From Medakamo hakoo (taxonomy: Eukaryota; Chlorophyta; Trebouxiophyceae; Coccomyxaceae), in the NCBI GenBank assembly GCA_026636295.1, contig CP089464.1, forward strand, positions 434,001-498,000: DNA of 64,000 nucleotides, written 5' to 3'. Both the position numbers and the translations under genes were made by a program. Numbering within the stretch: the first letter of the stretch is position 1; each line of letters opens with the position of its first letter. The notes below the pieces were generated by a model that was given only the letters and a program-made list of their open reading frames with translations, made no database searches and was not told the DNA's origin. Shown piece by piece: positions 1 through 64,000 of this stretch.

Positions 1-436
1 GGCAGCGGAGCAGGCTAAAGCACGGCCGCCTGCACCGCGGGAGCCGGGCCCGCCGCCCCTGCCGGACGAGCGGTTTGCGGAGCTCGCCGCGGCCGAAGCG
101 GCGGCTGAGGGTGGCGGTGGTGCGCCGGCCGCCCCGACGCCCGCCGCCGCCGCCGCCGCCGCTCCGCCTGGCCTGCGGCGCGGCTTCCTGAACGCCGGAG
201 GTTCCGCGACACCGGCGGCGCCAGGAGACGGAGAGCCGGTGCCGCCGCCACCGCCGCCGCAGCCGTGCACCGGCGTCGTGGTGGAGCGGGCGGCACCGCT
301 GCCGCAGCCACCACCGCGGCCAGTGCCCAAGTCCATCCTCAAGAAAACGGCGGAGCCGGAAGAGGAGGAGGTGCCTAAGCGCGTCTCCCGCTTCCGGGCG
401 GCCCGCCAGGCGGCGCGGGAAGAGGGTGGCGGATAG
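1..436 (+). CDS. URI1-type unconventional prefoldin, C-terminal part (5' end outside window)
   Basis: The open frame enters from the left edge (codons in phase with base 2) and stops at 434-436, so only about the last 144 residues are present. The tail carries the signatures of the URI (unconventional prefoldin RPB5 interactor) C-terminus: KSILKK, an acidic stretch, then KRVSRFRAARQ, which matches the KRVSKFKAARL end of human URI1 as I remember it. A CTGVVVER segment sits where URI has its SGTVIE-like motif. Upstream is Ala/Pro-rich linker. In the known family URI is a scaffold of the R2TP/prefoldin-like complex that acts in RNA polymerase assembly and translation. The N-terminal prefoldin domain would lie left of the window. 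Convergent with the NRAMP gene. Confidence 0.7.
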   Translation, partial: AAEQAKARPPAPREPGPPPLPDERFAELAAAEAAAEGGGGAPAAPTPAAAAAAAPPGLRRGFLNAGGSATPAAPGDGEPVPPPPPPQPCTGVVVERAAPLPQPPPRPVPKSILKKTAEPEEEEVPKRVSRFRAARQAAREEGGG

Positions 437-546
437 AAAAAAACATTGTCAGAAAACAGGACGGGGGGGGAAAAATGTCTTTACACTCCGGCTGCAGACC
501 GGTGTCGAGCAAAACCGCGTTTTTTTTTTTCAACAGGAAAAAAAAC

Positions 547-606
547 GGGGGGGGTGGGGGTGGGGTGGGGGGGGGGGGGGTGGGGGGGGGGGGGGGGGGG
601 GGGGGG
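547..606. repeat. Poly-G tract between convergent 3' ends
   Basis: About 60 bases of G broken only by a few T, lying between the URI stop (436) and the NRAMP stop (640). The plus-strand transcript would carry G-runs able to form a G-quadruplex. The minus-strand NRAMP transcript would carry the C-rich complement. A shorter T-run and A-run precede it (519-545). Confidence 0.9.
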
Positions 607-639
607 CGCACACCCACGCGCGCGCATCCGCCTCCTCAC

Positions 640-2709
640 TCAAAAATGGACTTCCATCATCGCGCCCGGGTCGGACCAGCGCGTCCCCTTGCCCGCCTCG
701 CGCGCGGCCGCGCACCCGGCCCTGACGCGCCGCACCGCCCACCGCCACGCCTTTAGGGCGCGGCGCGGCCCCACGGCAAAGTAGGCGATCAGGCCGTAGT
801 AGCAGGCCAGCAGGGCGCCAAAGCCGGCCCAGGCGCCGGGCGGGACGGGCCCCCGCACCCCGTCGGGCCCCTCCACGACCTCGCGGAAAAAGGCCGTCAT
901 CAGGTAGCCGTCGACGGACGCGACGCCGACGGCGATGGCGCAGGCCAGGGCCAGCAGGGCGCCGTGCGTCCGGAAGGCGGGCGTCATGACGGCAGACGAG
1001 CGTGCCATCGCAATGCACGGCACGAGCGAGAAGGGGAGGACCATGGCCTGCAGGATGTTGAGCAGCTGGTTCATGCCGTCAAAGCGGCGGGCGCCCTCGT
1101 ACGCGGCCGCGACGGCGAGCGTGGGGACGAGGGACACGGCCCGCGTGCCGACGAGGCGCTTCCACCCCGACACCTCGAAGCGCAGCAGGCCGGCCATGAC
1201 GATCTGGCCCGCGTACGTCAGGGAGATCGTCGCGGACTGGCCCGACGCGAGCAGGCCGACGCCCCACAGGTACTTAAACGACGCGCCGAAGCGGGCGCCC
1301 AGGTACTTGCCCGCCGTTTCCAGGCCCACATTGGCCGCCTCGGGCGTGCCGTAGAAGCCGTGGGCGAACAGGCAGACGACAAACAGGTTGATGGCAAAGG
1401 CGATGGCCAGGACGCCCGTCGTTTCCAGGCGGACGTACTGCAGCAGGACGCGCGTGCGGGCGGGGCCCGCCACCGGCGAGGCGGGCAGGGGCCGGGGTCC
1501 GCCGGAGGTGGAGGATCGGCGGCGGCGGCGGCGGGAGGTGGTGGGCGGCGGCGCGGGGGCGACCTCGGCCTTGGCTTCGACCGCGACGGCCGGCGACGCT
1601 TCGGGCGCGGCGGCCTGGCCCGCGGCCGCCGCGGCCGCGCCCTCCGCCGCTGCCGCCTTCTTCTTTTCGGCTTTGGCCTCCGCCCGCGCCGCTGCCGCCG
1701 ACCGCGCATTGACAATGGCGGACGCAAAGTAAATGTTGTGCGGCATGATCAGGGCGCCCAGGGCGCCGACGGCGTACGGGACGGCGGACGACGGCAGGCG
1801 CGGGATGAACAGCCCGCGCGCGACTTCCAGCTGCGGCACGCGCGCCTGGACGTAGTTGATGGCGGCGGACCCGCCCTGCAGCGCGATCAGGGCGCCAAAC
1901 ACGGCTTCCAGGTGGCGGGCGCCGCACCGCTCCAGCAACAGGACCAGGAAGGCGGACGCGGTGACGAGGATGCACCCGCCCCACAGCGGGACGCGCCCGC
2001 CGGACAGCAGGGAGATGGCGAGCGCCGACCCGATGGTTTCCTGGATGTCGGCGCCGACCAGGGCGACCTCGATCAGCGCCCAGAGCAGGATGCGGGCGGG
2101 CTTGGGGTAGGCGTCCCCGCACAGGCGGGCCAGGTCGCGGCCCGTGACGATGCCCAGGCGCGCGGTCATGCACTGGAACAGGAGGCCCGCCCCAAACGCG
2201 CAGAAGAAGAACCAGAGGAGGGTGTAGCCCACGTTGGCGCCCGCCTGGATGTCGGCCTCCAGGTTGCCCGGGTCCAGGTACGCGACGGCCATGAGCAGGC
2301 CGGGCCCGCACAGGTACGCAAACTCGCGCAGGGAGAAGCGGGTGGGGAGGGGCGGCGGCCGCGGCGCGGCCGCGGCGGGGGTGGTCGGCGCGGTGGACGG
2401 CGACGCGGGCCGCGGCGGTGGTGGGACCGCCGCCCGCCCGCTCTCCGCCGCGTCCAGCGGCACGATGGCCGGTGACGCCGGCCCCGCCACGCCGCCCAGG
2501 ACGGGCGTGGACGGCGGGCGGGCGAGGCCGGCGACCTGGGCCAGGCGCTCGGCCGCGACGGCCGCGCCGTCCGGGGCGGAGGAAGACGAGTGGCCGGAGT
2601 AAGAGGACCGGTCAGAGGGTCCTGGATCATTGCCGCCACCTTCGTCCGACGCGGCGGGCGAGGGCGACCGGCCGCCGGGCGGCGGCGGGTCGTCCAGGCC
2701 CGGGACCAT
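640..2709 (-). CDS. NRAMP family divalent metal transporter
   Basis: 689-residue NRAMP/DMT1-type proton-coupled Mn2+/Fe2+ transporter in a single exon. After a disordered Ser/Pro-rich N-terminus of about 125 residues comes TM1 with DPGNLEADIQAGA (DPGN at about 146-149). TM6 has MPHN at about 322-325, and the family transport motif appears as GQSATISLTYAGQIVMAG. A low-complexity insertion of about 90 residues (Ala/Glu/Lys then Pro/Arg-rich) sits in the TM6-TM7 loop. The second TM6 histidine, present in the usual MPHNxYLHS, is replaced: the sequence here reads MPHNIYFASA. The start is the ATG at 2709, the first before the Pro-rich N-terminus; the same frame is open further upstream but looks like 5' leader. 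Divergent from the YIPF gene. Confidence 0.93.
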   Translation of the reverse strand: MVPGLDDPPPPGGRSPSPAASDEGGGNDPGPSDRSSYSGHSSSSAPDGAAVAAERLAQVAGLARPPSTPVLGGVAGPASPAIVPLDAAESGRAAVPPPPRPASPSTAPTTPAAAAPRPPPLPTRFSLREFAYLCGPGLLMAVAYLDPGNLEADIQAGANVGYTLLWFFFCAFGAGLLFQCMTARLGIVTGRDLARLCGDAYPKPARILLWALIEVALVGADIQETIGSALAISLLSGGRVPLWGGCILVTASAFLVLLLERCGARHLEAVFGALIALQGGSAAINYVQARVPQLEVARGLFIPRLPSSAVPYAVGALGALIMPHNIYFASAIVNARSAAAARAEAKAEKKKAAAAEGAAAAAAGQAAAPEASPAVAVEAKAEVAPAPPPTTSRRRRRRSSTSGGPRPLPASPVAGPARTRVLLQYVRLETTGVLAIAFAINLFVVCLFAHGFYGTPEAANVGLETAGKYLGARFGASFKYLWGVGLLASGQSATISLTYAGQIVMAGLLRFEVSGWKRLVGTRAVSLVPTLAVAAAYEGARRFDGMNQLLNILQAMVLPFSLVPCIAMARSSAVMTPAFRTHGALLALACAIAVGVASVDGYLMTAFFREVVEGPDGVRGPVPPGAWAGFGALLACYYGLIAYFAVGPRRALKAWRWAVRRVRAGCAAAREAGKGTRWSDPGAMMEVHF

Positions 2710-3574
2710 GGTGTGGGTGGGCTGGAGGGGTGGTGGTAGTAGGTGTTTCGGTTTGCGCTCCCACCCCTGTGGTGTCCGAAGAAGGCGGGAGGGGAGTAGG
2801 AGAGGATGAGCAGGGCGTGAGAGATACAGAGGGGAAGGAGTGGGTGGATTCGAAATCCGTCCGCCCGAGCAACTAGGCACGCCCGCATCCCACGCAGTGG
2901 GACGGGCAAACGTGCGGGTGACGGCGGGCGCAGGGTGGCGGGCGCGACCGGAATGCGCGGTGCGGCGTGAGGGAGGGAGCCAAAACGGCGCCGTGCGCGC
3001 ACGCTTTTTTTCCGCCGTGTCGGCGCGGGCTTTGGTGGGGTCGGCTGGCGAAACCTGTCATGCATAGACACGCACACGAATCTGGCCAAGCCGTCCGGCG
3101 TGGGCCGCGGGCGGGAGGAGGGATGTGCAGAGGCCGCCGCCGGGCGGCTTGCTTTCGCTATCCGGCACACGCCGTCGAGGCGGGCCCGGTGGTTTCCCGG
3201 CGCGCGCACACGCCCCTCAGCGCCACTCGGTGCGGCCGCTGTCGCTGAGCTGCATATCCACGCTCGTGTGTGTGGCCAGCGCGTCACCGAGGGAAACAAG
3301 AAGGCGCACCGTTTTTTGTTCCGTCTCTCCCACACGCCTTGCAAAAAGTTTTTGTGTCTGGGGTGTGACCGCTCGCCGCGGTCTCTGGGGCTCAGACCAT
3401 CGACAAAACTCGCGAGGAGGGGCTTCGTCGCGAGGACGCTCTCGCCGCGCGCTCGCGAGGCCTTCCACACGCGGCGCGCACGCGGCCTCGCCTGTCAGCC
3501 ACCCAGGCGCACGAGCAGCCGACAGCAGCTGCAGGACCGCTTTCCCCCCCTGCAAAACCGCGCTCCACGTCCGA
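2710..3574. other. Intergenic, divergent promoter of NRAMP and YIPF genes
   Basis: 865 bp between the two start codons. It holds both 5' leaders and presumably a shared promoter region. I see no further coding signal, no TATA-like element I would defend, and no RNA gene. Confidence 0.6.
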
Positions 3575-4966
3575 ATGCCATCCGGCTTCAAGGTGCGTGT
3601 GGCGACAGCAGAGCCGCAGCGGGGCATGCGAAACCACGCGAGAGGGACGGCGATGGTCTGGACCATCGATCGGAGGAGCAGGAGGCGGAGGAGCCACGTT
3701 CCCAGCGCTGCGCGCGCCTCCCGCCGCTCTTCAACACACACACGACCGCGCGCGCCAAACCTGCTCCCTCTCCTCCATTTTTTTTTAACTCCCTCACCCT
3801 CTCTCTGCCTCCCGCCTCCACGCCCCTCCTCCGCGCAGCCCCTGTCCACCAAGGACGACGGCGCGTCTGGGGGCGGCTACACGCCGCCGCCCGCGCCCTC
3901 GGCGTCGGCCGACCCGTTCGCCGGCTCGGACGCGTTTGGCGCGGCCGGCGCGGCGCTGCCACCTCCGCCTCCGGTCCCGGCCGCGGCCGCTCTGCCGTTC
4001 GGCGCGGCCGACGACGGGGCGGCTTTGGGAGCCGTAGGCGCCCTGTCCGCTGCGCCGACAGCGCCCGTCACCGCCCCACCTCCCGTCCCGGCCGCCGCCC
4101 CGCCGCTCGCTTTCACAGACGCCGGCCTGCCCGCGGCCGCGCCGCCGACCGGCCGCGTCGGACCGGCACCGGCGCCCCCCACCACCGGCCGCACCGCCCT
4201 CCTCGGCGCCGGCGGCAACGGTTCCTCCTCCTCCGCTCCGCTGGGCGGCCCCGGGTCGACCCAGCCAGAGGGCGGGGGCTCGTTCTTTTCGCTGCGCCGG
4301 TACCGCCGCCACTTCAACGTCGATACGGCCGACGTGCTGGCCCGCATGAAAGCCGCGTCGGGCGCCTGCATCGCCAAGCCCGACTTCTTGGAGCGCGTGT
4401 GCTCCGAGGGTGGGGGGCCCGACCTGTACGGCCCTTTCTGGCTGCCCACGACGCTCGTGTTTTTGTCGGCCGTCCTCGGGAATTTGGCGGGCTGGCTGTC
4501 GTGGCGCCGCGCGCACAAGGCGGCCGGCCCCGGCGCAGACCACTCGGCCTGGTACTACGACGTCGACAAAGTGGGCGCGGCGGCCGGGCTGCTGTACGGC
4601 TACGTCGGCGTCGGCGGCGCCGCGCTCTGGGCGGCCGCCAAGTGGGGGTGCGGCGTCGCCGGCCTGCCCCTCCCCGCCGTGTGGTGCGCGTACGGGTACT
4701 CCCTCACGCTGTTCCTGCCCGCGTCCGCCGCCGCCGTCATCCCGCAAGACGGCGTGCGGTGGGGTGTGATGGCGGCCGCGACGGCGGCGAGCGGGGCGTT
4801 CCTCGTCCTGAACTTCCGTGGCCCCCTGGCCGCCGGGGATGGAGGAGGGGAGGGCGGCGGCGGGCGGCGGGCGCTGAAAGCCGCGCCGGTGCTGCTGGCC
4901 GTGGCGGCGGCGCACGCGGGCCTGGGCCTGGCCATGAAACTTCTCATCTTCCACTACTGGGGGTGA
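3575..4966 (+). CDS. YIPF1/YIPF2-like Yip1-domain Golgi membrane protein
   Basis: Exons 3575-3592 and 3839-4966, 381 residues. The first exon is only six codons (MPSGFK), followed by a GTGCGT donor; the acceptor is CCGCGCAG and the phase is 0. The N-terminal 150 residues are Ala/Pro-rich and disordered. The Yip1 domain begins near DLYGPFWLPTTLVF and contains about five membrane spans, with a central AYGYSLTLFLPAS matching the GYSL signature of YIPF proteins and a final span near the C-terminus. The family works in ER-Golgi vesicle traffic with Rab/Ypt GTPases. The order (cytosolic N-terminus, DLYGPFW, five spans) fits YIPF1/2 better than YIPF5. Confidence 0.88.
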   Translation: MPSGFKVRVATAEPQRGMRNHARGTAMVWTIDRRSRRRRSHVPSAARASRRSSTHTRPRAPNLLPLLHFFLTPSPSLCLPPPRPSSAQPLSTKDDGASGGGYTPPPAPSASADPFAGSDAFGAAGAALPPPPPVPAAAALPFGAADDGAALGAVGALSAAPTAPVTAPPPVPAAAPPLAFTDAGLPAAAPPTGRVGPAPAPPTTGRTALLGAGGNGSSSSAPLGGPGSTQPEGGGSFFSLRRYRRHFNVDTADVLARMKAASGACIAKPDFLERVCSEGGGPDLYGPFWLPTTLVFLSAVLGNLAGWLSWRRAHKAAGPGADHSAWYYDVDKVGAAAGLLYGYVGVGGAALWAAAKWGCGVAGLPLPAVWCAYGYSLTLFLPASAAAVIPQDGVRWGVMAAATAASGAFLVLNFRGPLAAGDGGGEGGGGRRALKAAPVLLAVAAAHAGLGLAMKLLIFHYWG

Positions 4967-5062
4967 GGGGGGCGGGAGGCGAGGGCGCGGTGACGGCGGT
5001 TCCCCCGGCTGTGCGTGTTGAGTGTGACAGGGGCGCGCAAGCGTTTTGTTTTGTTTTTGTTT

Positions 5063-6236
5063 TTAACTCCTCGCGCCTCCGCTGTCTTCCAGCGCCGCGA
5101 GCGCCGCCTTGGCGCTCAACAGCTCGTCCACAGCCTCCACCACTTCCTCGTCCTGGTTGGTCAGGCCTTTCCCCTCTTTGAGGGCGCGGACGGCAGCGGC
5201 TGCGGACGCGACAGCCGCCCGGGCGGCCTCCAGCGCGGCGGGGTCAGGTGGTGCAGCGGCCGGCGCGCCGCCCGCGCCTGCACCGCCACCCTCCCCTGCG
5301 CCACCCTTGCCCGCGCCGGCGCCCCACTCGCTCCCGTCCTCAAATTTCACGTGGCTGAACACGACGGCTTGCCCGACCGTGTCGCCCGACGGCGCGACCA
5401 CCTGCCACAGCGTGCCGTCCTGGATCTCAAAGCGCCGCCCCGCCCGCCCGACGCGCCAGCCTTTGTACCCAGACACGGCGCCCGTGGGAGACGCGGCCGC
5501 GCTCGCCAACAACGCCGCCCTGTCGGCTTGAATCTCGGCGTCTTCTTCCGCGGACAGGCGGGAGTGCATGCCCACCAGGTCGCCCCACTTCTCGGCCTGG
5601 AAGATGGACAGGGCGGCCGCGTTGGCGTACGTGAACTTGGGGTCCTGCCCGCCGTCGTGCGAGAGCACCGCGACGCCAGGCACCTCGAACAGCGCGCGCG
5701 GCGCGTCGGCGATGTCCAAGCCGTCCCCACCGTCGTCACCGCTGCTGCCCAACAGGGCCCGCCCCGTGGCCCGGCGGTAGGATTCGACGAGCAGGAGCGT
5801 CGTCATGACGACGCCCACGTCCGCGTACGGCGGCTTTTCCTTTGGGATGAGCGTGGACGGGCCCTTTTTGTTGCCGCCGCCGCCGCCGCCGCCTTTTTTG
5901 CCGCCTTTCTTCGCCGCATGGCAACGAACATGAGGGCGGGCGGGCGACGGGCGGGGGAGGAGGCGCGGGCGCGGGAGGGCGGGCGGCCTGTTTTTGACGG
6001 GAGAGGGAAGGGGAGGGCAGGTTGTGGTCGCGAGGTGGCGGCGGCCAGGAAGGGATTCGTGGGGCGAGCCCGCCAGTCACGCCCCCCTGCTCCCTCTCCG
6101 ATCGACCCAGCGCTCTCACTGGGTGTGAAGCGCTGTGCTGCACGCACCTGGGGGTCAGGCCTTTGGGGCCGACGAGCGCCTGGCCCAGCATTCTGGCCGT
6201 GCGTGTGTGAAAACACTGCGCCGCCGGAGGAAACAT
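5063..6236 (-). CDS. Plastid-targeted MEKHLA (PAS-like) domain protein
   Basis: Exon 1 is complement 6148-6236 and exon 2 complement 5063-5987, total 337 residues; donor GTGCGT, acceptor AAAAACAG. Residues 1-54 look like an algal chloroplast transit peptide, rich in Ala/Pro/Arg and ending ARPHVRCHA. A Lys/Gly linker follows. The MEKHLA domain spans roughly 90-240: VVMTTLLLVESYRRATGRAL, then a PAS-like core with PKFTYANAAALSIF, LVGMHSRLSAE and GRRFEIQDGTLWQV. MEKHLA is known at the C-terminus of land-plant HD-ZIP III factors and as a stand-alone protein in cyanobacteria. Here it is stand-alone and predicted to be plastidic, so it may be a small-molecule or redox sensor. The ligand is unknown. 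The Ala-rich C-terminus may be a short coiled coil. Confidence 0.8.
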
Positions 6237-6307
6237 AACGAGGCTCTGGGGAAACACTCTCCTTGCAGTCAGCTCCCTCTCCCACCCCCACCACAGCAGC
6301 CTCCCCC

Positions 6308-6715
6308 TCACCCCTGCTTCAACCACGCACCCACCACGGCTTCCGCGGCGGCCGCATCCCGGGCGCCCTCCAACTCCGCGCCCAGCACGCGGCCCACAGC
6401 CCCGGACTCGGTGACCAGGGCCAGGGACGGGATGCCGGACAGACCGTACGCCGCCCGCAGGGGGGACGGGCGGGCCGGGTCCTTCCATTCCGGGCGGGTG
6501 ACCTCGACCTCGAGCAGGGCGCCGTTTGCGGCGGCGACGGCCTTGCGCACGCCGGCCAGCGTCCGGGCGCAGTCCGGGCACCAGGGCACGCCGTCGACGG
6601 GCGTGGCTGTGAAGAGCACGGCGCGCGGGCGGGTCGGGGCCGCGGCCAGCTTGGCGATGGCGGCCTGGGCGCCCGCCGCGTCGGACACGCCCCAACGAGT
6701 GGGGGGGGTGGACAT
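6308..6715 (-). CDS. TXNDC17/TRP14-like thioredoxin-fold protein
   Basis: Single exon, 135 residues, close to the usual 123-135 of the DUF953/TXNDC17 family. The active site is WCPDC, preceded by VDGVPW as in TXNDC17, with a buried GIPSLALV strand containing the cis-Pro of thioredoxin folds. There is no signal or transit peptide, so it is probably cytosolic. Known members are disulfide reductases reduced by thioredoxin reductase. The ATG at 6715 is the first that leaves an intact domain. The gene lies 71 bp upstream of the MEKHLA gene on the same strand and diverges from the bestrophin gene. Confidence 0.85.
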   Translation of the reverse strand: MSTPPTRWGVSDAAGAQAAIAKLAAAPTRPRAVLFTATPVDGVPWCPDCARTLAGVRKAVAAANGALLEVEVTRPEWKDPARPSPLRAAYGLSGIPSLALVTESGAVGRVLGAELEGARDAAAAEAVVGAWLKQG

Positions 6716-7123
6716 GCGTGATGTGCTGGTGCAGGTGGAGGAAGGAGGGGCGCCGGGGCGACGCGACGGCGGCAAGGGGAATGAATGAAAACGCACACCC
6801 GGAACGAATGTCTGGGGAGGGCCACTGCTCTGCCCTTCGCGTCGGGCACTGCCACAGCACCGACGCTCGACCGGCGAGGAGCGAGAGAAGCCGCCGTCGT
6901 TTTGCGCGCTCGCTCCTTCCGGCCAGCACTGCCCGGCCTGCCGACGCCTCAAACGCGCCGCCCAGGTCCAGACTTGACGACTTCACCCGCCCAACGCGCG
7001 GCCGAAAAGTCCAGGCGAGGCGGCCTGACTGGGGCGTTGCGACCGTTGTGTTCCGCCCCGACGCGCTGTGTGCCCGCGCTCTCATTCGCGCCCTTGCCCT
7101 ACAAAATCGCACGCGTGGCCTCC
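6716..7123. other. Intergenic, divergent promoter of TXNDC17-like and bestrophin-like genes
   Basis: 408 bp holding the two 5' leaders. The bestrophin frame is open through most of it, but without protein-like composition. No other feature seen. Confidence 0.55.
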
Positions 7124-8455
7124 ATGCTGCGGACTGTTCCGCTTCCGCCAGGCCGGTCTGGGGGCTCTAGGGTCTTGGACACTCGCGCAGGGCCACGGCC
7201 GGCGCTGGGTCGCCTTGCCCTGTCTCCCCGACCGCCCGCCGCAGGCGCTGCCGCGCGCGGCCGCCTGGCGCGCCGACAGCGCCGACCTCCTCCAGCCGTG
7301 GCGGCCCTGCCACCGCCCTCGCCCTACGCCTCCCTGGACGAGTACGAAACGCCGCACGCCGTCGACGACAAAGAGCTGTCCCGCCGCTACCGCCGCACCT
7401 GGTTTGGCCATGACGACTGGAGGGCGCACCGCTCCACGTCTCGCTACGTGCGCCACCTGACGAGCCTGCCCGGCTCCCGCATCGTCCGGTCGCTGGGCCC
7501 GCCGCTGCTGTGGGTCGTCGTCGCCGGCATTGCCACAGGCGCGTATGAAACCGCGCGCGGCAGCACGGGCGCGCTGGCGGGCCTGCCGTCCATCGCGGTC
7601 GGTGCCCAAGGCGCCGCCCAGCTGTCCGGCTTCGCGCTGTCGCTGCTCCTGGCCGCCCGGACGACCAACTCGTACGCGCGGTGGTTGGACGCAGTGACAG
7701 CGGTGGGGACGGTGAATACACGCGTCGTCGATTTCACGCGGCAGTTGGCCGCGTGGGTGTCGGCGTCGGCGCCTGCGGGCGGTGAGGGCGGGGCGTCCAC
7801 GCCCGCGGCCCCCGCCTCGGCCGCCGACGACGACACTGGAGCGCTCCTGTCCGCCGCGGCGGCGCGCTGGGCCGCCGCCTTGCCGCGCGCCCTGGCCGCC
7901 CACGTCCGCGAAGACTTGGACCTGCCGGCCGTCGTGGAGGGCGTGCTGACGCCGGACGAGGCCGCCGCGCTGGCCGCCGCGCCGCACCCGCCGCGCTTTG
8001 CGTTGCAGGCGCTGACGGAGGTGGCGCACGCCGCGCAAGCCCGCGGCAGGCTGACGGACGGGCAGGCTGCCCGCCTGGACGAGGGCCTGACGGCGGCGGG
8101 CGATGCCGTGGGCGTGTGCGAGCGCATCTTCCACATGCCCCTCCCCCTGTCGTCCACGCGCCACAACTCGCGCGTCCTGATGGTGGCGCTCACCTTCCTG
8201 CCCGCCGTGCTGTGGCCCGAGTCGGGGTGGTCGGCCATTCCCGCGTCCGTCCTGGTCGCCTTCCTGCTGCTGGGCATCGAGGAGGTGGGCGTGTCGATCG
8301 AGGAGCCCCTGTCCATCCTGCCGCTCGAACAGCTGTGGAGCGAGACGGACCGCCAGCTCGCGTGCGTGGCGCAGGGACGGACGGCCGCCCGCCACCTGGT
8401 CGCGCGGTCTGTGGCTGCGGCGGGCGTCTCGTCGGCTGACCGGGCGGCGGCGTGA
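7124..8455 (+). CDS. Bestrophin-like anion channel, plastid-type (VCCN-like)
   Basis: 443 residues in one exon. Residues 1-65 are rich in Ala/Arg/Pro and look like a transit peptide. The bestrophin/UPF0187 domain starts at DDWRAHRSTSRYVRHL, followed by SRIVRSLGPPLLWVVV, and it has RTTNSYARWLDA and a late membrane segment NSRVLMVALTFLPAVLWP. The C-terminal GIEEVGVSIEEPLSILPLEQL matches the family's conserved E/P-rich stretch. Plant homologs (VCCN1/2) are thylakoid voltage-dependent chloride channels that tune the proton motive force. I infer a plastid location from the N-terminus. A Ser/Ala/Gly-rich insertion sits in the central loop. The ATG at 7124 was chosen because the upstream open frame is not protein-like. 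Confidence 0.85.
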   Translation: MLRTVPLPPGRSGGSRVLDTRAGPRPALGRLALSPRPPAAGAAARGRLARRQRRPPPAVAALPPPSPYASLDEYETPHAVDDKELSRRYRRTWFGHDDWRAHRSTSRYVRHLTSLPGSRIVRSLGPPLLWVVVAGIATGAYETARGSTGALAGLPSIAVGAQGAAQLSGFALSLLLAARTTNSYARWLDAVTAVGTVNTRVVDFTRQLAAWVSASAPAGGEGGASTPAAPASAADDDTGALLSAAAARWAAALPRALAAHVREDLDLPAVVEGVLTPDEAAALAAAPHPPRFALQALTEVAHAAQARGRLTDGQAARLDEGLTAAGDAVGVCERIFHMPLPLSSTRHNSRVLMVALTFLPAVLWPESGWSAIPASVLVAFLLLGIEEVGVSIEEPLSILPLEQLWSETDRQLACVAQGRTAARHLVARSVAAAGVSSADRAAA

Positions 8456-8779
8456 AGTAGAGGGAGGCGGCCCCGCGGCGGCGGGTGGCGGCGGGTGGGC
8501 CCAACAGAGGGCGCGTGCCTTCTCTCGCCCATCTACGGCTTTCCAAAAGGAGCAATTTCTCCTTTGTCAACCTGATTCTTTGTTTCTTCTTTTCCTTTTT
8601 TTCGTAGGGCGTGACTGTGTGCGGGAAAGGGGGTTGCGGGTGAAGAGATAGCAAACCGCAAGACTTTTTTTTTCTCGCCCTCCATGGTTTTTTCGCGACC
8701 ATGAGGTGGCGTGGTGGTGGTGTGGTGGTGAGAGTTTGTGCAATAACAACAACGGCAGTGCGATTCTTTTTCTTGCAAT
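8456..8779. other. Intergenic, convergent 3' ends
   Basis: 324 bp between the bestrophin-like stop and the WD40 stop. It contains T-rich runs (about 8587-8604 and 8665-8674), presumably both 3' UTRs. Nothing else seen. Confidence 0.6.
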
Positions 8780-10223
8780 CTACTCAACGGCCGGACAGAA
8801 CACGGAGATCGGCGCCCACAGCGACCGCTTGCCGTCGTGGCCGGGCGCCGCGGGCTCGGCGGCCGCGCCCGCCGTCGACCAAAGGACCGCACGCCCGTCT
8901 TCCCCGCCGCCGCCCTCATCCTCCACCGCTTCGCCCGCCGCGTAAATCCGGCCGTCGCCACCGCCCGCCGCCACGCACAAGAAGCGGCGGGGTGGCGTGC
9001 AAGCCGGGCGCAGCCAGCCAACCGGCGCAGGTGCGTCCGCGGACGCGTCGAAGAGGGCGACGCCGCCCGCGGCCCCGACGGCGAGCGTGGACGGGCGCAC
9101 AAACGCGCAGCTGTAGGCGCCGCCGCCGCCCTCGCCCAAGCTCCCACGCCACACCGCGGTGGCGGGTCGGCGCACGTCAAACAGGGCAGCCCGGCCGTCG
9201 GTCGTCGTGATGGCGACGCCCGCGCCGTCGGGCGACCAGGCGACGGACGAGGCGACGCCGCGCGCCCACGCGCGCACGCCAAACACCGGCGCCAAAGCGC
9301 ACGACGCCGCGGTGTCTGCAGCCCACAGGCGCAAAGACCCGTCCGAACAGGCGGCTGCGATGTGCGGGCGGGAAGAGGAGGCGGGCTCGGGTTGTTGGAC
9401 GGCGACGCCAAAGACGTGCGCGGCCGCCCACCGGTCGGGCGTGGGCGGGGCGGCACCGGCCGCGCCGCCGCCCTCCGCGTGCGCCGCCACTGCGCACGGC
9501 GGCGCCGTTGACAGGCGGGCAGAGGACCCGTCGGGCCGCACCTCCCACGTCTCTAAGCCGGGGCCCGACGCCGTCAACAGGCGGAAAGCGTCGGGTGGCG
9601 CGGCCAAAAACTCGCAGCTGTAAACCTCCTCCGCGTGGCCGGCGACCGCCGCGACCTCCACGGCGGCTGTGCGGCCGTCGCCCCGCTCCTCCAGGCGCCA
9701 GACGCGGGCGGTGCGGTCGCCTGAGGCCGAGGCCAAGGCGCGACTGGTGTCGGCGGCCGGGTGCCAGGCGACGCGGAGGACTGGGTCGGCGTGCCCGCGG
9801 AACGAGGCGGCCAGGGCAAAGCCTTCACGCCCTGGCTTCCACACGCGGACGGCGTCGTCTTCGGCCGCGGACGCGACCCAACCGGCAAAGAGGGAGGAGG
9901 ACGGCGGGGCGGGCGCGAGGTCGAAGACGCGGGCGTTGTGGCCTGGATGGGATGGGTGATGGGATGGGTGGGTCGGTGGGAAAAAAAAACGCATGCCTTT
10001 TCGGACGCCCGGCCTGGCGGGTCTGTGCGCCTGCTTCCCGTCAAATTCAACACTCACCATACGCCACGGCCTCGGCACATCCACTCCAGCCCAGGGCGGC
10101 CAGGGCGCCAGCATCCGCGGCGCCCGGCGACGGCGCCGGCGGCGCGCTAGCCTTGACGCAAGGTGGACCGGCGGCAATTGGCGCGACGGCCGCCGGCGCC
10201 GCCCGGCTGCGGGGGCGAGGCAT
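8780..10223 (-). CDS. WD40-repeat protein, function not assigned
   Basis: Exon 1 complement 10058-10223, exon 2 complement 8780-9942, 442 residues; donor GTGAGT, acceptor ATCCAG, phase 1. WD-type blades are visible at VASAAEDDAVRVW, LASASGDRTARVW, VYSCEFL with LETWEV, IAAACSDGSLRLW, SVAWSPDGAGVAI, and further toward the C-terminus, giving perhaps six or seven blades. The N-terminus (LGWSGCAEAVAYGHNARVFDL) resembles the first blade of a propeller. I cannot place it in a named WD40 family. No targeting signal is obvious apart from an Arg/Pro/Ala-rich first 35 residues. Divergent from the ZIP gene with 335 bp between the starts. Confidence 0.8.
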
Positions 10224-10558
10224 TCGTGTGGGGGTGCGCAGACTGTCGGAGCGGGTTGTGTGTGGTACTGGGACGCCTTCACGACCCGCGCTCTCGGCGC
10301 GAAATGATGGGGAGTGAGCCGAAACGCACGCGCACCTGTGCCGCGCACGCACTCGTTGTTTTTTCTCCCCGAACGGCGCGCGGGCGCCCTCTGCACGGGC
10401 GGACCCGGCTCGCACCCCGCCCGTCCGCGCCCGTCTCTGCTGCCTGCGTGTCTCGCAGTCCACGCCCGCGTGACCGCGTGAGCCGCCGCCGCCTCCATTC
10501 GCTCCGAAACCCTGAGAGACAGGGAGAGAGACGCAGCGCACCGACGCGCCGACGACGC
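10224..10558. other. Intergenic, divergent promoter of WD40 and ZIP genes
   Basis: 335 bp containing both 5' leaders. No further feature seen. Confidence 0.55.
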
Positions 10559-12130
10559 ATGAACGTCGGCCTGTTCAACGCGCTGGGCGCGTTGGCCCTG
10601 TTCTTCATCGCGCTGGCGGGTGAGTGTGTGGGCGTGCCAGGGCCGTGACGTGGGCGGTTTGGGCGTGGGGGGCCTGGCGCGCGGGTCGCCGGCATTTTCG
10701 AAAGGGCGCGCCCGCCCCCTCGGCCGACCCACCCCTGCCCCGCCGATCCCGAGTCCATCCGCCTGTCGGCCTGCGCCCGCCCTCACGCTCCACGCGTCGG
10801 CTCGCCCCCCCCCCCCCCTCACACACACACACACACACTCTCCCCCCTTCCAGGCGCGGCGGCGCCCCTGCTGCTGTCCCGACGTGCTGCCGCCGCGGCG
10901 CCGCCCTGCCCACCGTCCTCGACGTCGCCGCCGCCGCCGCCCACGCGGTCGACCGCCTACTCCCTCGGCAACTGCCTGTCCGCGGGCGTGATGGTGAGTG
11001 CGGGCCTCGTCCACCTGCTGGGGTCTGCGGAGCGGGCGCTCGCCCATCGCACGTCCGTCTTTCCTCTGGCGCCGGCGCTGTGCGGCCTGGGCTTTTTGAG
11101 CACGCTCGTCGCCGACCACGTCGCGGCCGCGCTCGCGACCGGCGGGGGCGGCGGGGGCGGCGGTCATCTCGAAGGGGGCGGCGCGGCCGACGGGCTCGTG
11201 CCCGCTCCCACGCCGTTGCCCGCCGACTTGGACGCCGCCCGCCTGGTCGTGGTCGTCGCGGGCGGCGGCGACGGCACGCTCGCGTCCGCGTCTCCGGCCA
11301 AGCCGCCCGTCAGCGGCGGCAGCCCGGCGCTGGCGGCCGCGCTGGCGGCCGCGCCGCCGCCGCCGCCGCCGCCGCCGCGGACGGCGTCGTTCGAGGTCGA
11401 GTGCCGGCACGGCACGCCCTCCGGCTCCGACCGGGACGACCGGGCCAGCCTGCTGTCGCCCTCCCAGCGCGCGTCCGCGGCGGGGGGTGGGGCCGCGGGG
11501 GGCGCGGCGGCCGCAGCCAGCCCGGCGGAGCCGTCCACGCCCGGCCGGCCGCGCCACCGCCTGGCGTCGGCGGGCAGCGGCCGCGCGCCGCCGCCGCCGC
11601 CGTGCTGCGCCGCCCCGCTCGTGTCCGCCGCCCCGCCGCCCGCACACCCGGGCGTCGCGCCCGTCTCCTTCCTGACCGCCGCCCTCATGGCCGTCGCCCT
11701 CGTCTTCCACTCCCTGCTGGAAGGCGCGGCCCAGGGCGCCCAGCCTGGCGTCGCGGATGCTGCCCACATCTTCATCGCGGTCGCCGCGCATAAAGGCCTG
11801 GCCGCCTACGCCCTGGGCGCGGCCGTCGTGGATTCGGGCGCGTCCCTGACCCGGTTCTGGGCGGTCGCCACGGCCTTTGCCGCCGCGACGCCCGCCGGCA
11901 TCGCGGCGGGCGCGGTGCTGGCCGACGTCGCGCGCGGCGACGCGGCCGCCGCCGTCTCGGCGCTCGCCGCGGGCACGTTCATCTTCGTGGCGGCCATGGA
12001 AGTCATCCCGCGCGAGCTGGGGACGGGCGGCGGCGGGAGCGGGCGGGCCGAACCGGCGGGCGTGTTTGCAAAGCTGGGCGCGCTGTGTGCCGGCTTTGGG
12101 GCGATGACCCTGCTGGCGGTGTGGGCGTAG
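10559..12130 (+). CDS. ZIP family zinc/iron transporter
   Basis: Exons 10559-10619 and 10854-12130, 445 residues; donor GTGAGT, acceptor CTTCCAG, phase 1. TM1 comes from exon 1 (NALGALALFFIALAG). TM2 is GNCLSAGVMVSAGLVHLLG, matching the GNxxxxGxxxxxGxxHLL pattern of ZIPs. A long Gly/Ala/Ser-rich cytosolic loop separates TM3 and TM4. TM4 holds HSLLEGAAQG (the HSxxEG metal-site motif) and TM5 holds AAHKGLAAYALGA (the H-K motif). Several Gly runs replace the usual His-rich loop. The intron has a CA repeat and a C-run before the acceptor. Substrate is probably Zn or Fe; plasma membrane versus organelle cannot be read from sequence. Confidence 0.9.
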
Positions 12131-12432
12131 GAGAGGGGGGGGGGGGTAGATGTGACGCTTTTTAGAAGAAGCCTGAGGAGGCAAGAGGCACGGCCCCTTC
12201 GCCGAAAGCGGCGTGCCTCTGTGCGTGTGTGGGTGGTGTGGGTGGTGTGCTCAAGTGGTACTAGCGGCCAGTTTGGGGGGGGGGGGCTCGTCACACCAGC
12301 TTTCATCGCTCTCCGCCCTTGCGCGCCCGCCACACGCCGCCCCGCCCCACCACACGCCTCCACCCTTTCGGCGTGGTCTCTCCGATCCACGCACGGGACA
12401 TCCCTACCACCACGGCGGCTGTCCTGCTCCAC
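12131..12432. other. Intergenic between ZIP and GARP genes
   Basis: 302 bp with a short G-run near 12277-12286. Presumed ZIP 3' UTR and GARP promoter/leader; nothing else seen. Confidence 0.5.
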
Positions 12433-14044
12433 ATGCCGGCGCCCGCGGGCGCTGGCCACCAGAGTTGGCCGGTCGCGCCCCCCGGCCCGTCGGCCGCGCC
12501 GGCGGGCAGCGGCAGCGGCACCTCCTCTTCCGGAGGGTCGGAAGCTCGCAAAGCGTCACTGCGGCGCCATGGCAAGTACCTGAGGCTGGATGGGAGCGTG
12601 GACGAACGCACGGGTGAGTTGGGTCGTGAGAGTTGGGTCGGATGTTTAGAAAAAAAGTTCTCGCATGCGCGCTTTTCCAGGCACGCCCCCTGGGGGTGGG
12701 GGTTGATCGCTCAACACCGCTCCCGCACCACCAACCCTCCCGGCGGACCCAGCAGACGCCCGCCGCCGCCGGCCTTCCCCGCCCTCCAAACCCCGCCTCC
12801 GCTGGACGCCCGCCCTGCACGCCCTCTTTGAAGCGGCCGTCGAACGGCTGGGCGGCATCGAAGCCGCGACGCCCAACGCCGTCAGGCGGCTCATGCAGGT
12901 CGACGGCCTGTCCCTGCTGCACGTCAAGTCCCACCTCCAGATGGCGCGGGCCCGGCTGAAGGCCGCGGCGGCGGCGGCCACCGCGTCCGGTGGATCGCCC
13001 CGGGCGTCTGGTTCCGGCGCGGCGGGCGGGCGGAGCTCCGGCCCGGCCTCGCCGACGTCGCGCCGCCCGGGCACCGCGCGCTCGACAGGCGGCGGCGGCG
13101 GCGGCGGTGGTGGGCCGGCCTCGCCCGCTTCGGCCGGGCACGCCGCCGGCGCCACCCTCCCCAGCCTGCGCTCCTTTTCCGGGCGTGGGATGGGCGGCGG
13201 CGGCATGGCCTTGGCCTCAGCCGACGGCGCGCCGCCGCCCGCCGCCGCCGCCGCGGCCGGCGCGCGCACCGCCCTCGCCGACCAGCTGGCCGCCGTGCGC
13301 GGCCTGCAAGCCTCCCTCGCCGCGCACGCGCACCACCTGGCGACGCTGCTGGCGTCATCGGACGACGGCGGAGGCGCGGGCGGGAGAGGCGGCGGGAGCG
13401 GCGTGCCGCTGGTGCCACCCCCGCCGCCACCCGCCGTCGCGTCGTCTGCAGAGCTCCTGGCCCGCGTCAGCGGGGCGGCGGCCGCGGGTGCGCACCACCA
13501 CCAGCCGCCGCCGCCGCCGCCATTTGCGTACGGCCCGCCTCCGCCGCAAGTGTCAACGCCGTGGGGCGCGGGCGGGCACCACCACGCCGCGGCGGCGGCG
13601 GCGGGCTCGTCGTCGCCTTTTGCGACGGCCGGCGCGGCGGCCCTGCACGCGCCGCCGCCGGCGCACCACGACCACCACCAACCGCTCGCGCCGTACGCGT
13701 CGATTGACGACATGTACGCCCGCATGGTGGAGAATGAAGCCAGGCTGGCGGGCGGTGCCGGCGGTGGCGGGCGGGCGGCCGTCGCTACCGCGACCATCCC
13801 CCTGCCCGCGCCGCCGGCCTTTAGCGGTGCGGCCGCCACAGCGGCCGGCCGCAGCGCCGGCGCCATCGCCGGCTCGGATGAAGCCGCGGACGATGAAGAC
13901 ACGGCTGCCGCGCTGCGTGCGTTTGGCTTTGGGCCCGCGGACGCGGCTGCTACCGGTGGTGGTGGTGGCGGTGGTCGCGCGTCTGCGACCGACGGCGAGA
14001 CCGGCCGCGGGTCGGGCGGCTCCTCGCCCGGTGATGGGCGCTGA
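12433..14044 (+). CDS. GARP-type MYB-like transcription factor
   Basis: Exons 12433-12613 and 12756-14044, 489 residues; donor GTGAGT, phase 1. The acceptor is a NAGNAG (AGCAG|AC), so a one-codon alternative is possible. The GARP B-motif spans about 74-129: RLRWTPALHALFEAAVERLG, then ATPNAVRRLM, VDGLSLLHVKSHLQ. This is the PHR1/KANADI/ARR-B type of single MYB-like DNA-binding domain with the SHLQ helix. The rest is Gly/Ala/His/Pro-rich and disordered, with one helical patch (LADQLAAVRGLQASLAAHAH) in the place of the coiled coil of MYB-CC factors, though it is not a clear match. There is no receiver domain. Likely nuclear. Confidence 0.88.
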
Positions 14045-14612
14045 CCTGGCTGCTGCTTTTGTGCCCTCAGAGACCCCCTCCTTTTTTTCATTCAGTTGTT
14101 GGGCGTGTGCGTTGTTGGTTTTTTTTCTCCCCCTTTGTGCCTCCGTCCCCCAATCCAGGGAGGGATGTTTTTTGAAGTGCTTTTCTTTCCCCGTGCAACA
14201 ATCCAAGACAGTGTCTCACACAAGAGCTACAACAAGAGAGAGTCATTACGTTACGGTCAGTTTTTAACTACACGCAGAGATGGGAAAAAAAGGGAGGGAC
14301 GACGAGTGTGTTTTGCGGCGAACAAAAGCAGTGGTTGGGACGGTGAGTGGCGTGTCATCACGTGCGCCGGAAATCGCACGCGCATGACCCGCCACTGCGA
14401 TGGAAGAAGGAGTACACGGGTAAGCGTGGGGAAAGAAGGAAGGAAACCTACGGTATCAGAGCAACGCAAGGGGGAGAGAGACGGAGCGGGGCACGGGCCG
14501 CTCTGAAAGAGAGGGAAGGAGGGTTGGAGGAAGGGGCGCGCTCCAGCGCCGCCCAATAAAACAAAATGGCTCGCATTTTTCGGGGCCGGCGCCCAGCCGC
14601 CCTCTCTTCACT
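14045..14612. other. Intergenic, convergent 3' ends
   Basis: 568 bp between the GARP stop and the stop of the secreted Cys-rich protein. It is more AT-rich than the surroundings with T-runs near 14087 and 14120. Presumed 3' UTRs; no ORF or RNA gene I can support. Confidence 0.55.
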
Positions 14613-15065
14613 TCACTCCGCGACGAGGGGGCAGGCCTGCGAGGACCGCAGGCCCTCGAAAGTGGCCTCGAAGTCCGCGTGCGTCAGCGGCAGGGCCGGC
14701 AGAATGGACCCACCGTCGTCGGCCGACTCGCCGCCGCGCGGCGGCGTCTTGGCCGCGGCCGCGCGCGCCGCCAGGACGCACGCCTCCGCCGGGAACGTGC
14801 AGGGCGGGCCGCACGCACCCTCGGGCACCGGCGATTTCGGCGGGTCGGCACCTTTGACGCACAAATTCACACACACGCTCGACGGCACGGACGGGACCGC
14901 AGCTGTGGCGGCAGTCGTGTCTGCAGCCGCGGCGCGGCACGAGTAGGTGGCCGACCCGCAGCGGAGCGCTGCGACGGCCTGGGTGGACGGGTGCGGCGGG
15001 CGGTGCGCGTCGTCCGCGGCGGCCCAAGCCGCGGCGGCGAGGGCCAAGAGGGTGATGAGCCGCAT
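14613..15065 (-). CDS. Small secreted Cys-rich protein, unknown
   Basis: 150 residues, single exon. It begins MRLITLLALAAAAWAAADD, a good secretory signal peptide with cleavage likely near residue 17. The mature part has eight or nine cysteines, clustered in LRCGSATYSCR, VCVNLCVKG, ACGPPC and EACVL, suggesting disulfides in an extracellular or vesicular protein. I recognise no domain. Divergent from the next gene with only 102 bp between start codons. Confidence 0.7.
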   Translation of the reverse strand: MRLITLLALAAAAWAAADDAHRPPHPSTQAVAALRCGSATYSCRAAAADTTAATAAVPSVPSSVCVNLCVKGADPPKSPVPEGACGPPCTFPAEACVLAARAAAAKTPPRGGESADDGGSILPALPLTHADFEATFEGLRSSQACPLVAE

Positions 15066-15167
15066 GCCGCCGTGGAAAGCAAATGAAGAAAGTGAGGAGA
15101 GGGTGGGCAGGGGCGCACGCGCGCTCGCGGTGCGTCACTCGCCTGACGCAGAGAGACGAACAAAAAA

Positions 15168-16485
15168 ATGACGTCCCAGCACGAGGCGGTCCTGTTCCTG
15201 ACCACGGTCGCGTGGATTTGCTACCGGCCGTTCAGTGGTGAGTGTCTGGGTGCGGCAGCGCCCGCGGCGGCCGCGGCCGGGCCGCTCGTCGCCCCTCCCA
15301 AGCAAAGAACGGCCGACGAAAAAAAAAACGGCCGCATGCGCTCTCGAGCAGAAGCCGCCGCCGCGGCGCACACGCCGCACCTCCCGCTTTGCGAGCTGCT
15401 CAGCCGAGCACACAGTGAGCCGGGTCCCTGGTGCAGCGGCGGCGCGAGGGAGGAGGAGCGGTGGCGTGGCGGGTGGCGGCGGCTCCCGCCGAAAGAGAGA
15501 GCGACTTGCGCGCGCACGCACGAGTGCCGACCTGCCCCCTCACCCCTGGAAACTCTCCATACACACATACACACGCGCGCGCAGGCATCGTCTCTCTGTT
15601 CGTGCCCGCCCACACGCGCGAAGCCTTCTTCCAGGTATGGAGAGAGGGAGGGTGTGGGGGGCGGGCTGGGCGGTTTCCAAAAAACAACACAGGCACTCCA
15701 CCCTCCCCATCCCCATCCCATCCCCCCCCAACCCAACACAGGCCTTTTGCGACCTGCGGACCAACAGCCCGAAAGACCGGGCCTGGCTGGCCCGCCACGG
15801 GCGGGCGCTGGCGCCGCGGACGTACGTGGGCTGCCTGGCGGCCGGTGCGGCGGCCTTGGCCGTGACGGCCGCGGCGGCGGGCGCGGCGGCGGCGGGCCTC
15901 GCCGCCGCCGCTGCTGCCACGTACGCCGCCACGGCCTTGGCCGTCGGCCTGGGCCTGCTCCTGGGCGGCTGCCTGGTGGGGTTGGCCTTGGCCACGGCCG
16001 CCGGCGCGGGCGCGGCGGGCGTGGGCGCCGCCCTGTGCGGCGCGGCGTATGCGTCGCTCGCGCCCGCCGCGGCCGTCCTGGGCGCCGCCGCGGGCGCGCT
16101 CTGGCCGGCGGCCGCCGCCACCGCCCCGGACGCGGCGGCTCCGACCGCGCCGCCGACCGCGGACGACGAGTTCTTCCGGGACATGCTGGCGGCCGCGCTC
16201 GCGGCCCGGCCGGCGGAGGACGCGGCGGCGGTGGAGGCGCCCGGTCCCGTCGCCGACGCAGCGGTCACCGCCCGCCTCCGCCCCGTCACCCCGCCCAACG
16301 CGGCCGGGGCGGGGGCGGCGGCCGCGCCTGCCGCCGCGGCGGCGCCCGCGCCTGCCACCAAAGCCCGGACGACGGCGACGACGCCCGCCGCTGCGGCCGA
16401 GGGTGTGGCCAAGCCGGCCGCCGCGAAGGCTGCGGCGACGGTCCCGCCGCGCCGGCCCGCGGCCGCGGCGGTGGTTTCGTCGTGA
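15168..16485 (+). CDS. Ala-rich multi-pass membrane protein, unknown
   Basis: Three exons: 15168-15237, 15585-15634 and 15742-16485, 287 residues. Donors are GTGAGT and GTATGG; acceptors GCGCGCAG and CAACACAG. The start ATG follows an A-run. The N-terminus has one hydrophobic segment (AVLFLTTVAWICYRPF). A conserved-looking stretch follows (FVPAHTREAFFQAFCDLR, DRAWLARHGRALAPRTYV). Then comes a long Ala/Gly/Leu-rich hydrophobic region of about 110 residues (several spans), and a disordered Ala/Pro/Lys tail. I do not recognise the family. The extreme Ala/Gly content of the spans is odd even for this GC-rich DNA. Confidence 0.65.
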
Positions 16486-16750
16486 GCGTGGGAGTGGGGG
16501 GAAGAATTTCAAACCTTAGGATAACCGAACGAAAAAACAAACGGTGAATCAAGAACTGACATGGGTGTGTGTGTGTGTAAAAAGGGGGGTGGGGCGGGCC
16601 TAGGCGGCCGCCGTGTGTGGGGGGAGAGGGAGAGGGGTGGGGTGGGGGGTGGAGAAGAAGCACACCTCTGTTGCACTCCTCCGCCGACGCCTGCCCCCTC
16701 CCTCCTCAATCCCTCCCTCGTTCGTTTCACACACACGCGCGCAACGAGCC

Positions 16751-17733
16751 ATGGACCCGTCCGCCCTTCAGCAGTGGCGTGACGCCCGCCAGCACATTGC
16801 CCGTTGCGTTGACGATTGGATGGACCGGGGGGGAGCGGGGTGGGAGAAGGCAGCGCGCGCGCCAGGACCCCGCCCCACTCTCCTCCGTCGTCGGAGAAAA
16901 CAGCGCCGCCACCGCCCACACCCCCATCTGCATGCCTCGGCCCATCGGCCCCGGCCTGGGCCGCGGCTGCCGCAACGTGGCGGCGGGTGTCTTCTCTCGT
17001 ACCCACTCTTTTTCACTCACGCGCGCTCTTCAACCCCCGCACGCGCCCTCCAACCAAAACAGAACGCGAGGCCGAGCAGGACGAAAAGGCTCTGACTCTG
17101 AAGGCCGCTGAGGTGGCGGCTGACGCGGCCGGAGCCCGGGCGGCCCAGGCGAAGAAAGGTCCGTGCGGCGCCCCGCGGGAGAGACGGCAGGAAAAGCCGA
17201 GCGCCCGACCCTCGACATTGTCACGCCACCCTGCCAACCACACACCAACAGCCGTCGAGGCCGCGGCCGCCCACCGCGCCCAGCTGGAAGCCGAGCTGCA
17301 GGGCATGACGGCTAAAGCCAAGGCAAGGCCGAGGGAGACGACGAGGGCGTGGTGCTCGGTGGGGGCGGCGGTGCGGACCGCGGCTTGTTCTCCTCTCATT
17401 TTTTTTTTTCCATGCACACCCGCCAATCAATGAAACAGAAGCTGGAGGCCGACATCACCTCGGCCGCGGGCGAGGCCGAACACCTGTCGGACGCGGCCGC
17501 GCACGCCGCCATGACTCTGCTGCCGGCGTTGGAGGCTGAAGTCGCGGCGCGCAAGTGCGTTTGTTGTTGGAGAGGAGGGGGGGTGACTGTTTTGGCGGTC
17601 GTCCTCTCTCACCCGTCCCAACACACACCCACACAGGGCCCGCAACCAGGCCGAGCTGGACGCGGTGCAAGCGGCCATCAACCGGGCCCGCAAGCTGGCG
17701 GAGGAGAAGGAGGAGGGCGGCGGTGGGGAGTGA
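16751..17733 (+). CDS. Short coiled-coil protein, unknown
   Basis: Five small exons: tentative 16751-16778, then 17063-17158, 17252-17322, 17439-17554 and 17637-17733, giving 135 residues. Exons 2-5 join in phase with a continuous Ala/Glu/Lys heptad-like helix (LEAELQGMTAKAKKLEADI, LDAVQAAINRARKLAEEKEE). The third intron uses a GC donor (AAG|GCAAGG). The first exon end is uncertain: a GTGACG donor after MDPSALQQW keeps the frame, and a GTTGCG eight codons later also would. The whole protein is predicted coiled coil with no other domain. It could be a subunit of a kinetochore-, tether- or BLOC-like complex, but nothing in the sequence decides this. Confidence 0.6.
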
Positions 17734-18256
17734 AGGAGAGAGGGCGGGAACGGCGGGGGGGCGGGTCCGTCCCATCCCAACCCAAACACACGCCCGTGTG
17801 TGCAAAATGAATGAGAGACCCGGCAGAAAATGCGCGACCGGCGTGACGCGCTGTGCTCACCACGCGCTCACAGACGCGGAGGAGGAATGGGACGGAGGAA
17901 AAGCGCGGGGAAGCGGGACAGAGGCTCGCGACCCAGCCTCTCCATCCCCACCGTCTGCGCCCCCCCTCAACCCGCTCCTCCTCCCCGACTCTCGGAAGAA
18001 AACGCGCCCAGCGGCGTTTTTCTTTTTGTTTTTCGGGCTACACACCACATTCACACACTCACACTCACACACACACACACACGGCAGGGGGGAGTGGCGC
18101 GCACACCCAAAAGAATGGACAAACGCGAGGCCGCACACACCCTGCCTCGCTCTCTCACTCGTTTTTGATTGGTTGAAAAAAAAAGCACCCACGCGCTCTC
18201 GCCCAACCCCATCCACTCCACTTCCCATGTGATTCACTCGCACCCACCACACGCAC
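17734..18256. other. Intergenic, convergent 3' ends
   Basis: 523 bp between the coiled-coil stop and the SHMT stop. It contains a CA-rich stretch around 18047-18082 and A/T runs. Presumed 3' UTRs; nothing else seen. Confidence 0.55.
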
Positions 18257-21068
18257 TCAGTCCTGGTACCGCATCTCGGCCTTCTCGAAGCCGATCGTCG
18301 GGAACTGCTTGGCGAAGGCCTCCACTTCCGACGCCAGCTCCGCAATGGCCGCGGGCGGGGACGCGTCGACGTAGTCGCGGAACTCCTTGACCTTGGTGCC
18401 CGCCTTGCCCGACTTTTTGATGTCGGCCGCGATCTTCACGCCACGGTCGACGAACTCGGCCACCTGGTCAAAGTCGGCGGCCGTGAAGCCGCGGGAGGTG
18501 AGGGCGGGCGAGCCCATGCGCACGCCGCCCGGCACCAGTGCGGACGTGTCGCCCGGCACCGTGTTTTTGTTGACGGCGATGTGGGCCAGCTCCAGGACGC
18601 GCTCCACGCGCGCGCCGTCCACGCCGCGGGGCTTGAGGTCGACCAGGACGATGTGGTTGTCTGTGCCGCCGGACACGAGCGAGTGGCCGCGCTTGGCCAG
18701 GCCCGCCGCCAGCGCCTTGGAGTTTTCCAGGACCTGCTGCTGGTAGGCCTTGTACTCGGACCCCTGCGCCTGGTGCAGCGCGCACGCCAGCCCCGCGATC
18801 GTGTGGTTGTGCGGGCCGCCCTGCAGGCCCGGGAAGACGGAGAAGTTGATCTTGGACTCGATGTCGTACGGCACGGTCTTGGCCTTGGGGCCGGACCCGA
18901 CCGTGCGGTCGCCCTTGCGGTAGAAAATCATCGCGCCGCGCGGGCCGCGCAGCGACTTGTGCGTCGTAGTCGTCACCACGTCCGCGTGCTCAAACGGCGA
19001 CGGCACCAGGCCGGCCGCGACCAGGCCGGAGATGTGGGCCATGTCCGCCAGCAGCCAGGCGCCGTGCTTGTCGGCGATGGCCCGCATGCGCGGGTAGTCG
19101 TAGTGGCGGGTGTACGCCGACGCGCCCGCGACGAGCAGTTTTGGGCGGAAGAGCGCGGCGGACGCCTCCAGGCCGTCGTAGTCGATCAGGCCGGTGCCCT
19201 CGTCCAGGCGATACGGCATGGTCTCGAAGAAGATGGACGTCGCGGAAATGCGCTTGGCGTCCGTCTGGTAGCCGTGCGACAGGTGGCCGCCGTGGGGGAG
19301 GTCCAGGCCCATGATGCGGTCGTGCGGGTTGAGCAGCGCGGTGTAGACCTGGAAGTTGGCGGGCGAGCCGGACAGGGACTGGACGTTGACGCCCCACTTG
19401 GCCGGGTCCAGGCCGAAGGCCGCCAGGGCGCGCTCCTGGCACAGGCGTTCGGCCTGGTCGATGAACTCGTTGCCGCCGTAGTAGCGCTGGCCTATTGGTT
19501 GGGGGGGGGGGGTGAGCACAGGGACGGGCGGCTTTTTTTCCTCTGCGGCAGGCGGCAGCGCGTCCTGGCGCGCCCGAGAGGTGGCAGGCCCGCGGGCCTG
19601 CGCGCCGGCCCCATGCCCCAGCGGGAGGCCGGGCGGTGGAGCCTGGGAGGCGGCAGGGAGAGCGCACGCGCCCAGCGCGGGCGGGGTCCTCGCGACGAGC
19701 GTAGGAGGCTCTGCGCCACGAGCCACGCATTTGCTCCCCTCCCGCCACGCCCGCCGGGCCCGATCCCTCCCTCGCTTCCCCTCAAACCTCCCACGCCATC
19801 CTCCCTCAACGCACCTGGGTAGCCCTCGGAGTACTTGTTGGTCATGACGGAACCCACGGCTTCCATGACGGACGAGGACACAAAGTTCTCAGACGGGATC
19901 AGTTCCAGGCCCTGCGAGGATTTCGGCGTCGGAGGGGTGTCGTGAGCCCGTGTTTGGGGGTGCAAGCGGGTGCGGTGGGGAGCTGGAAGTCCCGGCTACG
20001 CACTGGTGGGGAACGCAAGAGGTTTCGACGGGCGGAGCCCCTCACCCGGCCCGCTCCAAGAACGCGCGCGCCGCGCACGCCCCCCCGCTCCCCACAAACC
20101 TAGCCTCCCACCCCGCACCTTCCACTGCCGGTTCTTCTCCTTTTCGATGATGTCGACCAGGACCGGGTCGACTTCTGACAGCGGCGCGTTCAGCAGCTTG
20201 GGCCAGGTGACGTGCTTCCGGGCCGGGTCGGACCCGAAGCGGGCGTACTCGTCCGCGTTGGACGCGGGCGCGGCCCCGGACGCGCGCGCGGCCGACTCGG
20301 CGGCCGGCTGGGCGGCGAGGGCGGAACGCTGTGTGAAGTGTGGAGGTTGGGGAGCGTGTGAGGATGGAGCCAGGGGTGAGGCGGCAGCGAGGGCGGCCCC
20401 GTCCGTTCCCAGGCGCGGGGGCCGCACCGCCGTTGGTAGGAGGGAGAGGGGGGCGGAGGTGCCGCGCATCAACTGCAAAAACGCGAGCGTCACGCACCGA
20501 CACGTTGAAGTCGCGGGCCTGGACGCCCTGCGGTGGAAGGGTTGGTAGAATGGTCCGTGAGAGCGGGTGAGGGTTTGCGAGGCGGTGCGCGGGTCCGGGC
20601 GGGGCCGGTGGAGGAGAAGCGGCACACGCGGCCGCTCGAGCGGGTGTTGTAGCCTTCGGCGAGCGGAAACACGAAAGCGCGGGGACACAAACGCCGCGTG
20701 CGGGCGGGCCATCCCGCTGACCACGGCCGGGCCTTGTCGCGAGCTGGTCTGCAGGAAGAGTCCCTCCAGCCAACGCGCGAGGAAGGCCAGGGTGCGGGCC
20801 CTGGGAGGGGGGCCGGAGGGCGGCGACCAACGAGGGAGAGCCGGCTCTCCCTCCTTGCGCCTTGGCGCGCCGCGCGGCCCGAGCCTCACGCACGCGCGAG
20901 CGCACAAAAAGAAAACGACGCTCGCGCCATCAAAACCACGCCAACACTCACCGCACGCCACAGGGCGGGGGCGACCCGGGAGGACGCACGGCGCAGCATG
21001 GAGGTCGCGGGCGGTGGGACGCGGGACAGCGTGGAGGACGCGGCGCCCAGAGATTTTAGGTGTGGCAT
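18257..21068 (-). CDS. Serine hydroxymethyltransferase, probably mitochondrial
   Basis: Five exons (complement): 20952-21068, 20498-20527, 20119-20328, 19815-19911 and 18257-19491, 562 residues. The second exon is a 30-nt microexon. PLP-dependent SHMT interconverts serine and glycine with tetrahydrofolate. Signatures: [45 protein letters not shown], and the PLP-lysine region [15 protein letters not shown] (Lys at about 330). The N-terminus is Arg/Ala/Ser-rich ([17 protein letters not shown] after a further in-frame ATG upstream), which suggests a mitochondrial presequence and a photorespiratory/glycine role. Either ATG (21068 or 20999) could be the start. Donors are GTGAGT, GTGCGT, GTGCGG and GTGCGT. 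The last acceptor is AATAG rather than CAG. Confidence 0.95.
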
Positions 21069-23742
21069 TGAGGGAGCTGGAGAGCGACCAAGAGAGGGGA
21101 GGGAGCGGGGGTGAGAGACGGGGAGGGGCGGGGGAGAGGGGGGATGGCGATTGCGCGACCTGGACCGCCCGCCGCACGCGACACACACAGCAGAGCATGG
21201 TCGTGCCTGAGCTCGCCCAGACGCGGGAAAGGGCGGGGGGGCACGTAGGGCCCAGGGCGCGGGTGCGAGCGGGGCCGTGCAGGCGCAGCAGCCACTCGGG
21301 TCGGCGTGGCCCAGGTTTGAGTCGAGAGGAGAGGCGGACCGGCCACGGCTCTCTCTCCTGCCGGCGCGGCGTCTCGCGCCGAGCGGGCGCGTCCATGCGC
21401 CATGCCACCACCTCTCGCGACAAGCCAGGATCCTGACTCGTCGTCCGGAGGATGAGCGGCGCCCAGCCACCGCGGCCCACCCGACACCCGCGACCGTTTT
21501 TTTCGCACCGGCCGCCGGCGTGGTTGCCGATGCGAGGGGCCGAGCGCGCCCCGACGTGCGTCGTGCGGACGCGTGTGGCGGGTGCTTGGGGCGGGCGGTT
21601 GGGCTCAAACCCCTCTTCGCAATGTCTTGAGCATCCGTAGCTTGCCCTGGCGGTGGGCGAGGGCGGTGGAAGTGGCCCGCGCCAGGCGGGCGCGGCCTGC
21701 TTTCGCAGCCGGCGGGCGCGGCTGTTGTGGAGGAGCGGCTGCATGCGGGGGAGGCCGGCGTTGCAAAAAAACGGGCTGCGCCGGCCAAAACGCAGTTGAA
21801 GCCGCGGCGCCCGTCTGACCGCGCCAACCAGGAACCCATCTTCCACGCACCTGGGGCAAGAGGAGGGGGGCACGCCGGTGGGGACCGGGCCGGGCGGGAG
21901 CGGAAACTCGAAAGTGGGAGGCGAACAGCCGGCCGGCCCAACCACAACCCTTGCGCTGCGGCGACTTGAGCCGCAAGCCTTCTAGGCGCTGGCGGCGTGG
22001 GATGGCCCCAGGTACACCAGCCGAGACGGCCGCCGTTTCCTAGTCAGACGACTGCCAGCATGCCGCTGGTAGGGGTGGCTGGGGCGGGGCGGGCGAGGTG
22101 ATGGCCTGTTGTGGCGGCGGAGAGGCGAGGCAAGCACAAACGTGGCGCCAGGGCGGTGTGACGCCGGGCCGTGCGACCTCAGACCTCTGTCCCTCTGCTT
22201 GCATGCCCACCGGTGTGCACGCGCCCCTTTCCCTCCCGCCCTCCCCACCAGGCTCGACGGCCGCATGTCTGACGGGCCTGAGGGAGGCTGGCTTGTCGGG
22301 AAACCGCACCACGTCGCCGTGGCGGGCTGGTGGAAGCGACCACCCAAACCCGGGTGCCCGGGCGGGCGGGCGCCGCCGGCAGGGCCGGCGCCGCCACGGA
22401 CGGACACCAAGGCCAACCCGCACTATTTTTTCATCTGAATGAGACACTGCGGTCATAAAGTACACGCAGCTAAAAGGGCGAGGGCGGCGTGGTGGGTCAG
22501 ACCCACTCTTGCGTGCCGCAAGCGCACCTAGCGCTCCGCCCGCCCGGGCGCGCCCGCCCGCCCGTCGCCGTGACTGCGACCGCCGCACTTTGCGCTCTCA
22601 TGCACGCCGCGCCGCCTTGCTATCCAGCGACTCACTTTGTCACGCCCACCACTGGGTTGGATGCATACTTTTTTACACAGCGCGTGGGGTGACAGGTGGC
22701 GTGCAACTGCGTTTTTATGCGTGGTGGCGTGCCGAGCGGTAAGCCGTAAACGCGCCCTTGCCCGGTTCGGGTGGTCGCCGGGCGGCGGACGTGTCGGCCC
22801 TTGTCGCACGTTTCGACTGCGCCTGCTCGCGTCTGGGGGTCTTTGAGCAATTTGTTCACATCAAATGGTAGTTAAGATGCTGCACCACAAGCTCAGTGCA
22901 GAAAATTGCCTGCTGGAAAGGTTTTGAGCGCGGCGTGGCGTGTCGGGAAACCCGCTTGCTCGGCCGCGTTTCGTCGACCGAACGACGCCGGACCAACCTC
23001 ACGCCCGGCAGCCGTTTTCATTATGCGCGTGGAGCAAGGGTGAGGCGGGTGTTTTTTAAAAAACCCTTACGGGATCGTGGAGGTTAGATGCTGCAGGACG
23101 GTTCACGGGGTGGGCGGTCGACGGACGGGGCGGGATGGCGGGCGTGGCCGCCCTGTTTTCGACTGGGCCAAGGTTGAGTTTTTTCTTCTTTTCCTCGCGA
23201 CGAAAAACACCGCGGGCGTCGCATGCGTTGCTGGCACTCTTGTTTTCCTGCCCCTCAACCAGGTGCGTTCGGTCTCTCATGACGGGCTGGGACCCCTGTC
23301 CGCCTGCTTCCTCATCCCACGATCGGGCGGCCGACGGCCCAGGCACTACCCAGCGGCGGAGCGCGAGGCGGGTGGAGCGGTTTCTCGGCCGCGCGCCACT
23401 GGGCGAGTGGCGAGTGGCGCGCACCATCCGCTTCGCGCGCCACGACAACGGCTCCGAGAGGCGTGGAAACACAGGCAGCGCCGCGGCCGCTGCGCCGGCT
23501 CCCTCGGCATCCCGCGCTTCCCAGCGGACGCGCTGGCGTCCCCGCATCCTTTTGAGAGGCATTTCGCCCGCATCGGCGCCCGTTGAGGCCGCGGGCGCGG
23601 CCGCCGCTGCCGCAGACCTGAGGTTGAAAGTGGCCCCTTGGGCTTTGTTGCTGTTGCAACCCCTGCACTTCCTCACGCCCTCCCCCACACGCCCACCAAC
23701 CCACAGAACACCTCCCGTTCACCCTCCTCAAACCACACAACC
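21069..23742. other. 2.7 kb intergenic stretch without a supported gene
   Basis: Lies between the divergent SHMT and H1-like starts. Open frames here have no protein-like composition on either strand and no splice-joined domain that I recognise. The middle (about 22430-22480 and 22830-22920) is visibly more AT-rich than the window average and contains direct near-repeats of a TTA(A)GATGCTGCA motif at about 22873 and 23086. GC-rich inverted stretches occur near 22350-22400. It may hold long 5' leaders, promoters or a structured noncoding RNA. I could not match any snRNA, SRP, RNase P or tRNA signature. Confidence 0.4.
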
Positions 23743-24704
23743 ATGGCTGTCAAGAAGGCAAGTTTTGGGGGCGGGGCGGGCGGGGGCGGATGCGGGCGCG
23801 GCGCTGTCGGAAAAAAGAAGAGAGCATCTTTTTTCGACTGTTGGAGCGCGCTCGCGGAAAGGACAGCGAAACAGCCAACCTCGGACGGGTGGAACGTCCT
23901 TCCGCTCCCGTTTCTCCGAGCTCGGTCGATTGCATGGATTACGGTTCAGCGGACTGGCGCGGGAGAGAGCCCATCGGCGCGGTATTTGCGCCGCCGGCGG
24001 CGGCGAGACTTCAAGCGCGCGCGCGGGCCCGGCCGTGGTGCGCGCGCGCGCACCACAACGGATTCGCAGCTGTCGTTGCGGGGCGGAGGGCGGCGGCCGT
24101 CCGCCCACCAGCTGTTGCCCGCTCACCGCCCTCGTGGATCCTTGACATGTTCTGGGCGTGCCGGAATGGAGATCCAGGGCGCTGGTGGCCGCGGTCGCGG
24201 TCGCGGAAGGCTGCCAGCCTGGCGCGAGCGACCAACCACTTTTCTTTCCTTTCCATCAGGCGGCCCCGCTCACCCTCCCACGCCCCGCCACTCCAACTTG
24301 AAACCCCTGCAGGTCGTCAAGAAGGTCGCGAAGAAGCCGGCTGCCAAGAAGCCGGTCGCGAAGAAGACCGCGGCGAAGAAGCCGGCGGCCAAGCCGAAGA
24401 AGGCTGCGCCCAAGCGCAAGCCCGCGGCCAAGAAGCCGGCGGCCAAGAAGCCGGCGGCCAAGAAGCCCGCCAAGAAGGCCGCGAAGAAGCCGGCCAAGAA
24501 GGTGCGTTTGTGTGGGTGGGTGGACGGGGCGCCGGAGGGGCGCTGGAAGGCGGCCGTGGTGCGCGAGAGCGACCCCGCGGCCAAGGCACCACCACCATCG
24601 TCTACAGCTATCTCTCACACACCCTGCCCGCGACACCCTTTTCTTTTCCCCCTTGCATCTTCTCCACGCAGGCCGCCAAGAAGACCACCTCCCGCCGCAA
24701 GTAA
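23743..24704 (+). CDS. Lys/Ala-rich histone H1-like protein without globular domain
   Basis: Exons 23743-23757, 24313-24501 and 24672-24704, 78 residues. The first exon is five codons (MAVKK) and ends at a GC donor (AAG|GCAAGT). The second intron has GTGCGT and CACGCAG. The protein is almost only repeats of AKKPA/AAKK (for example AAKKPAAKKPAAKKPAKKAA) and ends TTSRRK. This is the composition of the H1 C-terminal tail, of trypanosomatid H1 and of bacterial Hc1/AlgP-type proteins, and it lacks the winged-helix domain of canonical H1. It probably binds and compacts DNA in the nucleus. Intron 1 is long (555 bp) compared with the others here. Confidence 0.75.
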
Positions 24705-25326
24705 GCGTGCGGTCGGTCCGCGGCCCGGGTCGGAGCGCGCGCCCCGCCCGTGATGCTGGGGCCGCGCATTCCGCGCGCGCCCCAGCGCCGGTGTGTGTGC
24801 GTGCAGTGCAGCCCCGGGTCCGCTGTGTCCCCCCCCCCCCCCCCATTTCCCCCCTTATTCCCTCGATCGATTTTCCCACTCACCTTCACATCCTTGTGAG
24901 GGGGTGGGCGCCGCGCGCGCGGTGATGTGTGCGTGGGATCGGCGGGCGGGTGGTGGGGTGCGCAACCAACAACCACACCTTGCAGCGTTTGCGCGTGCTT
25001 GGCTCCTGGTGTGAGCGTGCCCCTTCCTCCCGCGCTGTGCGTCCGCGCACGCGCTTCCCTCGCTCGCGTGCGAGAAAGTGTGTGTGTGTGCGGGGTGGGC
25101 GGTGTGAGCGTGTAATCAAAAACAATCAACAGCCCCTCCCGCTCACCGGGAAAAAAAAACAGAAGTCCCGCACGGCCCCGCTGTGTTTCATACCCATCCC
25201 ATCGTCGGCGGAGAAAAAAAAAGGCGTGCCCCCTCGTGGCACAGCGCAGATAGAGAGAGAGAAAACGCGAGGGAGGGCATCCTCTCCCCGCCCTCCAAAA
25301 CCGCACCCCCTCTCTCACACGCATCC
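24705..25326. other. Intergenic between H1-like and MCC beta genes
   Basis: 622 bp with a C-run at about 24830-24844, several A-runs (about 25149-25160, 25212-25222) and a purine-rich leader before the MCC beta start. Presumed 3' UTR and promoter; nothing else seen. Confidence 0.5.
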
Positions 25327-27420
25327 ATGCTGGCCCGCCGCGCCGCGGCCGCCTGGCTGGCGGCGGCCCGCCCAGCGTCCACTCTCCTGCGCTCCATGTC
25401 CACGACCGATGCCTCCACTTCCTTCTCCCGGTCCGACGCCTCGGACATCCTGGGCGCGTACGTCCACGCCGGCTCACCCGAATTCGCGGCCAACGAGTCC
25501 GCCATGACCGCAGCCTGGGCCGAGGTGGCAGCCTTGCACGCCAAGGCCGCGGGCGGCGGTGGACCCACTGCTGTTGCGCGCCACCGTTCCCGCGGCAAGT
25601 GGCTGGCCAGGGAGCGCATCGATGCGGTGTTGGACGCGGGCAGTCCGTTCTTGGAGCTGAGCCCGCTGGCCGGGCACGGCATGTACGGTGAGTTGTGCGG
25701 GGTGGTGCGTGCGAGGCATTGAAAAAAACGCGCGCAGCGTGCCGCGTCAGCAGCGGGGGCGAGCGCGCGGGTGCAACCTCTCCCACCCCCCACACCCTCT
25801 CCTTTCCACACACACACACAGGCGACGAGGAAGTCCCGGCGGGCGGCATCGTCACGGGTCTCGGCCGCATCCACGGCCGCCTGGTCGCCATCGCGGCCAA
25901 TGACGCCACGGTGAAAGGCGGGACGTGCGTGTTGTTTTGGGCCCGGGCGTTTTCTTTCCGGTTTTTTCCATTCCATCCATCCACCACCCTCTCTCTCAAC
26001 CCTTTTCTCCTCCGTCCGCCGGGCGGACCTACCCACCCACACGACCCACACGACCCACCCACACGCACTCGCCCAAACTCGCAGCTACTACCCCATCACC
26101 GTCCAGAAACACTTGCGCCTCCAAGAAATCGCCCAAGCCTGTGCCACGCCCTGCCTCTACTTCGTCGACTCGGGCGGCGCCAACCTGCCGCGCCAGGCCG
26201 ACGTCTTCCCCGGCCGCGACCACTTCGGCCGCATTTTCTACAACCAGGCGCGGATGAGCGCGGCGGGCATCCCGCAGATTGCTGTTGTGGCGGGGTCGTG
26301 CACGGCGGGCGGGGCGTACGTCCCGGCCATGGCCGACGAGGCGGTCATCGTCAGACGGAATGGCACGATTTTCTTGGGCGGCCCGCCGCTCGTCAAGGCC
26401 GCGACGGGCGAGACTGTGTCGGCGGAAGACCTCGGCGGTGCCTCCCTCCACACCGCGACGTCCGGCGTGGCCGACCACCTGGCTGAATCCGAGGCGCACG
26501 CGTCGTCCCTGGCCCGCAGGATCGTCGCCTCGCTCGGTCACGCGGGCGCGGGCGCGCCGGGCCGGGGACCCCCACCCCCGCCCGGCCCGGGCGACCCGCC
26601 CCTGTTCCCGCCCTCCGAACTGCGTGGCGTCGTCCCCGCCGACCGCCGGGCGAGTTACGATGTGCGGGCGATCTTGGCCAGGCTGCTCGACGGCTCCCGC
26701 TTCGCCGAGTTCAAGCCGGCGTACGGCCCCACGCTCGTGTGCGGGTGGGCGCACCTCCACGGCCGCCCGCTCGGCGTGCTGGCCAACAACGGCGGCGTCC
26801 TGTTCCCTGAAGCCGCCCTCAAGGGCGCCCACTTCATCCAACTCGCCGAACAGCGGGGCGTCCCCCTGCTGTTTATCCAAAACGTGGTGGGCTTCATGGT
26901 CGGCCGCGAGTACGAGGCGGCGGGCATTGCGAAAGCGGGCGCGAAGCTCGTCACGGCCGTCGCGTCGTGTTCCGTCCCCAAGCTCACGCTCATTGTGGGC
27001 GGCTCGCACGGCGCCGGCACGTACGGCATGTGCGGGCGGGCGTACAGCCCCGCCTTCCTGTTCACCTGGCCGTCGGCCCGCATCTCGGTGATGGGCGGCG
27101 ACCAGGCGGCCGCGACGCTCGCGCAGGTCGAGGAAGCCAAGCGGGCGCGCGACGGGGCGGGGGCCTGGGACCCGGCGTCCAAGGCCGCGTTCGAGGACAA
27201 GGTCCGGGCCGAGTACGACGCCCAGGGCCGGCCCACGTACGCGTCGGCCCGGCTGTGGGATGACGGGTGCATTGACCCCGCCGAATCCCGGGCGGTGCTG
27301 GGCCTGGCGTTGGAAGCGGCGGTGGCCGGGTGGTGGGCGAAAGGCGGCGGCGGCGGCGGCGGGCGTGGGAGCGGGGGTGGTGTGCCGCCACCGGAGCGGT
27401 TTGGCGTGTTCCGGATGTAG
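25327..27420 (+). CDS. 3-methylcrotonyl-CoA carboxylase beta (carboxyltransferase) subunit
   Basis: Exons 25327-25687, 25822-25924 and 26085-27420, 599 residues. Donors are GTGAGT and GTGCGT; acceptors CACACAG and CTCGCAG. Residues 1-28 ([20 protein letters not shown]) form a mitochondrial presequence. Carboxyltransferase signatures: [87 protein letters not shown], and in the second half [20 protein letters not shown] and [15 protein letters not shown]. The YYPITVKKHLR-type sequence marks MCC rather than propionyl- or acetyl-CoA carboxylase. With the alpha subunit it carboxylates 3-methylcrotonyl-CoA in leucine breakdown. It is convergent with the alpha subunit gene, with 104 bp between the stops. 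Confidence 0.95.
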
Positions 27421-27524
27421 ATCAGAGAGCAGGCCAGAGGCAGAATGGGCGCGGGGGCGCGAAGAGCGTTTTTTTCAGCTGTCCCTCAAGAGCGTTGCTG
27501 TGTGCTCCAGTCCCCCACGCCCCC

Positions 27525-30108
27525 TCACGCCTGCCCGCCACCACTGGCGCCTTCCACCCACACCAGCTCCTCCCCGCTGCTCACCAGCGACCCGACCGCG
27601 ACGCCCACGGCCGACACGACCCCATCCATCGGCGCGACCACGGCGTGCTCCATCTTCATGGCCTCCAGGACGGCCAGGGGTTGGCCGCGGCGCACGGCCT
27701 CCCCCGGTCCGACGAGGAGTTTGACGACCCGGCCCGGCATGGGCGCGGCGGCCGCGGCCGCGCCGGAGGTCGCGCCACCCTCCGCGCCCCCATGCACCCT
27801 CGCCCACCGCCGGGCCAGGCCGACCCGGAACTCCGTGCCGCCGCCGGCCTCGCCCGGGTCCGCGCCCCACACGTGCAGGACGAGGTCATCGCCGTCCGCG
27901 GCCGCCGCGACGTCGGCCGCGAGGCGCCGCCCGCCGACGCGGGCCGTCAGGGTCCACAGGCCGTCGGCGGCGGACGGCGAGGAGAGGGACGGGCAGGTGA
28001 GCGTAACGTCGACGGGCGTTGGCGGCGGCGGCGCGGGGCCTGACGCGCCCGACCCGTCCTCCTCAGTCGGCGCGACCTCGCCGGTGACGCGCACGCTGCC
28101 TCCTCCTTCGAACGTGAGGTTCAGGTCCGCCACGCGCCCAGCGGCGGGCAGCGTCAGGCGCACGGCCCGGCCGGCGGGCAGGCCGGACACGGGACGAGCG
28201 GACGCGGCCGAGCTCCAGGCACCCCAGGGAGACGCCGGCGCGGTGGCACCCTGCTCGCCCAGGAGGTGGCGGGCGAGCGCGGCGACCGCGAGCGTCGCGG
28301 CCGGCGGCGGCGGCGGCCGCACCACGTCCGCACCGTGCTCCGTCAGGAAGCCCGTCCCGATGGCTGGGTGGCCGCCCTCACCCGACTTGGCAAAGGCCGG
28401 GTGGCCGACGATGCGCCAGCAGAGGCCGACGTTCGTGGGCAAGCCGCCGACGCGCAGGTCGGCCAAGGCGGACCGGAGGGCTGCCAGCGCGGACGTCCTG
28501 TCAGGCCCGCGCGCCAGCAGCTTGCCGATCATGGGGTCGTAAAACGTGCCGACGGCCGCGCCCGGGCCGGTGACAGCCGCGTCAAGGCGCAAGGACGTGG
28601 AGGAGGGCGGAGGCGGGGCGGCGCCGCCGGCCGGGCCGCGCCCTTCCCAGCCCCAGCCGAACGTCGTCACGCCCGCGGGCGGGCGCCACCCCGCCACGAC
28701 GCCCGCCGCCGGCAGGAACCCCGCTTCCGGCCTCTCGGCGTACAGCCGGGCTTCGATGGCGGCGCCAGCCAGGCCGACGTCGGCCTGGCCGAACCCCAGG
28801 CGCTCGCCCGCCGCGGCGCGCAGCTGTTCCTCCACCAGGTCCAGCGGGACCGGCGGGCCGGCGCCCCCCCGCCGCACGACCGTCACGCCCTCCGTCACCG
28901 GGTGCTCGACCTGCAGCCGGGCGTTGACCTCCAAGAAGAAGGCTTCGCCCGTGCGGCCGTCCACCAAAAACTCGACGGTCCCAGCGCCGCAGTAGCCGAC
29001 GGCGCGGGCGGCCGCGACGGCGGCCGCGCCCAGCGCCGCCCGCGTGGCCTCGCCCAGCCCGGGGGCGGGCGCTTCCTCCAACACCTTTTGGTGGCGGCGC
29101 TGCACCGAACAGTCCCGCTCGTTCAGGTGGACGGCGCCGCCGTGCGCGTCCGCCAGGACCTGGACCTCGATGTGGCGGGGGTCCAGGACGAGGCGTTCGA
29201 TCAGCAGGCGGTCGTCCGAGAACGCGGCCGCCGCCTCGCGCCGGGCGGACGCCAGGGCGGCCGGCAAGTCGGACGGCGTCGCCGCGACCTTCATGCCCTT
29301 GCCGCCCCCGCCCGCGACGGCTTTGACGAGGACGGGGTAGCCCACTTCCGCCGCGGCGGACGTGAGGGCGGCGTCCGACTGGTCGGCGCCGTGGTAGCCC
29401 GGGACGACGGGCACGCCGGCGTCGATCATCGTCGCCTTGGCCGCCGCCTTGTCTCCCAGCGCGGCGATGGCCGAGGAGGGCGGGCCCACCCAGGCCAGGC
29501 GCGCGCCCTCGACGGCGGCCGCGAAGGCCGCGTTCTCGGAGAGGAAGCCGTAGCCCGGGTGGAGCGCGCGCGCGCCCGAGGCCGCGGCCGCCTCCAACAG
29601 GGCGTCCGTGCGGAGGTAGGATTGCGCGGCGGGTGCGGGACCGAGGCGCCAGGCGGCGTCGGCTAAGCGGACGTGTGGGGCGGCCGCGTCCGCGTCGGAG
29701 AACACGGCGACGGTCGGGATGCCTGGGACGCGTGGGTGGGGTGGGATGGGAGGCCCGGGGCGCGTGAGGCGTGGAGAGGGGTTTCCGGAACGGGGCGCCC
29801 CGCACTCCCACACCCGCCCCCTCACCCAACCCACACCACCCAGTCTCACCCAGGCGCTGAGCTGTGCGGATGATGCGGCACGCGATTTCGCCCCTGTTCG
29901 CGATGAGCAGGGGTGATACGCGGCGCAGCGGCTGCGACGCGTCAGCGCTCCGACGAGGTTTCGGCGCGGCAGCAGACGCAAAGGACCGCAGGCCGACGAG
30001 GCCTGGACACCGGGGTGGGAGTGTGCGCGCCCAGGCGACGGCGGCCACCGCCGCCACGGGGCGGCGGGACCGCCGGGCGGCGAGGGCGGCGAGGCCGGGC
30101 GGAGCCAT
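27525..30108 (-). CDS. 3-methylcrotonyl-CoA carboxylase alpha (biotin) subunit
   Basis: Exon 1 complement 29850-30108, exon 2 complement 27525-29722, 818 residues; donor GTGAGA, phase 1. A mitochondrial presequence of about 50 residues precedes LLIANRGEIACRIIRTAQRLG. The biotin carboxylase ATP-grasp has VKAVAGGGGKGMK, RDCSVQRRHQKVLEEAP and FLEVNARLQVEHPVTE. A long linker leads to a C-terminal biotinyl domain with AMKMEH (biotinylated Lys at about 776). The start ATG lies a few bases after a run of seven A. It is tail-to-tail with the beta subunit gene, and its start lies 82 bp from the stop of the upstream hydratase gene on the same strand. Glycine/proline-rich insertions break the region between the carboxylase and biotinyl domains. 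Confidence 0.95.
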
Positions 30109-30190
30109 TCGTTTTTTTGGGGGTCTGTGCGCGCGCGCTCGACCGGGCTCGGCTCGAGCTCGCTCCAGGCCACAACCTCTCCTCACACGC

Positions 30191-31304
30191 TCACGCCCCG
30201 CTCCACACCGGTTTCCGCTTCTCCGCAAACGCGCGCAACCCTTCCAGGCGGTCCTGCGTCGGCAGGAGGGTGGCGTAACAAGCGGCCTCTAGCCGCAGCG
30301 CCGCCGCCGGGTCCAGGCTGGACCCGCCGACGATCGCGGCTTTGGCCGCGCGGAGGGAGAGCGGCGCGGCGCCGGCGATGGTCCGCGCCAGCTGCAGCGC
30401 CCGTGCGTCGGCTGCGCCGTGCGGCCCGGCGTGCCCGCCCGTCCCGGCCGCCGCGTCGGCCGCCGTCGCCACGTATTCCACGAGACCGTAGCCGGCGGCT
30501 TCGTCCGGCCCAATGCGGCGCGCGGTGGCGACGAGGTCCAGCGCGCGGGACGGCCCGACCAGGCGCGGCAGGCGCGCGCACCCGCCCGCCCCCGGGATGA
30601 TTCCCAGCCGCGCTTCGGGGAAGGCGAAGAGCGCGCCCGCGCCGGCGACGCGGAGGTCGCAGGCCAGCGCGAGTTCTGCGCCACCACCCAGCGCCACGCC
30701 ATCCACGGCCGCAATGGTGGGCATGGGCAGGGAGGCGAGGGCCGTGAGCGTCGCGCCCAGGTCGGCCACAAACGCCGCCGCGTCGCGCTGCGTCATGCCC
30801 GCCCGTTCCCGCAGGTCGGCGCCCGCGCAAAAGGCGTCTGGCACAGCGGAACGCACGACTACGGCCCGGGTCGTGACTTCGGCGCGCAGGGCTTCGATGG
30901 CTTCCTTGAGTTCGCGCAAGAGCTGCCGGCCTGTTGTAGCGCGTGTGGTCGAGAGGTTTTTTTTTTTTTTGAGTGTGGGTTTGCGTTTCCACCCGCCGTT
31001 CCCGCCCACGCGCCCACCCTCCATGGAACTCACCAATCGCGTTCTTGGCTTCCGGCCGGGTCAGGGACAGGCAGAAGATGCCGTCGTTGTCGCCGGCCAG
31101 CGGTTCGAGCTGGACGTGAAGGTGGTTGCTGGAGGTGGTGGTCGTGGTTGAGGCGCCGCACGTGGACGACGACGACACCGTGCGCGTGCTTTCCAGCCCG
31201 CCCGCCAGCCGGCCGCCCGCCCAGGACGACCCCAAGACACAGGCGGTCGTCCAGGCCGCGGGTGAGGCGCGGGAGCGCGCGAGGAGGGCTGCTGCCGCGA
31301 GCAT
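30191..31304 (-). CDS. Methylglutaconyl-CoA hydratase (AUH-type enoyl-CoA hydratase)
   Basis: Exon 1 complement 31034-31304, exon 2 complement 30191-30930, 336 residues; donor GTGAGT, acceptor ACAACAG, phase 1. The N-terminus is a likely mitochondrial presequence (MLAAAALLARSRASPAAW). The crotonase fold has the oxyanion-hole segments FCAGADLRERAGM and ALGGGAELALACDLR, both catalytic Glu positions (GGGAEL and FPEARLG), and IIPGAGGCARLPRLVG. The end PTQDRLEGLRAFAEKRKP closely follows human AUH (PTKDRLEGLLAFKEKRPP from memory), which favours AUH over ECHS1. The reaction is hydration of 3-methylglutaconyl-CoA to HMG-CoA, the step directly after MCC. The gene lies just upstream of the MCC alpha gene in the same direction. 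Confidence 0.88.
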
Positions 31305-31404
31305 TTTTTGTTGCAGAAGTGCGAATGCAAGTTTGCGCGAACCTTTTGCGCAAACAACCACGACGAGGATGGGAAAGAAAAAGAACAAAAACGCATGTCC
31401 AAGG

Positions 31405-31480
<76 letters not shown>

Positions 31481-31708
31481 CGTCCCTTCCTTCCCTCCGA
31501 CGCACGCGCGCCACTGGGGACGCCGTGAAATCCCCACGACACCCAGTTTCTCTTTTGGAAAATGATTTCCGTCCCCCTTCTCTCGATTGTTTTTCGCGCT
31601 CCCTTCCATCCACACCCCTCCATTTTTTTTCGTTCGTTCACCCGCTCTCCCTCTCCCGCCCCACGCACACGCACACACACCGTCCACTCCTCCTCCTCTC
31701 CAACCCCC
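31305..31708. other. Intergenic between AUH-type and secreted paralog A genes
   Basis: 404 bp holding the leader of the AUH-type gene, a long CA repeat (listed separately) and pyrimidine-rich sequence that would be the 3' UTR of the next minus-strand gene. Nothing else seen. Confidence 0.5.
31406..31478. repeat. (CA)n microsatellite
   Basis: Uninterrupted CA dinucleotide for about 73 bases, the longest in the window, lying upstream of the AUH-type start. Confidence 0.98.
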
Positions 31709-33280
31709 TCACACACGCACAAAGTCAATGGTGCACGTCGACTTGAGCAGCCCAAACCCAAAGTCCACGCCAAACAGTTGGGCCAGCTGCAGACCGTACC
31801 GGAACCCAAACTCGCCCAGCTGCGTGGGTTGGACTGTTGGTGGATGGAAGAAAGGCGGGGGGGGGGGGGGGGGGGGGGGACGGGTGAGTGAATGAGAGGC
31901 ACGCCACCACGCGCGCGTCCCACTCCAAGCACTCCTCTCCCCCTCCGCTTTTAAGTCAACAAACTCACTCGACGGCAGCCAGATGACAAACCCGTCAGAC
32001 GTGGGCGTCACGCGCGCGCCCTCGGGCGCGGTCTTGCCGCCGAGCGGCAGGTCGACCGTCGCTTTCAACGTGCCCGCCACGTCCAAGATCTCCGGCAGGA
32101 GCCAGGCAACAGGGTTGGGAATGACGACGCCCACCTTGGGGAAGGAGCCGAAGTAACGGTCGACGCACAGGTTGAAGCCGGTACCGAAAAAGGGCGTCGC
32201 GACACGGCCACCCAGGAGCAGGTTGAGCGTCGTGCCGCCCACGTTGCCCAGGACTTGGCCGGACACGTTGTCGATGCCTTTTGCAGACACGCCGCCGGCG
32301 GCGGAGTTGCCGGCGGACGCGTCGGCAGACGCGGCTTTGCCGCCGTCGGGCGCGTTGGACGCGGTGTTGATGGGCGCGGGGCGGCCGCCGTTGTCCGAGG
32401 CGGCGGCGGCGGCGGAGCCGCCCAGGGCAGCAGACTGGGCGGTGGTCAGCTGCTGTGGGCCAGCAGGCGCGGCGGCGGGCTGCTTTTGCGGCTCCGTCGC
32501 CGTCGCCACCGGCGCGGCTTTGCCCGTGTCGGCCGCCATCGCGACCGCGGCCGCAGACGGCTTGGCCGCCGTCGCTTCGGGCGGCTGGGCGGCGTCGTTG
32601 GAGAAGACGGGCACGGACGCGCGCATGGCGGCGTCCCGGGCCTGCATGTCGGCGGCCGACGGCGCGGCGGCGGCGGCGGCGTCGGCGAGGAGGGCCGCGA
32701 GCGCGGGCGCGGGCGCGCCCGCGGCAAACGCCGGGTTGTTGGGCGGGATGTAACCCGCCGTGCCGTAGCCTGGGGACGCCACGCCCGCCGCGGCGGCCAG
32801 GGCTTGAGCATCACCGTTGGCCGGGGCGGCGGCAGGGGAGGCGGCGGCGGCCGCCTGCGGCCCGGCCCCCGCGCCTTGGACGGACAGGGCCGGCCGGGCT
32901 TCGACCACCCCGTCCTTCGTCGGCAGTTTGAACACCGGCGCGGCTTCATTCACTTGCGCCACAGACTGCCGCTCAGAGGGCGAACGTTTCGACAAGTCCA
33001 TCTCCACCGGCGCCTGGTAGTCCGAGGCGTCGGGAGACGCAGGCGCGGCGGCCGTCCCCTTCACCGCCGCTTCCGGGTCACGCGGCGTGCCCGTGCCAGT
33101 GATGGTGGCCAAGACGTCCGGGTCCAAGCGGGACAGGGCGTTGGGGTCGTAGCCGTCCGGGTTGGTGGACGGGGCGGACGTGGAGGCGGTCGAGGTCTCG
33201 GCGAGCAGGGCGCGGGAGGACGCGGTGGCCGGGCCGGCAGCGGCCGCGAGGAGGGCGGCGCAGACAAACGCGCGGCGCAT
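31709..33280 (-). CDS. Secreted Ala-rich protein with unrecognised C-terminal domain (paralog A)
   Basis: Exon 1 complement 31969-33280, exon 2 complement 31709-31833, 478 residues; donor GTGAGT, acceptor CCAACAG, phase 1. Signal peptide MRRAFVCAALLAAAAGPATASS. Residues about 25-350 are low-complexity Ala/Pro/Gly with short conserved-looking bits. The last 127 residues (about 352-478) form a compact domain shared with the divergent neighbour: GGRVATPFFGTGFNLCVDRY, FGSFPKVGVVIPNPVAWLLP, PTSDGFVIWLPS and FGVDFGFGLLKSTCTIDFVRV (split by position). Two cysteines are conserved in both copies. The intron splits this domain at PS^IQP. I do not recognise the domain. The secretory signal suggests cell-wall, vesicle or extracellular function. 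Confidence 0.8.
   Translation of the reverse strand: MRRAFVCAALLAAAAGPATASSRALLAETSTASTSAPSTNPDGYDPNALSRLDPDVLATITGTGTPRDPEAAVKGTAAAPASPDASDYQAPVEMDLSKRSPSERQSVAQVNEAAPVFKLPTKDGVVEARPALSVQGAGAGPQAAAAASPAAAPANGDAQALAAAAGVASPGYGTAGYIPPNNPAFAAGAPAPALAALLADAAAAAAPSAADMQARDAAMRASVPVFSNDAAQPPEATAAKPSAAAVAMAADTGKAAPVATATEPQKQPAAAPAGPQQLTTAQSAALGGSAAAAASDNGGRPAPINTASNAPDGGKAASADASAGNSAAGGVSAKGIDNVSGQVLGNVGGTTLNLLLGGRVATPFFGTGFNLCVDRYFGSFPKVGVVIPNPVAWLLPEILDVAGTLKATVDLPLGGKTAPEGARVTPTSDGFVIWLPSSEFVDLKAEGERSAWSGTRAWWRASHSLTRPPPPPPPPPFFHPPTVQPTQLGEFGFRYGLQLAQLFGVDFGFGLLKSTCTIDFVRV
31857..31879. repeat. Poly-G run inside the intron of paralog A
   Basis: 23 consecutive G (C-run in the transcript) just upstream of the acceptor of the minus-strand intron, where it probably serves as part of the polypyrimidine tract. 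Confidence 0.9.
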
Positions 33281-34442
33281 GGTTGTGGCGGCGGCGGAGA
33301 AAGAAAAGGAGGACGGCCCACGAGAGTTTGCAGGGGTGGTGCACGCTTGCAACGGGCGCGCAAGTATCACAGAGATCCTTGGTGTCTGTTTGGTGTGTGG
33401 TGGGTGGTCAGTGAAGGTCAGGCGCGGCGGCGGCGGCGGTGTGGCGAACCCTGGAGCAAGGGGCCGAGCGCGGCGGGGGAGAGTGCGCACGGCTTTTTTT
33501 TCTGGGTCCGCGCCCAGGGAGCCACGACGGCCCAACAGCCCACGTCCCGGCTCAAGCGTGGGTGTGGGTCCACGTTGTCCACGGCTGTGTGGTGGCAGTA
33601 CCCGCTCGTCCCCTGCGGAGAGAGTGCTGGCCACTCTGTTGTGTATGCACAGCGCTCCGCATGCGGCTCCGCGCGTGTTCGCGGTCGCCGAGGAGAAGCT
33701 GCGATAAGCCGTGGCGAGGCCACGAGCACTCCGCCAGGCTTGGCCTCACTCGGTGGCGACACGCGGTCTTCCTTACTTGAGTTGCACGCAGGCGGGGAGG
33801 GACACCGGTGTTTTGCGTGCGTTGCCTTTTCTCGCCGAAAAAAAAAAACAAGAGAGTGGAGGGAGTGGAGTGGACCGCCACACCAAAAACGGCGCGACAA
33901 AAAAACTCCCGCGTGCGCCCACACACCCGCCACTCGCTCGCGCGCAACGCCTGCAATCTCAAGTGGAAGAAGCCTTCGTCTCGTAGCCTTGTGTGCAGGT
34001 GAGTTGTGTGTGGGACGGCGCGGAGAGGGAACGACGACGGGGGAGACGGGGAGGGGCCGCCGCAATAGGGGTGCGGCGCGAATGGCGCTTGCCGTAAAGT
34101 CGCAGGAGCCGCCTCTTCGCCTCGCCCAGCCTCTCGCCCTGCCAGCCCGCGTTCAGTGCTTGAGCTGCGTGTCGCGTGGCCATAGGGCTGCGCATGTTGG
34201 ACGCCTGGAAAAGCCTCACCTCCGTCCCCGGACACGGCCGTTCTATTTACGGCGCCTTCTCTCCATTGTCGACGCGCGTTCGCTCGCAGGCTCCGCCTTT
34301 TCCCCCGCCGTCCCCGCCCTCACACGCGCCCCAACCTTCCTCTCCCACGCCTCACACAGGCCGTCGAGCATCCACTGCACCCAGTCCGAGAGGGTTGGCA
34401 GAGGTTTGTGTCCACACCACTCCCCCGCCGTCGCCACCTTCC
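33281..34442. other. Intergenic, divergent promoter of the secreted paralogs
   Basis: 1.16 kb between the two paralog start codons. It contains A-runs near 33838-33849 and 33899-33905. Open frames here do not look like protein. If the start of the plus-strand paralog is the later ATG at 34512 the region is slightly longer. No other feature seen. Confidence 0.5.
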
Positions 34443-35699
34443 ATGCGGCCGACCGCCGCAACCTCGCCGCCGGCCGAGGCCGGCGCCTGCTCCTGCTCGC
34501 CCGCCGCCGCCATGGCCGTCGTGGCCGCTGCTGCCGCTCCTCAATCTACATGGCAAGTGCACGTTTGCAGGCGGCGCCAGGCCCTGTGGACCCGTCTGCT
34601 GTCCGCCGCGTCCACCGCCCCACTCGCCGCGCTCGCGCTGTTGCTGCTGCTCGCGAGCGCGCCGCTCGCCGTCACCGCCGCCCGCCCAGGCCGGCCCGAC
34701 GCGTCCGTCGAACCCGCGTCCGCGGCGTTGCGCAGCCTCTTAGCGGCAGCTCCGGCACCGTCTCAAATCCCGGCCGACGTCCGCGACCGGCTGGCGAAGG
34801 CCAACGCAGTCTTGGCCCTCCGCAAGGCCGGCCTCTTGCCCGGCAACGCCCGCTTGCCGGCGTCGCTCCAGGCCAAGACGGTCGACGCGGTCAATGCCGC
34901 GGCTCCCTCGTACGACATCCCGGGCGTGGGCAAAGCCCGGCCGGTCCTGACGCAGCAGGTGGGCGGCGGCGGGGATGGTGCCAGGGCGCAGGTCGCCGGC
35001 GCGCCCGCCCCCTCTGCGCCCGCCAAAAAATGGGGCCCGCCGCCCGGCTGGCTGGCGTCCGCGCCCGCGCTGGCGCCGCGCCGCGGGTTTGATGCCGGGC
35101 CGGCGGCTGCCACTGGGCCTGTCCGCCAGCCCGCGGGCGTGAACGCGACCGGCCCGCTGGCCGACCTGATGGCGGCGGCCGCCGCCGCCGCGCCCGCCTC
35201 CTCCCCCGCCCTCGCCCCGCACGACAAGGCTCTGGACGGCCGCGTCCAGTCCAACGCCCTCATCGGCGAGTTGGGTGGCCTGGGAGCCGACCAGTCGACG
35301 GGCTCCGTCATCCAAATGCTGGGCGGCTTCCGTGTCGCGACGCCCTGGTTTGGCACGGGCTTCAACTTTTGCGTGGACCGCTACTTCGGCTCCTTCCCCA
35401 AAGTCGGCATCGTCATCCCCAACGCCGCCGCCTGGCTGCTGCCGGACTTGGCGTCCATCTTTGGCGACGACCCGCTCCACGCCACCGTCAACCTGCCGTC
35501 CCCGGGCGCGGGGCTACCCAAAGACGCGCGCGCCGAACCGACGTCGGACGGCTTCGTCATTTGGATGCCGTCGACGCAGCCGCTGTACATCTCCAACTTT
35601 GGGTTCCGGTATTCGTTGCAGGTCGCCCAACTGTTTGGTGTGGACTTCGGCTTTGGCATCCTGAAAATCGGGTGCCGCGTCGACTTTGTGCGTGTTTAG
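34443..35699 (+). CDS. Secreted or anchored protein with unrecognised C-terminal domain (paralog B)
   Basis: 418 residues in one exon if the ATG at 34443 is used; an in-frame ATG at 34512 would also leave the hydrophobic segment (LAALALLLLLASAPLAVTAA, about 57-80), a signal peptide or anchor. The middle has a helical region (IPADVRDRLAKANAVLAL) and a Pro/Ala linker. Residues about 290-418 match the C-terminal domain of paralog A: GGFRVATPWFGTGFNFCVDR, FGSFPKVGIVIPNAAAWLLP, PTSDGFVIWMPSTQP and FGVDFGFGILKIGCRVDFVRV (parts). The conserved cysteines are at about 310 and 411. Unlike paralog A there is no intron in the domain. Function unknown. Confidence 0.78.
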   Translation: MRPTAATSPPAEAGACSCSPAAAMAVVAAAAAPQSTWQVHVCRRRQALWTRLLSAASTAPLAALALLLLLASAPLAVTAARPGRPDASVEPASAALRSLLAAAPAPSQIPADVRDRLAKANAVLALRKAGLLPGNARLPASLQAKTVDAVNAAAPSYDIPGVGKARPVLTQQVGGGGDGARAQVAGAPAPSAPAKKWGPPPGWLASAPALAPRRGFDAGPAAATGPVRQPAGVNATGPLADLMAAAAAAAPASSPALAPHDKALDGRVQSNALIGELGGLGADQSTGSVIQMLGGFRVATPWFGTGFNFCVDRYFGSFPKVGIVIPNAAAWLLPDLASIFGDDPLHATVNLPSPGAGLPKDARAEPTSDGFVIWMPSTQPLYISNFGFRYSLQVAQLFGVDFGFGILKIGCRVDFVRV

Positions 35700-36110
35700 A
35701 GAGAGGTGGATGGAATGGGAGCGCGTGGTTGGATGGTGGAGGTGGTTTTTTTCGTGGGCGTGTTTTTGGAGAGGGAGAAGACGGGATTTTCTTTTTGCGT
35801 CTGAGAGGGGGAGAGAAAACCTCCGCGTGTGCAGGACGCCCTGGGTGCGGCCCAGTGCGCCCGCGGCTCCACGGAGTATTGGGGGAGAGGGTTGGTCGGC
35901 AGGCGGGCGGGCGGCGGGCGGGTTGGTTCATGGGTTCGGGCGGGTCGTGAGCAAAACAAACAACCATGAAGACAATGAGAGCCGGGGTTTCCGCACACAC
36001 GCGCACCCGACACGCACGCACAATTCCCTACATATAAGCCCTCGGACGACAAAGGAACGGACGCAGCCCCCCTTCCCATCCAGTTTTATTTTTTCGCCCC
36101 GTCCCGTCTC
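35700..36110. other. Intergenic, convergent 3' ends
   Basis: 411 bp between the stops of paralog B and the next minus-strand gene. Presumed 3' UTRs with T-rich patches; nothing else seen. Confidence 0.55.
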
Positions 36111-36828
36111 TCATAGCATAATCTCCGCCACGAGCGCCGCCGCCAGAAAAGGCGTGGGTAAGGCGACGGCCAACGCTTTCGCCACCGCTGTCGCCGCCCG
36201 TCGCCCTTTGATCTTGCCCACCAGTGCGGCCAGGCCAGCCTTGACGGAGTCGACGGCGACGCACGTGGCCGCCAGGACGGCACCACTCCGCACGACGTGG
36301 CGGCGCAGGTAAAAGCGGGCTTTGCCCGCCACGTACGCGTCCAACACAATGTTGACGGGCGTGAGGACGCCATTCTCACCCGCTTCCAACAGCTGCCCGG
36401 CCAGCCACTCCGCCTTTCGCTGGTCGAAGACCAACGGTTCGATCGCGGCTCGGGCAGCGCGCCCGCCCGCGTCAGCCAGCCGCCCCGCTTCTCCACGCGC
36501 CGCACGGGCGGCGTCGCCCGCCGCGCTGGCGGCCGTCGCGGCCTGGCTGGTCCAGGCTTTGCCAAGTTTGGAACTGTGGTGCGAGGGGAGAAGGCGGATG
36601 GGGGAAAGGCGGCGCCGTGAGGAAACGATTGTGGAGGGGGTGGTGGGTCGCTCACGGCCAGCGCGGTGCGCGCGGTGAAAAAAAAACTGCCGCCGCCGTG
36701 TGCGTCCCTCCCGCCCACCATCCCTCTCTGCGGACTCACTCAAGGAACCTCTGAACGGGCCCGCCCACCGGCCGGTCCCGCGGCCGGGACAGGCCCGCGG
36801 TGAAGCCGTCGTCGTCGTCGCGCGGCAT
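36111..36828 (-). CDS. Small Ala-rich protein with C-terminal hydrophobic segment, unknown
   Basis: Exon 1 complement 36740-36828, exon 2 complement 36111-36573, 183 residues; donor GTGAGT, acceptor CACCACAG, phase 2. Begins MPRDDDDGFTAGLSRPRD, with an A-run in front of the ATG. A helical amphipathic Ala-rich region (about 33-80) is followed by FDQRKAEWLAGQLLEAG, an ARFYLRRHVVRSGAVLAAT segment and a hydrophobic end (TAVAKALAVALPTPFLAAAL). No family recognised. The two exons join into one smooth reading frame, so I believe the gene is real. Confidence 0.62.
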
Positions 36829-37062
36829 GCGTTTTTTTGGGGGGGGGGACCGGTTGCTGTTTTACGTCACGGCGCGGCGATTCCGGCCCAAATTGAGGTG
36901 GGAGAACCGGTGCGTGGGCGCGTGACAATATGCTGCCGTGGACAGAATGAAAAGCGCACACGCGCCTTGGCGGCGGCCGGCGGCGCGGGCCGCACTCGCG
37001 GCGGGAGTTTTCTCGCTCTGCTCCATCCGCCTCCCTCACCTCATCTTCTGCCCTCGTCTACA

Positions 37063-37963
37063 TTAAAACTCGTCGTCCGACACGTCTGTCCCCCACGGGC
37101 TGGACAGGCCCGACCCGGCAGGCGAGGCGGGCCGGGCTGGCACAGCCCCACTACCCCCTCCGGCCACGCCTCCGCCGCCGCCTCCGCCGACCGCTGCACT
37201 GGCCGTGAGGGCAGCACTCGCAGCAGCAGCGCTCGCCCCCTCCGCCGCGGCGAGGCGGGCCCGCAGCGCGCCCGCCCGGGCAGTTCGCTCAGCCAGGGCA
37301 GCATCACACTCGGCCGTCTCGGCTTCAATGGCGGCCAGCTCCCGTTCCAGGCGCCTGAGAGTGGGTTGGGGTGGTCGTGAGGGGGCGCACACCCTGCGCA
37401 CAGGAAAGGACGAGGCGCACATAAACAAGGCCCGCCGAGCACACACCAACTCACCTGGTCCGCTCTTCGTGCGCGGCCCGCTCTGCATCAGCCCGGGCGA
37501 CCGCGCCCGCAGCAGCCGCGGCTTCCGCGTCTGCGGCGGCCGCGCCGGCCCGGACGGCCGCTGCCTCGTCCCGGGCAGCGGCCGCCGCCCGCCGCGACGC
37601 CGCCGCCGCCGCGTCCGCGGCTTGCCGGGCCGCCGTCGCGGCCAGCATGTCTTCTTGCAAGGCTTCCACGACGGCCGACCAGGCCGCCAGTTCGGACGCG
37701 GCGAGGGCCGCGTCGTCCTGGTGGCCTTCATCGGCGGCGGAGGTGGTGGTGGCCGGCGCGCGCTCGGCGGGCGCTGGCGCGGGCGGAGCGGTGCCTGGCG
37801 CCGCGTCAGGCTTCGTCGCCGGTTCGGGTCCTGATGAGGAGGCCATACCGTCCGCTCCTCCTCCGCCAGCCGCTGGTGGTGCGGGCGGCGGAGGGGCGGT
37901 CGACGCCGCGCGCCGCTCCATTTTGAGCACGACCAATGCCTCTCGGCTTTTCGTCAGCGCCTC
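37063..37963 (-). CDS. Ala-rich coiled-coil protein with acidic tail, 5' exon unresolved
   Basis: Exons complement 37455-37963 and 37063-37354, joined in phase 2 (GTGAGT, CTCTCAG). The first visible exon starts at a good acceptor (CCTCTCCAG) with EALTKSREALVVLKMERRAAS, so there should be an upstream coding exon between 37980 and 38361. The only ATG there (about 38255) lacks a convincing donor, and translation might instead start at the internal ATG at 37921. The protein has a Pro/Ala linker, then a long Ala/Glu/Arg coiled coil (ALQEDMLAATAARQ, RLERELAAIEAETAECDAAL), and ends GTDVSDDEF. No family recognised. Confidence 0.55.
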
Positions 37964-38361
37964 CTGGAGAGGGGAGGCCGTGGGTGCGTGGCGTGTGATG
38001 CGCAGCGGGCGCTTGGGCGTCTGGAGCGCGCCTGGCTGACGTGTGGGAGCGCGAAGCAGACGGTGCCGAGGCCCGCGTGCGCCTTTTTTTTCAGAGGGGC
38101 CACGGCCGAAGCGAGACTGGTCGACTGCAGATGGATGGGAGCGCTGACCGCAGGGATTTTTTTGTTGTGGTAGAGTTACAGGGCACGGGGAAGAGGGAGG
38201 GGGCGGGCCCGCGTGCGCGCGCCTCCTCAGTCGCCAATCCAATGGAGAGAGGCATCGCGGGCGCGGCCGCGCGGCCACCCCTCCCCTTCCTCGGGGAAAA
38301 GTAAAAAACAGTGCAGAAGAGGGTTGTGGGGGTTACGAAAAGGAAAAGGCGCCGACGCGCG
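37964..38361. other. 5' region of the coiled-coil gene
   Basis: 398 bp between the first visible exon of the coiled-coil gene and the 3' end of the next minus-strand gene. It probably holds an unresolved first exon and its intron. No other feature. Confidence 0.4.
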
Positions 38362-39369
38362 CTACCGCCCGGCCCGAATGCCGCCACCGCCGCTTCCACG
38401 GTGCTTGCCTGCTGTTCCTGCTGCTGTCGCTATTCCCGGCACGCCAGCCGCCCCGTACGCGGACAGCGGCCGCGCGGCCTTCGACGGGTAGTGGAGCGAG
38501 GGCGGGTGGTGGTGGTGCTGCTGCAGCTGTTGCCGGCGGGCAGGCGCAGCGGCGGGCGGCTCCTCCTCCCGGGCCGACGACATGCGGACGGCCAGGACGA
38601 TGAGCTGTGGATGGGTGGGAAGGGGCCGGGCGTGAGCGTGCGTGCACGTGAAAAGGGGCAGAGAACTCATGCCTGGCCGTCCCCCCCCCCCCCCCGCCCG
38701 CAAACCAAAAGAACAAACACGCCCGCCCACACGAAAGATCAACACACCAGCACCGGCCACAACGTGCGGTACACCCACAGCACCCAGTCCAGCGCCCGTT
38801 CCAGGGACCGGTGCGGGCGGCGGGCCTTGACGGCCAGGAACGCGGCAAACGCGGCCGGGTCATCCGGGTGCGCGTCGGGGCGGCGCAAGAAAGCGCGGAC
38901 GAGGGCGGACAGCTGTTTTCGATGGTGGAATGTGGGTGTGTGAGTGTCTCGGGCAGCAGACCGTGTCCTGTGACCGGTGAGATGGCTGGTCGGGCGAGCG
39001 CGCGCGTTGGGACGCGGCGGGCCTCGTCGACCGCGACCGCATGCCGCGCGCGCAGCTGTTGCCGTGTTTTTCGTTTCTCCCTCCACCCACACGCCCTCGT
39101 ACCTCCTGGAAGTCGGACGTCGCGTTGCGGATGGCGGCGGCCAGCTCGTCGCCCGCGTCTGGGGGTGGAGCGGCGGCCGTGGCGGCGACGCCGGCGAGGG
39201 CGCTCAGCAGGGAGGCGGCGCCGGCCGCGCAGTCATACAGGGCCGCCCACGGCCACCGTTTCATAACGAGGCAGTAGACCGTGAAGGCGGCGAGGAGCAA
39301 GCGTGGGCGCAGCAAGCCCGGCTGGCCGCGGGGTGGGGGCCGCCGGCCGGAGGACGGGCGAGAAGTCAT
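38362..39369 (-). CDS. Small two-span membrane protein, unknown
   Basis: Exons complement 39103-39369, 38748-38912 and 38362-38604, all phase 0, 224 residues. Donors are GTACGA and GTGTGT; acceptors AAAACAG and TCCACAG. After a basic N-terminus (MTSRPSSGRRPPPRGQP) comes a hydrophobic segment LLLAAFTVYCLVMKRWPWAAL. There is then an amphipathic part with DELAAAIRNATSDFQE, a soluble stretch with FLRRPDAHPDDPAAFAAFL, a second hydrophobic segment WVLWVYRTLWPVLLIVLAVR formed across the last splice junction, and a His/Gln/Pro-rich tail. The clean joining of hydrophobic halves supports the exon model. Family not recognised. Confidence 0.65.
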
Positions 39370-39989
39370 GGGGAGCGGGGGCGGGGGCGAGAAAGGAGGA
39401 GTGCGACGAGGCGGCCCGAGCAGAAGGCGGCAAACGCCGCCGGCAAAAAGCGATGTGCGTGCTCACTGCCTGCTCGCTGGCTCCGCTTCAAACACCCAAG
39501 ACCAATGACAGCACGAATCTGGGATCCTGTACACGCAAGCAGGAAGTCAGACGTGCTCTGAGCGCGGCGCGGGCGCCGCTGGAAACTTTTCAATTGCGTC
39601 TCTCTCTCCAGCCGTGCGGTGAGCGAGCGGTGGTGCCTTGTCCCGCGGTCAGGCAGGGCGCCACGCCTCGCAGATGCGAGCCGGATGGGAGAGGCTGGCC
39701 TCGCCGCCTGAGCAGCGTGGTGCCGAGGCCGGCGGGCGCGTCGCGAAAGCACGATACGCTTTTTTCCAGTGTTTGGTTTTGTAAAGAGGTCGGGCGCGCG
39801 CGGGAGCGCACTCACGCTCTCACAGTCGGGACGCAGAGACTTTGCGTGCGCCGCGTCTCGCACGCACAAACACAAACAAGCCGCCCGTCCTCTCGCCGCG
39901 CGCACGACCGCGCGCGCCAGCCGCCACCGCCCAGCCCGCGCACCAGGGCTCTGACACAAAAGGAAAACCCCGCGCAGGCCTTCCAGAAA
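39370..39989. other. Intergenic, divergent promoter of the two-span protein and UBX genes
   Basis: 620 bp with both leaders; the UBX frame is open upstream but with non-protein composition. No other feature seen. Confidence 0.5.
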
Positions 39990-41545
39990 ATGGCCGGCAT
40001 TAGCGACGAGGCCATCGCCTCCCTCACGGAGGTGGTCGGCGACGCGGCCATGGCGCTCAGCCTGCTGCAGGTGAGGGTGTCCTGCCGGGCTGGGGGGTGG
40101 GTGGCGGCCGTGGGCAGGCCTGTTTTGGATGCGCACGAGGCGCGCGGCTTGTGTTGGCGCGTGCGGAGACACCTCTCTCTCACCCCCCGCCCGCCACCCG
40201 TCCCCCACTCCCAACTTCTTTCCAGGCCACGGACGGCAACGTGGACGCCGCCGCCGCCCTCTTCCTCGCCGCCGACGGCAACGCCGGCGCCGGCACGGCC
40301 GCGGGTCCCCGCCCCCCGCCCCCTGAAGCCGACGACGCGCCTGCCGTTGGACAAGAAGAAGAGCCTGTCCGCGCCCCCCTCCCGACCATCACGGACCGCC
40401 TGTACGGCGAAGGCTTCGTGCCGCCGGCCCGCCCCCGGCGGGCGGACACCCGGCCGACCGAAGCGGCGGCGTTTGGAGGTGGTGGTGGGAGTGGGGACGG
40501 CGGCGGCGCGCACCCGCCGCTGCTCCCGCCCGCGGGCGGCGTCCACGGCGGGGGCGAGCCCGCCCCCTCCCTCCCCGCCCTCGCCGGCCTCTTCGAACCC
40601 CCGCACGACCTCATCACGCCGGGGGACATCGGCGACGCGCTGGGCGCCGCCGCCGCCGCGGGCACCTGGCTGCTGTTCAACGTCCAAGCCAACTCGGAGT
40701 TCGACTCGCACCGCCTCAACCGGGATGTGTGGGCCGACGGCGGCGTGCGCGCGCTCCTCGGCTCCGGCGCCTTCACGTTTTGGCAGGCGTGCGCGAGCGC
40801 GGAGGCGGGCGGCGCCGCGCTGGCGCGGTACGGCCTGGACCGCGGCCGCCTGCCCGCCATCGCCATCGCCGACCCGTCCACGGGCGCCCTGGCCGCCGTC
40901 TGGCACGGCTACGTCGGGCCGGAGCGCCTGGGCGAGGAGCTGGTCCCCTTCCTGGACACGCCGCCGTCCGACCCGGGCGCGGGGCGCCTGATCGCCCGGT
41001 GCCGGCGGCGGGGGCTGCACCCCGGCGGCAAGCCCGCGGCCGTGCTCGTCGCGGAGGCGGCGGCTGCGGCCCCGGCCCCAGCGGCGGAGGGCACAGGCGG
41101 CGACGGCGGTGCAGGGGGAGGCCCGCCCGTGCCTCTCCCGGGCGCGGCCGCGGGCGCGGCCGCGCCCGCGCCCGCGCTCGCGCCCGCGCCGCCTCCCCCG
41201 CCTCCTGGCCCGGACCCGGCCGCCGTGGCCGCCGCGCAAGCCGCCGCGGCCGCGGCCCTCCCCCCCGAACCGCCCGCCGGCGCGCCCGGCGCCGTCCGCG
41301 TCGCGGCCCGCCTGACGGGGGGCGGGCGCGCGACGCGCACCTTCCCCGGGACCGCGCCCGCGCACGTCCTGCGCGACTGGATCGTGAGCGCCGACGGCGC
41401 GGCCGCGGCGGCGGGGCGGGAGTCCTTCACGCTGCGCTTCCCGGCGGGGCCGGGCGGCGGCGGGGTCGCCGTCCCGGACTGGGGCGCGGCGCTGTCCACG
41501 CTGGGCTTGGCGGGCGCGTTGCTGACGGTCGCGCCCCTCACGTGA
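39990..41545 (+). CDS. UBA-UAS-UBX protein (UBXN7/PUX7-like p97/CDC48 cofactor)
   Basis: Exons 39990-40070 and 40226-41545, 466 residues; donor GTGAGG, acceptor TTTCCAG, phase 0. UBA-like domain at 1-42 is split by the intron (MALSLLQ^ATDGNVDAAAAL). The UAS (thioredoxin-like) domain is about 150-300, with GTWLLFNVQANSEFDSHRLN and RLPAIAIADPSTGALAAVWH. The UBX domain is at the C-terminus (VRVAARLTGGGRATRTFPGT), short and divergent. The order UBA-UAS-UBX defines UBXN7/UBXD7 in animals and PUX7-type proteins in plants, which link ubiquitinated substrates to CDC48/p97. The UIM between UAS and UBX is not visible; an Ala/Pro-rich linker is there instead. Confidence 0.87.
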
Positions 41546-41668
41546 GGGAGACGCGGGAGAGTGCAGTGTGTGTGTGTGTGTGGTATGATTTTCTCTTCCC
41601 TGTGTGTGTATGTGCTACAGAAACAACGACAAAACAGGCCCCGGCCTGCCTCCGCCCGCTCCCTCCTG

Positions 41669-42156
41669 TCAGTCCAGGGCCGTGACCTGGAGCGCCGCGC
41701 CCCCGAGCGGCTGGAAAACAGTCGCGCCGACAGTTTTCGTCGTGCCTCCCTGCGCCACGTCCAGAGTCAGCTTCCAGTTCAGGCCCGCCACGACCTGCTT
41801 GGCCGCGGACTTGATGGCGATGAGGCGGGTGGGCGTGGACGTGGAGAGCTGGTGTGGGGAAGGCGGGGGCGAGCGGAGAGGTTCTGAGTTCGCGCGCGCG
41901 CGGGAGCGGAGGCGCCGGGTTGGTCAGGTCGCCGGTGTGGCAGAGCGGTGCGCCGTCCGCGAACCGCGCCGGAGCGGCGCGCGCGCGCGAGCCGGCCACG
42001 CCCTCACTTCTCACCTCCGCCACGACCGCGTCCGGCCACGCCCTCACTTCTCACCTCCGCCACGACCGCGTCCGCGGCTGCTTTGATGTCGGCGGCGTCC
42101 TCACTGGCCGCGAGGCCTGCCGGGCTGACGTCCACGTCCTTGAAGCCGCCGACCAT
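41669..42156 (-). CDS. Cystatin (cysteine protease inhibitor)
   Basis: Exon 1 complement 42055-42156, exon 2 complement 41669-41848, 93 residues, the normal length for a single cystatin domain. The N-terminal GG (MVGGFKDVDV) is the first inhibitory element. The central loop QVVAG is at 52-56 and a strand LNWKLTLDV follows. The usual second hairpin Trp is not clear (VFQPLGGAAL). There is no signal peptide, so it resembles a stefin-like cytosolic or short phytocystatin. The donor GTGAGA sits inside a 40-bp tandem duplication (41994-42073), so a second identical donor lies 40 bp downstream. It diverges from the one-helix protein gene with 117 bp between starts. Confidence 0.85.
41994..42073. repeat. 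40-bp perfect tandem duplication across a 5' splice site
   Basis: Units 41994-42033 and 42034-42073 are identical. Each contains the end of cystatin exon 1 and its GTGAGA donor. Using the outer copy (exon end at 42055) keeps the frame into exon 2; using the inner copy would add 40 bp and shift the frame. Confidence 0.95.
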
Positions 42157-42273
42157 GATGGTGTTTTTTTTTGAGAATGTCGAGTGCGTTTGTGTTGAGT
42201 GCTTTTTGCTCACAGCGAAACTCACAGGCCGCGACTGCCCAAAGCACACGCCTCACCACAAACCCTACCAACC
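42157..42273. promoter_or_regulatory. Short bidirectional promoter between cystatin and one-helix protein
   Basis: Only 117 bp separate the two divergent start codons, so promoter elements and both 5' leaders must overlap here or lie within the genes. No specific element identified. Confidence 0.5.
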
Positions 42274-43197
42274 ATGGCCGTCTCTGCCCTCGCCCGCCAG
42301 GCCACCCTGACGCCCTTAGCGTCCCGGTGAGTTTTTTGTGGGCCGGAGAAGAGTTTGGCATCGCAAACGCCGGCGTGTCTCTCGCTGTGGCCGCACTCGC
42401 CGCTGCGCGGCCAGCCCTCGCGTTGCTGGGCTCCGGGCCGGACGCATCCGGCGTTGTGTTCCGTCCAACCTCATCGTGCATGCATGACCAGACCACAATG
42501 CGCGATCTTGAGGGTGGCGGCGCAGCGGCAGGCCTCTGGGACGCTTGCGGCGGACGCTCTCTTTCCTCGTTCACAAATTCTCACGGCGCGCTGCCCCACC
42601 AAACAAAAAACACAGCCCTCGCACCGCCGCGGCCCCGGTCCGCCGCGTGGCCGCCCGCGCGGAAGCGTTGCCGTCCAAGCCGGTCGCGCCCAAGGTGTGT
42701 GGCAGCCGCCTGGGACGGGGTGCTTTTGGCTTTCGACCGGAGGGGTGTCAGGGCCGGCGCTGCGCCGAGAGCGGGCCACGCGTGGCTCTCTCTCAGCGAC
42801 CACCCACTCACTCGCGCCCTCTCTCTCCCCCCCCCCCCCTCAATCACCAGGGCGTCACCGAACCGCCCGTCCAGCCCATCGCCCCCAAACCCAAGTTTGG
42901 CTTTGTCGAGAACGCGGAGGTGACCAACTCCCGGGCGGCCATGGTGAGTTTCGCTCTTTTGGTGTTGTTGTTTGAGAACCTCTCCCTTTTCCAGGCAGAG
43001 CATCGTTTCGTTCCGCCCGCCCGCCCGTCCCTCCCTTTCCACCACCCGCCGCCTCCTCACCGCCTCCACCCCTCCTACAAAAAAACAATCAACAGCTCGG
43101 CTTCTTCGGCATCTTGGCGGTCGAGGCCCTGACGGGCAAAGGCATTTTCGAGATGCTCGGCTTCAAGGTCGGCCAGGGCCTGGGCTTTGAGTTCTGA
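42274..43197 (+). CDS. One-helix LHC-like (OHP/HLIP) plastid protein
   Basis: Four exons: 42274-42326, 42616-42694, 42851-42943 and 43096-43197, 108 residues. Donors GTGAGT, GTGTGT, GTGAGT. Residues 1-34 form a chloroplast transit peptide (VRRVAARAEA, cleavage near 31-34). The mature part has PKFGFVENAEVTNSRAAM with the chlorophyll-binding ExxNxR motif (E67, N70, R72). A single hydrophobic helix follows (LGFFGILAVEALTG), then GIFEMLGFKVGQGLGFEF. This closely follows plant OHP1/cyanobacterial HLIP. In plants OHP1/OHP2 bind pigment during photosystem II assembly with HCF244. The last splice junction falls within the chlorophyll-binding helix, directly after the M of the motif. Confidence 0.9.
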
Positions 43198-43483
43198 GGC
43201 ACAGAGGCGCGGTCGGAGAAGCCCCCCGCCCCCGCCGCGCGTCCTGGACCCGGCGCCTCCCCGTTTTGTTCACCATGCTGGGCAAGAATTGTTTTTTTTG
43301 TTTCGCGCGCGCTTCCTTCCATATGGAAAGTCCCGCGAAAGAGATCGATAGAATTCCCCTTTTCATTTTTTCCCCCTTTTTTTTTCAACCCCTACCTTCG
43401 TGTGAGTGTGCGTGTGTGTGTGCGTGTGCGTCCCTGTGCGGCCTGTTGTGCGGCCGCTGTGTGTAAGGCAAATTCATTTTTTT

Positions 43484-45010
43484 TCAAGCCTCGAGCAGCG
43501 ACACCACCGCCGCGGCCAGCGCCGCGCGCTCAGTCCACCACCCGGCCGCCGCGGCCGCGCGGGACGGCGCGATCCCGGGCCGCCGGCCCTCACCCCCAGC
43601 CAGCGCTGTGCACTCGGCCGCACGGGACCGTGCTTGTGCCGCCAGCTCCGCCGCCTGGGCCGCCAGGCGCGGGACGCCACCGCCGACCAACGCGCTCCCC
43701 GCCGCGCCGCCGCCGCCGACGGGCGCCGCGACCGCGTCCGCCACGGACGCCAGGGCCGCCGCCGCCCTCCGCCCCGCGGCCAGGTCGGCTGGGGATGCCC
43801 CAGCCACCGACGCTGACACAGCGGTCGCCGCAGCCCGCGCGCGCACCGCCTCCCAGCCAGGGCTGCCCGGCGCCAGGGATGCCGCCTCGCCCACGCCCGC
43901 TGCCAGCGGCGCCAGGCGGTCACCCGCGTTGCCGGGCGGGACGAAGCCGTAGTCCCGCAGCATGCGACTGGAATCCTTGGACGGTGCTGCCCTCGCGTCG
44001 TCGCCTGTGTAGCTGATCGTCACTTCCTCGCCGGCGCTGAGGTCTTTCACCGCCGTCAGGCCGAAGCTGCCGTCGCCGGTGTCGAGGAAGCCAAAACGGG
44101 CGGTCGCACCGTCGCCGTCGTGGTTGGCCAAGTCCACGCAGGGGACGACGAGCGAAATGGCGATGGTGGACCCGTCGTCGAGCGTCACCGCATCCGCAAA
44201 GGACCGGGAGTTGACCAGGGCGGCGCACCGGAGCGTGTGGTCAAAGGTCGGCGCGAGGTCGAGCGGCGCCAAGCTTCCAGTCGTCGACGAAAACAGGCGG
44301 TCGTGCAGCCCGGCAATCGCCGCCCGCTCCTTTTCCACGGCGGCCACCAAGCCCGGCGCTGGGCTCAGCAGCACGTCCGCTTCTTCGGGAGAAAAAGTCA
44401 TCAGCGAGCTCAGCTCTTCCAACGGCGGCAGGACGTCGCCGTACAGGCGCCAGGCCGGCGGGCCGTGGCGGACCGCCCAGCTCAGCCACGCCACCGCCCG
44501 TGCAAACCAGTTGTCGGGTCCGGACAGGATGTAAGAGGCCAGCAGAGGGGGCAGTGGCGCGTGGAGGGCACTCCAGTCGGACAGGGCCGTGGATGGCAGG
44601 GAGCCCGGCGGGGCGGGCGTCGCGTCGGCCACCACCAACGCACACGCGGGGTCGAGCGAAATGAGGACGGCGCCACAGCTGACGGCGCGCGTAGCGACGA
44701 GGCCACGCCCGCCTCGTGGGGACGGTCCGGACGTGACGAGTGGGTGCGAGGGGTCGTCAAGGGTCAGGGCGGCGGCGAGGGCGGAGTAAGGAGACGACGC
44801 GCCTTCTTGCGGTGGTCGTGGTGGTGGTCTGTGGTCGTCGTCGCCGCCGTCGGTGTTGGTCGGCGCCGCCGCGAGCGTTTTCGTCCGATGCGGCGTCCGC
44901 GTTTGCGCGGCGCGGCCTCGCCTGTGCCCGTCCGACACGGTCAACGAGACACATGGCTTGTGCCCTCCTATCCTATGTGGTGTGTGCGGGAGGACGGACA
45001 CCGGCCGCAT
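43484..45010 (-). CDS. SET-domain protein of the Rubisco LSMT/SETD family
   Basis: 508 residues, single exon. After an N-terminal segment of about 75 residues (Arg/Thr/His-rich, possibly a transit peptide) the split SET domain has GGRGLVATRAVSCGAVLISL, an insert region with WFARAVAWLSWAVRHGP and MTFSPEEADVLL, then LVVPCVDLANHDGDG (the xxNHx motif) and AGEEVTISYTGDD, followed by YGFVPPGNAGD. This order matches plant RLSMT and SETD3/SETD4-type lysine or histidine methyltransferases. The C-terminal substrate-binding domain is reduced to an Ala-rich helical region. Targets cannot be inferred. Start ATG at 45010 is the first in frame with reasonable composition. Convergent with the one-helix gene. 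Confidence 0.83.
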   Translation of the reverse strand: MRPVSVLPHTPHRIGGHKPCVSLTVSDGHRRGRAAQTRTPHRTKTLAAAPTNTDGGDDDHRPPPRPPQEGASSPYSALAAALTLDDPSHPLVTSGPSPRGGRGLVATRAVSCGAVLISLDPACALVVADATPAPPGSLPSTALSDWSALHAPLPPLLASYILSGPDNWFARAVAWLSWAVRHGPPAWRLYGDVLPPLEELSSLMTFSPEEADVLLSPAPGLVAAVEKERAAIAGLHDRLFSSTTGSLAPLDLAPTFDHTLRCAALVNSRSFADAVTLDDGSTIAISLVVPCVDLANHDGDGATARFGFLDTGDGSFGLTAVKDLSAGEEVTISYTGDDARAAPSKDSSRMLRDYGFVPPGNAGDRLAPLAAGVGEAASLAPGSPGWEAVRARAAATAVSASVAGASPADLAAGRRAAAALASVADAVAAPVGGGGAAGSALVGGGVPRLAAQAAELAAQARSRAAECTALAGGEGRRPGIAPSRAAAAAGWWTERAALAAAVVSLLEA

Positions 45011-45214
45011 GGTGCGCGTGTTTGTTTTGTCGCGGCGCGACCGCCTGGCCGCCCCCACTCCCGTGCTTTGCGAGTGTGGATGGAAAGACAACACGGGGCC
45101 GCCCGCCCGCCCGCCCAGAGAGAGAGAAAAAAGAATCAACTGCCTGCTGTTCAACACACACCACTGCCGCCTGCCTGTCTAGAGGAGAAACACCGACCAC
45201 CACCTGCCCACACC

Positions 45215-45839
45215 TCACCCGCCGCACCCCAGGCCGTCCGCCGGGTTTTGGGGCGACCCGCCCACACCCGCGGCCGCAAGCAGGGCCGCGACTTCGCCCG
45301 GGGCGGGCGGCCGGCCCAGTGCCAGGCCCGACCAGAGGGTGGGGCCACCCACAGAACCCGCGCCGTCCTCGTCCTCCCCACCCGGCCGCGCGGGCCGGGG
45401 CGGCGACACTTCAAAGGCCGTGGGCGGCGCGCCGCGCCCCTCCACGCCCGTCACGACCAGCCCCGGGAACCTGTCTTCCAACTCGTCCGCCGCGGCCAGG
45501 AAGTCTTCCAGGCGGTCGGCGCCGTACGTGATGACGACCTCCGGGGGTGGCGGGCGTCCCAGCCCGGCATTGCAGGCGAAGCTGCGGTTGGTCGGAGGCG
45601 CTGCGGGATGTGCGCGTGGTGTGTGTGTGTGTGGGGGGGGGGGGGGGGAGGGGGGAGGGGCGGCGTGAGAGGGTCTGGAGACGCATGTGGTGGTTTTCGT
45701 CCTTGCGCGCTCGTGTGTGGCGAGTCTCGCACTCACCCGCCATGGCCGGCAGCCGCCAGGCGCGCCCGGGCTGGCCCAACGCGCCCACGTCCAGGCGCTG
45801 ACACGCCAGGCGAAGGGCGCGTGAGGCTTTCGACCGCAT
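45215..45839 (-). CDS. Possible SelW/Rdx-like thioredoxin-fold protein
   Basis: Exon 1 complement 45737-45839, exon 2 complement 45215-45600, 162 residues; donor GTGAGT, acceptor CATCCCGCAG, phase 1. The N-terminus (MRSKASRALRLACQRL) is a possible organelle presequence. The domain EVVITYGADRLEDFLAAADE, LEDRFPGLVVTGVEGRGAPP and TAFEVSPP loosely follows the SelW/Rdx layout (VxxxY.., LEDxFPG, GEGxP, GxFEV). The CxxC/CxxU redox motif expected after the first strand is absent, so if the family is right this copy lacks the redox centre. An acidic insertion (GEDEDGAG) interrupts the last part. The assignment is weak; an unrelated small protein is quite possible. The intron has a G-run (45633-45648) and CA repeat. 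Confidence 0.5.
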
Positions 45840-46030
45840 GGTTTGCGTGCGTTCTTGTCGCGTGCGTGGAGCCTCCGACACGAGAGAGCGGAGTGAAGGC
45901 GGCGTCGGGCGTTGCCACTCGTGTTTTTTTTTCTGTGTCCCGGAAAAAAAAAACTATGGCCGCCACACTCGGCTTCACATCCCTCTGACGCGTCAGGCCG
46001 GGCCTTGAGGTCAGTGGCCTGCCGAAAAGA

Positions 46031-46759
46031 ATGACGACGGCGGGCGAAGCGCCGCCACAAAGCCACCGCCGGCCGACGTGCGCAGCCTGCGCCCGCCCGA
46101 CCCGCGTCTGCCTGTGCGCGGCCCTCCCGCCCACGCCGCACCCTTTGCACGGCCGCGTCATCGTGCTGCAGCACCCGCACGAATGCAGGAGGCCCAAGCA
46201 GACCGTTCCTCTCTTGGGCCAGTGCGTCTCCCCCGTCTCCGTCCTCGTCGGCCGCGTGTTCCAGCAGAGCGAGGTGGCAGCCCGCTGGCCGCGCGCGCTG
46301 GCGGACGCGGTGGCGGACGCGGCGGCTGGGACCGCCCCCCTCTTCATCCTGTGGCCTTGTCCACAAGAAAGCGTGGAGCTAGGCCACGCCGTGCAAGACA
46401 GCGGCCTTGGCCCCGGCGGTCCGTACACCCTCCTCGCCCTGGACGGCACGTGGCGCCAGGCAAAGGAGATGTGGGGTCACGTGAAAGGCTGGGCCGACAG
46501 CGCGCCCGGCGTGTGGGTGGTGCGGGCTGACGGTGCTCCTACCCCAGCGCCCGGCGCGCTGTTTGTGGAGCCCGGATCCGGCTGCGTGACGACGGCCGAG
46601 GCCGTGGCGGCAGGGTTGGTGGGGCTGGAGCCGCCCGGCGCGCCCGGCCCGCGCGCGGTTGTGGCCGCGGTCGCGGCTGTCACGGCGACGGCCGCGACGT
46701 TCGACCCGGCCATCAAGGCCCGTGTGGACCAGGCTGCTAGCAGAGTAGGAGGCGTGTAG
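46031..46759 (+). CDS. DTW-domain protein, tRNA-uridine aminocarboxypropyltransferase type
   Basis: 242 residues, single exon. N-terminal zinc-binding-like cysteines (CAACARPTRVCLC) are followed by IVLQHPHECRRPKQTVPLL, the HPxExxRPxxT block. FILWPCPQESVEL and LLALDGTWRQAKEM, which contains the DTW motif, come next. This is the layout of the DTWD2/TapT family, which adds acp3 to uridine in tRNA using SAM. Length and motif order fit DTWD2-like rather than Tsr3. The start ATG directly follows GAAAAGA. Divergent from the SelW-like gene (191 bp between starts). Confidence 0.87.
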   Translation: MTTAGEAPPQSHRRPTCAACARPTRVCLCAALPPTPHPLHGRVIVLQHPHECRRPKQTVPLLGQCVSPVSVLVGRVFQQSEVAARWPRALADAVADAAAGTAPLFILWPCPQESVELGHAVQDSGLGPGGPYTLLALDGTWRQAKEMWGHVKGWADSAPGVWVVRADGAPTPAPGALFVEPGSGCVTTAEAVAAGLVGLEPPGAPGPRAVVAAVAAVTATAATFDPAIKARVDQAASRVGGV

Positions 46760-46877
46760 GCCGACTGACAGAACAAAACGCGCTTTTGCACACACACACA
46801 AAAAAATGTGCCCCTACCCCGCGAGCGGGGCGGATGCGGTGACACACCGCTCCCCTCTCTCCCCCGCTCTTCACTCT

Positions 46878-48072
46878 TCAAGCCGCCTCCGCGGGCGCGA
46901 CGTCCACGACAATCTTCCCGCGCACGTGGCCCGCCTCCACTTCCTTCATGGCGCCCGCCACGCCATCCAACCCCACCCGCTTCGCAATGACAGGCTTCAG
47001 CTGGCCGGCGTCCACCAGCGCCGCGATGGCTTTCAGGGCGGGCCCGTCGGGCGCCACGAGCGTCGGGCCCAGGTAGTGCTTGCCCTCCGCCTCCAGCGCG
47101 GCCTTCACCTCCGCCGTTTTGTCCGGGCTCGTGTTGGACGCGAAGACGTGGCAGTAGCTGCCGCCCGGCGCCAGCAGGGACGGCGCGGAGTCTTCGCCCG
47201 CGGCCCCGCCCACCACGTCCAAGATGGCGTCGAACGCGCCCGCGTGGGCTGCGGTCCAGCCGGCCGCCGTGTAGTCGATGGGCTCGTCCACTCCCAGCGC
47301 CGACGCCAAAAACTCCTGGTTGGCCGGGCCCGCCGTCGCGGAGACGGACGCGCCGTAGAGCGCCCTGGCCAGCTGGACGCCGACGTGGCCGACGCCGCCG
47401 GCGCCGGCGTGGACCAGCACGCGCGGGCGGTCCTTCTTGGAGCCTGCCTTCAGGTTCGGGGCCAGCTCCAGGGTCTGGTACGCCGTCAGGGCGACGAGCG
47501 GCAACGCCGCCGCGTCGGCGAGGGGGATGGACGTCGGCGCGACGGCCGCCCAGGACTCGGGGAAGGAGACAAACTCGGCCCAACAGCCGTGGCCGTCGTG
47601 GTCCCACTTGAAGCCCTGCGTCATGGCGAAGACCTTCGTGCCCGGCGGGAAGGGCGAGCCTTCGTCCGACTCGACGACGACGCCGGCGACGTCGCCCGCC
47701 AAGATCTGTGGTGGGGTGGTGGTGGACGAGAGGGATGGAGACAAGGGGATGGAGATGAAACAAGGGACTGGAACACAGGGCGTGCTAGCGAAAAAACGAA
47801 TGCGCGCCCCGCTCCACCCCGCTTTCCCTCGACTCACAGCGGCGCAGCACGGCCCGCCGCCCCCATCGCGCACACACCTTGGGCACCGCGGCCGGCAGCA
47901 GGCCCCTGACCGTCTTGTATTCGACCGGGTTGACGGCCGACGCGACGACGCGCACCAGGATCTCGCCGGGCGCCCGCGCGGGCGTCGGCGCGTCCGGCGT
48001 GACGGACAGGACTTTCGACGGCTCGCCCGTCTCTTTTAGAATGACGGCGCGCATGGTGGGCGGGGTGGGCAT
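46878..48072 (-). CDS. MDR-family NADPH-dependent quinone oxidoreductase/alkenal reductase
   Basis: Exon 1 complement 47878-48072, exon 2 complement 46878-47705, 340 residues; donor GTGTGT, phase 0. GroES-like domain at the N-terminus (MRAVILKETGEPSKVL, GEILVRVVASAVNPVEYKT, ILAGDVAGVVVESDEG). Rossmann domain has VLVHAGAGGVGHVGVQLARA and ends with GHVRGKIVVDV. There are no structural zinc cysteines, so it belongs to the zeta-crystallin/QOR and AOR-like branch that reduces quinones or reactive carbonyls. No plastid transit peptide is visible at the chosen start (MPTPPTMRAV). Convergent with the DTW gene. Confidence 0.9.
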
Positions 48073-48204
48073 GGTTGGCGGCTTTTTCGCGTTTTTGTTC
48101 GCGTCCTTGCTCTAAAAAAAACACCGTCTACACATACAGAAAAAACGCGGGCAGCACCGCCATCAATCATCGTCCAATATCTCACCGGATGGAGAGTGTG
48201 CCTC

Positions 48205-49104
48205 TCAATCCCCCCGCGCGTCGCCGGCCCTGGCGCCTTCCAGGACCTGGCCCAGCTCCGCCGCTCCAGCGCCCGCCACGACCTCCTTCACCACGGGGTG
48301 GACTTCACCCCGGCCCGCGGCGGCGGCGGCGTCCTCCAAACTCCACCACCGCCAGTCCCGCGCTTCATCCGCGTCCAGCCGCGGCTTGAAGGCCGCCGCA
48401 CCGGACGCGGGCACCCGGCACACGAACACGGCGTAGAACTTAAAGCCGTCGTCGTCGTCGTCGTCGTCCCCGCCGCCGCCTTTCCGCTTCTCGTCCCTGC
48501 GCGTGTCCAGGCGGTGCAGCACAGAAAACCCGGCGGGCAGGCCGCCCATCTCCTCCGCCGCCTCGCGCTCGGCCGTGTCCAGGAGGGAGCCGTCGGTCTC
48601 CTCCGCGTTCCCGCCTGGCAGGCCCCACGCCCGGTCGTGGTGCTTTGATTTGCGCTGGAGGAGGAGGACCCGGCCGTCGTCCTCGCGCCTGGGGTTGAGG
48701 GAGGAGAAGGTGAGAGGTGTGCGGTGGAGATGGTTAAGGATGGAAAGCGGTCGAGAAAAAAGAAAACGGAGTGTGCCTCACCAAAGCAGGACGCCCGCGC
48801 CCACTTTGCGCGCGCCCGCCGGGACTGAAACAGTGTCCACGCCCGCGCGGACGGGCGTGCCCCTCGCACTGCCCCCGCCCACGAGCGTCCACGCGCCCAC
48901 GCCCGCCAGCAGGAGGACGATGAGCGCGGCAAACAGCGCGGCGCGCCGCGCGCCGGGCGAAAACGCAGGCACTGTCAGCGCCCCTGGCGGCGGCGCCACG
49001 CCGTCAAAGCGAGCGGGGCGGGGTGGGGAGGCCACATTGGTGAAGGGTGGCGGCGGCGCGTCATGCGCCGCGGGTGCCAGGATGGGCGCTTTTTCGTCCG
49101 ACAT
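48205..49104 (-). CDS. Membrane-anchored Nudix hydrolase
   Basis: Exon 1 complement 48782-49104, exon 2 complement 48205-48688, 268 residues; donor GTGAGG, acceptor AACCCCAG, phase 2 (the junction codon is the Trp of GVLLW). Exon 1 encodes a Pro-rich cytosolic N-terminus and one membrane span (ALFAALIVLLLAGVGAWTLV). The Nudix domain starts GAGVLLWREDDGRVLLLQRK. The Nudix box is GGNAEETDGSLLDTAEREAA followed by EEMG: the REAAEEMG part is canonical, but the position of the first box Glu is Gly, with an extended spacing like that of the NUDT7/CoA-pyrophosphatase subgroup. A GGGG plus seven-Asp insertion follows. Substrate unknown. The type II topology would place the hydrolase in a lumen. Confidence 0.82.
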
Positions 49105-49187
49105 GCTTTTTTCTTTTTTTTTTCAAGTCTCTGGACCACCACCACCACCACCACCACCACCGCCCGCCCGCCCCTCCATCCCTGCCC

Positions 49188-50210
49188 TCATTCCACCAAG
49201 CCCTTTAAATGCCACCCGCTCACGGCCGCCAGCCCCGCCGTCCATGCCGCCAGCGCGAAAAAGGGCAGCACCCCACCCGCGACTGGTTTTCCAGCCTTCA
49301 GCGCGGCGGCGGCTAGGGCGGACGCCGCGCCGGCCCCCAGCGCGCCGCCGACGACGCACCCGCGTGCAAGCGTCACGAAAGTGGACGCGCCCCCGCGGCC
49401 GCGCGCCAGTGCATCGGCCAGGACGCCCGTCGCCACAGACGCGAAGAGCGCGGACGCCGCGCCGCCGAACGCCAGCAACACGCGGACGGGCGGTGGGGCG
49501 GCGCGCTGGGCGGCGAGCGCGCCCGTGGCGACAAGGTAAAGCGCGCCGACGGCGCCGGCGGACGACAGGCCGCCGTACGCGCGGGCGAGCACGGGCGCGC
49601 CGGCGTCTAAAGACGCGGCCGTCGATAACGCCGCGGGCACGGCGCCGGGGGCGTCGGTGCCATACAGCCCGGCCGTGGCCACGGACGCGGCTGCCAACCC
49701 CGCCAGGCCGACCGCGGCCGCGGCCTTGTAGAGCGGCGCCAGGCCGGGCAGGCGTGGGGCGGACAGCGCAATGCCCGCACCCGTCAGCGCGGCGTACGCG
49801 GCCAGGCCCGCGGCGAGACGGGTGTACGTGGCGGAGGCGAGGCGGGCGGGCCCGACCCGGGCCGCGGCCCCGAGCGCGGCCGCGGCCGCGGCCGGCAGCG
49901 CGGCGCCCGCGCCCACCAACTGCGTGGCCGTCTGGATGTGTGCGCATGGACACGCGGCCAGCGCACTCGTCAGGAAGCTCGCGGGAGCGGAGACCTGGGC
50001 CGCGCAGCCGGCGGCCATGGCGGCGGACGCGAGGGGGAAGGCGACGCGGAGGGCGGTGAGCGCCGGGGTCGGCGCGGCGGCGTCAGCGTCAGACGATGCG
50101 GCCGCAGCCGGCGCCGCCCCCTGCTGCCGACGGCGCGACACGGAGGGCACGCTCCGCACGACGCCCGTCCGCACGCCTGGGTGCTGGGCCTTGACGGTGG
50201 TGGGGCGCAT
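49188..50210 (-). CDS. Multi-pass Ala-rich membrane protein, unknown
   Basis: 340 residues, single exon. The first 45 residues (VRTGVVRSVPSVSRRRQQ) are basic and Ser-rich, possibly a plastid or mitochondrial presequence. They are followed by about eight hydrophobic segments (for example LRVAFPLASAAMAAGCAAQV, LPFFALAAWTAGLAAVSGW). No charged catalytic motif stands out, apart from CPCAHIQTATQLVG early on. An A-run lies 12-17 bases before the ATG. I do not recognise the family. Divergent from SF3B2 with 197 bp between starts. A GGT trinucleotide repeat (about 49136-49160) lies just past the stop codon. Confidence 0.65.
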   Translation of the reverse strand: MRPTTVKAQHPGVRTGVVRSVPSVSRRRQQGAAPAAAASSDADAAAPTPALTALRVAFPLASAAMAAGCAAQVSAPASFLTSALAACPCAHIQTATQLVGAGAALPAAAAAALGAAARVGPARLASATYTRLAAGLAAYAALTGAGIALSAPRLPGLAPLYKAAAAVGLAGLAAASVATAGLYGTDAPGAVPAALSTAASLDAGAPVLARAYGGLSSAGAVGALYLVATGALAAQRAAPPPVRVLLAFGGAASALFASVATGVLADALARGRGGASTFVTLARGCVVGGALGAGAASALAAAALKAGKPVAGGVLPFFALAAWTAGLAAVSGWHLKGLVE

Positions 50211-50407
50211 GGTCGCGTCTTTTTTGTGTGCGCTCGCGAATTGTCTATGCTGAGCCGAGCGGAACGAGCCGAGCGTCCAAGCCTCAGACTCTTGTTTTCT
50301 CTCTCCGCTCGTTTTGCGCGAGAGCGTGCGTGCGGTGGGCAACACGTCGCGGCCGTCACACGCACGCACCCGCACTCCCACACACTCGGCCGCGCGAGGG
50401 AGACGAC

Positions 50408-52447
50408 ATGGCGGGCCAGGCCGCGGCGCCGCCCGCCGGCGACGGCCATGCCGCCGCCGCCGCCCAACTGAAAGACGCGCGCGCCGCGGCCGCGGCCGCC
50501 AAGAAAGCGGCACGCAAGAAGGCGGCCAAAGCGGCCAAGCGGTGAGTTGCTTGTGTGGGCGGGTGGGTGGTGGAAAAGCCCGCGCGGGCGGGGGGGGGCG
50601 GGAAGGGATCGGGCACGCCGCTCAAACCTGTTCCCACCCACAACCCAAAACCCAGCGACGTCGCCGCCGCCCGGGCCGCCCAGGCCGCCGCCGAGTCCGA
50701 CCGCGCAAAGCGGGCCGCCGGCTTCACCGTCAGCGCTGCGACGGTCGAGTACGTGCCGGAAGGGCTTGGCGGGAGCGGCGGCGACGCGATGATGGACGCG
50801 TCCGGCCCGGGCGCGTCTGACCTGGCGGACCTCCAGCGCGTCTTCGCCAAGTTCGCTGGCGCGGGCGGCGAGGGGGCCGCCGGCGCCGGCGAAGCACCGC
50901 CGGCCAAAGCTGCGTCCGACGATGACGACGGCGGCGGCGGCGGCGGCAGCGAGGACGAAGCGGACGACGCGTACGGGGCGGCGGCAGGCCACGCCGGCGG
51001 CCCCGAGTCCAAAGCATCGCGGCGCGCGCGCAAGGCTGACGCCGCGTCCCGGGTCGCGGCCCTGAAACGGTCGTGCGCCCGGCCCGATGTCGTGGAAGCC
51101 TGGGACACGACGGCGCCCGACCCGGAGCTGTTGGTGTCCCTGAAAGCCGCCCGCAACGCGGTGCCCGTCCCGCGCCACTGGTCGCAGAAGCGGGCCTACC
51201 TGGCCGGCAAGCGCGGGCTGGAGCGCCCGCCCTTTGAACTGCCCGCCTTCATCGCGGCGACGGGCGTCGGCGAGATGCGGGCGGCGTACGCCGAGAAGGA
51301 GGCGGCGGCGTCCCTGAAGTCGGCCGCCCGGGCGCGGGTGCGGCCCCGCGCGGGCAAGCTCGACCTGGACTACCAAGTCTTGCACGACGCATTTTTCGTG
51401 CACCAGACCAAGCCGCCGCTGTCCGGGTTTGGGCAGGTGTACTACGAGGGCAAGGAATTCGAGCCGGAGCCGCCCCTCGTCACGCCCGGCCGCCTGTCGG
51501 AGGAGTTGCGGGAGGCGCTGGGCATGCCGCCGTCCGACCCGCGCGCGCCGCCGCCGTTCCTTGTCTCCATGCAGCGGTGGGGGCCGCCGCCCTCCTACCC
51601 GCGCCTGGCCATCCCGGGCCTGTCCGCTCCGCTGCCGCCTGGCGCTGCGTACGGCTACCAGGCGGGCGGGTGGGGCAAGCCGCCCGTGAACGAGGCGGGG
51701 CGGCCCCTGTACGGCGACGCGTTTGGGGACGGGGTGTGGGCGGGCGCGCCGGCGGGGGGCGGGCCGGCGTCCGCCACGCCCGCCGACGACGAGCCCCCCC
51801 TCGACAAGACGGCCCGGTGGGGTGAGCTGGCGCCGGACGAGGAGGAAGAAGAGGAGGAGGAAGAGGAGGAGGAGGTGGCGGAAGAGCCGCCGGTGGAGGA
51901 GGAGGCGGAGGCCGCCGGCACGGCCACTGGCCTGGCGTCCGGCACGGCCACCCTGGCCGGCGCCGGCCTGGCGACGCCCGCGTCCCTGGACTTGCGCAAA
52001 GGCACGGAAAGCACGCTGGCCGGTGCTGGTGGCGCGCCCCCGCCCCCGGCCGGCCCGCCGCCGCCCCTGTACCGCGTCCTCGAGCAGAAGGCCGTGCCGC
52101 TGGGCGGTACCGCCCTCGTCGGGTCGGACCACGTGTACGCCATGCCGCCGTCGACGGCGCCCGCCGCCGCCGCCGCCGCTCCTGGCACCAAGAAGGGCAA
52201 AGCGCCTGGCGGCCCGCAAGGCACGGCGGTGGCGCTGGACCCGGCGGCGCTGGAAGGGTTGGACGAGGCTGGCGTGGCGGCGCTGGCCGCCGCGCGCGCG
52301 GCCGCAGACGGCGCGGCCGGCGCGGGCGGCGGCCGGTCTGATTTCTCGGACTTGGTGGCGGCGCAAGCCGTGGCGGCCAAGCGCAAGGCCGCTGCCAAAG
52401 CGGATGCCAAAGCGGCGAAGAGCAAGGAGAAGGAGTTTAAGTTTTGA
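50408..52447 (+). CDS. Splicing factor 3B subunit 2 (SF3b145/CUS1)
   Basis: Exons 50408-50541 and 50656-52447, 641 residues; donor GTGAGT, acceptor AACCCAG, phase 2. The DUF382 core is unmistakable: LKRSCARPDVVEAWDTTAPD, LLVSLKAARNAVPVPRHWSQ, KRAYLAGKRGLERPPFELP, LDYQVLHDAFFVHQTKPPL. The PSP domain follows: QRWGPPPSYPRLAIPGLSAP and GYQAGGWGKPPVNEAGRPLY, GDAFG. An acidic run of Glu (WGELAPDEEEEEEEEEEEE) matches the human arrangement. The human N-terminal SAP domain is absent, making this shorter (human about 895). U2 snRNP component that binds near the branch site. An N-terminal Ala/Lys-rich helix replaces the usual extension. Confidence 0.95.
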
Positions 52448-52585
52448 GGGCGGGGGCGCGGGCGTGGAGGGAGGTGTGTTAGAAACCAAAACTCAAAAAA
52501 TCAACGGTGGGGTGGATGGGATGGGAAACACGGCGACAACCCCGGCGGGCAACTTTCCCCCCCACACACACACATACACACACTC

Positions 52586-53975
52586 TCAAGCCTTCTTCGC
52601 CCGGGCCGCCAGGCCCGAAAACAGGCGCGCCCGGCCGGCCTCCCCACCCCCACCACCACCAGCGCCGCCCGGCCCACCCGGCGGCTTTTTGAGGACGAGC
52701 AAGTGCATGGGCGTGAAGATGCCGGCCTCCCCGCCGGCGACGAGCGCGACGGCCGCGCCGACGAGCATGTCGTGGACGGGGACCAGGCCGCGGGGGGCGA
52801 GGCCCAGGCCCGCCACGACCCGGACCATGAGCCCGTTGAAGCGCATGGCCCAGCCGCGCTGCATCCAGGCCAGGCGGGCGTACCAGGACCCACACGGGTT
52901 GCCGGGTGCGGCCGCCATGTCATAGGACAGCTCGACGTCAAAGCCCGCGGCCCGGGCGGCCGCTTCTGCCTCGGACGGCGAGCGCATGGACGGCAGGGAG
53001 TTGCCGTAGTTGACGGCCGCCAAGATCGCGGCGTGCCGGTCGTTGGCCGGGTCGTAGGCTGTCGTGGACAGCCACTCGTACGACACAAACGTGCCACCTG
53101 GCTTCAGGACGCGGAAGATCTCAGAGTAGACCTCCTCCAGCACGGGCGCGTGGCACGTGGCTTCCACCGCGTACGCCGCGTCGAACGACCCGTCCGGGAA
53201 CGGCAGGTCCAAAAAGTTGGCCTCCACCGCGGTCGCGAGGCCGTCCAGCCCATACTTTTTGTTCAGGGCGTTCGCGCGGCGCACCTGGTAGGCATTGATG
53301 GTCACGCCCGTCACGGTCGCGCCCGTCGTGGCCGCGACCATGCGCATGGGCCCGCCGACGCCGCAGCCGCAGTCCAGGACGGCCGCGCCGGGGCCGACGC
53401 GCAGCAGGCCGGCCAGGCGGCCCTCGTATGCGGCCTCGCGCTCCGCCTCGCGCGCCCGGTGCGGGTAGCCTGGAGAGAAGTGGAAGGACTGGCCCCACCC
53501 CAGCTCGTAAAAGCTGGTGACGAGGTCGTAAAACTGTTGGTCGACGCGCGTGACGAGAAGTGGGGGTTTTTTCGAGGGTGTGTATGTGAGTGTGTCTGAG
53601 TGGGGGGTGCGCGGGCCGCGGCGGGGTGGCGGGCGGAAGGAGAGCGTGCGGCGGGCGCGTGGTCCGGGGGTCGGGCCGAAAATATCACGCCCGCCCGCCC
53701 CTCACCTGGTCCACCACCGCCGGCACGCCGCCTTCCGTGGGAGCCTCCGTCATACCGCCAGACGCTGGCGCGGCGCCCGTGCCTCCGAACGCCCGGTCGT
53801 AGCGGGCGTCAAATGCGGCGCGCGCCGCTTTGCCCGGCGTCGAGCCAGTGTTGAGCTCGCGCACAAATCTGAGCAGGGCTTTCAGAAACAGCACGCCCGC
53901 CAACAGGGCGGGCACAGCCAGGAACATGGCTGGCGACACAGCGGATTTGGCCTCGGGTGCGGCAAAAGGGAACAT
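52586..53975 (-). CDS. Sterol C24-methyltransferase
   Basis: Exon 1 complement 53706-53975, exon 2 complement 52586-53533, 405 residues; donor GTGAGG, acceptor GACCAACAG, phase 0. The N-terminal membrane anchor is AMFLAVPALLAGVLFLKALL. The SMT region I signature arises across the splice junction (VVDQ^FYDLVTSFYELGWGQ, SFHFSP). The SAM-binding motif is LDCGCGVGGPMR, region III VEATCHAPVLEEVYSEIFRV, and LKPGGTFVSYEWL follows. A Gly-rich tail ([12 protein letters not shown]) precedes the end. The enzyme transfers methyl from SAM to the Δ24 sterol side chain in the ER. It lies 302 bp downstream of the DHCR24-like reductase gene on the same strand. Confidence 0.95.
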
Positions 53976-54277
53976 GGGCGCGTCGGCGGCGGGCTCACCC
54001 TCTCGCTGCGCAGTGGCCAGGAAATGCCAGGAATAGACTAGCACACACTGGCAGCAGCGAATCCCCCCCCCCTCCTGTTCCACATCCTTCCCCGCGACCC
54101 TCCCTCCCGAAAACGACGCGGACGCGCACTAAACCCCGCATAAAATGCCTCTCTCTCTCTCTCATTCGTCACACATGAAACAACTCGAAAAAAATGGAAT
54201 GACTCACCCCCCAGCGTCACTTTTTACCTCTCCCATGTCTCCATTTCCATCCCACACCCTCCCACCGGCCGCGGTCC
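53976..54277. other. Intergenic between DHCR24-like and sterol methyltransferase genes
   Basis: 302 bp, containing the 3' UTR of the upstream gene and the promoter/leader of the methyltransferase; a C-run at about 54064-54073 and a CT repeat near 54149-54161. Nothing else seen. Confidence 0.5.
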
Positions 54278-56542
54278 TCACTCCTCCCGCCGCACCGTCC
54301 GCCGCCGCGGGCTCGTCGCCCGGCGGGCGCCGCCCGCACGCGGCGACACCGCGACAGCCTTCTCACCGGCTTCAACCTTCTTCCGCTCCGCCGCGGCGGA
54401 CGCAGCCTCGGCGGACACGGCCTTGGGTGGCAGGCTCCCGTACGCCTCCATGCCCGTGTGGTGGACGCCCACGTAGCGGTGCAGGCACCGCGGCAGGCAC
54501 AGCTCCGCCCAGATGGAGGCGTACCAGGGCACCATGGGCTTCCAGGCCGCCAGGAGCGACGCGTGCTTGGCGCCGGACAGCCGGGCCCGGCGGGCGTCGC
54601 CCAGCAGGAGCTTGGCAGGCGCGTCAGGGAACGAAAAGTCGCCGGCCCGCCCGCCCGGCGCGGCCGCGTACTGCTTGCGGGCGGCGCCGTACGCCTCCAT
54701 GTTGAAGAGCGCGTCAAACTCGGCGGGGGTGTAGTACGACTGGGCGTACAGCATCTTGCGCCCGCCCCGCTCCGTGGCGGCCGCCTCCAGCGCGCGGTTG
54801 ATCAGGACGGGGTCCGTCGCGCCGCCCGCGCCGCCGTGCGGCAGGCCGTACACGCCCACGTTGATCCAGACGCAGCCGGGCGTGGAGGTGGAGTAGGGGA
54901 AGCCAAAGCCGGCGCCGCCCGACCCGGGCAGGCGGACGTGGCGGACGGGGCACAGCCAGAGCGGCCAAATGCCGAGCACGGCGGGCGGCGCGGTCGCGTC
55001 GCGCACAAAGCTCGCAGCCGCGGCCGCGGACGGCAGGATGAAGTCCTGGACGACGTAGCAGCGGGCAATGGTCTCGTCGCCGACCCGGTGCAGGATGCGG
55101 TACAGCTGGCGGGTGGTCCCGATCCACGCGTACTTGACGCGGATGGGCCAGGACGGGCCCGGGCGGGACGGCGGGGCGGCGGGCGGCGCGGACGCGGGCG
55201 CGCTGCCCGCCTTGCGCTTGACCGCCTTGTCCGCCCGCGCGGCGGCCAGCCGCTCCAGGAAGCCCGTCCCCGGGTACGCGGACCCGTCAGCCTCCTTCCA
55301 CGCCGCCCGGCCGTAGAAGGTCTGCAGGCCGTGGCGGGCCATCCAAAACGCGCCCCGGTCAAAGCGGAACAGGTAATCCTCCGTGGGCAGCGTTTCGACG
55401 CGGACGACGCCCGGGTAGTCGCGCGGGCCCAGCATGCCCGGCCCGCGCGGGCCGGCCACGCCCTTGGCCGCGATGAGTTTGGCCCACGCCGCCTTCCAGG
55501 CGGGGCCGGACATGGCGGGCGCCGTCCGCGCAATGTCGGCCAGGTGCCAGAAAAACCAGGGCGCGCTGCGCGACGCGCGCAGTTCCAGGAGGGGCGCGTC
55601 TTCGGTCGGGCCCTCGGACGGTTGGGCCAGCACGACGATGGCGGAGTCGTCGGACAGCGCCACGCCGTCCAAGAAGTCGGGCGGGGCGACAAGCGGCGTG
55701 GGCGCCGTCGTGACGGGCGCGGCGTCGCCCGTGGGGACGGGGCGCAGCGGCGAGGTCGCCGCCGCTTTGGCAAGCGCTTTGGACGGCGGCGGCACGGACG
55801 GCCCGCCGCCGTCGGACAGGGCCTCCAACGCCGCCGTCGCCGCGTCGACGGAGCCCAGGTGCAGGTACGACACCGTCACGAAGGGCGGCGCGCGCTCGAT
55901 GCGCAGGGCCAGGCGGGTGATGACGCCGAGCGAGCCAAAGCCCGTCGCCGCGGACGCAAACAGGTCGGGGTGGTGGGACCGGGACACGCCCTGGATGAAG
56001 GCCCCGTCGCCCGTGATGACGTCAAACTCGACGACCGTGTCCAGGACGGAGCCGGCGCGGTGGGAGGTCGACTCAATGCCGCCCCCCGAGAACGCGCCAC
56101 CGGCCGTGATGCCGGGGAACTCGGGGACGACGGCGGGGACCCACCCGCGCGCGAGGGCCTGGCGCGCGAGCTCGTCTTGGGGCACCGACGGCTCGACGTG
56201 CAGCAATTCGGCGACCGGGTCCAGGGCGATGACGCCGTCCAGAGCCGACACGTCGACCGCCGTCACGCCGACGCCAGACTTGTACGCGGCTTCCAGCGTG
56301 CGGTTGGAGTCGGCGTGGCCGCCGCGCGAACGGTTGAGGACGACGCGCTGGCCCGGCTTGCGACGCGCGGCCCACGCGCCGAACGCGGCGCGCACGGCCG
56401 CGACGTCGCGGCGGTGGGCGGCCCAGCCCTTGAGGGGTGGAGGCGGCACGGTGCGCCGCTTCTCAAAGGCGATGCGGTAGACCAGGAAGCCGACCACCCA
56501 GGCCGCCCAGGCGTAGAAGAGCGTGGCGGGCGTGAGCTGCAT
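54278..56542 (-). CDS. FAD-dependent Δ24-sterol reductase-like protein (DHCR24/DWF1 type)
   Basis: 754 residues, single exon, well above the 516-560 of typical DHCR24/DWF1. N-terminal anchor LFYAWAAWVVGFLVYRIAF. FAD-binding PCMH region includes VEPSVPQDELARQALARGW, EFPGITAGGAFSGGGIESTS and HRAGSVLDTVVEFDVITGDG, followed by FGSLGVITRLALRI. The C-terminal half has YVVQDFILPSAAAAASFV, IWPLWLCPVRHVRLP, INVGVYGLP and GGRKMLYAQSYYTPAEFDAL, which line up with the DHCR24 cap. A large Pro/Ala-rich insertion (about 255-330) and a C-terminal extension are extra. Known enzymes reduce the Δ24 or Δ24(28) sterol bond; substrate here is inferred from family and from the adjacent methyltransferase. Eight or more A precede the ATG. 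Confidence 0.85.
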   Translation of the reverse strand: MQLTPATLFYAWAAWVVGFLVYRIAFEKRRTVPPPPLKGWAAHRRDVAAVRAAFGAWAARRKPGQRVVLNRSRGGHADSNRTLEAAYKSGVGVTAVDVSALDGVIALDPVAELLHVEPSVPQDELARQALARGWVPAVVPEFPGITAGGAFSGGGIESTSHRAGSVLDTVVEFDVITGDGAFIQGVSRSHHPDLFASAATGFGSLGVITRLALRIERAPPFVTVSYLHLGSVDAATAALEALSDGGGPSVPPPSKALAKAAATSPLRPVPTGDAAPVTTAPTPLVAPPDFLDGVALSDDSAIVVLAQPSEGPTEDAPLLELRASRSAPWFFWHLADIARTAPAMSGPAWKAAWAKLIAAKGVAGPRGPGMLGPRDYPGVVRVETLPTEDYLFRFDRGAFWMARHGLQTFYGRAAWKEADGSAYPGTGFLERLAAARADKAVKRKAGSAPASAPPAAPPSRPGPSWPIRVKYAWIGTTRQLYRILHRVGDETIARCYVVQDFILPSAAAAASFVRDATAPPAVLGIWPLWLCPVRHVRLPGSGGAGFGFPYSTSTPGCVWINVGVYGLPHGGAGGATDPVLINRALEAAATERGGRKMLYAQSYYTPAEFDALFNMEAYGAARKQYAAAPGGRAGDFSFPDAPAKLLLGDARRARLSGAKHASLLAAWKPMVPWYASIWAELCLPRCLHRYVGVHHTGMEAYGSLPPKAVSAEAASAAAERKKVEAGEKAVAVSPRAGGARRATSPRRRTVRREE

Positions 56543-57062
56543 TTTTTTTGCTCTCGCGTTGCTTGGGCGCTGCCCGATCGCTCGCGCTCGCCGCGGCCTG
56601 AAGCAAGGGGGATCCACGCGCGAGCGCGGTCAGCAACGCACGCCGCTGACAAGTCCAGACGCGTCCGCACCCGCCCGAGAAGAAGGCGAGGGACGAATGT
56701 GCGGTGGATGAGAGAGGCGCGTGAGAAGAAAAAGACCGCCCGTGTTTTTTTCGTGGTCTGCCTAGCCGCAGCGGCGCGACCCTCCCCAACCCACGCCAGT
56801 GCTTGCGAGACTGCGACGACTGATGACAGACAACAACACTCCGACCGGCACGCAGACACGCACTCCAACACAAACACACGCTCGACAAACACTCCAGCGC
56901 ACACACGCACACAAACCTCCCACTCAACCCGCAGTGTTGCTCTCTCCCCCTCTCCGTCGGCGACCCTCTCTGCCCCGCCCCTCACCCACCACTCCAGCGC
57001 GCAAGTGCTTTTCATCTCCACCCCTCTGTTGCTTCGCGTTGCGTTTTTCATTTCTCTCTCTC
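56543..57062. other. Intergenic between Pumilio and DHCR24-like genes
   Basis: 520 bp with CA-rich stretches (about 56850-56915) and a CT repeat just past the Pumilio stop. Presumed Pumilio 3' UTR and DHCR24-like promoter; no other feature. Confidence 0.5.
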
Positions 57063-58548
57063 TCACGCCGCCACCGCCGCGCCGGCCAGCCCTTGGCCCG
57101 CACCAGCTGCCTCCGCCTCCCCTGCCTCGAAAGCCTCAGGGTCCGCCGCCGCCGCGGCCTCCACTAAATGGCGGCCGTGCGGCGACGCGCGCAGGCCGCC
57201 GGCCGCGCCGCCCGCCGCCCGGCCGACGGCCCGGGCCAGCGTGGCCGCCTGAGCAGGGGTGCCCGCGCCCAGGGCCCGCTGCAGGACGTAGTTGCCGTAC
57301 GCGTCGGCCATGGTGTCGGCGAGCGACGGGATGGAAGGCGAGCAGCCACCGCCGCCACCGCCGCCGCCGCCGCCGCCCGCGCCTCCCTCCTCGTCCAACA
57401 GCGCCGCGACCAGCGCGGCCCGGTCGTCCGGGCTGCCGCCGCGCAGGCAGGCTTCCAGCACGTTGCTGCCCGCCCGGTGCGCGGCCAGGGACCGGACGTG
57501 CGCGCGACCGGACGACGCGCCGCCGACGAGCGCGCGCACGAGGGCGCACCGGTCGGCCGGCGCCCCGGCGCACGCGAGGTGTTGCAGCGCGTAATTGCCG
57601 TACGCGTCGAGGGCCAGGGCCGGCGCGGCGTCCAGCAGGGCCGCCCGGGCGGCCGGCACGCAGGCGTGCGACTCCAGCGGCGGGGGGAGGGGGGGCGCCT
57701 CCCCGCACCCGCACCCGCCCCCGCCCTCCCCACCCCCGCCCTCCTCGTGCGCGAGCAGGGCTTGGAGGACGCGGCACCCGTACGGGTGGGCCGCGAGCAC
57801 CAGGGCGGCCGGGCCCGGGTCGCAGCGCGCGGTGTCCGCCGCGGACGGAGACCGGGACGGCAGGGCCAGGGGTGGGGCGGGCGGGCGGGGCGGGCGGTGG
57901 GAGGGCGGAGCGGAGGCGTCGGCCGCCGTGGTGGGGGCAGGCAGCGGCGGCGCGGCCGCGCCGCCGCCGCCCTCCGCCCCGCCGCCCGCCTCTCCGCCGC
58001 CTCCCACGCCACACAACAGCGCGGCCGCCGCCACCGCCCGGGCCAGGCTCCCGCCCGTCGCCACGACTTTTTGAAGGACGTGGTTGCCGTTGCGGTCGCC
58101 GACGAGCGACGGCGCGTGGAGCGCGAGCGCGCCGGCCAGCCGCGACGCCGGGCCGGGCGGCGCCGCGCCCAGCACGGCCTGCAGGACGCGGCACCCGTGC
58201 GGATCGGTCGCCAGGGCAAGCGCGCACGGCGCCAGGGCGTCCGCCGCCGCCCCGACCCTCTCCCCGTCCACGCGCTCGACGAGACGTTGCAGGACGTAGT
58301 TGGCGAAGGGGTGGGCCGCCAGGGCCGGCAGGCCGCCGTCGGCCGACAGCTCGTCGAAGAGCGCCGCGGCCGCGGCCGGCGGCTCGCCCGCGCCCGGCGC
58401 CAGGCGGCCCTGCAGCAGGCGGGCGCCCGCCTGGTCCCGGGCCAACGCGGCGGCCGAGCCGGCCAGCGCGGACAGCATGGGCGGCGCGGGCGGCGGTGGG
58501 GCGGCCGACGCGCCGCGGCCGCGGCGGGCCTGGGCGGGGCGCCCATCA

Positions 58549-58580
<32 letters not shown>

Positions 58581-59805
58581 CCCACTCCCACTCCCACTCC
58601 CGCCGCTGCCGTCCGAGGCGGTCGGCGACGATCCGGACGAGGGCGTGGACGCGGGCGCGGGCGCGGCTTCCCGCAGCGGAGCGGGCGTGGCGGTGAGGGC
58701 GGTGGCGGGGGCGACGCCGCCCTCGCCAGGCGTGGGCGGGCCAACAGATGGCGGGTGCTGCGGTGCGCGCCCGCCCTTGGGTGCGGGCGTCGCAGCGGCG
58801 GCGGCGGCGGCGCCGCCGCACCCGGCCAGCGCCGCCGCCATGGCGGCGGCGGCCATGGCGCCCGCCTGCTGGCCGGGCGCAGTCCAGGGGCGGCCGCCGC
58901 CGCCGCCGCCGTGGCGGGGGTGGTGGTGGTGGCGGCCGCCGCCGCCGCCGTTCCACCCGCCGCCGCTCGTCGTGCGGCGCTGCCGCGGCGGTGGCGGTGG
59001 CGGTGCTGCTGCGCCGTACCCGTACGAGCCGGCCGCCGCGGGCGGGTACGCGGCGGCGAGAGGGAGGACCTGTCGTCGAGCGTGGGGAGACAGGGGGGGT
59101 GAGCGGCCGGTGTTTTTTCGAAAAAAAAAACAGGGGAGGCAGGTTTCCTTCGTCCTGCCCACCCCCCCCCCCAAAGAGGGCCCTCTCACCTGGTACCCGT
59201 ACTCCGGTGACGCGTAGTAGATCAGGCCGCCCGGGCCCGCGTAGACGAGCGGGGCGGCAGCCGCGCCGGGCGTGGGCTGTTGTGTTTGGGGAGAGAGAGA
59301 GGAGAGCGGGGAGACAGTCAGAGCTGTCGCTTTTTCGGCCGCCCGTCCGCGGCCGTCATCATCGATTTTCCGCCTCCGCGTTCACGGCGTTAGGTGACAA
59401 TGCTCGTGCGCGTCGCAGGCGGTGTGGAAAAGTAGAGGGAGGCACGGCAAGCCGGGGGAAAGGCGGAAAGGTGGAGGGGGCAGCGCCCCACCCTGTGCAA
59501 CGTGGGACATGGTCGCGCGGCCGAATGCGCGGACGGCCGGGCGCTTCCCCTCGCGCGCGTTCCCGCCGCCCCCCAAACGCCGCATCCCACCGCCGCGCCC
59601 GCACCTGGTAGTATGGCATGTAGCCGGCCACCCCCATGGCCAGCTGAGCCGGGTGGTGAGCGGTCGGCGGCATGTAGACGGCCGGCGGTGCGACGCCGCC
59701 ACCAAATGCGGTCGGGTGGTGGTGGTGGAGCGAGTGCGGGCCGGCCAGCTCGGGCGATGGGTCGCGGCCGGCGTACCCGTCCATGCCGAACGGTGGGCCG
59801 TCCAT
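57063..59805 (-). CDS. Pumilio (PUF) RNA-binding protein
   Basis: Exons complement 59605-59805, 59190-59276 and 57063-59069, all phase 0, 764 residues. Exon 1 begins with an ATG directly after a CCCCCAG acceptor, so a 5' UTR intron or an upstream coding exon exists; a possible MFFLGAAASTA exon ending at a GTACCT lies near 59933. The N-terminal 430 residues are Gly/Pro/His/Tyr-rich and disordered. The PUM-HD (about 430-750) has eight repeats whose base-reading residues run GARLLQ, FANYVLQ, GCRVLQ, GNHVLQ, GCRVLQ, GNYALQ, GSNVLE, GNYVLQ. This is the classical code that predicts binding of UGUANAUA. Low-complexity Gly/Pro insertions sit between repeats 4 and 5 and between 7 and 8. Confidence 0.93.
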
Positions 59806-60325
59806 CTGGGGGCAGGTGGTGAGGTGTGGGAGAGGGGGTGAGCGGCGGGCGCGGCGCGTGGCGCAGGATGAATTTCGGTCTCGGCCCGAACGACAGGTAC
59901 CGCAGTCGAGGCCGCGGCGCCCAGGAAAAACATGCCGTGGGCCGCCGCTCCGGGCCGCGGGGTGCAAGCCTAAGGATGTGTGCCTCACCGAGGTTGTCAC
60001 GGGAGTGGGAGGGCGTTTGCCTCTCCGTCCCCGGCGTGGGGCGTTCCTTCTTTGAGTGCGCGCGTGCGCGCTCAAAACGCACGAGTGGGAGTGGCTGCGC
60101 GGTGCAGCAGTGCGCTGTTTTGGCTTCTCCCCTCTGTCGTCGTGTGCGCGGCCCCTGGAGAGCCACGGCGGACGGCCGCCTCGGCACCCACCCACCACCC
60201 GCGCGTGTGCACGCACGCCCCCACGGCGCACCCCTCGCCTGCGCGCCGCCGCGAGGAAGCTCTCCCCCCTCCCTTCTGAGACACGCGCGCGCGCGTCGCG
60301 ACAGACAACGCACCAACAAAAGCCC
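59806..60325. other. Intergenic, upstream of Pumilio and the anchored disordered protein
   Basis: 520 bp containing the Pumilio 5' leader with at least one intron, and the leader of the plus-strand gene. Some of it may be an unresolved first Pumilio exon (about 59900-59933). Nothing else seen. Confidence 0.45.
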
Positions 60326-61240
60326 ATGCCGCCCACCGCGCCCGCCCAGGCACACTGGCCGCACGTCGCCGCCCTCGCCGCGGCAGGCGCACTGGTGACC
60401 GGCTTCACGCTGTGGAAGCTGTCCCGCCCCGTCAAGCCCTGCCCGCCGTCGCCGGGCAAGCCAACCTCGGCGTCCGCGAACGCTGCGTCGTCGCCGAAAA
60501 AACGCACGGCCGGCCCGCCGGCCCTCCCGGGCGCGTCCGAGGACGGCGTCCGCCGCCAGACCAGCGGCAGTGGCGCGCCCCTGACGGCCCGCATTCGCGC
60601 TGTCCGGCCCGGAGGAGCGGGGCGGCAGGCCGCGTCGTCCCCGCAGCAGGCAACGCCGCCGCATGCTTCTTCGCCCCTGCCCCGCCACAGCTCCGGCGCC
60701 GCGAGCGCGTCTGCCGCCCTCTGGGATGTCCTGCCGCCGCCGGCCTCGTTGGCCCGCCTGAAGATCCCGCCACCGCCGGGTGAAGGCGGCGGCGGCGGCG
60801 GCGCGGACTCGCTGCCGGGCACGCCCCGAGCGAGTGCGGGCGAGGGCGGCCCGTTTGCGTGGGAGTGGGGAGGGGAGGAGGGAGGAGAGGCGGGCGACGA
60901 CGGCGCTGACGCCGCCGCCTCCACCTCGGGTGCATCTCCCTCGTTTGCCGAGGCCATGGCCATTGCGGCAGCCGCGGCGGCGGGCCAGGCCGCGCACGGC
61001 GGCGGGAGTGGCGGCGGCGGGGGCGGCCTGCCACCCGCCCCGCTTGTGATGAGCCTCGGCGTCCCGCCGCCGAGCGCGGCAAACGGCGGCGGTGCTGCCG
61101 CGTCCGCCGGCGTGAAGAGCCCGGCCCGGCGGCGGGGGGGTGCGGGTCGGAACGGTGGGCAGCGGCGGCCGGGCGCGCGTGGGCGGGTGGCCGCCGCGGT
61201 GGCCGGGTGGGAGGAAGGCACGCCACCGCCGGCGGCGTGA
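60326..61240 (+). CDS. N-terminally anchored disordered protein, unknown
   Basis: 304 residues, single exon. A hydrophobic segment near the N-terminus (WPHVAALAAAGALVTGFTLW) is a signal anchor. The rest is Ser/Pro/Ala/Gly-rich and disordered, with two short patches that look selected: ASLARLKIPPPPGEG and FAWEWGGEEGG, then PSFAEAMAIAAAAAAGQAAH. The C-terminus is Arg/Gly-rich. No family recognised. Composition alone would not exclude a spurious frame, but the start context (CACCAACAAAAGCCCATG) and single clean frame support it. Confidence 0.55.
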   Translation: MPPTAPAQAHWPHVAALAAAGALVTGFTLWKLSRPVKPCPPSPGKPTSASANAASSPKKRTAGPPALPGASEDGVRRQTSGSGAPLTARIRAVRPGGAGRQAASSPQQATPPHASSPLPRHSSGAASASAALWDVLPPPASLARLKIPPPPGEGGGGGGADSLPGTPRASAGEGGPFAWEWGGEEGGEAGDDGADAAASTSGASPSFAEAMAIAAAAAAGQAAHGGGSGGGGGGLPPAPLVMSLGVPPPSAANGGGAAASAGVKSPARRRGGAGRNGGQRRPGARGRVAAAVAGWEEGTPPPAA

Positions 61241-61433
61241 AGGGAGAGATGCGCCCCGTGGCTTTGCTTTTTTTTCCAATGTGCGTGTAAATGCCTGTGT
61301 CCCCTCTTGTTGGCTGCTGCTGGACATGGGAGGGCGGTTGCCCCGGTCGGAGAAAAAACAACAGGAGTGGGGAGGGGGTGGGTGGTGCCCCCAGCACCGC
61401 GCGTCCTCTCGCTGACACACACACGAAGCAGGC

Positions 61434-62939
61434 ATGCCTCTCACCCGTGCGCCGCCCCGGCCGGGCACCCTGGGCCGCCGTCCCGGGCCCGGACCCGCGT
61501 CGGCTGGGACCCGGAGTGTCCGGAGTGCCCACAGCTTTGGTCTGGCACTGGACGTGCGTGCGCAAGGCCTCCGGCCCGGGCGGCGAAGCTGCGCGCCGCC
61601 GCGCGCCGAGCCGACCCCCTCCACCCCCGCCGGGACTGCCCCCGCCCCGTCGTCGCCCCGCCGCTGGGTCGCGGCCGTCGACGCCTCCCCCGCCGCGCCC
61701 GCCGTCGTCGCCTGGGTGGCCGACACGCTCTACCAACCCGGCGACACGCTGCACGTCGTCCACGTCGCCGCCGACAGCGACGGCGACGATCCGGGCGGCG
61801 ACCCGGGCGGCGACGCGGCGGCACAACAGCGCGAGCCGTGGCCGTTCCTCGTCCCCGACCGGGGCGCGACGCTCGGCGGGTCCGTGTTCGGGGAGGCGCC
61901 CGCCGTGGACGCGCTACCCGCCGCCGTGCCAGCCGGCGGTGCGACGCGCCCGCCGCCGACGGCCGCGGACCGGGCCGCCGCCGGCGGGCGCGTCGCGGCC
62001 GCCGCCGCGGCCGCCGCCCTGTCGTCCCGCCCGGGCGTGGCCGCGGTCTTGGACGTCGTGTTGCAGGGCGCCGGCGGTGGCGTCGTGGACGGCCTGGTGC
62101 GCGGGGCGGGCGCGCTGGACGCGACGGCGCTGGTCGTTGGCCCGCACGCCGTCGGGGCGGGCGGCCCTAAAGGCGGCTGGGCGGGCCCGTTTGCGTCGCT
62201 GCTGTTCTCCAGCGCGGCGGCCGCGGCCGCGCTCGCGGCGCCCGTCCCCGTCGTCGTCCTGCCCGTCATCGATGGAGGAGGCGGGCCGCCCGGCACAGGC
62301 GCGTCGCCGCCGCCCGCCGTGCCGCCGTCTCGCCCCGTGCGGCGGGTGCTGGTCGCGGCGGCGGAGTGCGGCGGCAGCGGCGCGGCCGCCGCCGCGGCCG
62401 CGGCCGCGTGGGCGGCGTCGACCCTGTTCGCGCGCGGCGACGGCGGCGGGGGCGGGGAGGTCGTCGTCTACCACTGCGTGCGCCGGGGTGGCGGCGGCGC
62501 GTTCGGGCCGGACGGGATTTTGCTGTCCGCGCCGCCGCCGCCGCCGCCGGGTGGGGCGGGCGGGGCCGCGTGCGAGGGTCCCGGCGGCGGAGAAGACGAC
62601 GCGTGGGCCGCGGGCTGCGACGACCCGGCCGTCGCGTCCGCGCTCGCCAGCGCGACGGCGGCGCTGGAAGCCGCCCTCGCCGCCAGCCCCGCGCCCGCAG
62701 CCGCGGCCGCCGCGGGCGTCGCCCTGCGCGCCCTGGCCCGCGCGGGCGCGTCCCCCGGCGAGGCCATCCTGGACGCCGCGCCGGCCTTTGACGCGCTCGT
62801 GCTGACGCACCACCCCAAGGGCTGGCTGGGCCGGGTGCTGACCGGGTCGGTGGCTGCGGCCGTCCTGGCCCGGGGCGCGTGCCCGGTCCCCATCGTCGTG
62901 CTGCACGCCGGTGCCGCCGCGGGCGGCGGGAAGGAGTGA
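61434..62939 (+). CDS. Tandem universal stress protein (USP) domain protein
   Basis: 501 residues, single exon. Residues 1-72 are Arg/Pro/Ala-rich and may be an organelle presequence. The first UspA-like domain starts RRWVAAVDASPAAPAVVAWV with GDTLHVVHVA. It ends with ATALVVGPHAVGAGG, LLFSSAAAAAALAAPVPVVV. The second starts VRRVLVAAAECGGSGAAAAA, and has VVVYHCV, FDALVLTHHPKGWLGRVLTG and ARGACPVPIVVLH. The second domain keeps a GxxG(R)xxxGS-like nucleotide-binding turn (GWLGRVLTGS), whereas the first has GWAGPFASLLFSS. Ala-rich insertions expand both domains. USP proteins bind ATP or act as dimeric stress factors; the role here is not known. Confidence 0.78.
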   Translation: MPLTRAPPRPGTLGRRPGPGPASAGTRSVRSAHSFGLALDVRAQGLRPGRRSCAPPRAEPTPSTPAGTAPAPSSPRRWVAAVDASPAAPAVVAWVADTLYQPGDTLHVVHVAADSDGDDPGGDPGGDAAAQQREPWPFLVPDRGATLGGSVFGEAPAVDALPAAVPAGGATRPPPTAADRAAAGGRVAAAAAAAALSSRPGVAAVLDVVLQGAGGGVVDGLVRGAGALDATALVVGPHAVGAGGPKGGWAGPFASLLFSSAAAAAALAAPVPVVVLPVIDGGGGPPGTGASPPPAVPPSRPVRRVLVAAAECGGSGAAAAAAAAAWAASTLFARGDGGGGGEVVVYHCVRRGGGGAFGPDGILLSAPPPPPPGGAGGAACEGPGGGEDDAWAAGCDDPAVASALASATAALEAALAASPAPAAAAAAGVALRALARAGASPGEAILDAAPAFDALVLTHHPKGWLGRVLTGSVAAAVLARGACPVPIVVLHAGAAAGGGKE

Positions 62940-63029
62940 TGGAGGACAGAGCGCGCGGCGCGTGGTGGGGGTTGTGAGTTGATTTCGCAAAGAAGGCCCG
63001 GGACAGGGGCGCCCCGCTTGTTCTTTTAC

Positions 63030-63070
<41 letters not shown>

Positions 63071-63360
63071 CACACACCCAACTTGTTTTTTCAGGAGGGG
63101 GCAAACACAGGAAGGCCAGAGCCGCGGAGCGTGAGAAGGCGCGCGCGCGCGCGGCGGGGAGTGAAGGGGGGAGGGTCGGGAGGACGCACACACGCCCCGA
63201 CCCCCGGACAGCCCCCGCGCGCGCGTCGCCGCGCCACCCGTTCCCCGCTCGACGGGCAGTGCCCTCTTTCCATCGCTCTCTCTCCAAAAAGGGGGAAACA
63301 CACAACGCACCGCGCGCGCACACACGCACACGCACACACACACACACACCAAAAATCCAC
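62940..63360. other. Intergenic, convergent 3' ends with CA repeats
   Basis: 421 bp between the USP stop and the linker-histone stop. It contains a CA repeat at 63034-63069 and another around 63314-63350. Presumed 3' UTRs. Confidence 0.55.
63034..63069. repeat. (CA)n microsatellite
   Basis: About 36 bases of uninterrupted CA dinucleotide between convergent genes. Confidence 0.95.
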
Positions 63361-63960
63361 TCAGTCAGACTCGGAGGACGTGCCCGACGTGCCCTCCTCC
63401 TCCGACGGCGTCATCTCTTCCTCCGACGGCGAGGACGCGGCGCGGCGGCCGCCCCGGCCGCCGCCGCCCCGGCCGCGGGCGGGGGCTTCTTCTTCTTCTT
63501 CGGACGCCGAGCTCGTAAACGTCGACATCGACGGCGTGGACGACGACCGCCAGTCCATCATCGAGTCATTGTCCGTCGAGCCCGTCGGAATGTGCGGCTC
63601 GGAGCCTTCCTCGGCCTCGCCGCCGCGCGCGCGCAGGGCCTCCGTCTCCTTGCGCTTCTTGGCCAGGTCCTTTTTGGCCTGGCCGGCCGTCTGGTGGGGC
63701 AGGTCCTCGGCCGGGGACAGGGCGGCGGCCTTCTTGGCGCCGCCGCCGCGCTTGGCGGCCGCGGGCGCCTTGGCGCGCTTGGCGGCCGACCCGGCCGCGG
63801 CGCCGCGGCCGCCCGCCGCCTTCTTGGCGCCGGCCTTGGCCTTGGGCTTGGCCGCGCGCGCGGCCTTGGCGGCCTTGGGCTTGGAGACGCCGGCGGCCTT
63901 GACCTTGGTGGCGGCGCGGGAGGAGGCGCGCGACGACTTGGCCGGCAGCCTGTAGGAGCC
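63361..63960 (-). CDS. Probable linker histone H1, C-terminal exon (5' part outside window)
   Basis: The last exon is complement 63361-63960, starting after a CACCACCACAG acceptor. It encodes 199 residues, and the rest of the gene lies beyond 64000. It opens GSYRLPAKSSR, which fits the end of the H1 winged-helix domain (GSFKL in plants and animals). A Lys/Ala/Pro tail follows (KPKAAKAARAAKPKAKAGAK, AKRAKAPAAAKRGGGAKKAA). Unusually for H1, the protein then continues with KKDLAKKRKETEALRARGGE and an acidic Ser/Glu end (SASEEEEEAPARGRG, SPSEEEMTPSEEE). If the globular domain is not found upstream, another Lys-rich chromatin protein is the alternative. Confidence 0.6.
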   Translation of the reverse strand, partial: GSYRLPAKSSRASSRAATKVKAAGVSKPKAAKAARAAKPKAKAGAKKAAGGRGAAAGSAAKRAKAPAAAKRGGGAKKAAALSPAEDLPHQTAGQAKKDLAKKRKETEALRARGGEAEEGSEPHIPTGSTDNDSMMDWRSSSTPSMSTFTSSASEEEEEAPARGRGGGGRGGRRAASSPSEEEMTPSEEEGTSGTSSESD

Positions 63961-64000
63961 CTGTGGTGGTGTCGGGGCCCGGCGGGGGGAGAGAGTGAGT
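63961..64000 (-). other. Intron of the probable H1 gene running off the window
   Basis: Pyrimidine-rich sequence (on the minus strand) leading to the acceptor at 63961-63963. The donor and upstream exons are not in the window. Confidence 0.5.

Follow-up and report, generated by a model that had tools for sequence, protein, structure and literature searches.

In bacteria, genes for leucine breakdown can stand side by side in an operon, which we take to be liu (leucine/isovalerate). A eukaryotic counterpart has been described in Aspergillus nidulans, where ivdA (AN4688), mccB (AN4687) and mccA (AN4690) constitute a leucine-degradation cluster (PMC4117967). For green algae, conserved gene neighbourhoods have been reported that include nitrate, urea and photorespiration clusters, in a study that also names five previously reported functional clusters (PMC7826186); its main text makes no mention of leucine, methylcrotonyl, branched, isovaleryl or valine, and among the titles and opening parts of abstracts listed from the open literature, no cluster containing 3-methylcrotonyl-CoA carboxylase (MCC) in a green alga was found, which is not proof of absence. 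Passages of an Auxenochlorella preprint (PMC12633428) contain nothing on leucine.

The individual enzymes have received attention in algae. The MCC beta subunit (MCCB) and isovaleryl-CoA dehydrogenase (IVD) of Dunaliella have been described together with their C. reinhardtii homologs and tied to acetyl-CoA supply, in a paper that also cites a knock-down of MCC in a diatom (PMC5362678). Green algae are further known to produce bicistronic nuclear mRNAs, in which the first open reading frame (ORF1) has a weak start context and few AUGs precede the second (PMC11892635). Here we describe a locus of the green alga Medakamo hakoo, the nuclear genome of which has been reported as 16 contigs with 72.7% GC and 7,629 genes (PMC9871001). 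The assembly analysed comprises 15,638,232 bases in 16 contigs, and the window, meaning the whole stretch of DNA under study, is 64 kb of one of these (C11).

Gene structures at the locus

The first-pass annotation of the window proposed that three genes lie side by side, 104 and 82 bp apart, and these coordinates were reproduced when the gene models were rebuilt by hand. Positions 25327-31304 hold an MCCB gene (+ strand), a gene for the alpha (biotin) subunit of MCC (MCCA, - strand) and a gene for an AUH-type 3-methylglutaconyl-CoA hydratase (AUH, - strand), all of them adjacent, intact and intron-bearing. MCCB (25327..27420; exons 25327-25687, 25822-25924 and 26085-27420) encodes 599 aa, MCCA (27525..30108; exons 30108-29850 and 29722-27525) encodes 818 aa, and AUH (30191..31304; exons 31304-31034 and 30930-30191) encodes 336 aa. 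The MCCB and MCCA genes converge, with 104 bp from stop codon to stop codon (27421..27524), and the stop codon of AUH is separated from the start codon of MCCA, on the same strand, by 82 bp that contain no ATG (30109..30190). The four introns measure 134, 160, 127 and 103 nt and all are of the GT-AG type. A custom gene finder, for which 184 kb of the genome served as training sequence, produced 84 predicted models and returned identical exons for the trio, although the trio was among its training seeds and the agreement is therefore not independent. A perfect (CA)36.5 microsatellite (31406-31478) lies upstream of AUH, about 100 bp from its start codon.

All three proteins had been credited with mitochondrial-type N-termini. 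Within the first 35 residues, MCCB carries five basic and one acidic residue, MCCA six and none, and AUH three and none, so that these N-termini are basic and nearly free of acidic residues. However, as evidence for import this charge is weak because the proteome is rich in arginine and alanine and many models are equally charged: the net N-terminal charge was equalled or exceeded by 20 (MCCB), 5 (MCCA) and 27 (AUH) of 66 gene models.

Predicted identities of the encoded enzymes

The MCCB protein matched the Pfam family Carboxyl_trans (480 bits) and scored 670 bits against MCC beta (PDB 3u9r) and 658 bits against mitochondrial MCC beta (8j4z). Scores were nearly as high against two chains whose names are AccD1 (4q0g, 659 bits) and propionyl-CoA carboxylase (9tps, 637 bits), compared with 452 bits for geranyl-CoA carboxylase and at most 270 bits for canonical chains of the propionyl-CoA carboxylase (PCC) type. 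On these PDB scores, the possibilities that MCCB is a propionyl- or a geranyl-CoA carboxylase were rejected. In MCCA, the Pfam matches Biotin_carb_N, CPSase_L_D2, Biotin_carb_C and Biotin_lipoyl make up the full set of biotin carboxylase and biotinyl domains, and the protein carries EAMKMEH, in which EAMKM is presumably the biotinyl lysine motif expected of an MCC alpha subunit. Its top PDB match was MCC alpha (3u9s, 503 bits), by a narrow margin over PCC alpha (3n6r, 479 bits); because these two scores are close, the assignment of MCCA leans on the neighbouring gene. The combined matches support the prediction that MCCA and MCCB are both subunits of 3-methylcrotonyl-CoA carboxylase and would carboxylate 3-methylcrotonyl-CoA.

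When the genome was searched exon by exon and the best candidates were scored, no second MCC/PCC-like pair was found. Of the four Carboxyl_trans matches in the genome, two were MCCB exons, one was a 47-bit match on C2 and one fell in an open frame of 2,513 aa on C7, an ACC-like frame that also has a Biotin_carb_C match. Biotin_carb_C matches in the genome likewise numbered four. At curated NCBIfam cut-offs no family was matched by MCCB (seven of seven families), MCCA (best 25 of 45) or AUH (best 25 of 73), and no relatives of MCCB were confirmed in viral contigs. One irregularity was noted in MCCB, where positions 26785-26799 encode NNGGV and the five best PDB relatives have NNGV or NNGI; the one extra glycine (GGC GGC) sits in a strongly conserved motif and could be due to replication slippage or to a sequencing slip.

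The third protein matched Pfam ECH_1 (188 bits) and scored 221 bits against AUH (PDB 1hzd), which we take to be the human AUH protein, versus 127 bits against a mitochondrial enoyl-CoA hydratase (9rgq). A tree was built that took in five of the seven own-genome ECH_1 matches other than AUH (eight in all) together with 11 of 27 liu hydratases. Here the algal protein joined 1hzd, 3kqf and 5jbx with moderate support (84/89), outside the own-genome paralogs that were included; two members of this clade are bacterial relatives bearing other names. A grouping with generic enoyl-CoA hydratases, named in the first-pass annotation as the result that would speak against its proposal, was not observed, and the identity of the third gene as a generic enoyl-CoA hydratase was rejected on the PDB scores and the tree. 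These data support the third gene being an AUH-type methylglutaconyl-CoA hydratase, with a predicted action on 3-methylglutaconyl-CoA. Both the enzyme identities and the nuclear location that had been proposed for the trio are supported.

The remainder of the pathway and the genomic setting

Genes for two further steps were located in the genome: IVD on contig C8 (351 bits to PDB 1ivh) and HMG-CoA lyase (HMGL) on contig C7 (349 bits, above its NCBIfam cut-off of 246). Both are on other contigs than the trio, and the leucine cluster is therefore only partial. The pathway from isovaleryl-CoA through cleavage of HMG-CoA, as judged from these predicted enzymes, looks complete and clustered only in its middle. 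Among the neighbours of IVD and HMGL (two 10-kb loci, searched with Pfam), five of the six stretches scanned gave matches, none of them suggestive of leucine breakdown. Beside the HMG-CoA lyase gene on C7 lies a single open frame (L114, 7085-10000, - strand; truncated where the analysed stretch stops) with matches to S-adenosylmethionine decarboxylase and to ornithine/arginine decarboxylase-type proteins, an apparent bifunctional polyamine enzyme.

The gene finder predicted 31 gene models in the window. When the main exons of 23 of the 28 models outside the trio were scanned with Pfam, 14 gave matches (SHMT, ZIP, Nramp, DTW and others), none of which was for leucine breakdown. On one side of the trio there is a divergent pair of predicted paralogs (31709-33280, - strand, and 34443-35699, + strand) without a Pfam match in the stretches scanned; they are 65% identical over a C-terminal stretch of 132 columns, and one of them starts, by eye, with a secretion-like N-terminus. 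On the other side, upstream of MCCB, a Lys/Ala/Pro-rich frame (23934-24704, + strand) resembles by eye a linker-histone tail, and its main exon had no Pfam match.

The GC content of the window was 69-77% in 4-kb steps. The introns and the even composition speak against the locus being a bacterial contaminant. In the genome as a whole, 23 matches to the chlorophyll a/b-binding family were counted exon by exon, which identifies the host as a green alga possessing light-harvesting genes. Two light-harvesting genes on C1 are divergent (C1:1147113-1147622, - strand, and C1:1149345-1149854, + strand) and are identical over the first ~47 residues compared; other light-harvesting matches occur no more than 5 kb apart at C1:651-653 kb, C4:204-206 kb and C9:834-839 kb.

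Chance, shared transcription and bacterial origin as explanations for the adjacency

Three genes of one pathway might come to be adjacent by chance or through neutral rearrangement in a compact genome, in which case their order would be functionally meaningless. The genome is small, with about one gene per 2 kb, and IVD and HMGL are unlinked to the trio. Moreover, both intergenic distances are inside the local range. Among predicted models of at least 100 codons, the 104-bp gap was the 7th shortest of 27 convergent gaps (median 218 bp) and is ordinary, and the 82-bp head-to-tail gap was the second shortest of 17 co-directional gaps (median 386 bp) and is short but not alone. Shared upstream words were also sought, using 300 bp for each of MCCB, AUH, IVD and HMGL, with the starts of IVD and HMGL taken from the gene finder. 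Six 8-mers were shared by at least three of the four genes, versus a control mean of 4.4, and 148 of 500 random quartets matched or exceeded this number; at 8-mer resolution, nothing points to an upstream element common to the four. Against this stands the probability that the three named genes are contiguous by chance, 6/7629^2 = 1.0e-7 when uncorrected for the many possible trios. Allowing for a few thousand possible same-pathway trios, a number that is our own estimate, the chance of such an adjacency is estimated to be below about 1e-3, well under 1%. A chance origin is accordingly quite unlikely, and the data support a non-random adjacency, one that fits a eukaryotic metabolic gene cluster in the sense of unrelated genes of the same pathway lying next to each other beyond chance.

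The short gap between AUH and MCCA could have a different meaning if both frames were carried by a single bicistronic nuclear mRNA on which ribosomes reach MCCA by leaky scanning over the AUH start, with MCCB separate and convergent. The pair is like the bicistronic loci of green algae (PMC11892635) in its short same-strand spacing and in the absence of an ATG between the frames: the 82 nt compare with published inter-ORF medians of 183 nt for C. reinhardtii and 40 nt for A. protothecoides. A tentative further likeness is the number of ATGs in ORF1, as AUH has three internal ones versus 5.9 expected (a ratio of 0.51; 8 of 67 coding sequences were lower), whose contexts rank among or below the weakest 8 of 66 starts. 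Furthermore, over a quarter of the proteins from A. protothecoides bicistronic loci have a predicted mitochondrial link (PMC11892635). However, leaky scanning predicts a weak ORF1 start, and AUH departs from the described loci in having a strong one, which tops 63 of 66 predicted starts as well as that of MCCA (8.47 versus 5.82 bits). The MCCA context itself ranks above 59 of 66, and the two values fit separately translated genes; the score covers 8 bases upstream of starts taken from predicted models, and the finder's own start-context score may inflate this background. ORF1 is also long in comparison (1,011 nt, ~3-fold the published medians of 357 and 291 nt; PMC11892635), and closely spaced genes are frequent in this genome. 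A TGTAA poly(A) signal was present within 300 nt downstream of only 7 of 67 stops and was uninformative as to whether the 3' ends are separate. Separate AUH and MCCA genes are likelier than a bicistron because the AUH start context is strong and not weak, making translation of MCCA by leaky scanning rather unlikely. A bicistronic mRNA overlapping the 3' end of MCCB, with translation by reinitiation or weak leakage and not under the weak-start rule, is likewise rather improbable.

The trio could finally be a bacterial liu operon that was taken up by the alga and acquired introns later. The likeness lies in genes of the same pathway standing side by side: in the 80 top-ranking bacterial MCCB loci, drawn from at least 583 confirmed relatives, an AUH-like gene lay between MCCB and MCCA in at least 27, and the order IVD-MCCB-AUH-MCCA-HMGL was present in at least 23, both counts being lower bounds because score thresholds were applied and contig ends truncate some of the loci. 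At the cut-offs used, MCCB stood alone in 18 of the 80. In contrast to the trio, the liu operon occupies a single strand, includes IVD and HMGL in its full form and contains a hydratase of a different subfamily, whereas the algal genes depart from it in strand and order and contain introns, and IVD and HMGL are elsewhere. The algal hydratase is 43.8% identical to AUH 1hzd, as compared with 27-33% for the nine hydratases of liu operons that score best, and the 11 of 27 liu hydratases placed in the tree form a clade of their own (99/99). The MCCB tree (79 of the 80 bacterial rows with at most one stop, 19 kept after removal of near-duplicates, and one other eukaryotic sequence) gave the algal sequence a long branch for which no bacterial sister received support. 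This result neither favours an old transfer nor rules it out, and the age of the gene cannot be read from a tree with a single further eukaryotic member. Transfer of a liu operon was set aside as highly improbable, mainly since its hydratase belongs to another subfamily.

Discussion

The reading that we prefer, with a probability of roughly two in three, is that the three intact nuclear genes of M. hakoo constitute a small and partial leucine-breakdown cluster, that they are most likely separate transcription units, and that their adjacency is non-random. If expressed and imported, MCCA and MCCB would form a biotin carboxylase converting 3-methylcrotonyl-CoA to 3-methylglutaconyl-CoA in mitochondrial leucine breakdown; the AUH-type hydratase would then turn this product into HMG-CoA, which the unlinked HMG-CoA lyase would split. 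In this reading AUH and MCCA are probably separate units in head-to-tail order, and MCCB converges on them. From the chance estimate we infer that selection, for co-inheritance or for a shared chromatin environment, probably keeps the genes together. Co-expression, which the first-pass annotation had put forward as another target of selection, drew no support from the search for shared upstream words.

That leucine-breakdown genes cluster in bacteria and some fungi, as the first-pass annotation stated, is borne out by the liu loci among the 80 bacterial MCCB loci and by the A. nidulans cluster (PMC4117967). The trio resembles the latter in being a group of eukaryotic nuclear leucine-breakdown genes with both MCC subunits; the two differ in that the partner in A. 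nidulans is isovaleryl-CoA dehydrogenase and in the alga a hydratase, with IVD on another contig. The trio is also like the conserved gene neighbourhoods of green algae (PMC7826186) in that the neighbours are functionally linked. It is a real but modest eukaryotic pathway cluster, and pathway clustering of this kind is already known from fungi.

Should AUH and MCCA nevertheless be joined on one mRNA, two consecutive enzymes of leucine degradation would share a transcript. The unit would then be operon-like and coherent in its pathway, and its long ORF1 would code for an enzyme; with its 82-nt gap, the head-to-tail pair lends itself well to the question of whether enzymes of the same pathway can be joined in algal bicistrons. 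More generally, MCC matters for the recycling of amino-acid carbon into acetyl-CoA and lipid in algae (PMC5362678), and descriptions of primary-metabolism gene clusters from green algae are few (PMC7826186). Being similar to the fungal cluster and yet distinct from it, a green-algal one would provide a test case for the repeated assembly of the same pathway cluster.
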